This document shows, piece by piece, positions 1 to 62,421 of a stretch of 62,421 nt of DNA. Source of the DNA: Burkholderiales bacterium (GTDB lineage Bacteria > Pseudomonadota > Gammaproteobacteria > Burkholderiales > Burkholderiaceae_C); assembly GCA_028872015.1 (NCBI GenBank), contig JAGWLO010000014.1:1-62421 (forward strand), written 5' to 3'. The notes beneath the pieces are model-generated. The model was not told where the DNA came from and did not search any database. It saw only the letters and a program-made list of their open reading frames with translations. How positions within the stretch are numbered: the first letter of the stretch is position 1; every line of letters begins with the position of its first letter. The position numbers and the translations under genes are program-made.

Positions 1-746
1 TGCTGGCCGGTCATGCCGTCGGCATCGTCGGCCGCCAGGAACAGCGCCACCCGCGCCACGTGGCCGGCATCGAGCCGCACTTTCAGGCACTGCGCGTCGA
101 GGAAGGCCTGGTCGGCCGCCGGGTCGCGGTGCAGCGCCGTCTGGCGTTCGGTGACGATGGCCCCGGGCACCAGGGCGTTGACGCGGATGTTGCGGCCGCC
201 GAGCTCGCGCGCCAGCGTCCGCGTCAGGCCCAGGATCGCAGCCTTGGCGGTCGTGTAGCCCACGAGGTTCGGTCGCCCCCGCATCCAGCTCACCGAGCCC
301 AGGTTCAGCACCGAGCCGCCGCCGGCGGCGGCCATGGCGGGGGCCACGGCCTGGATGGCGAAGAAGTAGTGCTTCAGGTTGAGGGCGATGCGCTCGTCCC
401 AGTAGGCCGGGGTCACGGCCTCCATCGCGTGGCGGTCGTCGCGGCCGGCGTTGTTGACCAGCACCCGCACGGGGCCCAGCTCGGCGATCACGCGCGCCAG
501 CAGGGCCTGGTAGGCCTCGGTGTCGCGCACGTCGCAGGGCGCGTACCAGGGCGCGGGCGCGCCGCCGGCGACCACCTCGTCGATGACGGCCTGCCCACCG
601 CCGGGCCGGGTGCCGCAGAAGGCCACGCGGGCGCCCTGCGCCGCGAAGGCGCGCACCAGCTCGGCGCCGATGCCCGAGCTGCCGCCCGAGACGAAGACCA
701 CCCGCTCGCGCAGCGAGGGGTAGCTGGCGTAGGCAGCCCCGCTCAT
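1..746 (-). CDS. SDR family oxidoreductase (3' end cut by window edge)
   Basis: NAD(P)-dependent short-chain dehydrogenase/reductase, read from the ATG at 746 down to the window edge (about 248 codons, no stop reached). Visible motifs are the Rossmann glycine motif GGSSGIG near residue 20, NNAG near residue 90, and the catalytic Ser then Tyr-x-x-x-Lys (GSVSW...VGYTTAK). It ends 10 bp from the Gfo/Idh/MocA gene and is the last visible gene of the sugar-acid operon. By analogy with non-phosphorylative sugar pathways it probably oxidises an aldose or a hydroxy-acid intermediate; the substrate cannot be read from sequence. The frame is open over the whole stretch with normal codon use. Confidence 0.85.
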   Translation of the reverse strand, partial: MSGAAYASYPSLRERVVFVSGGSSGIGAELVRAFAAQGARVAFCGTRPGGGQAVIDEVVAGGAPAPWYAPCDVRDTEAYQALLARVIAELGPVRVLVNNAGRDDRHAMEAVTPAYWDERIALNLKHYFFAIQAVAPAMAAAGGGSVLNLGSVSWMRGRPNLVGYTTAKAAILGLTRTLARELGGRNIRVNALVPGAIVTERQTALHRDPAADQAFLDAQCLKVRLDAGHVARVALFLAADDADGMTGQ

Positions 747-756
747 GGTCGCGAGC

Positions 757-1917
757 TCACCAGCCCGCCGGCAGCACTTCGGCCAGCGCGACGACGCGGC
801 CTTCGTCGATGCTCTTGTGCGCGGCCAGGCCGGTGGCCACCGCGCGCAAGCCTTCCTCGAGGCCGATCTCCGCCGGCCGGCCGGCGCGGATCGCCGCGGC
901 GAAGCGCTGGTGCTCGATGAACGAGGCGCCGAAGTGGTGGCCGGCGTACTTGATGCCGGTGTCCCAGACCCGCCGCACCGAGACGCCGCGCGCCGTGCCC
1001 GAGGGCTGGCCCCAGGCCTGGCGCCGGCCCCAGTCCTCGCGCCGGCTGTGGCGCAGCGTGAGCGAGGGCAGCAGCGACTCGAGCTTGCCCTCGTCGCCGA
1101 CGACCGTGATGTGCTCGTTGTCGACCGAGTTCTCGGCGTACATGCACAGGTCGAGCATCGCGCGCGCGCCGCTGGGGTACTCGAGGATGGCGTAGGCGCT
1201 GTCCAGGATGTCGGGTGTGCGCGGCCCCTCGGGGCCGTCGTAGCGCTCGTCGAGGTGGTTCACGCGCTGCCCGCCCGAGGCGTAGATGCGCAGCGGCCGC
1301 TCGCCCAGGACCAGGTCCATCAGGTTGAAGTAGTGGCAGCACTTCTCCACCAGCGTGCCGCCCGTGTTGGCGCTGAAGCGGTTCCAGTCGCCGACCTTGG
1401 GGTAGAAGGGCTCGCGGTGCTCGCGGATCGCCACCTGCTGGATGCGGCCCACCGAGCCGCCGTGCGCCATGCGGATCATCTCGGCCACCGGCGGCATGTA
1501 GCGGTACTCCTGCGCCACCCAGACGATGCCGCCGCGGCGGCCGGCGGCGCGGGCCAGCAGGTCCAGCCCGTCGTCGATGCGCGTGACCAGCGGCTTCTCG
1601 ACCAGGATGTGCAGCGGCGTGGCCAGCGCGTCGCGCATCATCTCGGCATGCGTGTGGTTGGGGGTGGCGATCACGACCGCGTCGCACAGGCCGCTGGCCA
1701 GCAGCGCGCGGTGGTCCTCGAAGACCTGCGGCGCGTCGCGGCACAGGGCCAGCGCCGCCTCGCGGCTGGCGGCGTGCGGGTCGGCGATCGCGGTGACGCG
1801 CGCGCCGCCGCCTTCGTTGCCCATCGCCGCGAGGTTCTCGATGTGCTCGCGGCCCATGCTGCCGCAACCGATGATGCCGTAGCGCAGGGGCCGGCTCGAA
1901 GGGCTCATGTCGGTCAT
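757..1917 (-). CDS. Gfo/Idh/MocA family oxidoreductase
   Basis: Predicted NAD(P)-dependent oxidoreductase of about 386 aa acting on a sugar or sugar derivative. The N-terminus has the dinucleotide fold GIIGCGSMG; further on is the family EKP motif (HILVEKPLV), whose Lys is catalytic in relatives, then a C-terminal alpha/beta domain with a GG-x-L-x-x-x-x-x-H-like stretch (GGTLVEKCCHYFNL). The ATG at 1917 (MTDMSPS) overlaps the upstream permease stop by 4 bp, so translation is coupled; a second ATG lies at 1908. It follows the ABC transporter genes and probably handles the imported substrate. Substrate unknown. Confidence 0.88.
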   Translation of the reverse strand: MTDMSPSSRPLRYGIIGCGSMGREHIENLAAMGNEGGGARVTAIADPHAASREAALALCRDAPQVFEDHRALLASGLCDAVVIATPNHTHAEMMRDALATPLHILVEKPLVTRIDDGLDLLARAAGRRGGIVWVAQEYRYMPPVAEMIRMAHGGSVGRIQQVAIREHREPFYPKVGDWNRFSANTGGTLVEKCCHYFNLMDLVLGERPLRIYASGGQRVNHLDERYDGPEGPRTPDILDSAYAILEYPSGARAMLDLCMYAENSVDNEHITVVGDEGKLESLLPSLTLRHSRREDWGRRQAWGQPSGTARGVSVRRVWDTGIKYAGHHFGASFIEHQRFAAAIRAGRPAEIGLEEGLRAVATGLAAHKSIDEGRVVALAEVLPAGW

Positions 1918-2741
1918 CCTTTCAGGCCACCCTGGGTCAGGCCGCCCACCACCCGCTCCTGGAACAGGGCGATCAGCAGGGCCACCGGCACGATGGCGAC
2001 GATGAGCGCGGCCGAGATCGTCGGCCACGGGAAGGTGAATTCGCCCTGGTACAGCGTGATGCCCACCGGCAGGGTGCGCATCGTGGCGCTGGCGTTCAGC
2101 GACAGGGCCAGCAGGAACTCGTCCCAGGCGTTGACGAAGGCCAGGATGCCGGCCGTGAACACGCCCGGGGCGGCCAGCGGAACGACGACCCGCCACAGCG
2201 CGCCCACGCGGGTGCAGCCGTCGATCATGGCCGCGTTCTCGAGGTCCTTCGGGATGCTCTGGAAGAAGCTCACCAGCACCAGGGTGCATACCGGCAGGTT
2301 CAGCACCGTGTAGGGCAGGATCAGGGCGATGTAGGTGTTGAGCAGGCCCAGGCTGCGCATGGTCTGGAAGATCGGCACCAACAGCGTGACCAGCGGGAAC
2401 ATGCTGGAGGCGACGATGCCGCTCAGGATGAGCTGCCGGCGCCGCAAGTTCAGCCGCGCGATGGCGTAGGCGGCCAGCGCCGAGACCGCCAGCGACAGCG
2501 CGGTGGAGCCCAGCGCCACGACCAGGCTGTTGCCCAGGTAGCGCAGCAGCGGCTGGTCGCCGAAGGCGCGGACGTAGTTGGCCAGCGTGGGGGCCTGCGG
2601 CAGGTAGGTGATGGGCTGGCGCACCAGCTCGGCCTCGCCCTTGAGCGAGGTGAGCAGGATCCACAGCGCCGGGAAGAAGCCGTTGACGACCACGATGGCG
2701 GCCGCCAGCAGGCGCAGCGCGCGGCCCGCGGGCGGCTTCAT
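1914..2741 (-). CDS. Carbohydrate ABC transporter permease (MalG/UgpE type)
   Basis: Inner-membrane permease of 275 aa with about six hydrophobic segments. The EAA-type loop that docks the ATPase is visible as ENAAMIDGCTRVGALWRVVVP near residue 180. Length and motif fit the CUT1 family second permease. Start taken at MKPPAG; it overlaps the preceding permease stop by 4 bp and the following oxidoreductase start by 4 bp, showing one operon. Works with the other permease, the binding protein and the ATPase upstream to import a sugar or sugar acid. Confidence 0.92.
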   Translation of the reverse strand: MKPPAGRALRLLAAAIVVVNGFFPALWILLTSLKGEAELVRQPITYLPQAPTLANYVRAFGDQPLLRYLGNSLVVALGSTALSLAVSALAAYAIARLNLRRRQLILSGIVASSMFPLVTLLVPIFQTMRSLGLLNTYIALILPYTVLNLPVCTLVLVSFFQSIPKDLENAAMIDGCTRVGALWRVVVPLAAPGVFTAGILAFVNAWDEFLLALSLNASATMRTLPVGITLYQGEFTFPWPTISAALIVAIVPVALLIALFQERVVGGLTQGGLKG

Positions 2742-3637
2742 GCCGAGCGCCCGACCCGGCGCAGGTACAGCGCCGTGACCGCCATCGACAGCACGAACAT
2801 GCACACCGCCTCGGTCGAGCCGTAGCCGACGTCGAGGTAGTCGATGGTGGTCTTGTGGATCAGCATCGCCAGCGTCTGCGTGCTGTCGCCGGGCCCGCCG
2901 CGGGTCATGGTGTAGGGGATGTCGAAGGTCTGCAGCGCCGTGATGGTGCGGAAGATCAGCGCCACCGTGATCGAGGGCATCAGCATCGGCAGCGTGATCT
3001 GGCGGAACTGCTGCCAGCGGCTGGCGCCGTCGACCTCTGCCGCCTCGTACAGCGAGCGCGGGATGGTCTGCAGCCCGGCCAGCAGGATCAGCGCCATGAA
3101 CGAGCTGGTCTTCCAGACGATGGTGCCGCAGATCGCCGCCAGCGCCCAGTTCGGGCGCAGCAGCCACATCGTCGGCTGGCCCTGGCCGAGGCGCCGCAGC
3201 AGATCGTTGACCACGCCGTAGTCGGTGTGGAAGAACCAGGCGAAGATGAGGCCGCAGAACGACAGCGGCAGCGCCCAGGGCAGCAGCAGCGCCAGCCGCA
3301 CCGGCCAGCGCCGCCGGAAGGGAAGGTTGGCCAGCAGCGCCAGCGCGAGGCCGGCCAGCAGCGCGCCGGGCACGGTGACCAGCGTGATCAGCACCGTGTT
3401 CCAGGTCGCGCTCCAGAAGTCGACGTCGGTCAGCACCAGCGCGTAGTTCTCCAGGCCCACGAAGCGCACCGCGTGCCCGCCCGACAGGCGCAGGTCGAAG
3501 AAGCTGTCGACGAACAGGCGTCCGATCGGGTAGGCCACGATCAGCGCCAGCAGCGTGAGCGCCGGCGCCAGCAGCAGCGCCCCGAGCACCTGCTCGTCGG
3601 GGTCTCGAAGGCGGTCGATCCAGCGCCGGTGCTGCAC
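2738..3637 (-). CDS. Carbohydrate ABC transporter permease (MalF/UgpA type)
   Basis: Inner-membrane permease of 299 aa. A cytoplasmic N-terminus of about 15 residues is followed by a first membrane span (LGALLLAPALTLLALIVAYPIG) and about five more. The EAA loop is EAAEVDGASRWQQFRQITLP in the second half. It lies 7 bp after the binding-protein gene and overlaps the next permease by ATGA. The order ATPase, binding protein, permease, permease is typical of CUT1 sugar importers. Confidence 0.92.
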   Translation of the reverse strand: MQHRRWIDRLRDPDEQVLGALLLAPALTLLALIVAYPIGRLFVDSFFDLRLSGGHAVRFVGLENYALVLTDVDFWSATWNTVLITLVTVPGALLAGLALALLANLPFRRRWPVRLALLLPWALPLSFCGLIFAWFFHTDYGVVNDLLRRLGQGQPTMWLLRPNWALAAICGTIVWKTSSFMALILLAGLQTIPRSLYEAAEVDGASRWQQFRQITLPMLMPSITVALIFRTITALQTFDIPYTMTRGGPGDSTQTLAMLIHKTTIDYLDVGYGSTEAVCMFVLSMAVTALYLRRVGRSA

Positions 3638-3644
3638 GGCGGGC

Positions 3645-4910
3645 CTACCTCAGGATGCGCGCCAGGCGCGAGCGGATCCGGCGCACGCCCTGCCGCGGCG
3701 TCTCCACGCCGGCCAGCACGGCGCTGGTGGTGGTGCGGATGGCGTCGCTGACCTGCGCGTAGTCGGGCGAGACCGGCCGGCTGCGGGCCCCGGCCACCAC
3801 CGCGGCGGCATCGCCGAACCAGGGGACGGCGCGCAGCACGTCGGGGTCGGTGTACAGGTCGGGGTAGGTCGGCAGCAGCGCGCCCTCGATCGCCAGCCGC
3901 TTGCTCGCGGCCCGGCTGGAGAGGTAGCGCACCAGCGCCGCCGCCTCGGCCTTGTGGCGGCTGAAGGCGCTCACCGCCCATTGCCAGCCGCCCAGGCAGG
4001 TCACGCGCCGGCCGCCGGCCATGGCCGGCAGCGGCATCACGCCGACCTTGCCGCGCACCTTGGAATCGGGGTCGCCGTTGAGCTGGTCCCAGGCGAAGCC
4101 CCAGCTGATGCCGAACACCACCTGCCCGGCCTTGAACTCGTTGACCGTGTCCGGCGTCTTGACCTCGGCCACGTTGCGCTTGACGACGCCCGAGGCCATC
4201 AGGTCCAGCCACTGCTGCAGGCCGCGCTCGGCGGCGGCCGGGTCCAGCGTGAGCCGGCCCTGGTCGTCCTCGATCGACTTGCCCTGGCTCCAGTAGGGCA
4301 GCAGGAAGGTGCAGACCGCCCCTTCGATCGGCGCGCCCTGCAGCGACAGGCCCTGCAGCCGCGGGTCGTGCTCGCCGGCCTGGATCCGGCGCGCCTCGGC
4401 GCCCAGCTCGTCCCAGGTGCGCGGCAGCGGCAGGCCGTACTTGGCCAGCAGGTCGCGCCGGTAGTACATGAACATCGCGTCGGCGAAGGCCGGCATGGCG
4501 GCGATGTGGCCCTGCACCACGTCGGCCTCCCGGTAGGCCGCGAGGTAGGGCTGCATCACCGTCGCCGCGGGGCCGTAGTAGGGCTCCAGCGGCGCCAGCC
4601 AGCCGGCGCCGGCGTACTGCGCCGGGTTGACGATGTCGATGAGGTAGATGTCGATCGCCGCATCGCGGGCGCTGAGCACGGTGCTCAGGTACTGCCGCTG
4701 CAGCTCGCTGGTGGAGCCGCCCGACTCGGTCTGGATGCGCAGGCCCGGGTGCTGCCGCATGTAGTCGGCGAACAGGCCCTTCATCAGGTCGGGCCGCTGG
4801 TTCTGGCCGCCGACGAAGACGCGCAGCACCGTCTGGGCCGCGGCCGCGCCGGGCAGCCCCGCCAGGACGGCGGCACAGGCCAGCAGGCAGGCGGCGGCGC
4901 GGCGGTGCAT
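3645..4910 (-). CDS. Extracellular solute-binding protein (family 1)
   Basis: Periplasmic sugar-binding protein of 421 aa for the ABC importer. It starts with a typical Sec signal peptide (MHRRAAACLLACAAVLAGLPGAAAA, cleavage near residue 25). The mature part resembles the MalE/UgpB cluster, with an aromatic-rich ligand region (MFMYYRRDLLAKYGLPLPRTWDE) characteristic of CUT1 binding proteins. Located between the ATPase and the first permease, 18 bp after the ATPase stop. Ligand not predictable. Confidence 0.9.
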   Translation of the reverse strand: MHRRAAACLLACAAVLAGLPGAAAAQTVLRVFVGGQNQRPDLMKGLFADYMRQHPGLRIQTESGGSTSELQRQYLSTVLSARDAAIDIYLIDIVNPAQYAGAGWLAPLEPYYGPAATVMQPYLAAYREADVVQGHIAAMPAFADAMFMYYRRDLLAKYGLPLPRTWDELGAEARRIQAGEHDPRLQGLSLQGAPIEGAVCTFLLPYWSQGKSIEDDQGRLTLDPAAAERGLQQWLDLMASGVVKRNVAEVKTPDTVNEFKAGQVVFGISWGFAWDQLNGDPDSKVRGKVGVMPLPAMAGGRRVTCLGGWQWAVSAFSRHKAEAAALVRYLSSRAASKRLAIEGALLPTYPDLYTDPDVLRAVPWFGDAAAVVAGARSRPVSPDYAQVSDAIRTTTSAVLAGVETPRQGVRRIRSRLARILR

Positions 4911-4928
4911 GGTCGTGCGGGCGGCGGG

Positions 4929-6002
<1,074 letters not shown>

Positions 6003-6015
6003 CGCGTCGGCCTTC

Positions 6016-6852
6016 TCAGTAGCCGCTGTCCGGGCGCGCCGGCGCGGTCGGCGCGGCGGGCGCCGCCGGTGCCGGAGCGCCCTGGGCCCGCAGCGCCTGC
6101 GCGGCCGCCTGCGCGGCCCGCATCAGCAGGCCCAGGTCGGAGGCCACGGCCACGTAGTCGTAGCCGATCTCGCGGTAGCGCGCCACGGTCTCGGGCGTGC
6201 CGCCGACGCTGCCGATCGGCAGGCCCAGCGCGTTCGCGCGCCGCGCCGCGTCGGCCATCAGCGCCATCACCGCGGGGTGGGTGAGCTCGCCCGCGTGACC
6301 CATCGCCGCGGAGAGGTCGGCCGGGCCGATGAACAGCGCATCGACGCCGGGCACGGCCGCGATCGCCTCGAGGCGGGCCACCGCCAGCGGCGTCTCCAGC
6401 TGAAGCACGGTGCACAGGCCGGCGTTGGCGGTGCGCAGGTAGTCGGGCGTGGTGCCGAAGCGCGAGCCGCGGCTCATGCCGGCCATGCCGCGCACGCCCT
6501 CGGGCGGGTAGCGCGTGGCGGCGACCGCGCGCCGGGCCTCGTCGGCGTCCTGGATGAACGGAAACAGCAGCGTGCGCGCGCCGGCATCGAGCACGCGCTT
6601 GACGAACACGGTGTCGTTCCAGGGCACGCGCACCACCGGCACCATCGGCGTGTTGCCCAGCGCCTGCAGCAGCTGCACCAGAGTCGTCAGGTCCAGCGGC
6701 GAATGCTCCATGTCGACCACGCCCCAGTCGAAGCCGGCCAGGCCCACGGCCTCGGCGACGATCGGGCTGGCCGACATCAGCCAGGTGCCCACGGGCGGGT
6801 GCGCGGCGCGCTCGCGCAGCAGTCGGGCGAAGGGGTTGGCGACGGTGTCCAT
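6016..6852 (-). CDS. HpcH/HpaI family class II aldolase
   Basis: Metal-dependent pyruvate aldolase of 278 aa. Family motifs are visible: DMEHSP near residue 50 (catalytic acid/His region), RVPWND near 80, QLETP near 150 (metal-binding Glu) and IGPADLSAAMG near 180 (metal-binding Asp). The family cleaves 2-keto-3-deoxy acids to pyruvate plus an aldehyde. Its position directly after a sugar-acid dehydratase suggests it cleaves the 2-keto-3-deoxy acid made by that enzyme. The C-terminal 25 residues are an Ala/Pro-rich tail. Exact substrate unknown. Confidence 0.88.
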   Translation of the reverse strand: MDTVANPFARLLRERAAHPPVGTWLMSASPIVAEAVGLAGFDWGVVDMEHSPLDLTTLVQLLQALGNTPMVPVVRVPWNDTVFVKRVLDAGARTLLFPFIQDADEARRAVAATRYPPEGVRGMAGMSRGSRFGTTPDYLRTANAGLCTVLQLETPLAVARLEAIAAVPGVDALFIGPADLSAAMGHAGELTHPAVMALMADAARRANALGLPIGSVGGTPETVARYREIGYDYVAVASDLGLLMRAAQAAAQALRAQGAPAPAAPAAPTAPARPDSGY

Positions 6853-6885
6853 GGCGGCTTGCGGGTGGGGGTCGCAGGCGGGGGG

Positions 6886-8607
6886 TCAGAAGATCGCCGG
6901 CTCGGGCGTGGGCGCCGTGCCTTGCAGGAAGTCGAGGTCGCAGCCTTGGTGCGCCTGCGTCACGTGCTGCTGGTACAGGCGCACGTAGCCGCGTGCGTAG
7001 GCCGGCGCCGGCGGCGACCAGGCGGCGCGGCGGCGCTCGAGCTCGGCCGCGTCCACGTCCAGGTGCAGGCGGCGCGCCGCCACGTCGAGCTCGATGATGT
7101 CGCCGTTGCGCACCAGTGCCAGCGGCCCGCCGACGGCCGATTCGGGGCTGACATGCAGGACGCAGGTGCCGTAGTGGGTGCCGCTCATGCGCGCGTCGGA
7201 GATGCGCACCATGTCGCGCACGCCGGCCTGCAGCAGTTTCTTCGGGATCGGCAGCCCGCCCCATTCGGGCATGCCCGGGGCGCCCACCGGCCCCGCGTTG
7301 CGCAGCACGAGCACGGTGTGTTCGTCGACCTCGAGCGAGGGGTCGGCCATCGCGGCCAGCATCTCGGGCTGGCCGTCGAAGACCCGGGCCGGGCCGCGAT
7401 GCCGGAGCAGGCCGGCGCTGGCCGCGCTCGGCTTGATGACGGCGCCGTTCGGGGCGAGGTTGCCGCCCAGCACGGCCAGCGCGCCGTGCGGGCTGACGGG
7501 CCGCGCGAGCGGCCGGATCACGTCGTCGTCACCGGCCTCCAGGCCCTGCAGCGCCTCGCCCAGCGTGCAGCCGGCGGCGGTCAGCTCGCCCAGCGACAGC
7601 TGCTCGCGCAGGCGGTTCATCAGCGCGGGCAGGCCGCCGGCATAGTAGAAGTCCTCCATCAGGCGGTCGCCGCTGGGGAAGACGTTGGCCAGCACCGGCA
7701 CGCGCCGCGCCACGGCGTCCAGGTCGGCCAGGCTCAGCGGCACGCCGGCGCGGCCGGCCAGGGCGAGGATGTGCACCGCGGCGTTGGTCGATCCACCGAG
7801 CGCCATCTGCACCGCGGCGGCGTTGAGGAAGGCGCCGCGCGTGAGCAGGCGCTGCGGCGTCAGGCCCTCGGCGATCATCGTCACGATGCGCGCGCCGCAG
7901 TCGGCCGCCATGCGCGGGTGCGCGGCGTCCATCGCCGGGATGCTGGTGCTGCCGGTCGGCGCCAGGCCCAGCGCCTCGGCGATGGCGGTCATGGTGCTGG
8001 CGGTGCCCATCGTGTTGCAGGTGCCGGGGCTGCGCGTCATGCGCGACTCCAGGCGCACCCATTCGTCCTGGCCGAGGTGGCCGGCCTGGTACTCGTCCCA
8101 GAACATCCGCGTGTGGGTGCCGGCGCCGACGGCCTTGCCCCGGTGGCGGTCGTTGAGCATCGGCCCGGCCGGGCAGAACAGGGCCGGCAGGCCCATGCTG
8201 ATCGCGCCCATCAGCAGCCCCGGCGTGGTCTTGTCGCAGCCACCCAGCAGCACCGCCCCGTCCACCGGCAGCGAGCGCAGCAGCTCCTCGACCTCCATCG
8301 CCAGGAAGTTGCGATAGAGCATGGTGGTCGGCTTGACCATCACCTCGCCCAGGCTCATCGCCGGCAGCTCGAAGGGCATGCCGCCGGCCATCAGCACGCC
8401 GCGCTTGACGGCCTCGGCGCGCTCGCGCAAGTGGGCGTGGCAGGGCGACAGGTCGCTCCAGGTGTTGACGATGGCCACGATGGGCCGGCCCAGCACGTCT
8501 TCGCGGCGCAGGCCCATCTGCTGCATGCGCTGGCGGTGCGCGAAGCCGCGCATGTCGTCGGCCGCGAACCAGCGGGCGCTGCGGAGGGGGGCGGGCGGGC
8601 GGCGCAT
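6886..8607 (-). CDS. IlvD/Edd family sugar-acid dehydratase
   Basis: Dehydratase of 573 aa. Three cysteine regions expected for the Fe-S cluster are present: SDLSPCHAHLR (near residue 55), GGCDKTTPGLLMG (near 125) and SPGTCNTMGTAST (near 195). The first resembles the NTWSDxxPCHxH motif of L-arabinonate/D-xylonate dehydratases more than that of biosynthetic IlvD, and the catabolic neighbours agree. Predicted reaction: sugar acid to 2-keto-3-deoxy sugar acid. First gene of the minus-strand operon, divergent from the LacI-type regulator and just downstream of a 14-bp palindrome. Confidence 0.88.
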   Translation of the reverse strand: MRRPPAPLRSARWFAADDMRGFAHRQRMQQMGLRREDVLGRPIVAIVNTWSDLSPCHAHLRERAEAVKRGVLMAGGMPFELPAMSLGEVMVKPTTMLYRNFLAMEVEELLRSLPVDGAVLLGGCDKTTPGLLMGAISMGLPALFCPAGPMLNDRHRGKAVGAGTHTRMFWDEYQAGHLGQDEWVRLESRMTRSPGTCNTMGTASTMTAIAEALGLAPTGSTSIPAMDAAHPRMAADCGARIVTMIAEGLTPQRLLTRGAFLNAAAVQMALGGSTNAAVHILALAGRAGVPLSLADLDAVARRVPVLANVFPSGDRLMEDFYYAGGLPALMNRLREQLSLGELTAAGCTLGEALQGLEAGDDDVIRPLARPVSPHGALAVLGGNLAPNGAVIKPSAASAGLLRHRGPARVFDGQPEMLAAMADPSLEVDEHTVLVLRNAGPVGAPGMPEWGGLPIPKKLLQAGVRDMVRISDARMSGTHYGTCVLHVSPESAVGGPLALVRNGDIIELDVAARRLHLDVDAAELERRRAAWSPPAPAYARGYVRLYQQHVTQAHQGCDLDFLQGTAPTPEPAIF

Positions 8608-8665
8608 CGGCGGGGTCGGGCTCGGCAGTCGGGGCGTGGCGCAAGCGGCCCGGGGGCGCGCGGGT

Positions 8666-8679
8666 TGTTACCGCTAACA
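8666..8679. promoter_or_regulatory. Predicted GntR/LacI-type operator
   Basis: TGTTACCGCTAACA is an inverted repeat (TGTTA/TAACA) midway between the divergent dehydratase operon and the LacI-family gene. It closely resembles the known Escherichia coli GntR operator core (TGTTACC-N-TAACA type). Likely bound by the adjacent regulator to control both directions. Inferred from symmetry and position only. Confidence 0.7.
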
Positions 8680-8718
8680 TAAGGTACCGTCGGTGCTGTC
8701 TCCATTCTGGCTAACCCG

Positions 8719-9828
8719 GTGCCCCCATCCCCCCCCGCCGCGCCCAAGCGTGCCCGCGCCGCCGCCCCTGCGGCCGCGCGCCAGGCCCGCCGCGGCCATG
8801 GCCGCGTCACGCTGCAGACCGTGGCCGAGGCGGTCGGCGTCACCTCGATCACGGTCTCGCGCTTCCTGCGCGAGCCCGCGCGCGTGGCGCCGCAGACGGC
8901 CGAGCGCATCCGCCAGGCGCTGGCCGACAGCGGCTACGTGCCGAACAAGCAGGCCGGGCTGCTGGCCAGCGGGCGCTCGAACATGGTGGCGGCGCTGCTG
9001 CCGAACCTGGCCAACTCGATCTTCGCCGAGACCGCGCAGGGGCTCAGCGACGGGCTGCAGGCGGCGGGCTTCGAGCTGCTGATCGCCTCCACGGGCTACT
9101 CGCTCGAGCGCGAGGAGCAGCAGCTGCGCGCGCTGCTGGGCTGGCACCCGGCTGCGCTGGTGGTGACGGGCCGCCGCCACGCTGCGGGGGCGCTGCAGCT
9201 GCTGGCCGATGCGAAGGCCGCCGGCACGCCCGTGATCGAGATCTGGGATCACCACCCGCCCGCCAAGGGGCCGCGCCAGACCCGCTTCACGCAGATCGGC
9301 TTCAACCACGACGAGGTCGGCGCCGCGATGGCCGCACACCTGCTGCGCGCGGGTCACCGGCGGCTGGCCTACGTCGACAGCGGCGTGGCCGAGGACTACC
9401 GCGCCCACGAGCGCGGCGTGGCCTTCGCCACCGCCGTGCGGGCGGCCGGGGCCCAGGCGCTGGTGCTCTCTGCGCCCGGGGGCGACGCCTTCGACGCCGG
9501 CCGCCAGGTGCTGGGCGAGCTGGTGCGTGCCGGCCCGCCGGCCGTCACCGCGGCCGCGTTCGCCAACGACCACCTGGCCAGCGGAGCCCTGCTCGAGGCC
9601 GGCCGGCGCGGGGTGGCGGTGCCGGGCCGGCTGGCGCTGCTGGGCTTCGGAGACTTCGCGATCGCGCGCCAGCTCAGCCCCGCGCTGTCCAGCGTGCAGC
9701 TGCCGCGGCTGGCCATCGGCGCGGCCGCCGCCGACTCGCTGCTCGAGGCCCTGCGCGGCGGCCGGCCGGCGGCCTCGTCGGCACTGCCCTGGGCGCTGGT
9801 GGCACGCGGCAGCACCGCGGAGCCCTGA
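8719..9828 (+). CDS. LacI family transcriptional regulator (GntR-like)
   Basis: DNA-binding repressor of 369 aa. After a basic Ala/Pro-rich leader, the helix-turn-helix VTLQTVAEAVGVTSITVSRFL lies near residues 30-50, followed by the hinge and a periplasmic-binding-like sensor domain (NMVAALLPNLANSIFAE... to the end). The only early start in frame is the GTG at 8719. Divergent from the dehydratase-aldolase-ABC operon, with a palindromic operator between, so it most likely represses that operon until its sugar-acid inducer binds. Overall similarity to gluconate-type GntR is inferred from the HTH and the operator. Confidence 0.88.
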   Translation: MPPSPPAAPKRARAAAPAAARQARRGHGRVTLQTVAEAVGVTSITVSRFLREPARVAPQTAERIRQALADSGYVPNKQAGLLASGRSNMVAALLPNLANSIFAETAQGLSDGLQAAGFELLIASTGYSLEREEQQLRALLGWHPAALVVTGRRHAAGALQLLADAKAAGTPVIEIWDHHPPAKGPRQTRFTQIGFNHDEVGAAMAAHLLRAGHRRLAYVDSGVAEDYRAHERGVAFATAVRAAGAQALVLSAPGGDAFDAGRQVLGELVRAGPPAVTAAAFANDHLASGALLEAGRRGVAVPGRLALLGFGDFAIARQLSPALSSVQLPRLAIGAAAADSLLEALRGGRPAASSALPWALVARGSTAEP

Positions 9829-9956
9829 GCGTCCGGCTGGTGCAGCCGAGCCGGCCGCGGCGCGACCCCGAGGCCGGCCCTTAAGATGGCACGTCGACCC
9901 GCCATTCCACCCACTGCGCGCGGAAATCCCGGCGCCGCACCGACCGCCTCATCGCC

Positions 9957-10385
9957 ATGGCCAGAATCTGGAAGCAACCCGTCTCGGTCGAGAGCCTGAC
10001 CGCCATCCACCGTGAGACGGCCGTGGACCGGCTGGGCATCGAGTTCCTCGAGGTCGGCGACGACTTCATCCGGGCCCGGGTGCCGGTGGACGGGCGCACC
10101 CGCCAGCCGATGGGCATCCTGCACGGCGGCGTGTCGGTGGTGCTGGCCGAGACGCTGGGCTCCTGCGGCGCGGCGTCGTGCTGCGCGCCGGGGCATCGCG
10201 CCGTCGGCCTCGACATCAACGCCAACCACCTGCGCAGCGTCAGCGAGGGCTGGGTGACTGGCGTGGCCACCCCGGTGCACGTGGGCCGCACGACGCAGGT
10301 CTGGCAGATCGAGCTGCGCAACGACGCCGGGCAGCTGACCTGCGTCTCGCGCCTGACGATGGCGATCCTGACACCGGCGGCGTAG
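9957..10385 (+). CDS. Hotdog-fold thioesterase (PaaI/YdiI type)
   Basis: Acyl-CoA thioesterase of 142 aa in the hotdog superfamily. The family HGG motif is in GILHGGVSVVLAETLGS near residues 55-70, with the helix and following strands in the usual order (VGLDINANHLRSV). Length fits PaaI/MenI-like tetrameric thioesterases. It stands alone on the plus strand between the regulator gene and a convergent small gene. It could work with the nearby enoyl-CoA hydratase and aromatic-ring enzymes in acyl-CoA turnover, but the link is positional only. Confidence 0.85.
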   Translation: MARIWKQPVSVESLTAIHRETAVDRLGIEFLEVGDDFIRARVPVDGRTRQPMGILHGGVSVVLAETLGSCGAASCCAPGHRAVGLDINANHLRSVSEGWVTGVATPVHVGRTTQVWQIELRNDAGQLTCVSRLTMAILTPAA

Positions 10386-10431
10386 CCAATCCCCGCGACA
10401 GGCAGCGCCCCAGGGCGGCGTTGTCGGCGTG

Positions 10432-10770
10432 CTACTTGCCGTGGCCGGCCGACGAAGCGGCGACGTGGCTCTCGACCCGCTTGGCCACGCGGGCCGTGGC
10501 GTTGGCGCCGACCTCGACGCCATGGGCCACCGCGCGGGCGCCGCGCCGCACGCCGCTGGCCGCCGCGTGCGCGCCCACCTCCACGCCGTGCGCGGCCGCC
10601 TTGGCGCCGCGCTCGACCCCGCTGGCGGCCACGTGCGCCACATGCGAGACCTCGTGCGCGATCTTCGTGGTCACCGGCTCCGAGGCCGCGCCTTGCGCCT
10701 GGGCCGAGACGGCCGTGCCGGCCAGCAGGACGGCCAGGGCCAGGCACCGGGAAGGGAGGACTCTGATCAT
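10432..10770 (-). CDS. Small exported protein with 11-residue helical repeats
   Basis: Not recognised as a known family. The 112-aa product has a clear Sec signal peptide (to about residue 25, ending VSAQA). The mature chain carries consecutive 11-residue units AASGVERGAKA, AAHGVEVGAHA, AASGVRRGARA and VAHGVEVGANA, followed by a degenerate fifth. The 11-mer period with alternating small, hydrophobic and charged residues predicts a long amphipathic helix like those of LEA or apolipoprotein-type proteins. Likely periplasmic. It converges with the thioesterase gene 46 bp away. Confidence 0.6.
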   Translation of the reverse strand: MIRVLPSRCLALAVLLAGTAVSAQAQGAASEPVTTKIAHEVSHVAHVAASGVERGAKAAAHGVEVGAHAAASGVRRGARAVAHGVEVGANATARVAKRVESHVAASSAGHGK

Positions 10771-10929
10771 GGCAAGCTCGACGGAAGGATCGACGGGCCG
10801 TCATCCTAGCGCCGGGCGCCGGGTGCCGGGCGCCGGGGCGCCGGGGCACCGCTCCAGCCCATGTGGCTCAGCCACCGTGCCGAGCACCCCCGCGACGGGC
10901 GGGCGGGTTGCCGCCCGGCCCCGGAAGGC

Positions 10930-11709
10930 TCAGACCGGGCCGAATTCGCCGTGGCGGCCGGCCCCGGCCGCAAAGCGGGCCGCGCCGGCCTCGCCCTCGG
11001 CGCTGACGATCGGCACGCCGCGCCGCCCTTCCTCGCGCAGCGCCTCGGCCAGCGGCAGGCCCCATTGCGCGTGGGCAGAGGCGCGATCGGCGCGCAGGCA
11101 GGCCTGCGGAAAGGCGGCGATCGCGCGCGCCAGCGCCTGGGCCTCGGCCAGCGCGGCGCCCGCGGGCACGAGCCGGTTGACGAGGCCCATCGCCAGCGCC
11201 TCGGCTGCGCCCACGGACCGGCCGGTGAGGATCATGTCGAGCGCCCGGCCCATGCCGACCACGCGCGGCAGCCGCACGGTGCCGCCGTCGATCAGCGGCA
11301 CGCCCCAGCGGCGGCAGAACACGCCGAACACGGCCGTCTCGCTCGCCACCCGCAGGTCGGCCAGCAGGGCCAGCTCCAGGCCGCCGGCGACGGCGTAGCC
11401 TTCCACGGCGGCGATCAGGGGCTTGGACAGCGCCATCCGCGTCGGCCCCATCGGCCCACTGCCGCCGCCGGCGGGGTCGAGTTCGTTGCGGGCATCGGCA
11501 TCGCCCAGGGCCGCCAGATCGGCGCCGGCGCAGAAGTGTCCGTCGCCGCCGGTGAGGACAGCCACGCTCAGGTCGGCATCGGCCTCGAAGCGCTCGAAGG
11601 CCTGGCGCAGGGCGGCGGCCGTGGCGCGGTCGACCGCATGGCGCCGCTCGGGACGGTTCAGGCGGATCGTGCAGACCGCGCCTTCGACGGCACACAGTAC
11701 GGGGTCCAT
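10930..11709 (-). CDS. Enoyl-CoA hydratase/isomerase family protein
   Basis: Crotonase-fold enzyme of 259 aa. Oxyanion-hole motifs are visible: FCAGADLAALG near residue 65 and AVEGYAVAGGLELAL near residue 110. Start at ATG 11709 (MDPVLCAVEG); longer frames upstream run into the divergent dioxygenase gene. Probable role is hydration or isomerisation of an acyl-CoA. It is divergent from the gentisate dioxygenase gene with 132 bp between them. Exact reaction not predictable, since the two catalytic glutamates vary across the family. Confidence 0.88.
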   Translation of the reverse strand: MDPVLCAVEGAVCTIRLNRPERRHAVDRATAAALRQAFERFEADADLSVAVLTGGDGHFCAGADLAALGDADARNELDPAGGGSGPMGPTRMALSKPLIAAVEGYAVAGGLELALLADLRVASETAVFGVFCRRWGVPLIDGGTVRLPRVVGMGRALDMILTGRSVGAAEALAMGLVNRLVPAGAALAEAQALARAIAAFPQACLRADRASAHAQWGLPLAEALREEGRRGVPIVSAEGEAGAARFAAGAGRHGEFGPV

Positions 11710-11841
11710 GGCAGCGCTCCGTCTCGATCCATCGGGCTGCCCATCGTAGCCACGCGGCGCGCCGGGCGGCGGTCGGCGGCGGCTCGTAGACTGCCGCATC
11801 GGGCCGCCCCACAGGGTGGCCGCTGAGCCAGAGGCCAAGGC

Positions 11842-12903
11842 ATGGACCAAGACACCGGCATCCTTCCCAGCGTCGACCTGGCGGCCGAGGCCGGGCGCAG
11901 CGGCTTCTACCAGCGCGCCGGCGCGCAGCACCTGGCGCCGCTGTGGCGCGTGCTGCACGGGCTGGTGACGGACGAGCCGGTGACGCGCTGCGTGCCGGCG
12001 CACTGGCGCTACGCGCAGGTGCGGCCCCACCTGATGGAGGCCTGCCGGCTCATCTCGACCGAAGAGGCCGAGCGCCGCGTGCTGGTGCTCGAGAACCCCG
12101 GCCTTCCGGGCGCGAGCCGCATCACGCAGAGCCTGTTCGCGGGGCTGCAGGTCATCCTGCCGGGCGAGGTGGCGCCGGCGCACCGGCACGCAGCCTCGGC
12201 GCTGCGCTTCATCGTCGAGGGCCGCGATGCCTACACGGCCGTGGCCGGCGAGAAGACGCGGATGCAGCCGGGCGACTTCGTGATCACGCCCTCGATGACC
12301 TGGCACGACCACGGCAACGAGGGCAGCGCGCCGATGGTGTGGCTGGACGGGCTGGACATGCACATCGTCAACCTGCTGGGCGCCAGCTTCCGCGAGGGCC
12401 ACCCGGGCCGGGTGCAGGCGATCGAGCGGCCCGAGGGCGCGGCCATGGCCGAGGCCGGCTGCAACCTGCTGCCGGTGGACCAGGTGTACGGCTCGCCGAC
12501 CTCGCCGATCTTCAACTACCCCTACGAGCGCACGCGCGAGGCGCTGCACCGGCTGTCGCGCTTCCGCGCCGTCAACGCCTGGCACGGCCACAAGATGCGC
12601 TACGTCAACCCCGTCACCGGCGGCTGGGCGATGCCGACGATGGCGACCTGGATGCAGCTGCTGCCGCGCGGCTTCGAGGGCCGGCCCTGCCGAGCCACCG
12701 ACGGCACGGTGTTCGTCGTCGTCGAGGGCCGCGGCACCAGCCTCGTCGGCGGCGAGCGTTTCGACTGGGCGCCGCACGACATCTTCGTCGTGCCGAGCTG
12801 GGTGCCGGTGCAGCACAGCGCGCAGGACGACGCGGTGCTGTTCAGCTACTCGGACCGGGCGGTGCAGGAAAAGCTCGGCTTGCTGCGCGAGGAGATGCTG
12901 TGA
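11842..12903 (+). CDS. Gentisate 1,2-dioxygenase
   Basis: Bicupin ring-cleavage dioxygenase of 353 aa, the usual length of gentisate dioxygenases. The first cupin has the metal-binding histidines in PAHRHAASALRFIVEG (near residue 115) and a second cupin covers the C-terminal third. The protein should open gentisate to maleylpyruvate using Fe(II) and O2. Its stop overlaps the following aldo/keto reductase start (TGATG), so the two are co-translated. Downstream gentisate enzymes (isomerase, hydrolase) are not in the window. Confidence 0.88.
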   Translation: MDQDTGILPSVDLAAEAGRSGFYQRAGAQHLAPLWRVLHGLVTDEPVTRCVPAHWRYAQVRPHLMEACRLISTEEAERRVLVLENPGLPGASRITQSLFAGLQVILPGEVAPAHRHAASALRFIVEGRDAYTAVAGEKTRMQPGDFVITPSMTWHDHGNEGSAPMVWLDGLDMHIVNLLGASFREGHPGRVQAIERPEGAAMAEAGCNLLPVDQVYGSPTSPIFNYPYERTREALHRLSRFRAVNAWHGHKMRYVNPVTGGWAMPTMATWMQLLPRGFEGRPCRATDGTVFVVVEGRGTSLVGGERFDWAPHDIFVVPSWVPVQHSAQDDAVLFSYSDRAVQEKLGLLREEML

Positions 12904-13856
12904 TGGAACGCCGACCGCTGGGCCGCTCGGGCCTGCAGGTGTCGCCGCTGGCCTTCGGCGGCAACGTGTTCGGCTGGACCGCCGACGAGGCCACCAGCTT
13001 CTCGCTGCTGGACGCCTGGGTCGATGCCGGCTTCAACTTCATCGACACCGCCGACGTCTATTCGGCCTGGGTGCCGGGGCACGCCGGCGGCGAGTCCGAA
13101 ACGATCATCGGCAAGTGGCTCGCCCGCAGCGGCAAGCGCCACCGGGTCGTCCTCGCCACCAAGGTGGGCAAGCCGATGGGCCCGGGCCGCAAGGGGTTGG
13201 CGCCGGGCTACATCCGGCAGGCGGTGGAGGATTCGCTGCGCCGCCTGCAGACCGACCACATCGACCTGTACCAGTCGCACGACGACGACGCCGACACGCC
13301 GCTGGCCGAGACGATGGGCGCCTTCGACGCGCTCGTGCGGGCCGGCAAGGTGCGGGCCATCGGTGCCTCCAACTACAGCGCGGCCCGGCTCGAGCAGGCG
13401 CTGGCGGCCAGCGCCGCCAATGGCCTGGCGCGCTACGAGAGCCTGCAGCCGCTATATAACCTGATCGACCGTGCCGCCTACGAGGACGCGCTGCAGGCCA
13501 CGTGCGTGCGCCACGGCATCGGCGTGATCAACTTCTACGGGCTGGCCGCGGGCTTCCTCACCGGCAAGTACCGCCGTGCCGAGGACGCGGCCAAGAGCGC
13601 GCGCGGCGCCGGCGTGGTGGCGCGCTACCTCAACGATCGCGGCCTGCGCATCCTGGCGGCGCTGGACGCGGTGGCCGCGCGTCATGGCGCCACGCCGGGC
13701 CAGGTGGCGCTGGCCTGGCAGCTGGCCCAACCCGGCATCACGGCGCCGATCGCCAGCGCCACCTCGCTGGCGCAGCTGGCCGAGCTGGTGGCCGCGGCGC
13801 GCCTCGAGCTGGACGCGCAGGACCACGCCGAGCTCGACACGGCCAGCGCGGCCTGA
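12903..13856 (+). CDS. Aldo/keto reductase
   Basis: NADPH-dependent oxidoreductase of 317 aa with the TIM-barrel AKR signature. FIDTADVY (catalytic Asp and Tyr region) lies near residue 45, the catalytic Lys in VLATKVGKP near residue 85, and QSHDDD near 125 replaces the usual catalytic His region. GASNYS follows near residue 155. Start ATG overlaps the gentisate dioxygenase stop. Resembles the YajO/Tas-like AKR group. Substrate unknown; the stop codon lies in a short tandem repeat. Confidence 0.88.
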   Translation: MERRPLGRSGLQVSPLAFGGNVFGWTADEATSFSLLDAWVDAGFNFIDTADVYSAWVPGHAGGESETIIGKWLARSGKRHRVVLATKVGKPMGPGRKGLAPGYIRQAVEDSLRRLQTDHIDLYQSHDDDADTPLAETMGAFDALVRAGKVRAIGASNYSAARLEQALAASAANGLARYESLQPLYNLIDRAAYEDALQATCVRHGIGVINFYGLAAGFLTGKYRRAEDAAKSARGAGVVARYLNDRGLRILAALDAVAARHGATPGQVALAWQLAQPGITAPIASATSLAQLAELVAAARLELDAQDHAELDTASAA

Positions 13857-13884
13857 GCCGCGCCTGAGCCGCGCCTGAGCCGGC
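13852..13884 (+). repeat. Three tandem 11-bp repeats over the aldo/keto reductase stop
   Basis: Two exact copies of CCTGAGCCGCG and a third diverging in its last two bases. The first copy contains the TGA stop of the aldo/keto reductase gene. It reads as local slippage in a GC-rich convergent intergenic region; no function is evident. Confidence 0.8.
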
Positions 13885-13886
13885 CG

Positions 13887-13906
13887 GCGCGGCAGGCGCG
13901 CCGCGC
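13887..13906. terminator. Hairpin between convergent aldo/keto reductase and pufC
   Basis: A 7-bp GC stem (GCGCGGC/GCCGCGC) with a 6-nt loop, 5 bp beyond the pufC stop. No T-run follows, so it is either a weak terminator or a 3'-end stabilising hairpin for the long puf transcript. Confidence 0.5.
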
Positions 13907-13911
13907 TGCCT

Positions 13912-15060
13912 CTACTTCGTCGTCGCGGCCTGCGCCAGCGTGAGCGCCGGCGTGCCGGCCGAGGCGGTGGCGGCCGAAGCTGCCGGGGCCGCCGGGGCCG
14001 CTGCAGAAGCCGGCGCGTCGGGCGCCGGCGCCGACACCGTCAGCAGCGCCGGGTAGTCCTTGGCCATCTGCGCGCCGTACAGCGGCTTGAACACGCCCTG
14101 GTGGCAGGTCAGGCAGTTGACCTTGGCCACGTCGCCGGTGGGCCCCAGGCGCTTGGGCGGGAAGGTGCCGGCCAGGCTGCCCAGGTAGTCGACGTTGAGC
14201 TCGCGCGCCATCCGGATGCCGTACCAGGCCGTGACCCGCGCCGGGTTGCTGTTCTCCCAGGTCGCGAAGTTGCGCGTGTTGTGGCAATAGGTGCAGTTCA
14301 CCCCCAGCGCGCCGGCCATGTGCACCATCAGGCCGTAGGTCTTCTCGGTCTGCAGCATCGGCTGCAGCCGGCCGGTGGTGGCCATCAGGCCGGCGGCACG
14401 GATGCTCTCGTGGCCCAGCAGGTAGGGCGTGAACGGGTCGTAGGGCAGGGAGCTGAAGTCGACCGAGGGCGAGGGCTTGTCCTGCAGCGCCTCTTCGCCG
14501 CTGGCCCCGCCGGTGATGCCGGGGTAGTCGCGCGGGGCGGCCGTGTACCAGACGTAGGCCGGCACATGGTTGCCGCGGTGGCAGGTGTAGCAGGTGACGC
14601 CGGTGGCGCCGACGTGCGTCTTCCAGTCGGCGTTGACGTGCTCGGTCATCTGCAGCATGCGGCGCGCCACGCGCTTGGTGTAGAGCGAGTCGTCGGCCAG
14701 GTTCTGCAGGTTGTGGCAGTAGCCGCAGCCCTGCTGCGGCGCCACCCACTGCGTCATGGCCAGCATGGTGCGCGTGAACTCGCCCACGCTCAGGTCGCCC
14801 AGCACCTTCACGTTCTGGTAGATCGTGCCGGCCTTCGGCCCGTCGGCGGCGGCCGGGGGCAGGGGCGCCGGCGCCTGGTTGGCCTCGAGCTTGGCCGCGT
14901 CCAGGCGCGGGTTGCTCACCTGGACCATGCCGGTGCCGCGGTAGCCGGTCTGCTCGGTGTTGGGGGGCGGGCGCTCGCAGCCCGACAGCAGGGCCGCGGC
15001 ACCGACCAGGGCGAGCAGGGGCAGGGCGCGCGAGAGGAGCGGGGTGGGCAGGCGCTTCAC
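13912..15060 (-). CDS. pufC: Photosynthetic reaction centre tetrahaem cytochrome c subunit PufC
   Basis: Periplasmic, membrane-anchored electron donor to the oxidised special pair; 382 aa. A signal peptide ends in the lipobox LLSGC (Cys28), so the protein should be lipid-anchored. Four c-type haem motifs are present at residues 112-116 (CGYCH), 157-161 (CYTCH), 256-260 (CTYCH) and 316-320 (CLTCH), with the expected Met ligands on the preceding helices. About 40 Ala/Pro-rich residues form the C-terminal tail. It starts with GTG at 15060, overlapping the pufM stop by 4 bp. It is last in the puf operon and is probably reduced by the HiPIP encoded at 36162. Confidence 0.96.
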
Positions 15061-16031
15061 GGCTTGACTCCAGGCAGCGTGGCGGGATCGACGACCCCGG
15101 GGTGCAGCACGGGGTAGGGCGGCACCACGTGGTGCTTCATGGCCCACAGGTACCAGTTGTCGACCACGGTGCCGGTGAGCAGGATGCCGATGCCACCCAC
15201 CAGCGGACACAGCACCGCGAACCACCAGGCCCAGCGGTGGATCGACTCCATGGTGGCGTTCCAGCCCATGGTCCAGCGCCAGAACAGCGCCGCACGCTCG
15301 CTGGCCGTGCCGCGGTCGGTGATCTGCTCGAGTTCGCGCTCGCCGCCGTAGCGGCTGACCGCGAGGATGGTGCCCGCGTGCATCGCGAACAGCAGCGTCG
15401 AGCCGTAGAGGAAGGCGATCGACAGCGCGTGGAACGGGTTGTAGAAGAGGTTGCCGTAGCGCAGGCTGAAGGCGGCCGTCCAGTCCAGGTGCGGGAAGAT
15501 GCCGAAAGGCACGCCCTCGCTGAACGAGCCCATCAGCACCGGCCGGATGAAGCCCAGCACCAGGTACAGCCAGATCGCGGCGGCGAAGGCCCAGGCCACG
15601 TGCGTGCCCATGCCCAGGGCGCGCGCCCGGCGGTAGGTGCGCACCCACCACAGCAGGAGCGAGGTGGTGAGGAAGAAGCCGGCCATCAGCCACCAGCCGC
15701 CCTGGTTCAGCGGCGGCAGGTGCAGCCCGTACTGGGGCGCCGGCGGCTCCAGCGCCAGCCAGGGCAGCTGGCGCACGAACTGCACGGGGTTCCAGCCCAC
15801 CTGGGCGAACATGTTCAGGCCGATGATCTCGAAGGCGATCAGCCCGCACACGATGGACGCCAGGCCGAGGAAGCCCAGGTAGACCGGGCCCACCTGGGCA
15901 TCGCCCAGGCGCCCGAACAGATGCACGAAGAAGGGCTTGCCCTGGCGGACCCAGCTGCCGCGCGCCGCCGGCGGCCCGTAGTCGGCCGGGCCGTGCACCT
16001 GCACGCGGGTGAAGATGTTCTGGTATTGCAT
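15057..16031 (-). CDS. pufM: Photosynthetic reaction centre M subunit
   Basis: Integral membrane protein of 324 aa with five helices that binds half the bacteriochlorophyll and quinone cofactors. The special-pair ligand is the His of NPFHALSI (near residue 200). Iron-ligand candidates are the His of AMHAGT (near 218), the Glu in GERELEQ and the His of ESIHRWAWW (near 264). It lies 19 bp after pufL and overlaps pufC. Family length and motifs match purple bacterial M subunits throughout. Confidence 0.97.
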
Positions 16032-16050
16032 CGCGGCCTCCTCGTGTGTG

Positions 16051-16875
16051 TCAGCGCCAGATCGGCAGCTCGGTCCACCAGCTCCACCATTGCGGCCAGC
16101 CGTGGGTCCAGAACGGGCCGCTGATCACGATGCAGCCGGCACTGGCGACGGCCGCCGAGACGGCCAGGAACAGGCCCAGGCGGTGGATGCCCAGCGTGCC
16201 GATGGAGTAGCCGATGAAGTCGCGGAAATACGCGTTCTCGTGCTCGGGCGTCTTCACCCGCTCGCCCGGGGCTGGGTTGGCCGCCGACAGGATCAGCGAG
16301 CCGTGCAGCGACAGCGCCAGCGTGGTGGTGAAGAACAGCGACACCGCCAGCATGTGCAGCGGGTTGTAGTGGAAGTGCAGGTACTGGTAGCCGACGTTGG
16401 ACACCCAGTCCAGGTGGCTGTAGATGCCGTAGGGGAAGCCGTTGCCCCAGGCGCCCATCAGCAGCGGGCGGAACACCTGCAGCGTGGCATAGGCCAGGAT
16501 CGCGGCGCCGAAGGCGAAGGGCACGTGGTAGCCCATCCCCAGCTTGCGGCAGATCTCGACCTCGCGCAGCGCCCAGGAGATGAAGGCACCCAGCGCGCAG
16601 ATCGTGATGATCTGCCACAGGCCGCCCTGCATCAGCGGCGCCAGCTTCAGGCCCCAGCTCAGGTCGGGCGGGGCGATGCTGATCTGCCACAGGTTCCAGG
16701 TCGGCCCCTGCGAGGCGCCCCAGACGATGAGCAGCGTGCCCAGCACGGAAAAGAAGGCCGTCGTGACGCCGAAGAAGCCGACGTAGAACGGGCCGACCCA
16801 GAAGTCGAACAGGTCGCCTCCGATCAGCGTGCCGCCACGCACCCGGTATTTCTTCTCGAAGCTCAGCATGGACAT
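16051..16875 (-). CDS. pufL: Photosynthetic reaction centre L subunit
   Basis: Five-helix reaction centre subunit, 274 aa, starting [15 protein letters not shown]. Diagnostic residues are visible: IYSHLDW (accessory pigment His), NPLHMLAV (special-pair His), LSLHGS and GIHRLG (iron His ligands), and [10 protein letters not shown], whose Glu corresponds to the proton-delivery Glu near the secondary quinone. The ATG at 16875 is preceded by an AGAGGA ribosome site; the longer open frame upstream is not conserved. A strong hairpin separates it from pufA. Confidence 0.97.
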
Positions 16876-16932
16876 GGTCGGATCCTCTCGTCGTGCGCAC
16901 GGGGACGGGCGCGGGGCCCGGCGGCGCCTGGT

Positions 16933-16993
16933 GCGGCACGGGGGCAAGGGGTGGGGCGGGCTGGCCGCCGCCACCGCTTGCCGCGCGTGCCGC
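16933..16993 (-). ncRNA. Long mRNA hairpin between pufA and pufL
   Basis: An imperfect inverted repeat in the pufA-pufL gap, 6 nt beyond the pufA stop. Outer stem GCGGCAC/GTGCCGC (16933-16939 with 16987-16993), then an internal loop, then CAAG/CTTG, GGTGG/CCACC and GGCGG/CCGCC around a short loop. In Rhodobacter a hairpin at the same place protects the pufBA segment from decay and sets the antenna-to-reaction-centre ratio. The same role is inferred here from position and stem strength. It is a cis element of the puf transcript, not a separate RNA gene. Confidence 0.65.
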
Positions 16994-16999
16994 CTGGGG

Positions 17000-17173
17000 C
17001 TACTTGGTGGCCGCCGGCTCCATCGCCACCGGCTTGGCCTTGCCGCCTTCGATCCAGCTGTACTTGTTGGTGCTCAACAAGATGAAATGGATCAACAGGG
17101 CAAGGGCGAACAAGAACACCGACAGCGCCACCAGCACGCGCCGCGGGTCGAACAGGAGCCAAAGTCTCCACAT
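17000..17173 (-). CDS. pufA: Light-harvesting 1 alpha subunit
   Basis: Core antenna alpha polypeptide of 57 aa. The N-terminal [12 protein letters not shown] is the classic LH1 alpha start; one membrane helix follows, with the bacteriochlorophyll-ligand His in [11 protein letters not shown] (residue 29). A polar C-terminal tail lies in the periplasm. A strong AGGAG ribosome site precedes the ATG. It lies 32 bp after pufB and 124 bp before pufL. Confidence 0.96.
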
Positions 17174-17205
17174 GTCTCGAATCTCCTAGTGAAGGGTTTG
17201 CGGCG

Positions 17206-17355
17206 TCAGAGCCAGGGGCGCCACAGCCAGACGAGGATGTGCGCCACCACGGCGACCGCGGTGAAGCCGATGAAGCCGCTCATGAACAAGCCATGAAACT
17301 CCCTCGCTTCCTGTTCGGTCAGCCCCGACAACGAACCGTTTCTGTCGTTTGCCAT
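17206..17355 (-). CDS. pufB: Light-harvesting 1 beta subunit
   Basis: Core antenna beta polypeptide of 49 aa. Shows the typical [18 protein letters not shown]-terminal segment, a single membrane helix with the bacteriochlorophyll-ligand His in [13 protein letters not shown] (residue 39), and a short C-terminus. Preceded by a GGAGGAA ribosome site 10 bp upstream. Pairs with PufA in the ring around the reaction centre. Confidence 0.96.
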
Positions 17356-17466
17356 AACTTGGGTTCCTCCAAGTGGTTACCGCGCAAAACCCGCGCGGCC
17401 GGGAACGCTGCCATGGCCCATCCACGGCGAGAGCGCACGCCCGGTGGCCCGGGCGATCCTTTTCGT

Positions 17467-17706
17467 TCAGTCGTTCAATGCGATGGCCAGGGTCGAACGC
17501 GCCGTGGTGGCCGCGTCGGTGAACAAGGAGCCGCGCGGCTGCCGCGCCTCGTCGCCCGACTTGGCGCCGGGCAGCACGCGCGCGCCCAGGGCCATCGCCA
17601 GGAAGATGGGAAAGCTCAGCAGGAACAGCAGCTGGAAGGTGCGCTCGTCTTCGACCCGGCGCCGGCGGACGGGACCGGGGGTGGGCTTGTGCGTGAGGGC
17701 AGTCAT
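17467..17706 (-). CDS. pufQ: PufQ-like bacteriochlorophyll assembly protein
   Basis: Small protein of 79 aa with one membrane helix (FQLLFLLSFPIFLAMALGARVL) after a basic N-terminus. Size, topology and position between bchZ and pufB match PufQ, a factor proposed to help deliver bacteriochlorophyll precursors to the complexes. It lies 20 bp after bchZ and 111 bp before pufB. Sequence conservation in this family is low, so the assignment rests mostly on context. Confidence 0.75.
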   Translation of the reverse strand: MTALTHKPTPGPVRRRRVEDERTFQLLFLLSFPIFLAMALGARVLPGAKSGDEARQPRGSLFTDAATTARSTLAIALND

Positions 17707-17726
17707 CGGGGCGGCTCCTGCGGCCT

Positions 17727-19187
17727 TCAGGCCGGTTGGGGTTGCACGGCCGGGGGCCGGGCGGGGTCGAGATGCTCGGCCGCCACCCGCGTGGCGCCGG
17801 CCTGGCGCGCGGCGGCCTCGGCCGCGTCGCGCAGTCGCTTGGCCGCCGAGATGCGCACCAGCACGGGCTGCGCCTGGACGGCTTGCTCCAGCCGCTGCTG
17901 GGCCGCGTCGTCCCAGGGCAGCGGGGCCTGCAGCCGCGAAGGGGTGGCCTCGACGCGGTCGAGCTCGGTGCCCAGCGGCAGGATGTGGAACAGGGCGTCG
18001 AACAGGGCGTTGCAGAACTCCTGCAGCACGTAGGTGGCGCCGGCATACCCCATGAACGGCGTGCCCGTGGCGCGGCGGATCACCGCCCCCGGGAACGAGG
18101 CCGGGATGTAGGCCGGCTTCATGCCGTGCGCGCCGCCGCACTCGGCCTGGTACATGCGCTCGTTGAAGCTGCCGAAGACGACCAGCGGCTGCTTCTCGCG
18201 CACCTGCCGTCGCACCGCCTCGTTGTCGGTCTTGGCGCCGGCCACGCGGGCGACGGCGAAGCTGCAGGGCAGGCCCAGCTCGTCCTCGAGGTAGTGGCGC
18301 AGGCCGCGGGTGTAGGTCTCGCCCGCCACCACCGCGAAGCTGGCGGTGCCGAAGAAGTCCTGCGTGACCGAGCGCCACAGGTCCCAGATCGGCTTGACCG
18401 TGGTGTGCTTCTCGCGCTCGATGAAGGGCTCGGGGTCCAGGCCGGTGAGGCGGCCGAGCTCGCGCAGGAAGGCGGTGGTGCTGTGCAGCCCGATCGGGGC
18501 CTGCAGGTAGGGCCGCTCGAGCGCCTCGCACAACATCCGGCCGAACTCGCGGTACAGGCAGATGTTGACGTCGGCCTCGACCAGGCGCGAGACGTCGGCC
18601 AGGTGGCTGCCCAGCGGGAACACCATGTTCACGTCGCAGCCGATGCCCTGCACCAGGCGGCGGATCTCGGCCAGGTCGCTCGGGCCGTTGAACATGCCGT
18701 AGCTCGGGCCGATGAGGTTGACGCGCGGGCGCTCGCCCTCCTGGCGCACGCGGGCCGGCACCTTGCGCAGGCCGTACTGCTGCCACAGCCAGTACAGGGC
18801 ACGGTTGGCGGTCTGCCACTGGTCCTCGTCGATCGTGCGCGGCAGGAAGCGCTGGATGGTCGTGCCCTCGGGCGTGACGCCGCCGCCGATCATCTCGGCG
18901 ATCGAGCCCGTCACCACCACGCTGGGCAGGTCGGGGTCCAGCGCGGCGTGGGCGCGCTTCATTGCGCCTTCGGTGCCCTCGCGGCCGAGCTGCTCCTCGG
19001 CCAGGCCGGTGACGACGATGGGCAGCTCGTGCGGCGGCAGCGCGTCGGTGTAGTGCAGCACGCTGGTGACCGGCAGGTTCTCGCAGCCCACCGGGCCGTC
19101 GATGATGACCTGCAGCCCCTTGATCGCGGTGAACACGTAGACCGCGCCCCAGTAGCCGCCCGCACGATCGTGGTCGAGGATCAGCAT
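17727..19187 (-). CDS. bchZ: Chlorophyllide a reductase subunit Z
   Basis: Catalytic subunit (486 aa) of the nitrogenase-like chlorophyllide a oxidoreductase, which reduces the C7-C8 bond of ring B. The Fe-S-cluster region [21 protein letters not shown] lies near residue 32, and the NifK-like fold continues to the end. Start [15 protein letters not shown] fits the family. Follows bchY with a 73-bp gap that carries a GC-rich inverted motif, and precedes pufQ. Confidence 0.97.
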
Positions 19188-19260
19188 TGCGCCCCCTGGG
19201 CACCGCGCGCCGTCACCCCGAGGGGTCGCGAGCCGGTTCGAAGCGGCCGTGCAGGGCTCA

Positions 19261-20862
19261 TCAGATCATCTCCTCGGCCTTGCGCTTCTTCATCAGCTTG
19301 ATGACCTGGCGCCTCGTGTCGGCACGGAACTCGGGGTGGGCCTGGGGCACGCCCTCCCACACGCCGGCCTGGTCGCCGCGGCCGGTGCCGCCGAAGAAGG
19401 CGCTCATCGTGTCGAAGCGCGCCTTGTTGGCGATCGCGGCATTGACGACGGTGGCCAGCGAGCCGGCGCCGGCCGGGCCCATCAGCGGCCGGGCCGAGAT
19501 CAGGTTGGTGAAGTACAGCGCCGGGATGCAGGCTTCCTTGGCGGCCTGCACCACCGGCGTGGTGCCGATCGCCAGGTCGGGCCTGAACTCGCGCATCGCG
19601 GCCAGGTCCTGCTCGAGCGAGGCGCGGTACTGCACGTGCACGCCGCGGGAGTGCAGCCATTCGCGGTCGGCGTCGCTCCACGCCGTGCGCGGGCAGGCAG
19701 TGCCGACGTAGCGCAGGTCGGCGCCGCTTTCCACCAGCAGCCGCGCCACCAGCAGCTCGGACCCCTCGTAGCCCGACATCGTGAGGCGGCCCCGGATCGG
19801 CATCCGCGCGAGCGCGCCCTGGATCGCCGGCAGCATGCGGTTCTTCACCGCGTCGATCTGCGCCTGCGCCACGTTGGCGGCGTTGCCGACGGCCTGCAGC
19901 CAGGCCTCGGTGCCGTCGTGGCCGACCGGCGCGGAGCCGACGACGCGGCGGCCGGCGGCCTCGAACTCGCGGATGCTGGCGGTGTAGAAGGGGTGGATCG
20001 CGGCCGCCACCGGGCTGGCCAGCGCGGCGTACAGCTCGCGCCATTCGCGCGTGGGCACCACCGGGCCGGCGGCCAGGCCCATCGGCTCGAGCATGGCGCC
20101 GATGACCATCGGGTCGGCCGGGAACATCTCGCCGATCAGGGCCACCGTCGGCCGGTCGGCGCGGCCGCCGCGCGGCGTGGCCACGGGGCCGGCCTCGGCC
20201 TCGCCGCGGGCGTACTTCAGCATCGCGCCGGCGAGCACGTCCTTGGCCTCGGCATGGGTGGGCACGCCGAAGCCCGGCACGTCGATGCCGATGATGCGCA
20301 CGCCGTTGATCTCTTTCGGCAGCAGCTGCAGTGGCACGCCGCTGGCGGTGGGCACGCAGAGGTTGATGACGACGATGGCGTCGTACTGCGCCGGGTCGGC
20401 CTGCTGGTGCACGGCCTCGCGGATGTCCTCGAACAGCTTGCCCGTGACCAGGCTCTCGCTGTTGAACGGCACGTAGCCCACGCTGCGGCGGGCGCCGTAG
20501 AAGTGCGAGGTGAAGGTCAGGCCGTAGACGCAGCAGGCCGAGCCCGACAGGATCGTCATCGTGCGCCGCATCCGCAGCCCCACCCGCAGCGAGCCGAAGG
20601 CCGGGCACATGCTCTGCGGCTGGTCGTGCGGGCCGGCCTTCGGGTCGACCGGATAGTCGGCCGCGTACCGCTGCAGCACCTCGCTCTTGCCGGCGCTCTT
20701 CGCGGCCGCGAGCATCGGCTCCTTGCCGGCATGACAGCCCAGCCCATCGCCGCCGCCAGGCGCGACACCTTCCAGCGGCAGCCGCGGATCCGGCTCTGCC
20801 GGGCCGCTGGGTGCGCCCCCCTGGGGGGGAGCGCCGCAGGCGCTACGGGGGGGGACCATCAT
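19261..20862 (-). CDS. bchY: Chlorophyllide a reductase subunit Y
   Basis: NifD-like catalytic subunit, 533 aa, partner of BchZ. Conserved stretches include [10 protein letters not shown] (near residue 45), [19 protein letters not shown] (near residue 85) and [18 protein letters not shown] (near residue 105), which hold the cluster cysteines. The ATG at 20862 overlaps the bchX stop by 4 bp. The first 25 or so residues ([20 protein letters not shown]) are low-complexity and are encoded by a GC-rich palindromic sequence. No alternative ATG or GTG was noted before the conserved region, so this start is retained. Confidence 0.95.
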
Positions 20863-21875
20863 GCCGCGTCGTAGATCACTTCGAGCGTCGGCTTGACCAG
20901 CTCCGACTTGCCCACCATGTCGAACAGCGTGGCCGGCTCCATCTTGAAGTCGCGCCCGGTGACTTCGGCGGAGAACAGGCCCAGCAGCTGGTCCTGCGTC
21001 TGCGGCTTCGGCCGCACCGGCGGCGCCGCGCCGACGTTGGTGGCCAGGGTCTCGAACAGGGCCGCCCAGGCGGTGCCGGGGCGGCCGATGATCTCGTAGC
21101 TCGCGCTCTTGCGCCGGATGTCCTCGTGCGCCGGGATCGCAGCCAGCACCGGGATGCCGGCGTTGTGAGCGAAGGCGGCGGCCTCGCCCGTGCCGTCGTC
21201 CTTGTTGATCACCATGCCGGCCACGCCGACGTTGCCGCCGAGCTTGCGGAAGTACTCGACCGCGCTGCAGACGTTGTTGGCCACGTACAGGCTCTGCAGG
21301 TCGTTGCTGCCGACGACGATGACCTTCTGGCACATGTCGCGCGCGATCGGCAGCCCGAAGCCGCCGCAGACCACGTCGCCCAGGAAGTCGAGCAGCACGA
21401 AGTCGAAGCCCCAGTCGTGGAAGCCGAGCTTTTCCAGCGTCTCGAAGCCGTGGATGATCCCGCGCCCGCCGCAGCCGCGGCCGACCTCGGGCCCGCCGAG
21501 CTCCATCGCGTAGACGCCGTCGCGCTTGAAGCAGACGTCGCCGATGGCCACCGCCTCGCCGGCCAGCTTCTTCTTCGAGCTGGTCTCGATGATGGTCGGG
21601 CAGGCCTTGCCGCCGAACAGCAGGCTGGTGGTGTCGCTCTTGGGGTCGCAGCCGATCAACAGCACCTTCTTGCCCTGCTGCGCCATCATGTAGCTGAGGT
21701 TGGCCAGCGTGAAGCTCTTGCCGATGCCGCCCTTGCCGTAAATGGCGATGATCTGCGTGGCCTTGGTGGCCGGCGAGGTCGAGACCGGGTCGGGCTCGAT
21801 GGCGGCTTCGGCCTTCAAGCGCTCGTCGCGCATGAAGATGACCGGGGCCGCGGTGCCGGCGGGGGTTGTGCTCAT
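20859..21875 (-). CDS. bchX: Chlorophyllide a reductase iron protein X
   Basis: ATP-dependent NifH-like electron donor to BchYZ, 338 aa. P-loop YGKGGIGKS is near residue 48. The two cluster-ligand cysteine regions are GGPEVGRGCGGRG (near 130) and [10 protein letters not shown] (near 167). A variable N-terminal extension of about 40 residues precedes the fold, as in other BchX. It overlaps the bchC stop by 4 bp upstream and bchY by 4 bp downstream. Confidence 0.97.
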   Translation of the reverse strand: MSTTPAGTAAPVIFMRDERLKAEAAIEPDPVSTSPATKATQIIAIYGKGGIGKSFTLANLSYMMAQQGKKVLLIGCDPKSDTTSLLFGGKACPTIIETSSKKKLAGEAVAIGDVCFKRDGVYAMELGGPEVGRGCGGRGIIHGFETLEKLGFHDWGFDFVLLDFLGDVVCGGFGLPIARDMCQKVIVVGSNDLQSLYVANNVCSAVEYFRKLGGNVGVAGMVINKDDGTGEAAAFAHNAGIPVLAAIPAHEDIRRKSASYEIIGRPGTAWAALFETLATNVGAAPPVRPKPQTQDQLLGLFSAEVTGRDFKMEPATLFDMVGKSELVKPTLEVIYDAA

Positions 21876-22825
21876 TGGCAGCTTCTCCAGTCGAGGACCA
21901 TCTTCAGGCAGGCGCTGTCGCCGAAGGCCGTGCGGTAGGCGGCCGGCGCGTCGCTCGCATCGGCGTGGTGCGTGATCAGGTCGTCCAGCGGCAGCAGGCC
22001 GCTCTCGGCGATCTGCCGCACGGCCAGCATGTCGGGCCGCTTCCATTCGGCGGCCGCGCGGATCTGCGCCTCGCGCATGAAGGCCGGGGCAAAGGCGAAG
22101 GCCAGCGGCTCGCTGTAGAAGCCGGCCAGCACGATCTCGCCGCCCGGAGCCAGGCGCTGCATCAGGGTGTCGAGGATGCGGCTGTCGCCGCTGACGTCGT
22201 AGATGGCGCGGTAGTCGCGGCGCGGGTCGTCCTGCGGTGCCAGCACCGGGTACCCCATCGCCCCCTGGGCGCGCGTGGCGTCGAGCTCCCACACCGTGGG
22301 GACCGGGTAGCCGCCGATCACGGTCAGCCGGGCCAGCAGCCGGCCCAGCACGCCGTGGCCGACGATGAGCTCGGGCGGCACGATGGGGTCGCGGCGGCCG
22401 CCGCCGGAGACCGCGTGGTAGGCGGTGGCGGCCAGCGCCATCAGCACCGCCCCCTGGCCGAGCGAGTCGGCCAGGCCGAACACGCGGGAGGCCGGCACCA
22501 CCAGCCGCGAAGCCGCGCCGCCGAACAGGCCGCGCACCGGCCCGAAGCAGCGCGCCCCGGGCACGAAGACCCGCTGGCCGGGCTCGAAGCCGGCGGCCTC
22601 TCCGGCGGCCACCACCCGGCCCACCGATTCGTAGCCCGGCACCAGCGGGTAGCCCATGCCGGGGAACGGGGGCATGCGGCCGGTCCACAGCAGCCGCTCG
22701 GTGCCCGTGCTGATGCCGCTCCACTCCAGGTCGACCACCAGGTCTTCGGCGCCCGCGGGCTCAAGCTCCAGCCGCGACAGGGCCAGGTGCTCGGGGCGCT
22801 CGAGGACGACGGCGGTCGTCTTCAT
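21872..22825 (-). CDS. bchC: Bacteriochlorophyllide a dehydrogenase
   Basis: Oxidises the C3 1-hydroxyethyl group of 3-hydroxyethyl-bacteriochlorophyllide a to acetyl, using NAD; 317 aa. Zinc-type MDR fold without obvious structural zinc: GISTGTERLLWTG near residue 35, VPGYESVGRVV near residue 60. The start MKTTAVVLERPEHL at 22825 fits the family; the frame is open upstream to 22909 but that part overlaps the promoter. First gene of the bchCXYZ-pufQBALMC superoperon. Confidence 0.95.
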   Translation of the reverse strand: MKTTAVVLERPEHLALSRLELEPAGAEDLVVDLEWSGISTGTERLLWTGRMPPFPGMGYPLVPGYESVGRVVAAGEAAGFEPGQRVFVPGARCFGPVRGLFGGAASRLVVPASRVFGLADSLGQGAVLMALAATAYHAVSGGGRRDPIVPPELIVGHGVLGRLLARLTVIGGYPVPTVWELDATRAQGAMGYPVLAPQDDPRRDYRAIYDVSGDSRILDTLMQRLAPGGEIVLAGFYSEPLAFAFAPAFMREAQIRAAAEWKRPDMLAVRQIAESGLLPLDDLITHHADASDAPAAYRTAFGDSACLKMVLDWRSCQ

Positions 22826-22903
22826 GGCCGCAGGCCCGGGCAGCGGGCGTTGGGGTGCAGGGTGCGAGAAGGCATGACGCTGGGGGCGCTTCGGGGGTGT
22901 CGA

Positions 22904-22921
22904 TGTCATCTTACGCAGACA
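22904..22921. promoter_or_regulatory. PpsR/CrtJ site 1 at the bchC promoter
   Basis: TGTCATCTTACGCAGACA matches TGT-N12-ACA. It overlaps the -10 box TAAGAT (22908-22913, minus strand). It lies exactly 8 bp from a second site, the spacing known for cooperative CrtJ binding at Rhodobacter bchC. Confidence 0.9.
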
Positions 22922-22935
22922 TTGATCAGTGTCAA
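22908..22935 (-). promoter_or_regulatory. Sigma-70-type promoter of bchC
   Basis: Reading the minus strand: -35 TTGACA (22930-22935), 16-bp spacer, -10 TAAGAT (22908-22913). Predicted start of transcription is near 22901, about 75 nt before the bchC ATG. Both boxes are covered by PpsR-type palindromes. The spacer also holds an FNR-like half-matched site, TTGATCAGTGTCAA (22922-22935). Confidence 0.8.
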
Positions 22936-22947
22936 GCTGCGTTTACA
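22930..22947. promoter_or_regulatory. PpsR/CrtJ site 2 at the bchC promoter
   Basis: TGTCAAGCTGCGTTTACA, a TGT-N12-ACA palindrome that covers the -35 box TTGACA. Paired with the site at 22904-22921 across 8 bp. Confidence 0.9.
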
Positions 22948-22978
22948 CCCGTTATGGTGGGCGAGCCCGCCGCCCGGC

Positions 22979-24181
22979 TCAGGCCGCCGGCGCGGCCCGG
23001 CGGGCGCGCAGCACCCGGGTCTGCAGCGGCAGCGCGGTGGCCAGCGGACGCACCTGGGTGAACCCGGCCTGGCGCAGCAACGCCTCCAGCTGCTGGGCGG
23101 TGCGCGGCCGGCCGCGACCCATGGCCAGCAGGTAGAAGCCGAAATAGGCCGCGCCCATGGCCTGGGCGCCGGCCGTGCCGGCCATCGGCTCGGCCAGCAG
23201 CAGCACGCCGCCTTCGGGCAGGGCCTCGAAGGCGGCGCGCAGCAGGCCCAGCGCCGTCTCGTCGTCGTGGTCATGCACCACCCGCACCAGGGTGATCAGG
23301 TCGGCGCCGCGCGGCAGCGGGGTGCTTCTGAAGTCACCGCCGTGGACGCTCGCGCGCCCGGCCAGGCCCGCCTGCGCCAGCCGCAGCCGCGCGCGCTCGG
23401 CCACCGCCGGCAGGTCGAACAGCATCAGGCGCAACCCCGGCGCGCGCTCGGCCGCCCGCACGAGGAACAGGCCCTCGCCGCCGCCGACGTCGAGCAGGCA
23501 GCGGTGGCGCGCCACCGGATAGGCGCCCAGGATCTCGTCGGCCACCAGGGGCTGCGAGGCCGTCATCAGCGTCGAGTACGCGGCCACGTGGGCGCCGGCC
23601 AGGCGCTCGGGCGCTTCGTAGGCGGCGTAGGGCCAGTAGCGGGCCAGGGCGCCGCCCGGGCCCGTGCCGGGCGCCGCCTGCGGGCGGCCGGCCCGTAGCA
23701 GTGCCAGCGGGTCGCGCAGGTCGGCATAGAGCGCGGCGTGGTGCTCGACCAGGGCCGCGATGGCTTCGTTGGCCACCAGCGGCGCGCCGAGCTCGCCGAG
23801 CCCCCAGCGGCCGCCGCCGCGCCGCTGCACGAGGCGCAGCGACTCGGCCGCCTCTAGCAGGCGCAGCATCGCGGCTTCGTCCAGGCCGCAGCGCGCGGCC
23901 AGCGCGGCGCCGGTCTGCGGCGAGGCCGCCAGCAGGTCGAACAGGCGCAGCTGCACGCAGGCCGACAGCACCTGCGAGTAGACGAAGCCGGCCACCAGGT
24001 CGAACAGCTCGCGCGCGCGCCGCCGCGCCAGCGGCCGGGTCAGCGGAAAGCGGGCCGCCGCGCGCCGGAAGCCCGGTCGGGCCAGCAGCCGGTCGCGCAG
24101 GGCCCACCAGCGCTCGCGCCAGCCGGGTGCCCGCTCGGGCGCCGGCCGGGGCTGCGGCGCCACGAAGCTCTCGCCGGCCAT
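22979..24181 (-). CDS. crtF: Carotenoid O-methyltransferase CrtF
   Basis: SAM-dependent methyltransferase of 400 aa that methylates the C1 hydroxyl of demethylspheroidene-type carotenoids. The SAM-binding motif is CLLDVGGGEGLFL near residue 225, with the catalytic region VVHDHDDE near residue 295. An N-terminal dimerisation domain (LFDLVAGFVYSQVLSACVQLRLFDLL) is typical of plant-like O-methyltransferases. Start MAGESF, 20 bp after crtE. It is followed by the bchC promoter. Confidence 0.93.
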   Translation of the reverse strand: MAGESFVAPQPRPAPERAPGWRERWWALRDRLLARPGFRRAAARFPLTRPLARRRARELFDLVAGFVYSQVLSACVQLRLFDLLAASPQTGAALAARCGLDEAAMLRLLEAAESLRLVQRRGGGRWGLGELGAPLVANEAIAALVEHHAALYADLRDPLALLRAGRPQAAPGTGPGGALARYWPYAAYEAPERLAGAHVAAYSTLMTASQPLVADEILGAYPVARHRCLLDVGGGEGLFLVRAAERAPGLRLMLFDLPAVAERARLRLAQAGLAGRASVHGGDFRSTPLPRGADLITLVRVVHDHDDETALGLLRAAFEALPEGGVLLLAEPMAGTAGAQAMGAAYFGFYLLAMGRGRPRTAQQLEALLRQAGFTQVRPLATALPLQTRVLRARRAAPAA

Positions 24182-24201
24182 GATGCTTCGGCCTCGGGCT
24201 C

Positions 24202-25092
24202 TCAGGCCGCCAGACGCGCGATCTCGGCCGTGATCGCGCTGGGCAGAAGCCGATCGGCCTCGGCACGCACCAGGGCCCGCAGCGCCGGCGCCCCGCGGCC
24301 ATCGGGGATCGCCGCCATCGCGCGCGCGAGCAGGCCGCGGCAGTGCGCCATCGCGCCTTGCAGGCCGAGGTCGGCGGCGGCGCTCGGGCGGCACAGCGCC
24401 TGGTCCTGGCCCACGGGCTTGCCCAGGGCCGCAGGGTCGCTGGCGACGTCGCGGATGTCGTCGGCCACCTGGTAGGCCTCGCCCAGCCATTGGCCGAAGT
24501 CGCGCCAGGGCGCGCCCGGCCGGCCGGCGGCTTCGGCGCCCGATTCGGTGGCCGCCGCGAACAGCGAGCCGGTCTTGGCGCGCTGGTATTCGGCCAGCGA
24601 GACCCGGGGCTCGCACTCCCAGGCCTGGCCGGCCACGATGCCCAGCGGCATGCCCACGCTGCGCGCCACGATGCCCATCAGCGCCGGCAGGCGCCGTGGC
24701 GAGGCCGTGGCCGCCGCGGCCAGGCTCTGGAAGGCCAGCACGATGAGCGCGTCGCCGGCCAGCACCGCCAGCCGCTCGCCGTAGGCCACGTGCACGGTCT
24801 CGACGCCGCGCCGCAGCAGCGCCGCGTCGAAGCAGGGCAGGTCGTCATGGACGAGCGAGGCGCAGTGCAGCAGCTCGATCGCGGCGGCGGCCGCGTCGGC
24901 CAGCGGCGGGTCGCCGTCGCCGCAGGCCAGCGCCACCGACAGGACCAGCTTGGGCCGGATGCGCGCCCCCCCCGGAAACACCGCGTGGCGCATCGCCGCG
25001 GCCAGGCGCGGTGGCGCGCCGTCGGCCTCGGCCAGCGCCAGGGCGCCTTGCAGCGCCTGCTCGATCCGGTGCTCGATCCGGCCTGTTTCCAT
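24202..25092 (-). CDS. crtE: Geranylgeranyl diphosphate synthase
   Basis: Prenyltransferase of 296 aa making GGPP for carotenoids and for the bacteriochlorophyll side chain. First Asp-rich motif is HDDLPCFDA (DDxxxxD-type, near residue 90) and the second is DDIRDV (near residue 230). Start METGRIEHRIE has an AAGGAG ribosome site; a longer frame to 25197 crosses the promoter and is rejected. First gene of a crtE-crtF unit, divergent from crtD. Confidence 0.95.
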   Translation of the reverse strand: METGRIEHRIEQALQGALALAEADGAPPRLAAAMRHAVFPGGARIRPKLVLSVALACGDGDPPLADAAAAAIELLHCASLVHDDLPCFDAALLRRGVETVHVAYGERLAVLAGDALIVLAFQSLAAAATASPRRLPALMGIVARSVGMPLGIVAGQAWECEPRVSLAEYQRAKTGSLFAAATESGAEAAGRPGAPWRDFGQWLGEAYQVADDIRDVASDPAALGKPVGQDQALCRPSAAADLGLQGAMAHCRGLLARAMAAIPDGRGAPALRALVRAEADRLLPSAITAEIARLAA

Positions 25093-25191
25093 CCCTGGCT
25101 CCTTGAGGCGGTCCGGCGGGTCGGCGGCTTGCGGCGGATGGCGCCACAAGCCGCTGGCCCTCAGGAGTAATGCGTAGTTGTCTTTATCAAG

Positions 25192-25209
25192 TGTCAACTA
25201 GAATAGACA
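25192..25209. promoter_or_regulatory. PpsR/CrtJ site between crtE and crtD
   Basis: TGTCAACTAGAATAGACA, a TGT-N12-ACA palindrome in the 162-bp divergent gap. It contains a TTGACA box reading toward crtE and a TAGAAT -10-like box reading toward crtD, so one bound repressor could shut both. Confidence 0.85.
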
Positions 25210-25254
25210 CATGCACCCGCCTCGTCAACGCGCACAACCCGCAGGGCGGCCGTG

Positions 25255-26811
25255 ATGGACGCCGGCGCCGCGCGGGTCGTCGTCGTCGGGGCCGGCATCG
25301 GCGGCCTGGTGGCCGCCGCCGAGCTCGCCGCGCGCGGCCTGGCCGTGACGCTGGTGGAACGCGCGGCGCAGCCCGGCGGCAAGTTGCGCCAGGTGCAGGC
25401 CGCAGGCCGGGCCGTGGACGCCGGCCCCACGGTCTTCACGATGCGCTGGGTGTTCGAGGCCCTTTACGCCGACCTCGGCGAGCGCCTGTCCGAGCACCTG
25501 GCGCTGCAGCCGCTGTCGGTGCTGGCGCGCCACGCCTGGGGCGCGGGCGAAGTGCTCGATCTGCACGCCGACGCCGAGCACACCGCGGCCGCCATCGCGG
25601 CCTTCAGCGGCACCGCCGAGGCCGACCGCTATCGCCGCTTCTGCCGCCGTGCCGAGTCCATCTACCGCGCGCTCGATCGGCCCTTCCTGCGCGCCGGCCG
25701 GCCGAATCCGGTGTCCCTGGCCTGGCGCGCCGGGCTGCGCGGCCTGCCCGGCCTGCTGCGCATCGCGCCGCTGGCCACGATGGCCGGCGAGCTGGCGCGC
25801 GAGTTCAAGGACCCGCGCCTGGCCCAGCTCTTCGGGCGCTACGCCACCTATTGCGGCTCCTCGCCCTACCTCGCCCCGGCCACGCTGATGCTGGTCGCGC
25901 ATGTCGAGCACGAGGGGGTGTGGTCGGTGCAGGGGGGCATGCACGCGCTGGCGCGCGCCCTGCTCGGCCTGGCGCAGCGCCGTGGCGCGCAGGTGCGGCT
26001 GGGCCTGGGCGCGGCCGAGATCCTGGTCGAGCGCGGCCGCGCCTGTGGCGTGCGGCTCGACGACGGCGAGCGGCTGCCGGCCGAGGCCGTGGTCTTCAAC
26101 GGCGATGCGCAGGCGCTGGCCGCGGGCCGGCTCGGGCCGGCGGCCCGCGACGCCGTCCAGCCGCGGCCGCGCGGCGCACGATCGCTGTCGGCCCTGACCT
26201 GGGCCCTGGACACGCCCACCGAAGGCTTCGCGCTGCAGCGTCACAACGTGTTTTTCTCACGCGACTACGCGGCCGAGTTCGACGAGCTGCTGCGGCAGCG
26301 CCGCGTGCCCCGCGAGCCCACGGTGTACGTCTGCGCCCAGGACCGGCTGGACGGCGCCGCGCCCGCACCCGGCCCCGAGCGGCTGCTGATGCTCGTCAAT
26401 GCCCCGCCCGACGGCGACCGGCATCCTCTGGACCCGAAGGAGTTGGCGTCATGCCAGGAGCGAACCTTGTCCGTGCTGCAGCGCTGCGGCTTGACGATCC
26501 GGGACCCGGCCCGCTCGGCCGTGACGACGCAGCCGGCGGATTTCGAGCGGATGTTCCCGGCCACGGGCGGGGCCCTGTACGGGCCGGCCAGCCACGGCTG
26601 GCGGGCGAGCTTCCAGCGCCCGGGCTCGCGCAGCCGGCTGCCTGGCCTTTACCTGGCCGGCGGCAGCACGCATCCGGGCCCGGGGGTGCCGATGGCGGCG
26701 CTGTCGGGCCGGCAGGCGGCGGCCAGCCTGCTGGCCGACGGCCCGCAGCGGCGGATTTCGATGTCGCCGTGGCCGCTGGCGGCTACGCCTGGTGGTACCT
26801 CGACGCCATGA
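25255..26811 (+). CDS. crtD: Hydroxyneurosporene desaturase CrtD
   Basis: FAD-dependent carotenoid C3,4-desaturase, 518 aa. The N-terminal dinucleotide motif is VVVVGAGIGGLVAAAELAARG, followed by PGGKLRQV. The C-terminal CrtI/CrtD-family motif is LYLAGGSTHPGPGVPMAALSG. The ATG at 25255 is preferred over the GTG one codon earlier. Distinguished from CrtI by context (paired with crtC) and by divergence from the CrtI encoded at 30401. Its end overlaps the predicted crtC start. Confidence 0.92.
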   Translation: MDAGAARVVVVGAGIGGLVAAAELAARGLAVTLVERAAQPGGKLRQVQAAGRAVDAGPTVFTMRWVFEALYADLGERLSEHLALQPLSVLARHAWGAGEVLDLHADAEHTAAAIAAFSGTAEADRYRRFCRRAESIYRALDRPFLRAGRPNPVSLAWRAGLRGLPGLLRIAPLATMAGELAREFKDPRLAQLFGRYATYCGSSPYLAPATLMLVAHVEHEGVWSVQGGMHALARALLGLAQRRGAQVRLGLGAAEILVERGRACGVRLDDGERLPAEAVVFNGDAQALAAGRLGPAARDAVQPRPRGARSLSALTWALDTPTEGFALQRHNVFFSRDYAAEFDELLRQRRVPREPTVYVCAQDRLDGAAPAPGPERLLMLVNAPPDGDRHPLDPKELASCQERTLSVLQRCGLTIRDPARSAVTTQPADFERMFPATGGALYGPASHGWRASFQRPGSRSRLPGLYLAGGSTHPGPGVPMAALSGRQAAASLLADGPQRRISMSPWPLAATPGGTSTP

Positions 26812-27710
26812 GCGACTGCGGCGAGCACGCGCTGTCGGTGATCGCCTTCGTCGGCAGCGTCTTCTCGCCGTTCTACGCCGGTGCCCGGCGCCGTGGCGGC
26901 GGGCAGGCCGAGCCCCAGGCCCATTGCGCCCTCAACGTGGCGCTCTACCGCCGTGCCGGCGGCGGGGCCTGGGCCCTGACCGAGCATCGGCGCGCCGACG
27001 TGCGCCGCAGCGCAAGCGAGTTCGCCCTCGGCGCGAGCCGCATGGCCTGGCAGGGGCACGCGCTGCAGGTCGAGCTCGACGAGCGCACGGCGCCGTTGCG
27101 GCGCCCGCTGCGCGGCCGGCTGCAGCTGCGCGCGCCGGCACTGGTGGACCGGCGCTATGCGCTCGATGCGGCGGGCCGCCACCACTGGCATCCGATCGCG
27201 CCTTGCGCGCGTATCGAAGTTGCTTTCAGCCGCCCTGCGCTGCGCTGGCAGGGCAGCGCCTACCTCGACTCGAACACCGGCAGCCGGCCGATGGAGGACG
27301 ACTTCGTGCACTGGGACTGGCTGCGCGCGCCGCTGCCCGACGGCCGCACGGCCGTGCTCTACGACGGCCTGCGCCGCGACGGCACGCCGTTCTCGATCGC
27401 CCAGGCCTTCGACCCGGAGGGCCGGGCGGCCGACTTCGCGCTCGCGCCGCCCGCCGCGCCCTCGATCGCGCTGCCGGCCTCGCGCTGGGGCCTGCCGCGC
27501 CGTGCCCGCGGCGACGCCGGCGCGAGGGCGCGCACGGTGCAGACGCTGGAGGATGGGCCGTTCTACGCCCGCGGCCTGCTCGCCACCCGGCTGGCGGGGC
27601 AGGACGTGACCGCGGTCCACGAGAGCCTGTCGCTGGACCGCTTCCGCGCCCGCTGGGTGCAGGCGCTGCTGCCGTTCCGGATGCGGCGCATGGGCCACTG
27701 GCTGCCCTAG
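26769..27710 (+). CDS. crtC: Carotenoid 1,2-hydratase CrtC
   Basis: Adds water to the C1,2 double bond of neurosporene or lycopene ends; 313 aa. The conserved opening GGYAWWYLDAMSD then IAFVGSVFSPFYA is present, as are SGSAYLDSNTG-like (QGSAYLDSNTGSRPMEDDF) and HWDWLRAPLPDGRTAVLYD. No ATG precedes the conserved opening, so the GTG at 26769 is taken; the gene then overlaps crtD by 43 bp. The chain is somewhat shorter than I recall for the Rubrivivax enzyme, so the true start may be earlier at an unusual codon. Confidence 0.88.
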   Translation: MAAGGYAWWYLDAMSDCGEHALSVIAFVGSVFSPFYAGARRRGGGQAEPQAHCALNVALYRRAGGGAWALTEHRRADVRRSASEFALGASRMAWQGHALQVELDERTAPLRRPLRGRLQLRAPALVDRRYALDAAGRHHWHPIAPCARIEVAFSRPALRWQGSAYLDSNTGSRPMEDDFVHWDWLRAPLPDGRTAVLYDGLRRDGTPFSIAQAFDPEGRAADFALAPPAAPSIALPASRWGLPRRARGDAGARARTVQTLEDGPFYARGLLATRLAGQDVTAVHESLSLDRFRARWVQALLPFRMRRMGHWLP

Positions 27711-27746
27711 CCCGCCGAACCGCCGAACCCCCGAAAGACGCTGCCG

Positions 27747-29057
27747 ATGAACGTGATCGCCCTCGGTCTGAACCACCACACCGCGCCGCTGGACCTGCGC
27801 GGCCGCCTGGCCTTCGTGCCCGAGCAGCTCTGCGCCGCGCTGGGCAGCCTGCGCGCGCGGCTGGCCCCGGCCGCGCAGGCGTCGCCCCGGGGGGCGGCCC
27901 CCGAGGCGGCGCTGCTGTCCACCTGCAACCGCACCGAGCTCTACCTGGTGGGCGACGCGGTAGCGGCCGAGCTGGTGCCGCCGGCCATCGACTGGCTGGT
28001 GGCGCAGGGCGGGGTCGACCGCGCACAGCTCAGTGCCCACACCTACGTGGCGCAGGACAGCGCCGCCGCGCGGCATGTGTTCCGCGTCGCCTCGGGGCTG
28101 GATTCGATGGTGCTGGGCGAGCCGCAGATCCTGGGGCAGATGAAGCGCGCCGCGCGGGAAGCCAAGGCCGCCGGCGCCCTGGGCAGCACGCTGCACCAGC
28201 TGTTCCAGCGCTCCTTCACGGTGGCCAAGGAGGTGCGCACCCGCACCGAGATCGGCAGCCACTCGGTCAGCATGGCGGCCGCCGCGGTGCGGCTGGCGGC
28301 GCAGTTGTTCGAGGACGTGGCCACGCTCAACATCCTGTTCGTCGGTGCGGGCGAGATGATCGAGCTCGCGGCCACCCATTTCGCCGCGCGCAGGCCGCGC
28401 TCGATCACGCTGGCCAACCGCCGTGTCGAGCGTGCGCAGGCGCTGGCCGACCGGCTGGGCGCGCGCACGCTGGCCCTGGCCGAGCTGCCGCAGCGGCTGC
28501 ACGACTTCGACGTCGTGGTCTCGTGCACGGCCAGCGCGCTGCCGCTGATCGGGCTGGGCGCCGTCGAGCGCGCGCTGAAGGCGCGGCGCCGGCGCCCGAT
28601 GCTGCTGGTGGACCTGGCCGTGCCGCGCGACATCGAGCCCGAAGTGGCGCGCCTGGCCGATGCCTACCTCTACACCATCGACGACCTTGCGGCGCTGGTG
28701 CAGTCGGCCGGCGAACGTCGGCGTGCCGCAGTGGAGCAGGCCGAGGCCATCGTGGACGCCGGCGTGCAGGGCTTCGCCCAGTGGTGCGAGCAGCGCCAGA
28801 GCGTGCCGCTGATCCAGGCCCTGCAGCACCAGGCCGACGACTGGGGCCGCGTTGAGGTGCAGCGCGCGCTGCGCCGCATGGCCAAGGGCGAGAGCCTCGA
28901 GGCCACGCTGCAGGCGCTGGCCAGCGGCCTGACGCACAAGATGCTGCACGGCACGCTGCATGCGCTGCACCAGGCCGATGGCGCGCAGCGCGAGGCGGCG
29001 GCGCAGGCGGTGTCGCGGCTGTTCCTGCGCCAGCCGCGCGGCGAGGCGGCCGGCTGA
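27747..29057 (+). CDS. hemA: Glutamyl-tRNA reductase
   Basis: First committed enzyme of the C5 tetrapyrrole route, reducing glutamyl-tRNA to glutamate-1-semialdehyde; 436 aa. The catalytic Cys60 lies in LLSTCNRTELY, the substrate motif is GEPQILGQMK, and the NADPH domain begins LFVGAGEMIELAA. It contains a small Ala/Pro insert (near residues 42-52) before the active site. It lies 36 bp after crtC in the same direction, linking tetrapyrrole supply to pigment genes. Its stop codon sits in a strong hairpin shared with the convergent small gene. Confidence 0.95.
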   Translation: MNVIALGLNHHTAPLDLRGRLAFVPEQLCAALGSLRARLAPAAQASPRGAAPEAALLSTCNRTELYLVGDAVAAELVPPAIDWLVAQGGVDRAQLSAHTYVAQDSAAARHVFRVASGLDSMVLGEPQILGQMKRAAREAKAAGALGSTLHQLFQRSFTVAKEVRTRTEIGSHSVSMAAAAVRLAAQLFEDVATLNILFVGAGEMIELAATHFAARRPRSITLANRRVERAQALADRLGARTLALAELPQRLHDFDVVVSCTASALPLIGLGAVERALKARRRRPMLLVDLAVPRDIEPEVARLADAYLYTIDDLAALVQSAGERRRAAVEQAEAIVDAGVQGFAQWCEQRQSVPLIQALQHQADDWGRVEVQRALRRMAKGESLEATLQALASGLTHKMLHGTLHALHQADGAQREAAAQAVSRLFLRQPRGEAAG

Positions 29058-29070
29058 GCTTCAGCCGGCC
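29048..29070. terminator. Bidirectional terminator-like hairpin, hemA end
   Basis: A perfect 10-bp stem (GGCCGGCTGA/TCAGCCGGCC) with a 3-nt loop. It contains the hemA stop codon on one arm and the stop codon of the convergent small gene on the other. It should end transcription from both sides; no T-run is visible. Confidence 0.65.
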
Positions 29071-29270
29071 TGCGGCGGCGGCGGTTCGTCGCTGCCGGCG
29101 CGGGTCTCGCGCCGACGATCGACTTCAAGCCCGGCCTGACGTTCGGCCTCACGCCGGGCATCGGCGGCCCGGTTGTCGCGCTTGAGCTTGACCAGCTCAC
29201 GCACGGCCCAGGCCAGCACCAGGCCGAACACGAGCGAGAGCTCCAGGAGCCCCATCCACGGGTTGCGCAT
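29061..29270 (-). CDS. Small membrane protein of unknown function (crtIB operon)
   Basis: Not recognised. The 69-aa product has one hydrophobic helix (GLLELSLVFGLVLAWAVREL) then a highly charged tail (KLKRDNRAADARREAERQ...) likely cytoplasmic and helical, ending in a Pro-rich stretch. It follows crtB by 67 bp on the same strand and its stop falls on the arm of a hairpin shared with hemA, which supports a real gene end. No good ribosome site is visible. Co-expression with crtI and crtB suggests a photosynthetic-membrane role, but this is only positional. Confidence 0.55.
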   Translation of the reverse strand: MRNPWMGLLELSLVFGLVLAWAVRELVKLKRDNRAADARREAERQAGLEVDRRRETRAGSDEPPPPQAG

Positions 29271-29337
29271 CGCGTGGCGAGCGGCCGCTCAGGGCCGGTT
29301 GCGGGGCGCCGTCCGGGCTGCCATCCGGGCGGCCCCT

Positions 29338-30420
29338 TCAGTCGGCGCCGGCGCTGCCGTGCAGCGGCATCCGGGTGAGCTGGCTGTCGCGCCGCTCGAG
29401 TTGCTCGAACAGGTCCAGCACCCGCAGCAGACGCTGGTGGGTGCCGGCGCGCGGCGGCACGGATGTGGATGCGGATGCGGCCGGCACGGCGGCCACGGCC
29501 TGGACCAGGTACTCGGTGGCCGGCAGCGGTGGCTGGGCCGTGCCGCCGCGTGCCGGGGCCAGCAGCAGCAGGGCGCGCGCGAGCTGCAGCGACTTGGTGC
29601 GGGCGCCCACCACCGCGCGCTGCGAGACCGAGTCGAAGCCGCGCCGTGCCACCTCGTGCCCGATCTCGGCATACAGGAAGCGCGCCGCGTTGATGCCCGG
29701 CCGGCAGCCCAGCGGCAGCGCGGCCACGCCGGCATCGACGCGCCGGTACAGCGCCTCGGCGTGGGCCAGCAGGCGCTGCACCACGGCGGCCAGGGCGGGC
29801 GTGAACTGCGGCGCGGCGAGCCAGGCCTCGGCGTCGAGGCCCGCTTCGCGCAGCCAGTCCAGCGGCAGGTACAGGCGGCCGGCGCGCGCGTCCTCGCCCA
29901 CGTCGCGCGCGATGTTCGACAGCTGCATCGCCACGCCCAGGTCGCAGGCGCGCGCCAGGGCGGCCGGGCTGCGCACGCCCATCAGCAGCGCCATCATCGC
30001 GCCCACCGCGCCGGCCACCCGCGTGGCATAGGCGTGCAGCTCGTCGAGGCTGGCGTAGCGCCGGCGGCGGCTGTCCCACTCGAAGCCCTCGATCAGCGCG
30101 TCGAGCAGGGTGCGCGGGATGGCGAAGCGCGCCACCACATGGGCCAGCGCGCGGTCGGCGGCGCCGGCTTCGGGTCTGCCGGCGTACAGGCGGTCCAGGC
30201 GCTGGCGCAGGCGGGCGACGGCGGCAGCGGCGTCGCGGCCGAGGTCGACCGCGTCGTCGGCCTCGCGGCAGAAGGCGTACAGCGCGCAGGCCGGCTGGCG
30301 CACCGCGCGCGGCAGCAGGTAGGAGGCGGCGAGGAAGGTGCGCGAGCCCTCGCGCAGCTGCGCGCGGCAGGCCTGCAGGTCGCGCCGCACCTGGGGCGGC
30401 TCAGACCAGCGACTGGCCAT
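29338..30420 (-). CDS. crtB: Phytoene synthase CrtB
   Basis: Condenses two GGPP to phytoene; 360 aa. Asp-rich substrate motifs are READDAVD (near residue 60) and NIARDVGEDARAGRLYLP (near residue 165). Start MASRWSEPPQ lies inside the end of crtI (20-bp overlap), so the two are translationally coupled. The C-terminal part has an Ala/Ser-rich insert (AVPAASASTSVPP). Confidence 0.95.
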   Translation of the reverse strand: MASRWSEPPQVRRDLQACRAQLREGSRTFLAASYLLPRAVRQPACALYAFCREADDAVDLGRDAAAAVARLRQRLDRLYAGRPEAGAADRALAHVVARFAIPRTLLDALIEGFEWDSRRRRYASLDELHAYATRVAGAVGAMMALLMGVRSPAALARACDLGVAMQLSNIARDVGEDARAGRLYLPLDWLREAGLDAEAWLAAPQFTPALAAVVQRLLAHAEALYRRVDAGVAALPLGCRPGINAARFLYAEIGHEVARRGFDSVSQRAVVGARTKSLQLARALLLLAPARGGTAQPPLPATEYLVQAVAAVPAASASTSVPPRAGTHQRLLRVLDLFEQLERRDSQLTRMPLHGSAGAD

Positions 30421-31993
30421 GCGGCACCACGGTGTCGAGGATGCGTGCCGACGACAGCACGCCCGGCAGCCCCGCCCCCGGGTGGGTGCCGGCACCCACC
30501 AGGTACAGGCGGTCGACCTCCTCGCTGCGGTTGTGCGGCCTGAACCAGGCGCTCTGCAGCAGCTGCGGCTCGAGCCCGAAGGCGGCGCCGCGGAACGACG
30601 ACAGGCGGTCCTGGAAGTCTTGCGGCGTGAGGCAGCGCGAGGTGACGACCTCGTCCTTCAGCCCCGGCAGCACGGTCTGGTGCAGGCGCTGCTCGAGCTG
30701 GCGCCGGTAGCTCTCGGCGCGCTGCGCCCAGTCGGTGCCGCTTTGCAGGTGCGGCACCGGCGACAGCACGTAGAACGCGTCGCAGCCGTCGGGGGCCATC
30801 GAGCGGTCGGTGGCGGTGGGCCGGTGCAGGTAGAGGCTGCAGTCGTCGGCCAGCGTCTTGCGATCGAAGATGTCGCCCAGCAGCTCGCGGTAGCGCGGCC
30901 CCAGCACGATGGTGTGGTGGGCCACGTCTTCGTACCGGCGCCGGGTGCCGAAGTACCAGACGAACAGGCTCATCGAGTAGCGCGCGCGCTCGATCCTGGC
31001 GTCGGTCCAGCGCTTGCGGTGCGCGGCCGGCAGCAGGTGCTTGTAGGTCCAGGCCGAGTCGCAGTTCGAGACCACCACGTCGGCGGCGATGCTGCGGCCG
31101 TCGGCCAGGCGCACGCCGGTGGCGGTGCCGCCGGCCACCGTGATCTCGGCCACCTGCTGGTTGCAGCGCACGCTGCCGCCCTGGCCCTGGATGAGCCCGA
31201 CCAGGCCGCTGACCAGCTTGCCGGTGCCGCCCATGGCGAAGTGCACGCCCCAGCGCCGTTCGAGGTAGGCGATGAGGCAGTACACCGAGGTGGTGGAAAA
31301 CGGGTTGCCGCCGACCAGCAGCGACTGGAAGGTGAGCAGCACGCGCAGCCGCGGGTCGCGCACGTGGCGGCAGGCCAGGCCGTAGACGGTGCGCCAGCCC
31401 TGCAGCCGCGCCAGGGCGGGCACGCAGCGCAGCATCGCCGGCCAGCTGTCGATCGGCACATGGGCCAGCTGCTCGAAGCCGACCTCGAAGATGGCGCGGC
31501 TGGCCTGCAGGAAGCGCTCGTAGCCGCCGAGGTCGGCGGGGGCCAGGCGGGCGATCTGCTCGCGCATGGCCTGCGCATCGCCCGAGTAGTCGAACACCGT
31601 GCCGTCGTCGAAGCGCACGCGGTAGAACGGCGCCACCGGCACCAGCTGCACGTCGTCGGCCAGGCGCCGGCCGGCCAGCTGCCACAGCTCCTCGAACAGG
31701 AAGGGCGCGGTGATGACGGTGGGCCCGGCGTCGAAGGTGTAGCCGTCCTGGCGGTAGACGTAGGCCCGGCCGCCGGGCGCGTCGAGCTGCTCCAGCACCG
31801 TGACACGGTAGCCGCGCGCGCCCAGCCGCACGGCAGCGGCCAGGCCGCCGAAGCCGCTGCCGATGATCACCGCGTGGGGTCGGGGGTCGCCGCCGGCCGC
31901 CCGTGCGGCGGGGCCGGACGGCTCGGCCCGGGCCGGCGCGGTCGCGGGCGGGATGGCGGGCGGGGCGGCGAGCGGGGTGCGAAGTGTCAACAC
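30401..31993 (-). CDS. crtI: Phytoene desaturase CrtI
   Basis: FAD-dependent desaturase of about 530 aa that introduces the double bonds of neurosporene or lycopene. Dinucleotide motif AVIIGSGFGGLAAA lies near residue 40 and the C-terminal signature LYLVGAGTHPGAGLPGVL is intact. The N-terminal 35-40 residues are Ala/Pro-rich. The open frame runs upstream to a TTG inside the PpsR palindrome, which is unlikely as a start. GTG 31993 (or TTG 31990) is the only other choice before the FAD motif and lies almost at the predicted transcription start, so the mRNA may be leaderless. Confidence 0.93.
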   Translation of the reverse strand: MLTLRTPLAAPPAIPPATAPARAEPSGPAARAAGGDPRPHAVIIGSGFGGLAAAVRLGARGYRVTVLEQLDAPGGRAYVYRQDGYTFDAGPTVITAPFLFEELWQLAGRRLADDVQLVPVAPFYRVRFDDGTVFDYSGDAQAMREQIARLAPADLGGYERFLQASRAIFEVGFEQLAHVPIDSWPAMLRCVPALARLQGWRTVYGLACRHVRDPRLRVLLTFQSLLVGGNPFSTTSVYCLIAYLERRWGVHFAMGGTGKLVSGLVGLIQGQGGSVRCNQQVAEITVAGGTATGVRLADGRSIAADVVVSNCDSAWTYKHLLPAAHRKRWTDARIERARYSMSLFVWYFGTRRRYEDVAHHTIVLGPRYRELLGDIFDRKTLADDCSLYLHRPTATDRSMAPDGCDAFYVLSPVPHLQSGTDWAQRAESYRRQLEQRLHQTVLPGLKDEVVTSRCLTPQDFQDRLSSFRGAAFGLEPQLLQSAWFRPHNRSEEVDRLYLVGAGTHPGAGLPGVLSSARILDTVVPHGQSLV

Positions 31994-32000
31994 GACAGCT

Positions 32001-32029
32001 ATCGTAGAGGTGTCAATTGAAATTGACAA
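32001..32029 (-). promoter_or_regulatory. Predicted crtI promoter
   Basis: Minus strand: -35 TTGTCA (32024-32029), 17-bp spacer, -10 TACGAT (32001-32006). The -35 box and spacer are covered by the palindrome at 32011-32028. Predicted +1 falls near 31994, next to the GTG start of crtI. Confidence 0.65.
32011..32028. promoter_or_regulatory. PpsR/CrtJ site at the crtI promoter
   Basis: TGTCAATTGAAATTGACA, a near-perfect palindrome of the TGT-N12-ACA type. Eight bp away, at 31985-32002, lies a degenerate partner that keeps only the TGT arm. Confidence 0.9.
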
Positions 32030-32062
32030 CCGCCATCGACCCTGCCTTGCGGCGAGCCGGGT

Positions 32063-32932
32063 TCACCGGGCGATGCGCACCAGCTCCCGCGCCACCCGCG
32101 CCGGCTGCTCCTCGTGCGCCAGGTGGCCCAGGCCGGCCAGCGCGACCACCCGGGTCGACGGCAGCAGCGCCTGCACCTGCGCGGCCTGCGCCGGCGGCAC
32201 GGTGCGGTCGGCGCTGCCCACCAGCAGGTGCAGCGGCGGCGCCAGCCGCGGCAGGTCCTGCGCCAGCGCGGGCAGGTCCCAGTTCGCCATCATCCCCAGC
32301 GCGCCGGCCACGTGCGCGGGGTCGGCGACCAGGCGCCCGTACAGCGCGCGGCCCTCGGCGTCCAGGGTCGAGCCGGTGCCGTCCAGCAGGCGCTGCAGCA
32401 CGCGCGGGTCGGTGGCGCGCCATGAGAACAGCCGCGGCACCAGCGGGTTCAGCGCCATCAGCTTGGCCAGGGGCGAGAACAGCTGGCCGGCGATGCCGTG
32501 CAGCGGCAGCAGCGCGGCGTTCAGGCCGACCAGCGCCTGCGGCTGCGCGTGGCCCGCCAGCGCCATCTGCACCGCGATCGCCGCCCCCGCCGAATGGCCG
32601 GCGATCAGCGCCGGCGCAAAGTCGATCCGGCGCAGCAGCTCGCCGATCTCGCCCGCCATGCCGGGCAGGCTCAGCCCCGCCGGCCCGGGCGTGGCCGTGA
32701 AGGCATGGCCCGGCAGGTCGAGCGTGAGCGTGTCGAAGTGCGGCGCCAGCAGGGGCAGCAGCGTGCGCCAGGAATGGGTGGAGGCCCCGGTGCCGTGCAG
32801 CAGCAGCAGCTGGGGCGCGCCCGCGACCCCCATGCGCTGCACGTGCCAGCGCAGGCCCGCGGCGTCGACGAAGCGGCTGGCCGCGGCGTTCGGCCAGGGC
32901 GGCCCCGCGCCCCAGCGCAGGGGCTCAGCCAC
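32063..32932 (-). CDS. bchO: BchO alpha/beta hydrolase (Mg-chelatase associated)
   Basis: Alpha/beta-fold protein of 289 aa found next to bchD in purple bacterial clusters; its biochemical role is unsettled. Visible are the oxyanion motif LLHGTGASTHSW (near residue 45), the nucleophile elbow AGHSAGAAIAV (near residue 112) and the late His in GLGHLAHEE. It starts with GTG at 32932, overlapping the bchD stop by 8 bp. Last gene of bchI-bchD-bchO. Confidence 0.93.
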   Translation of the reverse strand: MAEPLRWGAGPPWPNAAASRFVDAAGLRWHVQRMGVAGAPQLLLLHGTGASTHSWRTLLPLLAPHFDTLTLDLPGHAFTATPGPAGLSLPGMAGEIGELLRRIDFAPALIAGHSAGAAIAVQMALAGHAQPQALVGLNAALLPLHGIAGQLFSPLAKLMALNPLVPRLFSWRATDPRVLQRLLDGTGSTLDAEGRALYGRLVADPAHVAGALGMMANWDLPALAQDLPRLAPPLHLLVGSADRTVPPAQAAQVQALLPSTRVVALAGLGHLAHEEQPARVARELVRIAR

Positions 32933-34886
32933 CGCCGGACCGAGCGGCCGCCGGCCGTGCCGGGCCGGCCTGCAGGCTGCGCACCGCCTGGCTCAGCGCC
33001 CGCGCGCCGGCATGGGGCAGGGCGCTGTAGCGGGCCGCCATGGCGGCCGCCAGGCGCTGTGCCGCGGCGGCCGGCTGCGGCGAGGTGTCGATCAGCAGAC
33101 TGGCCAGGCCGGCCCCGCGCAGGCGGCGTGCCGCACGCAGCGCGTCGCTGTCGGCCTGGGCGCGGCCGCCGCTGCCGTCCAGCGCCACGTTGGCGCGGCC
33201 GTCGGTGAGGAACACCAGCAGCGGCGTCGCGCCCGCGCGCTGCACCTGGGCGGCCAGGGCCAGCGCCGCCTCGATGCCCGCCGCCAGCGGCGTGCCGCCG
33301 CCGCCCGGCAGCGCGGCCAGGCTGCGCTTGGCGCGCACCAGCGAGCGCGTGGGCGGCAGCAGCAGCTCGGCGCGGCGGCCGCGAAAGGCGAGCACCGCCA
33401 CGCTGTCGCGCCGCACGTAGCAATCGGCCAGCAGCAGGTTGACGGCGCCCTTGGCCTCGGCCAGCCGGTGCAGCGCCGACGAGCCCGAGGCGTCGATGAC
33501 GAACAGCGTCGTGGTGCTGCGCCGCTGCCTGCAGCGGGCGACCCGGAAGTCGTCGGCCTGCACCTCGATGCGGCGGCCCGCCGCGGTCGGCTCCGCCCCG
33601 CGCTGGGCGCGGCGCAGCGCCTGCCAGGGGGCGGCCGCGCGCAGCGTGTCGACCAGGCTCAGGCGGGCGCCGCTGCGCGGATCGCCGCGGCGGCTGCCCA
33701 CGGGCCGTCCGCCGCGCGCTGCGGCCGACCAGGCGTCGGCGCGGCCGGCCTGCGACGAGCGCGCGCCTTGCCCCAGCTTCAGTGCCGCCAGCAGGCCGGC
33801 GGGTATGGCGGCCAGCGCGGCTTCGATCAGCATCTCGTCCAGCGGCGCTGCGGGTTGCGGGGGTTCTCGATCGGGGTCGGCGTCGGCGGGTGTCTCGTCG
33901 GCGGGCGGCGGCGGTGCGGGGTCTTCAGGCTGGGCCTCGGAAGTGGCCGGCTCCGGCGGCTCGGGGGGCGCGGGCGCGGCTTCGGACTCGGACTCGGGCT
34001 CGGGCTCGGGCTTGGGCTCGGGTGGCACCGGCAGCTGCGTGGCGCGTGGCGCCAGCACCAGCCGCGCGGCCAGCACGGCATCGTCGGCGTCGACGGTGCG
34101 GCTGCCGCGCAGGGCCGCCGCAGCACGGGCCGCGCGCCAGGCCAGCCAGGCCGCGCGCGACGAATGCACGCCCAGGGCCAGCGCCACCCCGCACAGGCCT
34201 TCGACGGTGGCGCCGTCGAAGGCCACCTCGCCCAGCCGCGCGCGCGCCCGCATCACCTCCTGGGCGCTGACGGTCGAGGCCAGCGGCTCGACGGCGCGCC
34301 AGGGCAGGCCGTCGAGCCGCAGCGCGAACGCCATGCGTTCGCCCAGCACGGCCGGCAGGTGCTCGTCGTCGGCATCGCCTTCGTCCAGTGCGATCAGCGC
34401 CCAGCACGCGGGGCCCTGCAGGGGCAGGCCTTCGCGCTCGGCTTGCAGCTCGCCGCGGTCCATCGCCGCGGCCAGCCGGGCCGCCTGGCCGGCGCCCAGA
34501 CGCTCGGCCATGGCCACCACCAGCGCGCCGCCGTCGCACTGCGTGAGCAGCCCGCTCTGCGCCACCGGGCGGCCGCTGCGCAGGGTGGCGGCCAGGTCGA
34601 GGCCGCCCAGCAGCCGGTCGTCGCCGATGTGCAGCGGCAGCCGCCGCACCGGCGTGTCGGCAGGCAGCAGCGCGCGCCATTCGGCCAGCCAGCGATCGCG
34701 CACCGGCCCGGCGCGGGCGCGCAGGGCCACGCCGCCCAGGCCCACCGGATCGACCGCGATCAACGCCGCGGCCAGCAGCGCATCGGCCCAGCCCGCGTCG
34801 GGCGTCGGTCCCGGCACCGCGGCCTCGACCGGCGACGCGGCGTGGTCGGCCCGGCTGTCGCGGCTTTCGCGGTTGGCGGCAGCCAT
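32925..34886 (-). CDS. bchD: Magnesium chelatase subunit D
   Basis: AAA+ platform subunit of the chelatase inserting Mg2+ into protoporphyrin IX; 653 aa. The N-terminal AAA-like half is degenerate, as usual for BchD. A Pro/Glu-rich acidic linker of about 60 residues (near 285-350) is followed by a von Willebrand A domain with the MIDAS motif VIDASGSSA and later FLTDGRANV. Start MAAANRES is 23 bp after bchI. Forms a double ring with BchI and docks on BchH. Confidence 0.95.
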   Translation of the reverse strand: MAAANRESRDSRADHAASPVEAAVPGPTPDAGWADALLAAALIAVDPVGLGGVALRARAGPVRDRWLAEWRALLPADTPVRRLPLHIGDDRLLGGLDLAATLRSGRPVAQSGLLTQCDGGALVVAMAERLGAGQAARLAAAMDRGELQAEREGLPLQGPACWALIALDEGDADDEHLPAVLGERMAFALRLDGLPWRAVEPLASTVSAQEVMRARARLGEVAFDGATVEGLCGVALALGVHSSRAAWLAWRAARAAAALRGSRTVDADDAVLAARLVLAPRATQLPVPPEPKPEPEPESESEAAPAPPEPPEPATSEAQPEDPAPPPPADETPADADPDREPPQPAAPLDEMLIEAALAAIPAGLLAALKLGQGARSSQAGRADAWSAAARGGRPVGSRRGDPRSGARLSLVDTLRAAAPWQALRRAQRGAEPTAAGRRIEVQADDFRVARCRQRRSTTTLFVIDASGSSALHRLAEAKGAVNLLLADCYVRRDSVAVLAFRGRRAELLLPPTRSLVRAKRSLAALPGGGGTPLAAGIEAALALAAQVQRAGATPLLVFLTDGRANVALDGSGGRAQADSDALRAARRLRGAGLASLLIDTSPQPAAAAQRLAAAMAARYSALPHAGARALSQAVRSLQAGPARPAAARSGGG

Positions 34887-34909
34887 GGGCGAGCCGGCCG
34901 GGCGCGTGC

Positions 34910-35935
34910 TCAGGCGCCGAACAGTTCGACCGCGGCGCGCTCGACGCGCGCGCTGGCGTCGGTCTCGTCCAGCGGGTCGCGCCGCAGGCGGTGGCGCAGA
35001 GCCGGCCCGGCCACGCGACGCAGCTGCGCATCCCCGACGCCGGCGGCCCCGTCCAGCGCGGCCAGCGCGCGCGCGGCGCGGATCAGCGTCAGCTCGCCGC
35101 GCAGGCCGTCGGTGCCCAGCGCCAGGCACAACTCGGCGGCGCGGGTGAGCGCAGCGTCGCCCACCTCGACCGCGGGCAGTCGCTTGCGCGCGCCCACGAT
35201 GCGCCGGCGCAAGCGCTCCTCGTCGGCCGCCCATTGCTCGCGGAAGGCGAGCGGGTCGCGCTCGTAGGCGTCGCGGCGCTTGATGACTTCCACCCGCTGC
35301 GCGATCTCGCCCGGCGTGCGCACCTCCACCGCCAGGCCGAAGCGGTCGAGCAGCTGCGGCCGCAACTCGCCCTCCTCGGGGTTGCCGCTGCCGACCAGCA
35401 CGAAGCGCGCCGGGTGGCGCACGCTCAGGCCCTCGCGCTCGACCACGTTCTCGCCCGAGGCCGCCACGTCGATGAGCAGATCGACCAGGTGGTCCTCGAG
35501 CAGGTTGACCTCGTCGACGTACAGGAAGCCGCGGTTGGCGCGCGCCAGCAGGCCGGGCTCGAAGGCCTTGATGCCCTGCGTCAGCGCGCGCTCGAGGTCG
35601 AGCGCGCCGACCACGCGGTCTTCGGTCGCGCCCAGCGGCAGGTCGACCACCGGCACCGGCACGGCGTGGCTGCGCGGGCGGCTGCCGGTCTTCAGGCGGG
35701 CGCAGTCTTCGCAGCGCGGCTGCGCATCGTCGGGGTCGCAGCCGTAGCGGCAGCCGACCACGGCCTTCATCGGCGGCAGCAGCGCGGCCAGCGCGCGCAC
35801 GGCGGTGGACTTGCCGGTGCCGCGGTCGCCGAAGACGAGCACGCCGCCGATGGCGGGCTCGACGGCGGCGATCAGCATCGCGAGCTTCATCTCGTCCTGG
35901 CCGACGATGGCGGCAAAGGGAAACGCAGGGGCCAT
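34910..35935 (-). CDS. bchI: Magnesium chelatase ATPase subunit I
   Basis: AAA+ motor of Mg-chelatase, 341 aa, the normal length. Walker A FGDRGTGKST is near residue 35 and Walker B FLYVDEVNLLEDH near residue 135. The start MAPAFPFAAIVGQDEMK at 35935 matches the family; the longer frame (to 36220) overlaps the HiPIP promoter region. It is divergent from the HiPIP gene with a PpsR-type palindrome between. Confidence 0.96.
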   Translation of the reverse strand: MAPAFPFAAIVGQDEMKLAMLIAAVEPAIGGVLVFGDRGTGKSTAVRALAALLPPMKAVVGCRYGCDPDDAQPRCEDCARLKTGSRPRSHAVPVPVVDLPLGATEDRVVGALDLERALTQGIKAFEPGLLARANRGFLYVDEVNLLEDHLVDLLIDVAASGENVVEREGLSVRHPARFVLVGSGNPEEGELRPQLLDRFGLAVEVRTPGEIAQRVEVIKRRDAYERDPLAFREQWAADEERLRRRIVGARKRLPAVEVGDAALTRAAELCLALGTDGLRGELTLIRAARALAALDGAAGVGDAQLRRVAGPALRHRLRRDPLDETDASARVERAAVELFGA

Positions 35936-36004
35936 GGCGGACGCGGTGGAGGGGGTGCAGGGGGCGCGCGTGCGGGGATGCGGGCGCGCGGGGCGCGCGC
36001 AGTA

Positions 36005-36022
36005 TGTCATGCAGACTGGACA
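36005..36022. promoter_or_regulatory. PpsR/CrtJ site between bchI and the HiPIP gene
   Basis: TGTCATGCAGACTGGACA fits TGT-N12-ACA with TGTC/GACA arms. It lies 70 bp upstream of bchI and 140 bp upstream of the HiPIP start, so it could act on either or both. Confidence 0.75.
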
Positions 36023-36161
36023 CTCGGCGCCGGTCGGAAACCCGCTGCCGGAACACGGCGTAACGCTTCGCCCGGCGTGCCCTGTGCACCGGCCGGGCGG
36101 GGCCCGCGTTAGCCGGCCAACCTGCGCTCGCAGGCTCGCCAACATCCCAAGGAGTACGAAC

Positions 36162-36479
36162 ATGGGCACCGCTTCCCGCCGAGTCTTCATGCTGCAGGTG
36201 ACCGCCGCCGGCACCGCCATGGCTGCCGTCGCAGCCGCCCGCGCCGCCGCCGTCGCGCTGGACCCGAAAGATCCCCAGGCCGTGGCACTGGGCTACGTCA
36301 CCGACACCCGCCAGGCCAACCAGGCCAAGTACCCCAACCACACGGTGGCGCAGAAGTGCGGCACCTGCCAGCTGTTCGGCGGCGCGCCTGGGGCTGCCTC
36401 GGGACCGTGCCCCATCTATGCCGGCAAGCTGGTGCAGGCCGGCGGCTGGTGCTCGTCCTGGATCAAGAAGGCGGCCTGA
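36162..36479 (+). CDS. hip: High-potential iron-sulfur protein (HiPIP)
   Basis: Soluble periplasmic one-electron carrier with a [4Fe-4S] cluster, 105 aa. The signal peptide has a twin-arginine motif (SRRVFM) and an Ala-rich hydrophobic core, so it is exported folded by Tat. The four cluster cysteines are in KCGTCQLFGG, GPCPIY and GGWCSSWIKKA. A strong AAGGAG ribosome site precedes the ATG, and a small inverted repeat (CCTGC/GCAGG, 36121-36134) lies in the leader. In Rubrivivax, HiPIP is known to reduce the reaction-centre cytochrome; location inside the cluster supports that here. Confidence 0.95.
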   Translation: MGTASRRVFMLQVTAAGTAMAAVAAARAAAVALDPKDPQAVALGYVTDTRQANQAKYPNHTVAQKCGTCQLFGGAPGAASGPCPIYAGKLVQAGGWCSSWIKKAA

Positions 36480-36490
36480 CGCCTTGCCGA

Positions 36491-36511
36491 GCCGGGCCCT
36501 CGCGGCCCGGC
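36491..36511. terminator. Terminator-like hairpin after the HiPIP gene
   Basis: Perfect 8-bp stem GCCGGGCC/GGCCCGGC with a 5-nt loop, 11 bp after the HiPIP stop and 2 bp before the stop of the convergent sensor gene. Followed by only a short T pair. Probably serves both genes. Confidence 0.6.
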
Positions 36512-36513
36512 CT

Positions 36514-38637
36514 TCAGGCGCTGCCGGCGCCGTCGATGAAACCACGCAACTGGTCGTAGAGCCGGGCGGCGCGGCGGGCCGAACGCTCCAGCGCCTGCAA
36601 TTGCGCCGCCGCCGGCTCGGGGTCGTGGTCGGCAATGTCCATCGCCGCCAGGCTGGCGTTGGTGAGGATGGTCGCGATCAGGTCCTCGGGCGCCTGGGCC
36701 TGGCGGCCCACGCCGGCACCGCGCAGTCGCTGCCCGGCCTGGGCCAGCGTGGCCTCGAGATGCTGGCGCGCCGCGTCGGCCTGGCGGCTGGCGGTCAGGT
36801 CGTCGAACAGCAGCACCAGGCCCAGCAGCTTGCCGTCGTCGGCCGGCACGGGCTCGGCGCGCACGCGCAGCAGCGCGCCGCCTTGGCGCAGCGCCAGCTC
36901 GCCGCGCCACGGGCGGCGCTCGGCCCGCAGCTGGCCGATCAGGCGCTGCACCCGCAGCGGCTCGGCAAAGCAGTGCGCCAGCCAGGCCAGGTCGCCTCCG
37001 GCGCCGGGCTCGGCGCCCGATGCGCCGACGGGTTCCCGCCCCGGCTGCTCGGCGACGAGGCGCAGGAAGGCCGGATTGGCGTGGAAGGTGCGGCCGTCGC
37101 CGTCGGCCACCACCATCGGCTCGCGCGAGTCGCCCACCGCGCTGCGGGCCTGCGCGGCCTGGCGCTCGGCGATGAGCCAGCGCACGGCGTCCACCTGGGC
37201 GGCGATGTCGGTCAGGGCCGTGGCAACCTGGCGCGCCAGGCCCAGGTCGGCCGCACTCCAGGGCGCCTGCGCGACGCCGGCCCCGGGGGCTTCGCGCAGC
37301 CAGGCCAGCACCTCGCCGCGCGCGGTCGACAGGCGCACTGCGAGCACGCCGCAGGCGGCCGGCGGCGAGGCGCCGGCGCCGCTGTCGCGGAGGCCGACGA
37401 GCTCGCCGTTGAACAGCCCATCGACAAACGGCCGGTCGGCGATCCAGGCGCTCAGCTGCTGCAGTGGCAGGCCGGCGGGCGTGCAACCTGCGGCGAGGCA
37501 GGCGCCGTCGTGGAGCAGCAGCGCACCGCTGGCGGCCAGCGGCTGCAGCAGGGCCTGCGTGTCGCGCATCAGTGCCGGGCGCCAGTCGCCTTCGGCCGCG
37601 GTGGCCTCGACCAAGCGCCGCGACAACTGCCGCACTTGAAGGCCGAGCTGGGCGCGGGCGAAATGCTCGAGCGCGGCGATGCGGGTGGTGGCCGCCTCGG
37701 CCAGCAGCGCCGCCGCGGCGCGCAGTGCGGGGGCCGGCCGGCATGGCAGCGCGTGGTGGCAGACGACCAGCCCCCACAGGCGGCCGTCGCGCACCAGCGA
37801 AAGCCCCAGCGCGGCCCGGACGCCGCGCCGGCGCAGCCGCTGCAGGTGGCTCGGCGGCAGGCTGCGCAGGCTGCAGGTGGACAGGTCGAGCGGCTGCGCA
37901 TCGGCCCGCGCCGGCACCAGGGGCGAGGGCGCGCTCTCGCTATCGACCAACAGCCGCAGCCGGGTGCGCAGGTACAGCGCACGCACCGCCGGCGGAATCT
38001 CGGCGGCGGCGTGGAACGGGGCCAGGGGCACCGGCTGCGCCCGCAGCGCCGGGGCACAGGCCTCGGCCAGGACGAGGCTGCCGCCGGCGCCGTCGGCGGC
38101 AGCCTCGTCGCCGAAGCGGCACACCATCACGCGGTCGTAGCCGAGCAGGGCCTGCAGGTGCAGGGCCAGGGCCTGGGCCACCGCGCGGAGGTCGGCCGCC
38201 TCGCTCAGGGCCTGGGTGGCGTGGCCGAGCTGCTGGGTGAGCCGGGTGTCGGTGACCGCGGCGGCCCGGGGTTCGAGCTCGAGCAGCAGCAGTCCGTCCG
38301 GATTGCGGTGCAGCGTGCCTTCGAGCGCCAGTTCACCGCTCGCCGCCGGCAGCCGGCACCGCAGCAGGGCGCTGTCGGCGCCGGCGGCGCTGGCCAGATG
38401 CTCGCGCACCCGCGACTCCAGGGTGCCGCCCAGCGCCTGGCCCACAGGCTGCCCGAGCCATGCGGCCAGCGGACGCCCGAGCAGGGGCTCCCAGTTGGCG
38501 CTGGCCTGCGTGATGCGCAGGCCGGGCTCCTGCAGGGCCAAAAGCAGGCCCTGCGCCTGTACCGATCCCGGTGGCCGCAAGGCTTCATGGATGTCGGCTG
38601 GGGGAGCGGCCGACCCGAGGTGCGAACTGCTGTGCAC
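36514..38637 (-). CDS. Bacteriophytochrome-like sensor without chromophore Cys or kinase domain
   Basis: Protein of 707 aa with phytochrome-type order: PAS (about 20-130), GAF (about 150-320), PHY (about 330-500), then a PAS domain (about 510-640) and a short helical tail. Phytochrome landmarks are PGSVQAQGLLLAL, YDRVMVCRF, a PASDIP-like site reading HAAAEIPPAVRALY, and LWGLVVCHH. The residue aligned with the biliverdin-binding Cys is Asp15 and no other Cys is near. The C-terminal 55 residues look like a lone dimerisation helix pair; no ATP-binding kinase domain follows. It starts with GTG. It may sense redox or bind a pigment non-covalently. Confidence 0.8.
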   Translation of the reverse strand: MHSSSHLGSAAPPADIHEALRPPGSVQAQGLLLALQEPGLRITQASANWEPLLGRPLAAWLGQPVGQALGGTLESRVREHLASAAGADSALLRCRLPAASGELALEGTLHRNPDGLLLLELEPRAAAVTDTRLTQQLGHATQALSEAADLRAVAQALALHLQALLGYDRVMVCRFGDEAAADGAGGSLVLAEACAPALRAQPVPLAPFHAAAEIPPAVRALYLRTRLRLLVDSESAPSPLVPARADAQPLDLSTCSLRSLPPSHLQRLRRRGVRAALGLSLVRDGRLWGLVVCHHALPCRPAPALRAAAALLAEAATTRIAALEHFARAQLGLQVRQLSRRLVEATAAEGDWRPALMRDTQALLQPLAASGALLLHDGACLAAGCTPAGLPLQQLSAWIADRPFVDGLFNGELVGLRDSGAGASPPAACGVLAVRLSTARGEVLAWLREAPGAGVAQAPWSAADLGLARQVATALTDIAAQVDAVRWLIAERQAAQARSAVGDSREPMVVADGDGRTFHANPAFLRLVAEQPGREPVGASGAEPGAGGDLAWLAHCFAEPLRVQRLIGQLRAERRPWRGELALRQGGALLRVRAEPVPADDGKLLGLVLLFDDLTASRQADAARQHLEATLAQAGQRLRGAGVGRQAQAPEDLIATILTNASLAAMDIADHDPEPAAAQLQALERSARRAARLYDQLRGFIDGAGSA

Positions 38638-38812
38638 GCTGGCGCTGCGATGGTTACTACGGACTGCGGACTGCTGGCGGTGACGCCTCGGGCGCGTGGC
38701 CGGGGCGCGGAACGCGCTGGCCGCACTGGATCAGGTCGTCTGCAGTTTGGCAAGCGGGTTCCCCCGCGGGGCGGGCGGCGCGTGCGCTGCCCGGCCGCCT
38801 TCGCCTGCCGCC

Positions 38813-39082
38813 TCAGCGGCCGGCGGCGCGCACCCGCTGCCACCAATCCAGTGCATGGGCCGCGCCGGCACACAGCAGCCACAGCGGCAACCAGGGGCCG
38901 CCTGCAGCCAGGTCGCGCAGGGCCAGGGTCAGGAACAGACCGGCCGCGGCGCCCGGCAGCATCCGCCGCATCAGGGGGCGCCAGCGTCCGTGCACCGAGC
39001 CGATCAAGAGGGCCAGCATCTCGAGCGTGATGACCGCCAGCACGATGGCGATCAGCAGGGCCGGGTCGGCGAGGGCGGGCAC
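38813..39082 (-). CDS. Small membrane protein of unknown function (bchGP operon)
   Basis: Not recognised. From the GTG at 39082 it is 89 aa with about three hydrophobic segments (LLIAIVLAVITLEMLALLIG; GAAAGLFLTLALRDL; WLPLWLLCAGAAHALDWW) and a basic loop (RWRPLMRR). It lies 16 bp after bchP on the same strand, so it is probably the third gene of bchG-bchP. A longer frame would overlap bchP. Size and topology recall other small accessory proteins of photosynthetic clusters, but no function is assigned. Confidence 0.6.
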   Translation of the reverse strand: MPALADPALLIAIVLAVITLEMLALLIGSVHGRWRPLMRRMLPGAAAGLFLTLALRDLAAGGPWLPLWLLCAGAAHALDWWQRVRAAGR

Positions 39083-39098
39083 GGCTGCGGGCGGGCGC

Positions 39099-40322
39099 TC
39101 AGACCCGGGCCAGGCCGAGCAGGTGCGCCATGTCCTTGCAGAAGATGCGCGCATGCGCCAGCGGCCGCGTGCGCACCAGGCGCTTGTTCATGTAGGCGTC
39201 GAAGGTGAGCTGCTGCACGTCGCGGTCGCGGCAGATGCTGACGAAGCGCTCGCGCCGGCGGTCGTTGCGGTACCAGAAGCGTTGCATCAGCCCCAACACC
39301 CAGAACACGCGGCCGTGCGCGCGCATGAACTGCCGGCGCGCGCCGGCCAGGGCGCGGGCGTCGCCGGTGCGCAGGTACTCGGCCGCGGCGTCGGCCGCCA
39401 GCCGGCCGCCGGCCATGGCGTAGTAGATGCCTTCGCCCGAGGCCGGCGCCACCACGCCGGCGGCGTCGCCGGCCAGCACGACGTCGCGGCCGTTGTCCCA
39501 GCGCGGCAGCGGCTTCATGGGGATCGGCGCGCCTTCGCGACGCAGCGTCTCCAGGCCCGCCAGCTGGGCCGCGTCGCGCAGCCGGCCGACCGCGCCGCGC
39601 AGCGAGAAGCCCCGGTCGGCGCTGCCGGTGCCGATGCTCAGCGTGTCGCCGTGCGGGAACACCCAGCCGTAGAAGTCGGGCGAGAGCTCGCCGCGGTAGT
39701 ACACGTCGCAGCGGGCGCCGTCGTAGCCGGCCGGCGGCACGGCCGGTGCGCGCACGATCTCGTGGTAGGCGAAGACGTAGCGCGCCCGGTCGGCACCCGG
39801 CACCGCCTGGCGCGCCACTTCCGAGCGGGCGCCGTCGGCCCCGACGACGCAGCGCGTGCGCACGCTGCGCTGGGCCGCAATGCCGGCCGCGCCGGCCTGG
39901 CGCACGCTGCGGCCTTCGTAGTGGACGACGGTGCAGCCATCGACATCGCGCGACAGCCGCGTGAAGACGCCGGTTTCGCGCATCGCGCCATGGCCGGCGG
40001 CACGCTGGCGCAGCCACTCGTCGAAGCGATCGCGGTCGACCATGCCGACGTAGCCGCCCTCGATCGGGATGTCCACGCGGCGGTCCACCGGCGAGACCAT
40101 GCGCGCCGAGCGCGCGCGCGCCACCAGCAGATGCTCGGGGATGGCGAAGTCCTGGATCAGCCGGGGCGGGATCGCGCCGCCGCAGGGCTTGGTGCGGCCG
40201 GCACGATCGAGCAGCAGCACGCTGTGGCCGCGGCGCGCCAGGTCGTCGGCCGCGGTGGCGCCCGACGGGCCCCCGCCGATGACGACGACGTCGTATTCCG
40301 CGCGGGGGGTCGGCTGGTTCAT
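39099..40322 (-). CDS. bchP: Geranylgeranyl diphosphate/bacteriochlorophyll reductase BchP
   Basis: FAD-dependent reductase of 407 aa that hydrogenates the geranylgeranyl tail of bacteriochlorophyll to phytyl. Dinucleotide motif VVVIGGGPSGATAADDLARRG is near residue 12, then KPCGGAIPPRLI, and the second flavin motif VVLAGDAAGVVAPASGEGI near residue 290. Start MNQPTPRAEYD; the longer upstream frame runs into bchG. It lies 91 bp after bchG. Confidence 0.95.
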   Translation of the reverse strand: MNQPTPRAEYDVVVIGGGPSGATAADDLARRGHSVLLLDRAGRTKPCGGAIPPRLIQDFAIPEHLLVARARSARMVSPVDRRVDIPIEGGYVGMVDRDRFDEWLRQRAAGHGAMRETGVFTRLSRDVDGCTVVHYEGRSVRQAGAAGIAAQRSVRTRCVVGADGARSEVARQAVPGADRARYVFAYHEIVRAPAVPPAGYDGARCDVYYRGELSPDFYGWVFPHGDTLSIGTGSADRGFSLRGAVGRLRDAAQLAGLETLRREGAPIPMKPLPRWDNGRDVVLAGDAAGVVAPASGEGIYYAMAGGRLAADAAAEYLRTGDARALAGARRQFMRAHGRVFWVLGLMQRFWYRNDRRRERFVSICRDRDVQQLTFDAYMNKRLVRTRPLAHARIFCKDMAHLLGLARV

Positions 40323-40413
40323 GGCGTGTCCTCGGGGTGATGCGAAACGGGATGCACGGGCGGATGCCCGGGTGGGCACGCAGGCAGAGGCACCGGGGGG
40401 GCGGCGGGCCGCA

Positions 40414-41295
40414 TCACGACGCTGCAAGCCCGCGCAGCGCGAAGGCGCTGACCAGCATGCCGCTCACGAACAGCGGCACGCCCAGCCCGCTGTACCACAG
40501 CGCCCAGCGCCGCGGGTCGCGCCGCAGGCGCCGCATCATCAGTACCTGGGCCGCCAGCAGGGCCGCCACGGCCAGCGCGTGCAGCGGCCGCTGCCAGGCC
40601 AGCAGCAGGGCCGCCACGGCCGCCTGCGGCAGGGCCATGATCCAGCAGGCGGCGCGCGCGGCGCCGTCCACGCCCAGGCGCACCGGCAGCGAGCCCACGC
40701 CCAGCTGGCGGTCGCCCGCGATCGACTTGAAGTCGTTCAGCGTCATGATGCCGTGTGCGCCGGTGCTGTACAGCCCGGCCAGCGCCAGCGAGCGCAGGCC
40801 GGGCATCTCGCCGCCGGCCATCACCGCGGCGCCGGTGATCCACGCCAGGCCTTCGTAGCAAAGCCCGCAGGCGGCGTTGCCCCACCAGCCATTGCGCTTC
40901 AGCCGCAGCGGCGGCGCGCTGTAGGCCCAGGCCAGCAGCAGGCCCAGGGCGGCGGCGGCGAAGCCCCACGGCCCGAGCGCCACCGCCACCGCCAGCGACA
41001 GCGCGGTCCAGACCAGCGCCACGTACAGGCCCCAGTGCCCCGGCATGCGGCCGCTGGGGATCGGGCGCTGCGGCTCGTTGATGGCATCGACGTGGCGATC
41101 GAACCAGTCGTTGACGGCCTGGCTGGTGGCGCACACCAGCGGGCCGGCCAGCAGCACGCCCACGCCGATCAGCAGCAGCCGGCCCTGCACAGGCAGGCCC
41201 GAGGCCACGGCGCCGCAGCCGAAGGCCCACATCGGCGGGAACCAGGTGATCGGTTTCAGGAGTTCGGCGATTGCCGAAGGTGCCGGTAGTGCCAC
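40414..41295 (-). CDS. bchG: Bacteriochlorophyll synthase BchG
   Basis: Membrane prenyltransferase of the UbiA family esterifying bacteriochlorophyllide a with geranylgeranyl diphosphate. It has about nine membrane spans; Asp-rich motifs are AVNDWFDRHVDAINEP (near residue 65) and LNDFKSIAGDR (near residue 185). There is no ATG before the conserved ELLKPITWFPPMWAF, so GTG 41295 (293 aa) or TTG 41301 must start it. Both lie very near the predicted transcription start. First gene of bchG-bchP-small ORF. Confidence 0.93.
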   Translation of the reverse strand: MALPAPSAIAELLKPITWFPPMWAFGCGAVASGLPVQGRLLLIGVGVLLAGPLVCATSQAVNDWFDRHVDAINEPQRPIPSGRMPGHWGLYVALVWTALSLAVAVALGPWGFAAAALGLLLAWAYSAPPLRLKRNGWWGNAACGLCYEGLAWITGAAVMAGGEMPGLRSLALAGLYSTGAHGIMTLNDFKSIAGDRQLGVGSLPVRLGVDGAARAACWIMALPQAAVAALLLAWQRPLHALAVAALLAAQVLMMRRLRRDPRRWALWYSGLGVPLFVSGMLVSAFALRGLAAS

Positions 41296-41324
41296 GAGCA
41301 AATACTGCCCGTGACAGTTTAAAG

Positions 41325-41342
41325 TGTCAATTAAAACTTACA
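41325..41342. promoter_or_regulatory. PpsR/CrtJ site upstream of bchG
   Basis: TGTCAATTAAAACTTACA, TGT-N12-ACA. Its first six bases are the reverse complement of a -35 box TTGACA pointing at bchG (weak -10 CAGTAT 17 bp further). A degenerate partner with only the ACA arm lies 8 bp away at 41299-41316. The site begins 17 bp after the ppsR stop. Confidence 0.85.
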
Positions 41343-41359
41343 TGCGGGCGGCGGCCGGC

Positions 41360-42826
41360 TCAGCGGTCGTCGTCGGCGGCCTGCTCGGCCAGCCCGAAGC
41401 GGCGCAGCTTCACGTACAGGCTCTGCCGCGACAGGCCCAGCAGCAGCGCCGCCGAGGCGCGGTTGTCGCCCGTCATCTCCAGCGCGGTCTCGATGCACAG
41501 CTGCTCGATCAGGTCGGTCGTCTCGGAGACGATCTCCTTCAGCGGCACGTTGCCCACCAGCTCGGCCAGGTCGTCGGCGGAGCGCGCGATCGGCGCATTG
41601 ACCGCGGGCGCGGAGCGCAGCCGGCGCTCGATGTTGCGGATGGCGAAGGCGAGCACCGGTTCGTCGGCCGGCGGCAGCGCCGAGGCCGCGATCTCGACCT
41701 CGGTGCTGGCGCCATACTCGCCGCGCACCGCGGTCACGAACAGGCCCACCGAGCCGCGCTGGCGCAGGTTGGTGATCAGCACGCCGAGCTCGACGCCGGT
41801 GCGGCCGACCCAGCGGTCGAGCATCTGGCCCCGCACCTGGTCTTCGGCGCTGGCCTGCGCCAGCGCCACGAAGGCGCGGTTGGCGGTGAGCACGCGGCCC
41901 TGGGCGTCGGTGAACACGAGCGCGTCGCTGGCGTTCTGCACGAAGGCGCGCAGCGTCGATTCGGCCTGGCTGACCGTCATGCCGCCACGGCTGGCCGCGG
42001 TGGTCGGCGCCGGGCCTGCCACCGGGGTCAGTCGCACCAGCACGAAGGCGTTGTCGTCCTGCCGGAAGACCGAGGCCGAGGCCTGGACCTCGGTGGCATG
42101 GTCGGCGCAGAGCGCGCGCACCGGCTCGCGGCTGCCGATCGAGCGGGCAGCCGCCAGCAGCGACTGCACGGCCTCGGCCGAGCGGGTGTCGAACAGCGAG
42201 GGCAGGGCGCTGCCCACCAGCTTGCCGCGGATGTCGCCGCACAGCAGCTGTGCCGCCGGGTTGGCCTCGAGCACCTTCTGCGTCAGCCCGTCGACGACCA
42301 GCACCGCCTCGCCCGAGGTCTGGAACAGGTGTCGGTAGCGCGTCTCGGCCTCGCGGAAGCGCCAGTAGTCGCGCTCCATCGCCTGCTGCGACTCGATCAG
42401 CCGCTTCTGCAGGGCCACGGTGGCGCGCAGGTTGCGCCCGAAGACCACGATGCAGCCCTTGCGGCCGCGCCCTCCGCCGGGCTTGGCGTCGACGCGCACG
42501 GCGGCATACAGCAGCGGCAGATCGTCGCCGTCTTCGGTGGGGTGGTTGATCTGGCGCCAGCGCGACTCGCCGCTGGCCGAGGCGGCGTCGCGCAGCAGCG
42601 CCTCGACCTTCTGCCGGCTCTCGACCGTGACGGTCTGGATCCAGGGGCGGCCGATCCACTGCGCCGCCTGGGCCGAGGGCAGGTCGGGGTCCTGGACCAC
42701 CAGATCGACGATGGTGCCCTGGTCGTCGAGCACGAGCGCGATGTCGCTGGCGGCTTCGATCAGCTGGGACGCGCCCCGGCCATCGATCTCGCCGAGCAGC
42801 GGCTTGCGCGCAGTGTTCGCCGTCAT
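41360..42826 (-). CDS. ppsR: Photosynthesis transcriptional regulator PpsR/CrtJ
   Basis: Redox-responsive repressor of bch, crt and puc genes under oxygen; 488 aa. An N-terminal PAS-like domain (about 15-130), a glutamine-rich helix (VALQKRLIESQQAMERDYWRFREAE), two PAS domains (about 155-270 and 285-400) and a Fis-type helix-turn-helix (DNRASAALLLGLSRQSLYVKLRR, about 454-476) appear in family order. Cys444, just before the HTH, matches the redox Cys of CrtJ. Start MTANTARK at 42826; the longer frame is not conserved. It follows aerR by 91 bp. Confidence 0.95.
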   Translation of the reverse strand: MTANTARKPLLGEIDGRGASQLIEAASDIALVLDDQGTIVDLVVQDPDLPSAQAAQWIGRPWIQTVTVESRQKVEALLRDAASASGESRWRQINHPTEDGDDLPLLYAAVRVDAKPGGGRGRKGCIVVFGRNLRATVALQKRLIESQQAMERDYWRFREAETRYRHLFQTSGEAVLVVDGLTQKVLEANPAAQLLCGDIRGKLVGSALPSLFDTRSAEAVQSLLAAARSIGSREPVRALCADHATEVQASASVFRQDDNAFVLVRLTPVAGPAPTTAASRGGMTVSQAESTLRAFVQNASDALVFTDAQGRVLTANRAFVALAQASAEDQVRGQMLDRWVGRTGVELGVLITNLRQRGSVGLFVTAVRGEYGASTEVEIAASALPPADEPVLAFAIRNIERRLRSAPAVNAPIARSADDLAELVGNVPLKEIVSETTDLIEQLCIETALEMTGDNRASAALLLGLSRQSLYVKLRRFGLAEQAADDDR

Positions 42827-42917
42827 GGCGGGCCGGCAAGAGGCGGGTGGCGGACACTCACGAGGAAGTCCTGGTCGGCATGGCGCAGTTGAAAACGGCT
42901 GATGACGGGGGCCGGTG

Positions 42918-43907
42918 TCAGACTCTCGCGACAATCCGGCCCGCAATCATAGCCTCGGCCAGCACCGGCGCCTGGCGCGCATCCTGCGCCGTGCCGTCGG
43001 CGCCCACGCCGGCCACCCACTCGGGGTGCAGCAGGAACAGCGGCCCGCCCACCAGCACGACGAGGCCGCCGTTGCGGCTGGCCTGCCGCACGCTGGTGAT
43101 GGCGGTCTGCAGCCAGGGCAGGCGCAGCTCGCTGCCGATGGAGAAGCCGACCACGTCGAACCACTCGACGCGCACGCGCGCCGTCGGGTCGCGCGCCGCG
43201 CCGCCGGGGCCGCCGTGGATCTCCCAGCCGGCGCGGCGGAAGAATTCGGCCACGATGGACAGGCCGAAGCTGTGCTGCTCGTCGGGGGGCTGCGTCAGCA
43301 TGGCGCGGCGGCCGCCCACCGGGTGCTCGATCTCGGCGCCGAAGGCGGGGCTGAGCTCGCGCAGCAGCCGCTGCAGCCGCCCCAGGCCCACGGTGACGGT
43401 GCAGAAATCGCAGCGGTCCTCTTCCCACAGCTCGCCCAGGCGGCGCGCGGCGGCGGCGAAGATGCCCAGGTACAGCGACTCGACGCTGGCGCCGCGCAGC
43501 CGCAGGCCGTCCACGGCCAGCGCGAGCGCGACTTCGCCGTCATCGACGAGGCAGGCCGTGAAGGTCTCGATCTCGGCCGCACTGGGCGGCGCGAGTCCGG
43601 GAGCCAGGGCGCGCGGCGGCGCGCGGTGCGACCGGGCCAGGCGCGGAATCACCTCGTGCTCCAGGGCCCGCACCAGCTGCCCGACCTGGGACGACGATGC
43701 GGCGCGGCTGCCATCGACCAGTGACCAGGGGGTTCCGGGTTGCCCGTCGGGCCAGCCCGCGGCATCCACCTGAAGCGCGCCCGCGGCGCCCTCGCTCTCA
43801 CAACGTCCCGCCATCCCCATCTCCTGCAACAGCGCCTCGCTCGGCGGGGGTCGCTGTACGACTGCAAGATCCTGGGCACTGCTGCATCGGGCCGCATCCG
43901 CACGCAT
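42918..43907 (-). CDS. aerR: AerR/PpaA cobalamin-binding antirepressor
   Basis: Photosensory antirepressor that binds vitamin B12 and modulates PpsR/CrtJ; 329 aa from ATG 43907. The helical cap motif LGELWEEDRCDFCTVTVGLGRL (about 158-179) and the B12-binding SCHIC-type domain are clear; the cobalt-ligand candidate His212 is in DEQHSFGLSIVAEFF. The N-terminal 70 residues are variable. In-frame starts also exist at TTG 43934 and at Met30 or Met32, so long and short forms as in Rhodobacter are possible. Gene order aerR then ppsR is the usual one. Confidence 0.9.
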   Translation of the reverse strand: MRADAARCSSAQDLAVVQRPPPSEALLQEMGMAGRCESEGAAGALQVDAAGWPDGQPGTPWSLVDGSRAASSSQVGQLVRALEHEVIPRLARSHRAPPRALAPGLAPPSAAEIETFTACLVDDGEVALALAVDGLRLRGASVESLYLGIFAAAARRLGELWEEDRCDFCTVTVGLGRLQRLLRELSPAFGAEIEHPVGGRRAMLTQPPDEQHSFGLSIVAEFFRRAGWEIHGGPGGAARDPTARVRVEWFDVVGFSIGSELRLPWLQTAITSVRQASRNGGLVVLVGGPLFLLHPEWVAGVGADGTAQDARQAPVLAEAMIAGRIVARV

Positions 43908-44213
43908 GGCTGTGCGCTCAGAAGGCAGGGGCAAACAGCGCTCCAGCTCCGGCGGCCTGCGCGGCCCGAAGGCTCGCGGTCAACCACTGGCACCGGTTGT
44001 ACGCTGCGGTCGCGCCGGAGTCAAAGCCGGCGCCTCGGTGTTTCCACTGAAGCGCAGAACGCGAACCGCCGGAGGTGCTCCGGCACCCGCCGTCGGCGGG
44101 CGCCGACCCGCGCACCGAGCCCGTGTGGGGAGCTGACATGCCGCCTCCTTGCGCCAGGGCGTGCGCACGCTGCGCCGCACCGTGGAACGCATGATCGGCG
44201 GGGCCCGATCGAC
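43908..44213. other. Intergenic region between aerR and bchF with two tandem hairpins
   Basis: No convincing gene; the open frames here lack family features. It holds two adjacent hairpins with 6-bp stems and 3-nt loops: CCGGAG-GTG-CTCCGG (44069-44083) and CCCGCC-GTC-GGCGGG (44086-44100). They lie upstream of the bchF promoter and would be in an aerR leader if aerR starts near the PpsR-like sites. Confidence 0.6.
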
Positions 44214-46129
<1,916 letters not shown>

Positions 46130-46153
46130 GCGCCCACCCGCAACCGGCTCCGC

Positions 46154-47723
46154 ATGCAGCTCACCCTCTGGACCTACGAAGGCCCGCCGCACATCGGCGC
46201 GATGCGCGTGGCCACCGCGATGCGTGGCCTGCACTACGTGCTGCACGCGCCGCAGGGCGACACCTATGCCGACCTGCTGTTCACGATGATCGAGCGGCGC
46301 GACCGCCGCCCGCCCGTCACCTACACCACCTTCCAGGCGCGGGACCTGGGCGGCGACACGGCCGAGCTGTTCAAGACCGCCACGCGCGCGGCCTACGCGC
46401 GCTTCCAGCCCCAGGCCATGATCGTCGGCGCCTCGTGCACCGCCGAGCTGATCCAGGACGACCCGGGCGGCCTGGCCGCGGCGCTGGACCTGCCGATCCC
46501 GGTCGTGCCGCTGGAGCTGCCGGCCTACCAGCGCAAGGAGAACTGGGGCGCCGCCGAAACCTTCTACCAGCTCGTGCGCCGGCTCGCCGGGCCGAGCACC
46601 GCCGAGCGCGCGCCCGGCCGCCGGCCGCGCTGCAACCTGCTCGGGCCCACCGCGCTGGGCTTCCGCCATCGCGACGACGTGACCGAGATCGGTGCCCTGC
46701 TCGGCCGCCTGGGCATCGAGATCAATGTCGTCGCGCCGCTGGATGCCACGCCGGCCGACCTGATGCGCCTGGCCGACGCCGACTTCAACGTCGTGCTCTA
46801 CCCCGAGGTCGCGTCGCCGGCCGCGCAGTGGCTGCAGCGCACCTACCGCCAGCCGATGACGAAGACGGTGCCGATCGGCGTCGGCGCCACGCGCGAGTTC
46901 ATCGCCGAAGTGGCGGCGCTGGCCGGGGTCGATGCCACGGCCGCGCTGGACGACCCCCGCGCCCGCTCGCCCTGGTACTCGAAGTCGATCGATTCGACCT
47001 ACCTCACCGGCAAGCGCGTGTTCGTGTTCGGCGATGCCACGCATGCGGTGGCCGCGGCGCGCGTCGCGGCGCGCGAGCTCGGCTTCACCGTGGTGGGCAT
47101 CGGCACCTACAGCCGCGAATTCGCGCGCGAGGTGCGCGAGGCGGCCAGACTCTACGGCGTGGAGCCGCTGATCAGCGACGACTACCTCGAGGTCGAGGCC
47201 CGCGTCGCCGAACTGCAGCCCGAGCTGGTGCTGGGCACGCAGATGGAGCGCCACATCGCCAAGCGCCTGGGCATCCCCTGCGCCGTGATCTCGGCGCCGA
47301 TGCATGTGCAGGATTTTCCGGCGCGCTACTCGCCGCAGATGGGTTTCGAGGGCGCGAACGTGTTGTTCGACGCCTGGGTGCACCCCTTGATGATGGGCCT
47401 GGAAGAGCACCTGCTGACGATGTTCCGCGGCGACTTCGAGTTTCACGACGGGGCGGCCGCATCGCACCTGGGCCGCAGCGGCGGCGTGCCGGCCGCGGCG
47501 GGCGCGGCCGTGGCGCCGAACGAGCGGTCCGTGGCCGCGGATCCGGTCGTAGGAGCCGCCGCGGTCGCCGTCGCCGACAACGTGGTCGCGCTCGCGTCCT
47601 GGGCCCCGGACGCGCAGCAGGAGCTGCAGAAGATCCCCTTCTTCGTGCGCGGCAAGGCCCGCCGCAACACCGAAAAGTTCGCGGCCGAGAAGGGCGTGAA
47701 TCCCATCACCGTGGAAACGCTGT

Positions 47724-47752
<29 letters not shown>
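46154..47752 (+). CDS. bchB: Dark-operative protochlorophyllide reductase subunit B
   Basis: NifK-like catalytic subunit, 532 aa. Family opening [23 protein letters not shown] is intact; the cluster-ligand Cys is in [15 protein letters not shown]. Between the catalytic body and the C-terminal PCP-reductase domain ([17 protein letters not shown]) lies an unusually long Ala/Val-rich linker of about 55 residues (about 435-490). The 3' end overlaps bchH by 29 bp. Confidence 0.97.
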
Positions 47753-52495
<4,743 letters not shown>

Positions 52496-52509
52496 GCGAG
52501 GCACGCACG

Positions 52510-53223
52510 ATGGACACCGCCACCTACGCTGACCGCCGGGGCCAGATCGAGACCTACTTCGACCGCACCGCGGCCGAGGCCTGGGCCCGGCTCACCTCCG
52601 ACGCGCCGGTGGGCCGCATCCGCGCCACCGTGCGCGCCGGCCGCGACCGCATGCGCCACACCATGCTGTCGTGGCTGCCGGCCGACCTGCGCGGCCTGCG
52701 CATCCTCGATGCCGGCTGCGGCACCGGTGCGCTGGCGGTCGAAGCCGCGCGCCGCGGCGCCGAGGTGGTGGCGATCGACCTCTCGCCCACGCTGGTGGCG
52801 CTGGCGCGCGAGCGGCTGCCGCGGGCCTTGCAGGACGGGCAGGGCGTGGGCGCGATCCAGCTGAAGAGCGGCGACATGCTCGACCCCGCGCTGGGCCATT
52901 TCGACCACGTGGTGGCGATGGACTCGCTGATCCACTACAGCACCGACGACGCGGTGGCCGCGCTGGCGCGGCTGGCGCCGCGCGTGTCCGGCTCGATGAT
53001 CTTCACCTTCGCGCCGCGCACGCCGCTGCTGGCCGCGATGATCGGCCTGGGCCGGCTGTTCCCGCGCCGCGACCGTGCACCCTGGATCGAGCCGATGGCC
53101 GAGACCGGCCTGCGCCGGCGCATCGGCAACGCCGTCGAGCTGCTGGCATGGCGCAGCGCGCGCACCGAGCGGGTGGCCAGCGGCTTCTATACCTCGCAGG
53201 CCCTGGAGCTCGTCCGCGCATGA
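52510..53223 (+). CDS. bchM: Magnesium protoporphyrin IX methyltransferase
   Basis: SAM-dependent methyltransferase of 237 aa making Mg-protoporphyrin monomethyl ester, the substrate of AcsF. SAM motif ILDAGCGTGALAVEAARRGA near residue 65 and the family stretch DHVVAMDSLIHY near residue 135. Overlaps lhaA by 4 bp, so it is in the same operon. Confidence 0.95.
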   Translation: MDTATYADRRGQIETYFDRTAAEAWARLTSDAPVGRIRATVRAGRDRMRHTMLSWLPADLRGLRILDAGCGTGALAVEAARRGAEVVAIDLSPTLVALARERLPRALQDGQGVGAIQLKSGDMLDPALGHFDHVVAMDSLIHYSTDDAVAALARLAPRVSGSMIFTFAPRTPLLAAMIGLGRLFPRRDRAPWIEPMAETGLRRRIGNAVELLAWRSARTERVASGFYTSQALELVRA

Positions 53224-54647
53224 ACGCCGTCGGCCGCAGACTCGTCCAGGGCTGGGTCAAGGTCAGCCCGCGCTTCCTGCCGTTCGCCGACGCGGCCACG
53301 GCCGAGCTGCCGCTGGCGCGGCTGATGCGGCTGGCGCTGTTCCAGGTCTCGGTGGGCATGAACATCGTGCTGCTGGTGGGCACGCTGAACCGGGTGCTGA
53401 TCGTCGAGTTCGGCGCCGCGGCCTGGCTGGTGGCGCTGATGGTCGCGCTGCCGATCGCCTTCGCGCCGTTTCGCGCGCTCGTCGGCTACCGCTCCGACAC
53501 CTACCGCTCGGCGCTGGGCTGGAAGCGCGTGCCCTTCATCTGGTACGGCTCGCTGCTGCAGTTCGGCGGCCTGGCCATCATGCCGTTCGCCTTGCTGGTG
53601 CTGTCGGGCGGCGGGCGCGGGCCGGCCTGGGCGGGGCAGATCGGCGCCGCGCTGGCGTTCCTGCTCGTGGGCTCGGGCATGCAGGTCACGCAGACCGCCG
53701 GCCTGGCCCTGGCCACCGACCTCGCGCCGCCGGCGGCGCGGCCGCGCGTGGTGGCGCTGATGTACGTGATGCTGCTGCTGGGCATGGTGGTGTGCGGCCT
53801 GATCTTCGGGCGCCTGCTGGCCGACTTCAGCCCGCTGCGGCTGGTGCAGGTGGTGCAGGGCGCGGCGCTGCTGAGCATGGCGCTGAACATGACCGCGCTG
53901 TGGAAGCAGGAGGCCCGCGCCCCCGCCGCCACCCGCGGCCCGCCCGCGGTCGATTTCAGCCGCAGCTGGCGCGCCTTCATCGCCCAGCCGCAGGCGCTGC
54001 GCTTCCTGGTGGCGCTGGCGCTGGGCACCGCCGCCTACAACATGCAGGACATCATCCTCGAGCCCTACGGCGGCGAGGTGCTGCACCTGAGCGTCAGCGC
54101 CACCACCTCGCTCACCGCGGCCATGGCGGCCGGTGCGCTGGCCGCCTTCGCGCTGGTGGCGCGCCAGCTCACGCGCGGCGCCGATCCGATGCGGGTGGCG
54201 GCCCACGGCGTGCTCGTCGGCCTGCCGGCCTTCGCGGCGGTGGTGATGGCCGCGCCGCTGGCGGCGCCCTGGCTGTTCCGGGCCGGCACCGTGGTCATCG
54301 GCTTCGGCGGCGGGCTCTTCGCGGTGGGCACGCTGATGGTCGCGATGGGCATGGAGCAGCGCGACAAGATCGGCCTGGCCCTGGGCGCCTGGGGCGCGGT
54401 GCAGGCCACCGCCGGTGGCCTGGGCATCGCGCTGGGCGGCGCGCTGCGCGACCTGGTGCACGCGCTGGCGCAGCAGCAGGTCTTCGGCCCGGCCTTCACC
54501 GGCCCGACCACCGGTTACCTGTTCGTCTACCACCTCGAGCTGGCCTTGCTGTTCGCCACCCTGGTGGCCCTCGGTCCGCTGGTCCGGCGCCGCCCGGCGC
54601 TGGCGCCCGCCCAAGATTCTTTCGGCCTGGCGGAATCCCCCCGCTGA
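53220..54647 (+). CDS. lhaA: LH1 assembly protein LhaA (PucC family)
   Basis: Twelve-span membrane protein of 475 aa in the BCD/PucC branch of the major facilitator fold, needed for LH1 assembly. Family landmarks are MNIVLLVGTLNRVLIVEFG, FRALVGYRSDTYRSALGWKRVPFIW and TAAYNMQDIILEPYGGEVL. Position between bchM and puhA identifies it as LhaA rather than PucC. It overlaps bchM by 4 bp and lies 26 bp before puhA. Confidence 0.93.
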   Translation: MNAVGRRLVQGWVKVSPRFLPFADAATAELPLARLMRLALFQVSVGMNIVLLVGTLNRVLIVEFGAAAWLVALMVALPIAFAPFRALVGYRSDTYRSALGWKRVPFIWYGSLLQFGGLAIMPFALLVLSGGGRGPAWAGQIGAALAFLLVGSGMQVTQTAGLALATDLAPPAARPRVVALMYVMLLLGMVVCGLIFGRLLADFSPLRLVQVVQGAALLSMALNMTALWKQEARAPAATRGPPAVDFSRSWRAFIAQPQALRFLVALALGTAAYNMQDIILEPYGGEVLHLSVSATTSLTAAMAAGALAAFALVARQLTRGADPMRVAAHGVLVGLPAFAAVVMAAPLAAPWLFRAGTVVIGFGGGLFAVGTLMVAMGMEQRDKIGLALGAWGAVQATAGGLGIALGGALRDLVHALAQQQVFGPAFTGPTTGYLFVYHLELALLFATLVALGPLVRRRPALAPAQDSFGLAESPR

Positions 54648-54673
54648 GTCACTTTTGCCTGGAGGCTCGTCCC

Positions 54674-55429
54674 ATGGTCACGTCCATGCCCTACATCGAT
54701 CTGGCGCAGATCGTCCTGTACCTGTTCTGGATCTTCTTCGCCGGTGTCGTGTACTACCTGCTGCGCGAGAACAAGCGCGAGGGCTACCCGCTCGAGAGCG
54801 ACCGCAGCGCGCGCATCAAGGTGCAGGGCTGGCCTGGCATGCCGAAGCCCAAGACCTACAAGCTGACGCATGGCGGCGAGTTCTCGGCCCCCAACGGCCA
54901 GCGCGACACGCGCGCCATCGCCGCCGAGCCCGTGGCACGCCACCCGGGCGCCCCGCTCGAGCCCACCGGCAACCCCATGCTCGACGGCGTGGGGCCGGGC
55001 GCGTACGCGATGCGCGCCGACGTGCCCGAGCGCATGCTGGGCGGGCAGCCCAAGATCGTGCCGCTGCGCGTGGCCGCCGATTTCCACGTCGACAGCCGCG
55101 ACCCCGACCCGCGCGGCATGCCCGTGATCGGCGGCGACGGCCGGGCCGGCGGCACGGTGCGCGACGCCTGGGTCGACCGCTCCGAATCGCTGATCCGCTA
55201 TCTCGAGGTCGAGGTGCCCGGCGGCGCCCGCCGCCTGCTGCCCATGAACTTCTGCAAGGTGGGCCGACGCCAGGTGGAGGTGCACGCCATCTTCGGCAGC
55301 CAGTTCACGGGCGTGCCCGCGCTGCGCCACCCCGACCAGGTGACGCTGCTGGAAGAGGACAAGATCTGCGGCTACTACGGCGGCGGCACGCTGTACGCCG
55401 AGCCCGCGCGCGCGGAGCCGCTGCTGTGA
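54674..55429 (+). CDS. puhA: Photosynthetic reaction centre H subunit
   Basis: Cytoplasm-facing reaction centre subunit with one N-terminal membrane helix (YIDLAQIVLYLFWIFFAGVVYYLLRENKREGYPLE) and a soluble PRC-barrel domain; 251 aa. Conserved FSAPNGQRD, MPVIGGDG and CKVGRRQVEVHAIFGSQF are present. Stabilises the quinone side and the proton path. Preceded by a GGAGG-like site. puhB follows after 19 bp. Confidence 0.96.
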   Translation: MVTSMPYIDLAQIVLYLFWIFFAGVVYYLLRENKREGYPLESDRSARIKVQGWPGMPKPKTYKLTHGGEFSAPNGQRDTRAIAAEPVARHPGAPLEPTGNPMLDGVGPGAYAMRADVPERMLGGQPKIVPLRVAADFHVDSRDPDPRGMPVIGGDGRAGGTVRDAWVDRSESLIRYLEVEVPGGARRLLPMNFCKVGRRQVEVHAIFGSQFTGVPALRHPDQVTLLEEDKICGYYGGGTLYAEPARAEPLL

Positions 55430-55448
55430 ACGCCGCAGGAGCCCGGGC

Positions 55449-56138
55449 ATGAAGCCGCTGCGCGCCGAGCGCGCCTACCCCATCCGCGGCATCCGCGAAG
55501 ACCTGCCGCCGGGCGAACACGTGCTGTGGCAGGGCGCGCCGGCCTGGCGCGACCTGGCCTGCACCGCCTTCCACCTGCGCCAGGTGGCGATCTACTTCGC
55601 CGCGCTGCTGCTGCTGCGCCTGGGCTACCTGTTCAGCGCAGGGGCCTCGGTGCCCGCGGCGCTGCGCGGCGCGCTGCCGCTGATGATCGCGGCCGCCGTC
55701 GGGCTGGTGTTGCTGGCTGGCCTGGCGCTGTGGTCGGCGCGCACCACCATCTACGCCATCACCACGCGGCGCGTCGTCATCCGCGTGGGCATGGCGCTGC
55801 CGCTGGACGTGAACCTGCCGTTCACCGGCATCGAGGCCGCCAGCCTGGCCGTGCGCCCCGACGGCCACGGCGACCTGCCGCTGGTGCTGCACAGCGGCGT
55901 GCGCCTGGCCTACGCGCACCTGTGGCCCTACGCCCGGCCCTGGAAGCTGGCGTCGCCGCAGCCGATGCTGCGCGCGTTGGCCGGTGCCGCGGGCGTGGCG
56001 CAGACGCTGGCGCAGGCGCTGGCCACCAGCGGTGGCCGGGCCATGGCCCCTGCCAGCGTCGCTGCCGCGACCGCGCCCCCGGCCGGCGCGACATCGCGGC
56101 CCGGCGGCTACGCCACGGCCGCCGCCGCGCAGCCCTGA
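55449..56138 (+). CDS. puhB: Photosynthetic complex assembly protein PuhB
   Basis: Membrane protein of 229 aa with a bacterial PH-like domain, required for efficient reaction-centre assembly. About two membrane helices (near residues 45-65 and 75-100) are followed by YAITTRRVVIRVGMALPLDVNLPF, typical of PuhB. The final 50 residues are Ala-rich. In the puh block between puhA and puhC, 22 bp before the latter. Confidence 0.92.
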   Translation: MKPLRAERAYPIRGIREDLPPGEHVLWQGAPAWRDLACTAFHLRQVAIYFAALLLLRLGYLFSAGASVPAALRGALPLMIAAAVGLVLLAGLALWSARTTIYAITTRRVVIRVGMALPLDVNLPFTGIEAASLAVRPDGHGDLPLVLHSGVRLAYAHLWPYARPWKLASPQPMLRALAGAAGVAQTLAQALATSGGRAMAPASVAAATAPPAGATSRPGGYATAAAAQP

Positions 56139-56160
56139 ACCTTGCCTCGGGAGCCGCCGC

Positions 56161-56625
56161 ATGGAGAGCATCGCCACCCATTCGACCCGGCTGACGCCGC
56201 CGCCCATCGTGGGCGCCGCCTTCCTGCTGGCGGCCACGCTGATCGCGGTGGCGGTGCTGCGGTGGTCGCACGTGCCGGCTACGGCCGCGGCCACGCAGGC
56301 CGCCGTGATCGCGCAGCGCGACCTGCGCTTCACCGACCTGCCGGGCGGCGCGGTGGAAATCATCGACGTGCGCGACCCCGAGCGCAGCCAGCGGCTAGCG
56401 CCGGGTGTGCAGAGCGACGGCTTCCTGCGCGCCACCATCCGAGCCCTGGCACGCGAGCGCAAGCGCCAGGGCGGCGACGACGAGACGCCGTTCCGCCTCA
56501 GTGCCCTGGCCGACGGCCGGCTGGTGCTGGAAGACCTGGCCACCGGCCACGAGGTCGACCTCGAGGCCTTCGGCCCCACCAACGCCGGGCGCTTTGCGCA
56601 ACTGCTGGCGCCGGCCAAGCCCTGA
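56161..56625 (+). CDS. puhC: Photosynthetic complex assembly protein PuhC
   Basis: 154-aa protein with one N-terminal membrane helix ([20 protein letters not shown]) and a periplasmic domain. Characteristic stretch [18 protein letters not shown], later [18 protein letters not shown]. Promotes LH1 and reaction-centre organisation in relatives. Lies 23 bp before acsF. Confidence 0.9.
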
Positions 56626-56648
56626 ACCCGCCCTCGCGAAGGACCGCC

Positions 56649-57725
56649 ATGAACGCCCCTGCCAGCCTCGAGCAGCACCTGCCCACCCGCGAAGCCGCGC
56701 TGGCCGCCGCGCGCGCCAGCACCCTGCTGAGCCCGCGCTTCTACAGCACCGACTACGCGGCGTTGGACCGGCTGGACGTGAGTCCGCTGCGCGCCGAATG
56801 GGACGCCATGCTCGCCGAGTACGAGGGCGACAACAACCACGACCACTTCCAGCGCGACGAGCGCTTCTTGGCCGAGATCGGCGAGCTGACGCCCGAATTG
56901 AGTGTGGAGTTCAAGAACTTCCTGGTCTCGTCGCTGACCTCCGAGTTCTCGGGCTGCGTGCTCTACAACGAGATCAAGAAGCGGGCCACCAACCCCGACA
57001 TCAAGGCCCTGATGGGCTACATGGCGCGCGACGAATCGCGCCACGCCAACTTCCTGAACATGGCGCTCAGGGACTACGGCCTGGGCGTCGACCTGGGCGC
57101 GCTCAAGCGCACCAAGGCCTACACGTTCTTCAAGCCCAAGTTCATCTTCTACGCCACCTACCTGTCGGAGAAGATCGGCTACGCGCGCTACATCACCATC
57201 TACCGCCAGCTCGAGCGCCACCCCGACAAGCGCTTCCACCCCATCTTCAAGTGGTTCGAGCGCTGGTGCAACGACGAATTCCGGCATGGCGAATCGTTCG
57301 CGCTGATCCTGCGCAGCCAGCCGCACCTGCTGCGCGGGCTGAACCTGCTCTGGATCCGCTTCTTCCTGGTCGCCGTCTACGCCACGATGTACGTGCGCGA
57401 CCACATGCGGCCGCAGCTGCACCGGGCGATGGGCCTGGACGCCGACGGCTACGACCACGAGGTCTTCCGCATCACGACCGAGATCTCCAAGCAGGTGTTC
57501 CCGATCAGCCTGGACACCGACCACCCGGCCTTCCGGGCCCGGCTCGAACGCCTGGTCGCGATCTCGGTGCGCCTGGAAGCGGCCAAGGCGCAGGGCGGCC
57601 TGGTGGGCAAGCTCAGGCAGGCCGGCTGCGCGCTGGCCGGCGCGGCCACCTTCGCGCGCCTGTACCTGATGCCGGTGCACCGCCACAGCCTGCCGGCGCA
57701 GATCCGGCTGGCGCCGGCCTGGTGA
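56649..57725 (+). CDS. acsF: Aerobic Mg-protoporphyrin IX monomethyl ester cyclase AcsF
   Basis: Di-iron oxygenase of 358 aa forming the fifth ring of (bacterio)chlorophyll with O2. Iron-ligand motifs are in [24 protein letters not shown] and [12 protein letters not shown]. Family stretch [22 protein letters not shown] is complete. It sits between puhC and puhE. The oxygen-independent BchE is not in this window, so this copy implies bacteriochlorophyll synthesis in the presence of oxygen. Confidence 0.96.
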
Positions 57726-57750
57726 GCCGCACCGCCTGCACAGTGGCGCC

Positions 57751-58527
57751 ATGACCTGGCAACTGCTGCTGCCTTCGGTCTTCACGCTGCTGCTGTGGTG
57801 GGCCAGCACCGGGCTCATCCTGTACATCGACGGCCTGCCGCGCCACACCTTCAAGTGGACGCTGTCGGGCGCCGGCGGGCTGTGGCTGCTGGCCATGTGG
57901 CAGCTGCGGGCCACGGCCGGCGATGCCTCGGTGCGGGGTGCCTACATCGCCTTCTGCGCTGCCCTGGGCGTCTGGGCCTGGCACGAGATGGCGCTGCTGA
58001 TGGGCCTGGTCACGGGCCCGCGCCGCACCGCCTGCCCGCCGGGCGCGCGCGGCTGGTCGCGCGTGCGCTACGCCATCGAGGCCGTGCTCTACCACGAGCT
58101 GGCGCTGCTGCTGCAGTTCGGCCTGCTGGGGCTGATGCTGCACGACGCGGCCAACCAGGTCGGCCTGTGCAGCTTCGCCATCCTGTACGTGATGCGCCTG
58201 TCGGCCAAGCTCAACGTCTTTCTCGGCGTGCGCAACCTCAACGAGAAGTGGCTGCCGCCCAACCTGCGCTACCTGCACAGCTACTTTCGCCAGCGTGCGG
58301 CCAACAGCCTGTTTCCGCTCTCGGTGATCTGCTCCACCGTGCTCGCGGGCATGGCCTGGCAGGCCGCGCTCGACCCCGCCAGCGACGCCTTCCACGCCGC
58401 GGCCGGCAGCTTCGCGGCCACCCTGTTCACGCTGGCGACGCTGGAGCACGGTCTGATGGTGCTGCCGCTGTCGGCCGATGCGCTGTGGGGCTGGGCCTGG
58501 CGTTCGCGCGCGCGGCCGGCTGAATAG
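57751..58527 (+). CDS. puhE: Photosynthetic complex assembly protein PuhE
   Basis: Membrane protein of 258 aa with six or seven hydrophobic segments. Family landmarks are LLLWWASTGLILYIDGLPRHTFKW and LYVMRLSAKLNVFLGVRNLNEKWLP. Affects bacteriochlorophyll synthesis or reaction-centre assembly in Rhodobacter. Last gene of the bchF-puhE operon, 25 bp after acsF. Confidence 0.92.
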   Translation: MTWQLLLPSVFTLLLWWASTGLILYIDGLPRHTFKWTLSGAGGLWLLAMWQLRATAGDASVRGAYIAFCAALGVWAWHEMALLMGLVTGPRRTACPPGARGWSRVRYAIEAVLYHELALLLQFGLLGLMLHDAANQVGLCSFAILYVMRLSAKLNVFLGVRNLNEKWLPPNLRYLHSYFRQRAANSLFPLSVICSTVLAGMAWQAALDPASDAFHAAAGSFAATLFTLATLEHGLMVLPLSADALWGWAWRSRARPAE

Positions 58528-58588
58528 GAGCCAGCGGGCACCCCGCCACCGGCAGGCCGGCGGCGGCGCGCTGCTAAGCTTGCGGCCC

Positions 58589-59332
58589 ATGTTCACCGGC
58601 ATCGTCCAGGGCATCGCGAGCGTGGCCGAGCTCGGCGACCGGCCCGGCCTGCGCAGCTTCAGGCTCGTCTTTCCACCCGGCTTCGCGGCCGGCCTGGCCA
58701 TCGGGGCCAGCGTCGCCGTGGACGGCGTCTGTCTCACCGTGACCGCGCTGCACGGCTCCGATGCCGCCGGCTTCGACGTCATGCAGCAGTCGCTGGCGCT
58801 GACCACGCTGGCCGGGCTGCGGCCGGGCAGCCGTGTCAACGTCGAGCGCGCCGCGCGCGATGGCGCCGAGATCGGCGGGCACCCCCTCTCGGGCCATGTC
58901 GACGTGATGGGCCGGCTGGCCGATGTGCGCCGGCCCGAGAACAACCACGTGCTGCGCATCGCGCTGCCCGCGCCGTGGATGCGCTACGTCTTCGCCAAGG
59001 GCTACATCGCCGTCAACGGCGCCAGCCTGACGGTGGCGCAGGCCGAACGCGGGCCCGGCGGCAGCGGCTGGTTCGAGGTCTGGCTGATTCCCGAGACCCT
59101 GCGCATGACCACCTTCGGCGACCTGGCCGTGGGCGACCTGCTCAACATCGAGATCGAGCGCCAGACGCAGGTCTTCGTCGACACCGTGCGCGAGGCCCTC
59201 GACGAGCGGCTGGGGCCGCTGCGGCCCGCGCTGGAGGCGCTGCTGCGCACGCACGGCGCCAGCCTGGACGAGCTGGCGCGGCCGCTGCCCGGGGCGCTGG
59301 CCGCCGCGGCGCCCTCGCGCGACCCGGCGTGA
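58589..59332 (+). CDS. ribE: Riboflavin synthase alpha chain
   Basis: Converts two 6,7-dimethyl-8-ribityllumazine molecules to riboflavin; 247 aa with two lumazine-binding barrel repeats. First repeat MFTGIVQGIASV...VDGVCLTVTAL, second HPLSGHVDVMGRL...AVNGASLTVAQAE. The C-terminal 35 residues extend beyond the usual end. It is 61 bp after puhE on the same strand, so read-through from the photosynthesis operon is possible. The sequence is nearer the Escherichia coli type than the second-copy type. Confidence 0.9.
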   Translation: MFTGIVQGIASVAELGDRPGLRSFRLVFPPGFAAGLAIGASVAVDGVCLTVTALHGSDAAGFDVMQQSLALTTLAGLRPGSRVNVERAARDGAEIGGHPLSGHVDVMGRLADVRRPENNHVLRIALPAPWMRYVFAKGYIAVNGASLTVAQAERGPGGSGWFEVWLIPETLRMTTFGDLAVGDLLNIEIERQTQVFVDTVREALDERLGPLRPALEALLRTHGASLDELARPLPGALAAAAPSRDPA

Positions 59333-59408
59333 GCAGCGCGACAAGCATTGCCCCGCTGCCCGCGCTGACCGTCCGCTTCGCCGCCGCCCCCGCCCCCGCT
59401 CCCAGGCC

Positions 59409-60170
59409 ATGCCGATCCACTACGCACGCAGCCTCACCAGCCCGCAGCGCTCGGCGCGCGCCAACCGGCACCTGGGCTTCGCGCTGGCCTTCGTGGCCGG
59501 CGCCACCAATGCCGGCGCCTTCATCGCGGTGGGGCTGTACACCTCGCACATGACGGGCATCGTCTCGTCGCTGGCCGACGATGTCGCGCAGTGGCGCTGG
59601 GTACTGGCGCGCAACGCGCTGGGGGCGGTGGCATCGTTCGTCGCCGGCGCGGCCACGTCGGCGGTGCTGATCAACTTCGCGCGCCGGCGCGGCCTGCGCA
59701 GCGAGTTCGCGTGGCCCCTGCTGCTCGAAGGCCTGCTGCTGCTGCTGTTCGGGCTGCTGGGCACGCAGCTCGAGCCCCGGGGCGAGCCGCGGCTGTCGGC
59801 GGCGATCGTGCTGCTGTGCTACACGATGGGCTTGCAGAACGCACTGATCACCAAGATCTCGGGCGCCGAGATCCGCACCACCCACATGACCGGCGTCGTC
59901 ACCGACATCGGCATCGAGGTCGGCCGGCTGCTCTACTGGAACCGCCGCTCCCGGGCCGCCGCGGCGCCGGTGCGCGCCCACCGGGGCCGACTGCGCATGC
60001 TGACGTCCTTGTTGCTGGCCTTCGTGGCCGGCGGGGTGCTGGGCGCCCTCGGCTTCGAGCGCATCGGCTACCTGGCCACCGTGCCGCTGGCCGCCTTCGT
60101 GCTGCTGCTGGCGATGGTGCCGGTGCTGGACGATGTGCGGCGCCTGCCGATGCGCGCGCGCGACGCCTGA
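59409..60170 (+). CDS. YoaK family (DUF1275) membrane protein
   Basis: Predicted six-span membrane protein of 253 aa. Typical DUF1275 features are AFVAGATNAGAFIAVGLYTSHMTGIVSSLADD at the N-terminus and a related second half TTHMTGVVTDIGIEVGRLLYW, suggesting an internal repeat. Function of the family is unknown. It lies 76 bp after ribE and 26 bp before the phosphatase gene. Confidence 0.85.
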   Translation: MPIHYARSLTSPQRSARANRHLGFALAFVAGATNAGAFIAVGLYTSHMTGIVSSLADDVAQWRWVLARNALGAVASFVAGAATSAVLINFARRRGLRSEFAWPLLLEGLLLLLFGLLGTQLEPRGEPRLSAAIVLLCYTMGLQNALITKISGAEIRTTHMTGVVTDIGIEVGRLLYWNRRSRAAAAPVRAHRGRLRMLTSLLLAFVAGGVLGALGFERIGYLATVPLAAFVLLLAMVPVLDDVRRLPMRARDA

Positions 60171-60196
60171 GCCGCGGCCGCCCCGAGCCTGTACCG

Positions 60197-61813
60197 ATGC
60201 GCGACCCTGCCCGCCGGACCCTGGCCGCAACCCCGCCCGGGCCGGCCGCTGCCGATGGCGGGCAGGCCGGTCCGAGCCGGCGCCGGCTGCTGGCGGCGAT
60301 GGTCGGCGGCACTGCCGCCGCGGCCGCCGTCGTGGGCCTGGCGCCGGCCTTCGTGCGCCACGCCCGCGCCGCCGACCTGCCCCGCTTCGGCCTGGGCATC
60401 GCCTCGGGCCAGCCGCAGGCCACCTCGGTGGTGCTGTGGACGCGGCTGGTGGGCGCCGATCTGCCGGCGCAGGCCGACGTCGCCTGGGAGCTGGCCGAAG
60501 ACGAGGCGTTCACGCGCATTGCCGCCCGCGGCACCGAGCTGGCGAGCTGGGACGACGCCTACAGCGTGCATGCCGAGCCCCAAGGGCTGCAGCCCGCGCG
60601 CTGGTACTGGTACCGCTTCAGCGCCCTGGGCCAGCGCAGTGCCGTCGGGCGCACCCGCACCGCACCGGCCCCCGACGCGCGCGTCGATCGGCTGGAGTTC
60701 GCCATCGCCAGCTGCCAGCGCTACGACGTGGGCCGCTATGCCGCCTGGCGGCACGCGGCCGCGCAGCCGCTCGACCTGGTGCTTTTCCTGGGCGACTACA
60801 TCTACGAGTACCCCAGCGCCGCCAACGCCGTGCGACCGGTGGAAGGCGGCCGCGTGCGGCGGCTGGAGGAGTACCGCGCCCGGTACGCCACGCACAAGAG
60901 CGACCCGGCGCTGCAGGCCGCCCATGCCGCCTGCCCCTGGCTGCTGGTGTGGGACGACCACGAAGTGGAGAACGACTACGCCGGATTGCAGGGCGAGTTT
61001 CTCGAAGCCGACTTCGCCGACCAGCGTGCCGCCGCCTACAAGGCCTACTGGGAACACATGCCGCTGCCCAAGGCGCTGCGCCCCGACCGCGGCGCGATGC
61101 GCATGCACGGCCGGCTCGACTGGGGTCGGCTGGCGCGCATCCACCTGCTGGACGACCGCCAGATGCGCGATTCGCAGGTGTGCCCGCAGCGCGGCCGCGG
61201 TGGCTCCAACACCGTGCGCCTGGCCGACTGCCCCGCGCTGCTGGACCCGCGCCGCACGCTGCTGGGCCCGGCACAAGAACGCTGGCTGGCCGACGGCTGG
61301 GCGCCGGACCGGCCCTGGAACCTGCTGGCCCAGCAGACGCTGATGGCGCGCTGCAGCTGGGAAGATCCCGCCGGCCCGTCGCGCGGCGGCACCTACTGGA
61401 CCGATGGCTGGGACGGCTACCCGCTGGCGCGCCGCCGCCTGCTGTCCGCGGTGGCCGAACGCAAGGTGCCGGGCGTGGTGGTGCTGGGCGGCGACGTGCA
61501 CGCCAATTACGTGGCCAACCTCAGGTCCGACGACGATGACCCGCGCTCGCCCGTGGTGGCCGCCGAGTTCTGCGGCACGTCCATCACCAGCCTGGGCCTG
61601 GAGCAGGCGCGGCTGGACCGCGCACGCGCCTTCAACCCGCACATCCTGCACGCCCGCAGCGACCAGCGCGGCTATGGCCGCTTCACGCTGCAGCCCGGGC
61701 AGCTGCACGCCGATCTGCAGGTGCTGGCCGACGCCCGCGACGCGGCCAGCCCCATCGCCTCGCAGGGCCGCTTCGTGGTCGAGGCCGGGCGGCCGGCGGT
61801 GCAGCGCGCCTGA
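60197..61813 (+). CDS. phoD: PhoD-type alkaline phosphatase/phosphodiesterase, Tat-exported
   Basis: Secreted metallophosphatase of 538 aa. A Tat signal (SRRRLLAAMVGGTAAAAAVVG, ending near ARAAD) precedes a fibronectin-like N-domain and the PhoD catalytic domain. Metal-binding motifs are in IASCQRYD, FLGDYIYEY, WDDHEVENDY and VLGGDVHANYV, as in Bacillus PhoD. Probably releases phosphate from phosphodiesters in the periplasm. No Pho box was sought. Confidence 0.88.
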   Translation: MRDPARRTLAATPPGPAAADGGQAGPSRRRLLAAMVGGTAAAAAVVGLAPAFVRHARAADLPRFGLGIASGQPQATSVVLWTRLVGADLPAQADVAWELAEDEAFTRIAARGTELASWDDAYSVHAEPQGLQPARWYWYRFSALGQRSAVGRTRTAPAPDARVDRLEFAIASCQRYDVGRYAAWRHAAAQPLDLVLFLGDYIYEYPSAANAVRPVEGGRVRRLEEYRARYATHKSDPALQAAHAACPWLLVWDDHEVENDYAGLQGEFLEADFADQRAAAYKAYWEHMPLPKALRPDRGAMRMHGRLDWGRLARIHLLDDRQMRDSQVCPQRGRGGSNTVRLADCPALLDPRRTLLGPAQERWLADGWAPDRPWNLLAQQTLMARCSWEDPAGPSRGGTYWTDGWDGYPLARRRLLSAVAERKVPGVVVLGGDVHANYVANLRSDDDDPRSPVVAAEFCGTSITSLGLEQARLDRARAFNPHILHARSDQRGYGRFTLQPGQLHADLQVLADARDAASPIASQGRFVVEAGRPAVQRA

Positions 61814-61844
61814 GCGCCGTCGGAGCGGCCGGTCCACCCGGCGG

Positions 61845-62381
61845 CTAGAAGCTCGACCCAGGTTCGCGCAGGAACGCCGATTCCTCGGGCGTGGACACCC
61901 GGCCGAGTATGGCGTTGCGATGTGGATACCGGCCAAACCGATCGATGATCGCCTTGTGCCGCAGTTCGAAGTCGTAGTTGCTCTTCGGGGCGCGCTCCCG
62001 AAAGAGATCCACCGCCACGGCGTGGATGAGAGCCGATTCGCTGTGCATGTAGGGCATGTACAAGAAGACACGCTCCGCTTCAGGCAGTGCGAGGTCGACC
62101 TGGGCCGCGACGGCTTCCTGGGCCAGTGCCAGGGCGAGGGGGTCGCTGTCGAAGGCCCGGCGTTCGCCGCGAAAGATGTTCCTGGAGAACTGATCGAGGA
62201 CGATGACCTCGGCCAGGCGGCCCTGGGGGTCGTGCCGCCACTCGAACAGCTCAGCGCGTGTGGCGCGTTCGTGGAGGTCGCCAAAGCGCTCTCGGATGAG
62301 ACGATCGAATCCGGCGTCGACCTTCCACCACTGGGCAGGCTCGATCTCGTTGAACCAGAATGAAATGACCGACTGATGCAC
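61845..62381 (-). CDS. DUF924 family protein
   Basis: Protein of 178 aa starting at GTG 62381 with a strong GGAGGA site upstream. Family landmarks are ISFWFNEIEPAQWWKVDAGFD, VIVLDQFSRNIFRG and MPYMHSESALIHA near the middle. All-helical fold resembling TPR-like proteins; no established function. Base composition is lower in GC than its neighbours, suggesting recent arrival or relaxed constraint. It is convergent with the phosphatase gene. Confidence 0.85.
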   Translation of the reverse strand: MHQSVISFWFNEIEPAQWWKVDAGFDRLIRERFGDLHERATRAELFEWRHDPQGRLAEVIVLDQFSRNIFRGERRAFDSDPLALALAQEAVAAQVDLALPEAERVFLYMPYMHSESALIHAVAVDLFRERAPKSNYDFELRHKAIIDRFGRYPHRNAILGRVSTPEESAFLREPGSSF

Positions 62382-62421
62382 GCGCGATCCTCCGTGGACT
62401 GTGTGTGGCCGGCGTGAGGCT

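Follow-up and report, generated by a model that had tools for sequence, protein, structure and literature searches.

Phytochromes are usually regarded as light switches. The photosynthesis gene cluster in a stretch of 62,421 nucleotides from a Burkholderiales bacterium (the whole of which we call the window) includes a gene for a phytochrome-like protein with an aspartate in place of the biliverdin-binding cysteine, and this raises the question of what such a protein may still do among pigment genes.

Gene and domain layout

The gene and its putative output parts are as follows.

36514..38637, minus strand: phytochrome-like gene, apparently blinded (707 aa, GTG start; ORF, Pfam and PDB sequence search)
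36784..37125, minus strand: second PAS domain, residues 505-618 (Pfam PAS_4; of 20 near-invariant residues, the group of seven described below keeps 85%)
36529..36795, minus strand: predicted HOS-like output helices 615-639, 649-671 and 676-703 (AlphaFold model; 93% of 18 near-invariant residues kept)
36628..36660, minus strand: NASLAAMDIAD, the signature of HOS-type betaproteobacterial phytochromes (sequence comparison)

Pfam places PAS_2 at residues 18-123, GAF at 149-318, PHY at 336-449 (profile positions 2-114 of 183 only) and PAS_4 at 505-618, and finds neither HisKA nor HATPase. The PAS-GAF-PHY fold is present, and in the AlphaFold model (pLDDT 82.4) the chain ends in a helical hairpin at 649-671 and 676-703. 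The domain order PAS-GAF-PHY-PAS, closed by two C-terminal helices instead of a kinase, is that of the type-3, RpBphP1-like phytochromes; the initial annotation had already described this order, with a terminal PAS, a short helical pair and no kinase, and Pfam and the model bear it out. A frameshift or a wrong start as the explanation is ruled out by the open frame and by the 68%-identical gene of genome G455, in which a GTG at the same place can serve as start.

The best PDB match by sequence is RpBphP1 of Rhodopseudomonas palustris (4GW9, 298.3 bits, E 1.7e-87), aligned over the sensor and the second PAS. Like the window protein, RpBphP1 is built as PAS-GAF-PHY-PAS-HOS with no kinase; entry 4GW9 is without HOS, so the comparison stops short of the HOS sequences. 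In the list of structural matches, where most entries lie close together in Z, RpBphP1 ranks only 16th and 20th, under other phytochromes, which as far as the model goes may count against kinship with RpBphP1. The NCBIfam BphP equivalog gives the window protein 172.7 bits against a cut-off of 1040, a comparison with the family cut-off only and not with Cys-bearing type-3 proteins.

A group of seven within one genus

Family, order and phylum searches covered about 400 genomes each, drawn from larger groups, with two candidates scored per genome; in the genus search at most 14 were scored. At least seven Cys-less HOS-type genes were found, all within one genus, presumably Rubrivivax to judge by the named hosts, and more are possible because few candidates per genome were scored. 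Besides the window, the hosts are Rubrivivax rivuli KYPY4 (G390), AAP65, apparently a strain (G195), a Rubrivivax MAG (G415) and the MAGs REEB217 (G455), T7_bin-616 (G461) and Loclat_bin-09320 (G463). Presence in the genus is patchy, with a match at E 1e-20 in 30 of 81 genomes.

The searches at family and genus level supplied 50 HOS-type proteins for comparison, seven Cys-less and 43 Cys-bearing; a fragment in G407 (L128) and a partial G074 contig were left out. The cysteine and the PHY tongue are both absent in 7/7 and both present in 43/43. A further 79 loci, which overlap the genomes of the main search and are not independent, include six Cys-less ones, all without the tongue motif PRxSF, and the remaining readable ones have both features; in partial or frame-broken loci (e.g., L169, L171, L175, L177, L196, L208, L213, L215, and likewise L216, L220, L224, L228-L230 and L232) the cysteine or tongue is unreadable. 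The order and phylum loci read contained no additional Cys-less HOS-type protein, the N-terminus of the kinase-type L270 and L290 lying outside the reading; direct reading confirmed the cysteine in L249, L250, L251, L253, L275, L281, L283 and L299.

Orthologues, for which the initial annotation had suggested a search, thus occur in many betaproteobacterial photosynthesis clusters and are mostly Cys-bearing. Those of Rubrivivax, Piscinibacter, Rhizobacter, Ideonella, Roseateles and others belong to the same family and carry the NASLAAMDIAD-type signature, but unlike the window protein they have the pocket Cys, Tyr and Asp as well as the tongue, and in most cases a haem oxygenase gene next door. 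More distant HOS-type phytochromes (L247-L251 and L253) belong to another family (f30). In that group NAQLAAMEI or NAQLAALEI replaces NASLAAMDI, and haem oxygenase and PpsR genes are found in the locus.

Loss of the light-sensing parts

Three sites in the gene mark the lost parts.

38593..38595, minus strand: codon of Asp15, in the column of the biliverdin-binding Cys (alignment; Cys in 43/43 Cys-bearing homologues)
37756..38142, minus strand: eroded GAF chromophore pocket, residues 166-294 (alignment; DrBphP numbers assigned by motif)
37261..37293, minus strand: place where the PHY tongue has been deleted, residues 449-459 (Pfam, alignment and model, with Cys-bearing proteins as contrast)

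The DrBphP pocket numbers are those that we take to apply from the motifs, with the Phe203 column the least sure. In these terms the window protein has C173 for Tyr176, E213 for Asp207, P261 for Ser257, R267 for Tyr263 and R271 for Met267, and retains H264, H294, R228, R258 and Y222. The alignment columns confirm the earlier statement that Asp15 replaces the biliverdin Cys and Glu213 the Asp of the PASDIP motif. Attachment of a chromophore through Cys173, at the Tyr176 position, is ruled out as a trait of the group, a cysteine being there in only 2/7.

A point absent from the initial annotation is the deletion of the tongue with its PRxSF motif. Between the columns of the two flanking Trp residues lie 13 residues in the window protein and 10-15 in the group of seven, against 45-61 in the 43 Cys-bearing homologues. 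Pfam PHY matches span profile positions 2-114 to 2-122 of 183 in 6/6 Cys-less proteins scanned (L032 was outside the scan) and 2-180 in 3/3 Cys-bearing ones. In the AlphaFold model of the window protein, strand 443-449 runs through a short loop into helix 462-489. The model of the Cys-bearing protein of G466 (L129; pLDDT 81.2) has residues 456-501 at this place, and because 461-492 fall below pLDDT 50 we regard its tongue as present in sequence and poorly modelled. The tongue-less photosensory module of DrBphP (PDB 8bor) is presumably a laboratory construct of a light-sensing phytochrome, unlike the window protein.

It is the tongue (466-476) that changes its fold when RpBphP1 is illuminated (PMC6899989). 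In DrBphP a single Tyr263-to-Phe exchange is enough to break the coupling of tongue and chromophore and to increase activity in the dark (PMC9630206); the window protein has Arg in this column. By analogy this hints, and no more, that uncoupled sensors drift toward active output.

Haem oxygenase and second copies

Haem oxygenase (PF01126) shows no match anywhere in the window genome, which is listed as 100% complete, nor in G455 (83% complete) or G463 (90% complete), while matches occur in 28/30 genomes of a first batch (all except G000 and G094) and in 9/11 of a second. Within the fetched segments haem oxygenase is found at 0/7 Cys-less and 36/43 Cys-bearing loci (p 3.4e-5). These segments vary in length, with 1.3-11 kb downstream for the six fetched Cys-less genes, and some Cys-bearing ones stop at a contig end (e.g., L045), so that the seven misses among them are an upper bound; a haem oxygenase query from L115 served alongside PF01126, and the assignments at L040 and L043 rest on the PF01126 matches. 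In many Cys-bearing relatives haem oxygenase occupies the place where the window has another gene:

35805..36479, plus strand: HiPIP reading frame, converging on the phytochrome gene (PF01355 at residues 155-219)

The same HiPIP layout is seen in G466 (L129 3505-3819) next to a Cys-bearing phytochrome, with the haem oxygenase on another contig.

Four of the seven Cys-less genomes do have a haem oxygenase (G195, G390, G415 and G461). In G461 it adjoins a kinase-type phytochrome; in G195, G390 and G415 it lies beside a second, Cys-bearing copy, and G195 and G390 have an extra weak match of 28-30 bits. Such genomes would suit a Cys-less protein that acts as heterodimer partner and tunes a Cys-bearing copy through mixed HOS bundles. 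We consider this improbable, given that the window genome (3.8 Mb, listed contamination 3.16%) yields no second match to the window protein with all 29 candidates scored, and that G455, G461 and G463 (83% complete in G455, 90% in G463) show no second HOS-type copy among at most 14 candidates each.

Photoswitching by the known route should be impossible, because the cysteine, much of the pocket, the tongue and the partner haem oxygenase are gone or eroded. That the window protein is blind is strongly supported by this loss of sensor parts, as read from the sequence.

Retention of the output and selection

Retention was scored at positions conserved to 95% or more among the 43 Cys-bearing proteins, as the share of them that the seven keep. 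It rises from 0.37 in the pocket (15 positions) through 0.60 in PAS1 (14), 0.62 in GAF (64) and 0.70 in PHY (64) to 0.85 in PAS2 (20) and 0.93 in HOS (18). The Cys-bearing sisters L129, L131 and L133 keep 1.0 of both pocket and HOS, and five other Cys-bearing control sets 0.93-1.0 and 0.89-1.0. Ten kinase-type phytochromes show the opposite pattern, with 0.83 for the pocket and 0.16 for HOS, and we interpret the contrast to the Cys-less proteins as an indication that input and output are lost separately. Within GAF, loss is heavier at the 14 pocket positions than at the remaining 64 (Mann-Whitney p 0.0097), and the erosion differs between lineages of the seven.

All seven frames are free of stops, where neutral simulation gives 1.5-5.8 new stops per branch. 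For the window and G455 pair the absence of stops is unremarkable in a GC-rich neutral setting (P about 0.2 per branch). The dN/dS (NG86) of the G195 and G390 genes (L031/L032) is 0.227, with 0.12 in GAF and 0.15 in HOS, near the 0.182 of their Cys-bearing copies. The window and G455 genes have 0.518, above all six Cys-bearing pairs (0.06-0.32); constraint persists in GAF (0.31) and HOS (0.30) but has almost vanished from PHY (0.88), and the elevated overall and PHY values fit relaxed constraint.

The gene might accordingly be thought to be decaying, with little function left after light sensing was lost, and on its way out. The fast evolution (the L125 end branch measures 1.8 and 1.6 in two phytochrome trees), the high dN/dS of the window pair and the patchy presence in the genus are in line with this; yet decay would hardly be expected to leave seven open frames, a dN/dS in L031/L032 close to that of the paralogues from the same two genomes and 93% of the HOS residues, and we regard it as unlikely. 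The gene is likely, if not proven on such sequence data, to be functional.

Number of losses

The history of the Cys-less state differs with the genes consulted. In the first full-length phytochrome tree the seven form one clade (98/98), and again in the tree without kinase rows (92/92). The tree of the linked PpsR, BchG and BchP groups the window and G455 with the Cys-bearing G466 (100/100) and rejects the seven as one clade (dlnL 168, p-AU 8e-36). The phytochrome data are compatible with a grouping of window, G455 and G466 (p-AU 0.151). The best tree of the output module also places these three together, without support (33/0), and does not unite the seven, while a single clade of the seven is not rejected by the same data (p-AU 0.235).

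A single origin of the Cys-less state is disfavoured, as the linked-gene tree speaks against it, though the phytochrome's own trees group the seven. On these sequence comparisons the Cys-less state probably arose independently at least twice, the competing account being that the gene moved between lineages. The clustering of the seven in the phytochrome trees may stem from fast evolution of the eroded sensors, i.e., from long branches. We tentatively propose a scenario whose odds we put slightly below even: in a single genus of phototrophic betaproteobacteria, the phytochrome encoded in the photosynthesis cluster went blind in at least two parallel events, shedding Cys, pocket, tongue and haem oxygenase partner but keeping the PpsR-binding output each time, leaving a light-independent PpsR antagonist that would set photosynthesis genes by its dosage or by a new signal.

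Gene neighbourhood and PpsR

The position within a photosynthesis cluster beside ppsR and aerR, noted in the initial annotation, is corroborated by the gene context.

42918..43934, minus strand: aerR/ppaA-like gene with a B12-binding domain (PF02310; named from position and domain)
41360..42946, minus strand: ppsR, the presumed target (TIGR02040, 468.9 bits, cut-off 275.4)
41325..41342, strand not assigned: TGTN12ACA site resembling a PpsR box, between ppsR and bchG and preceding bchG-bchP-orf113-phytochrome (pattern scan)
40414..41301, minus strand: bchG, UbiA family (Pfam; named from position)
39099..40427, minus strand: bchP, FAD-binding reductase (Pfam; named from position; the true start may be further in)
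38813..39154, minus strand: orf113, a small ORF that separates bchP from the phytochrome gene (looks hydrophobic by eye; no family over cut-off)

Read along the minus strand, the genes are aerR, ppsR, bchG, bchP, orf113 and phytochrome, with three genes separating ppsR from the phytochrome gene. The listed frames overlap save for gaps of 58 bases before bchG and 175 bases before the phytochrome gene, and a promoter and terminator scan of 36380-39200 found none. By tblastn, orf113 has matches of 72% in L122, 57% in L129 and 40-42% in L040 and L043. All seven Cys-less genes sit behind bchG-bchP with ppsR and aerR upstream, and Cys-bearing proteins are found at the same bchP position in L038, L040, L042, L043, L129, L131 and L133. 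Inside the photosynthesis cluster, after a DUF3623 gene, the window also carries a lumazine-binding (riboflavin-synthase-type) gene at 58478-59332 (plus strand).

A closely similar TGTN12ACA site lies in the ppsR-bchG gap of G455 (L122) and G466 (L129), and unlike ones are present in L031 and L124; the stretches read in L032, L123, L125, L131 and L133 have none, and overall 5/10 loci have one. In the window the pattern occurs nine times against 3.36 expected, a number reached in one of 100 shuffles. Two close sites at 22904 and 22930 (22904-22947) mark a possible PpsR-controlled promoter elsewhere in the window.

In the window genome only ppsR passes the cut-off of the PpsR family; the next best match scores 40.7 bits. 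A divergent PpsR, 30-39% identical to that of the window, adjoins the Cys-bearing HOS-type gene in 29/43 loci (L035-L037, L039, L045, L047, L049-L059, L126, L127, L130 and L134-L142). These loci recall the bphP1-ppsR2 pair, in contrast to the window genome with its one PpsR over the cut-off, and because of this frequent pairing the window PpsR need not be the partner.

Proposed role

We consider it somewhat more probable than its opposite that the protein is a chromophore-free, PpsR-binding regulator descended from a type-3, RpBphP1-like bacteriophytochrome. The evidence at hand comprises the loss of sensor parts, the retention of output residues, the gene context and the linked-gene trees against one Cys-less clade; from it we infer PpsR binding, the direction of the effect, co-transcription and feedback, with PpsR suggested as the target by homology and position. 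In the type-3 phytochrome RpBphP1, far-red light activates the HOS helices that bind PpsR2, and no complex forms without HOS (PMC6899989). RpBphP1 governs photosynthesis genes through a PpsR, and we presume the same for the window protein. The initial annotation had suggested that the protein acts by contact, perhaps on PpsR; this part of its proposal appears probable by analogy, because RpBphP1, the closest solved relative by sequence, binds PpsR2 through HOS.

In the mechanism we propose, the retained PAS and two-helix HOS output module would most likely still contact the PpsR encoded upstream in the same gene run. The HOS helices would pair with the PpsR HTH as in RpBphP1 and hold PpsR off photosynthesis promoters, so that the protein would antagonise or partner PpsR regardless of light, at a level fixed by its own abundance or by some other input. 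Through the PpsR-box-like site ahead of bchG-bchP-orf113-phytochrome, PpsR may control its own antagonist. As a counterpoint, binding of HOS to PpsR2 needs the light-driven Pr state, and by this analogy a tongue-less protein might be locked off.

The redox or pigment sensing also envisaged in the initial annotation finds no support in these comparisons. None of the ten cysteines of the window protein is present in all seven (C94 and C293 occur in 6/7, and C173, C255 and C299 are common to the window and G455 only), and erosion has hit the pocket harder than the remainder of GAF, taking a different course from lineage to lineage. A sensor of another signal, be it redox, haem or a pigment intermediate, perceived through altered GAF or PAS pockets and relayed to PpsR, would be consistent with the pocket residues His264, His294, Arg228, Arg258 and Tyr222 kept in the window, with the Cys in place of Tyr176 in the window and G455, and with the persisting constraint on GAF (dN/dS 0.12 and 0.31). 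It is difficult to reconcile with the lack of a group-wide cysteine, the absence of both pocket His columns in L123 and L125 and the missing haem oxygenase match in the window genome, and we think it quite unlikely.

Relation to known systems

Compared with our preferred reading of a chromophore-free regulator that binds PpsR, the known systems each differ in some respect. RpBphP1 has biliverdin, a tongue (466-476) and switching by 760 nm light; the window protein is without the cysteine and the tongue, and its genome without haem oxygenase. A 'light to redox' bacteriophytochrome of Rhodopseudomonas, reportedly described by Vuillet in 2007, is said to be of the kinase type and to have moved from light sensing to another role; in the window protein, unlike there, the kinase is absent and the tongue lost, and the group has no common cysteine. 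RpBphP2 and RpBphP3 are required as proteins for LH4 under low light even though their ability to sense light quality is dispensable there (PMC6879726), an example of phytochrome action that does not depend on light; both nonetheless retain light-quality sensing and work through a kinase pathway, whereas the blindness of the window protein is encoded in its gene. LdaP and PpaA/AerR are PpsR antirepressors that act by protein contact, LdaP using FMN and PpaA needing B12 (PMC10890935), whereas the window protein is derived from a phytochrome and seemingly cofactor-free. A literature search, with subscription papers mostly outside its coverage, returned no recognised paper on Cys-less, tongue-less or Rubrivivax phytochromes.

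In this genus the parts that read light have been removed, apparently more than once, and the output that binds the repressor in RpBphP1 has been preserved. If confirmed, this would separate the two jobs of RpBphP1-type proteins, and the Cys-less members would serve as natural locked variants with which to ask which state of HOS acts on PpsR. Rubrivivax rivuli KYPY4 holds blinded and Cys-bearing copies in one named strain. For annotators it would mean, likewise if confirmed, that far-red control should not be taken for granted wherever a photosynthesis cluster contains a 'bacteriophytochrome'.
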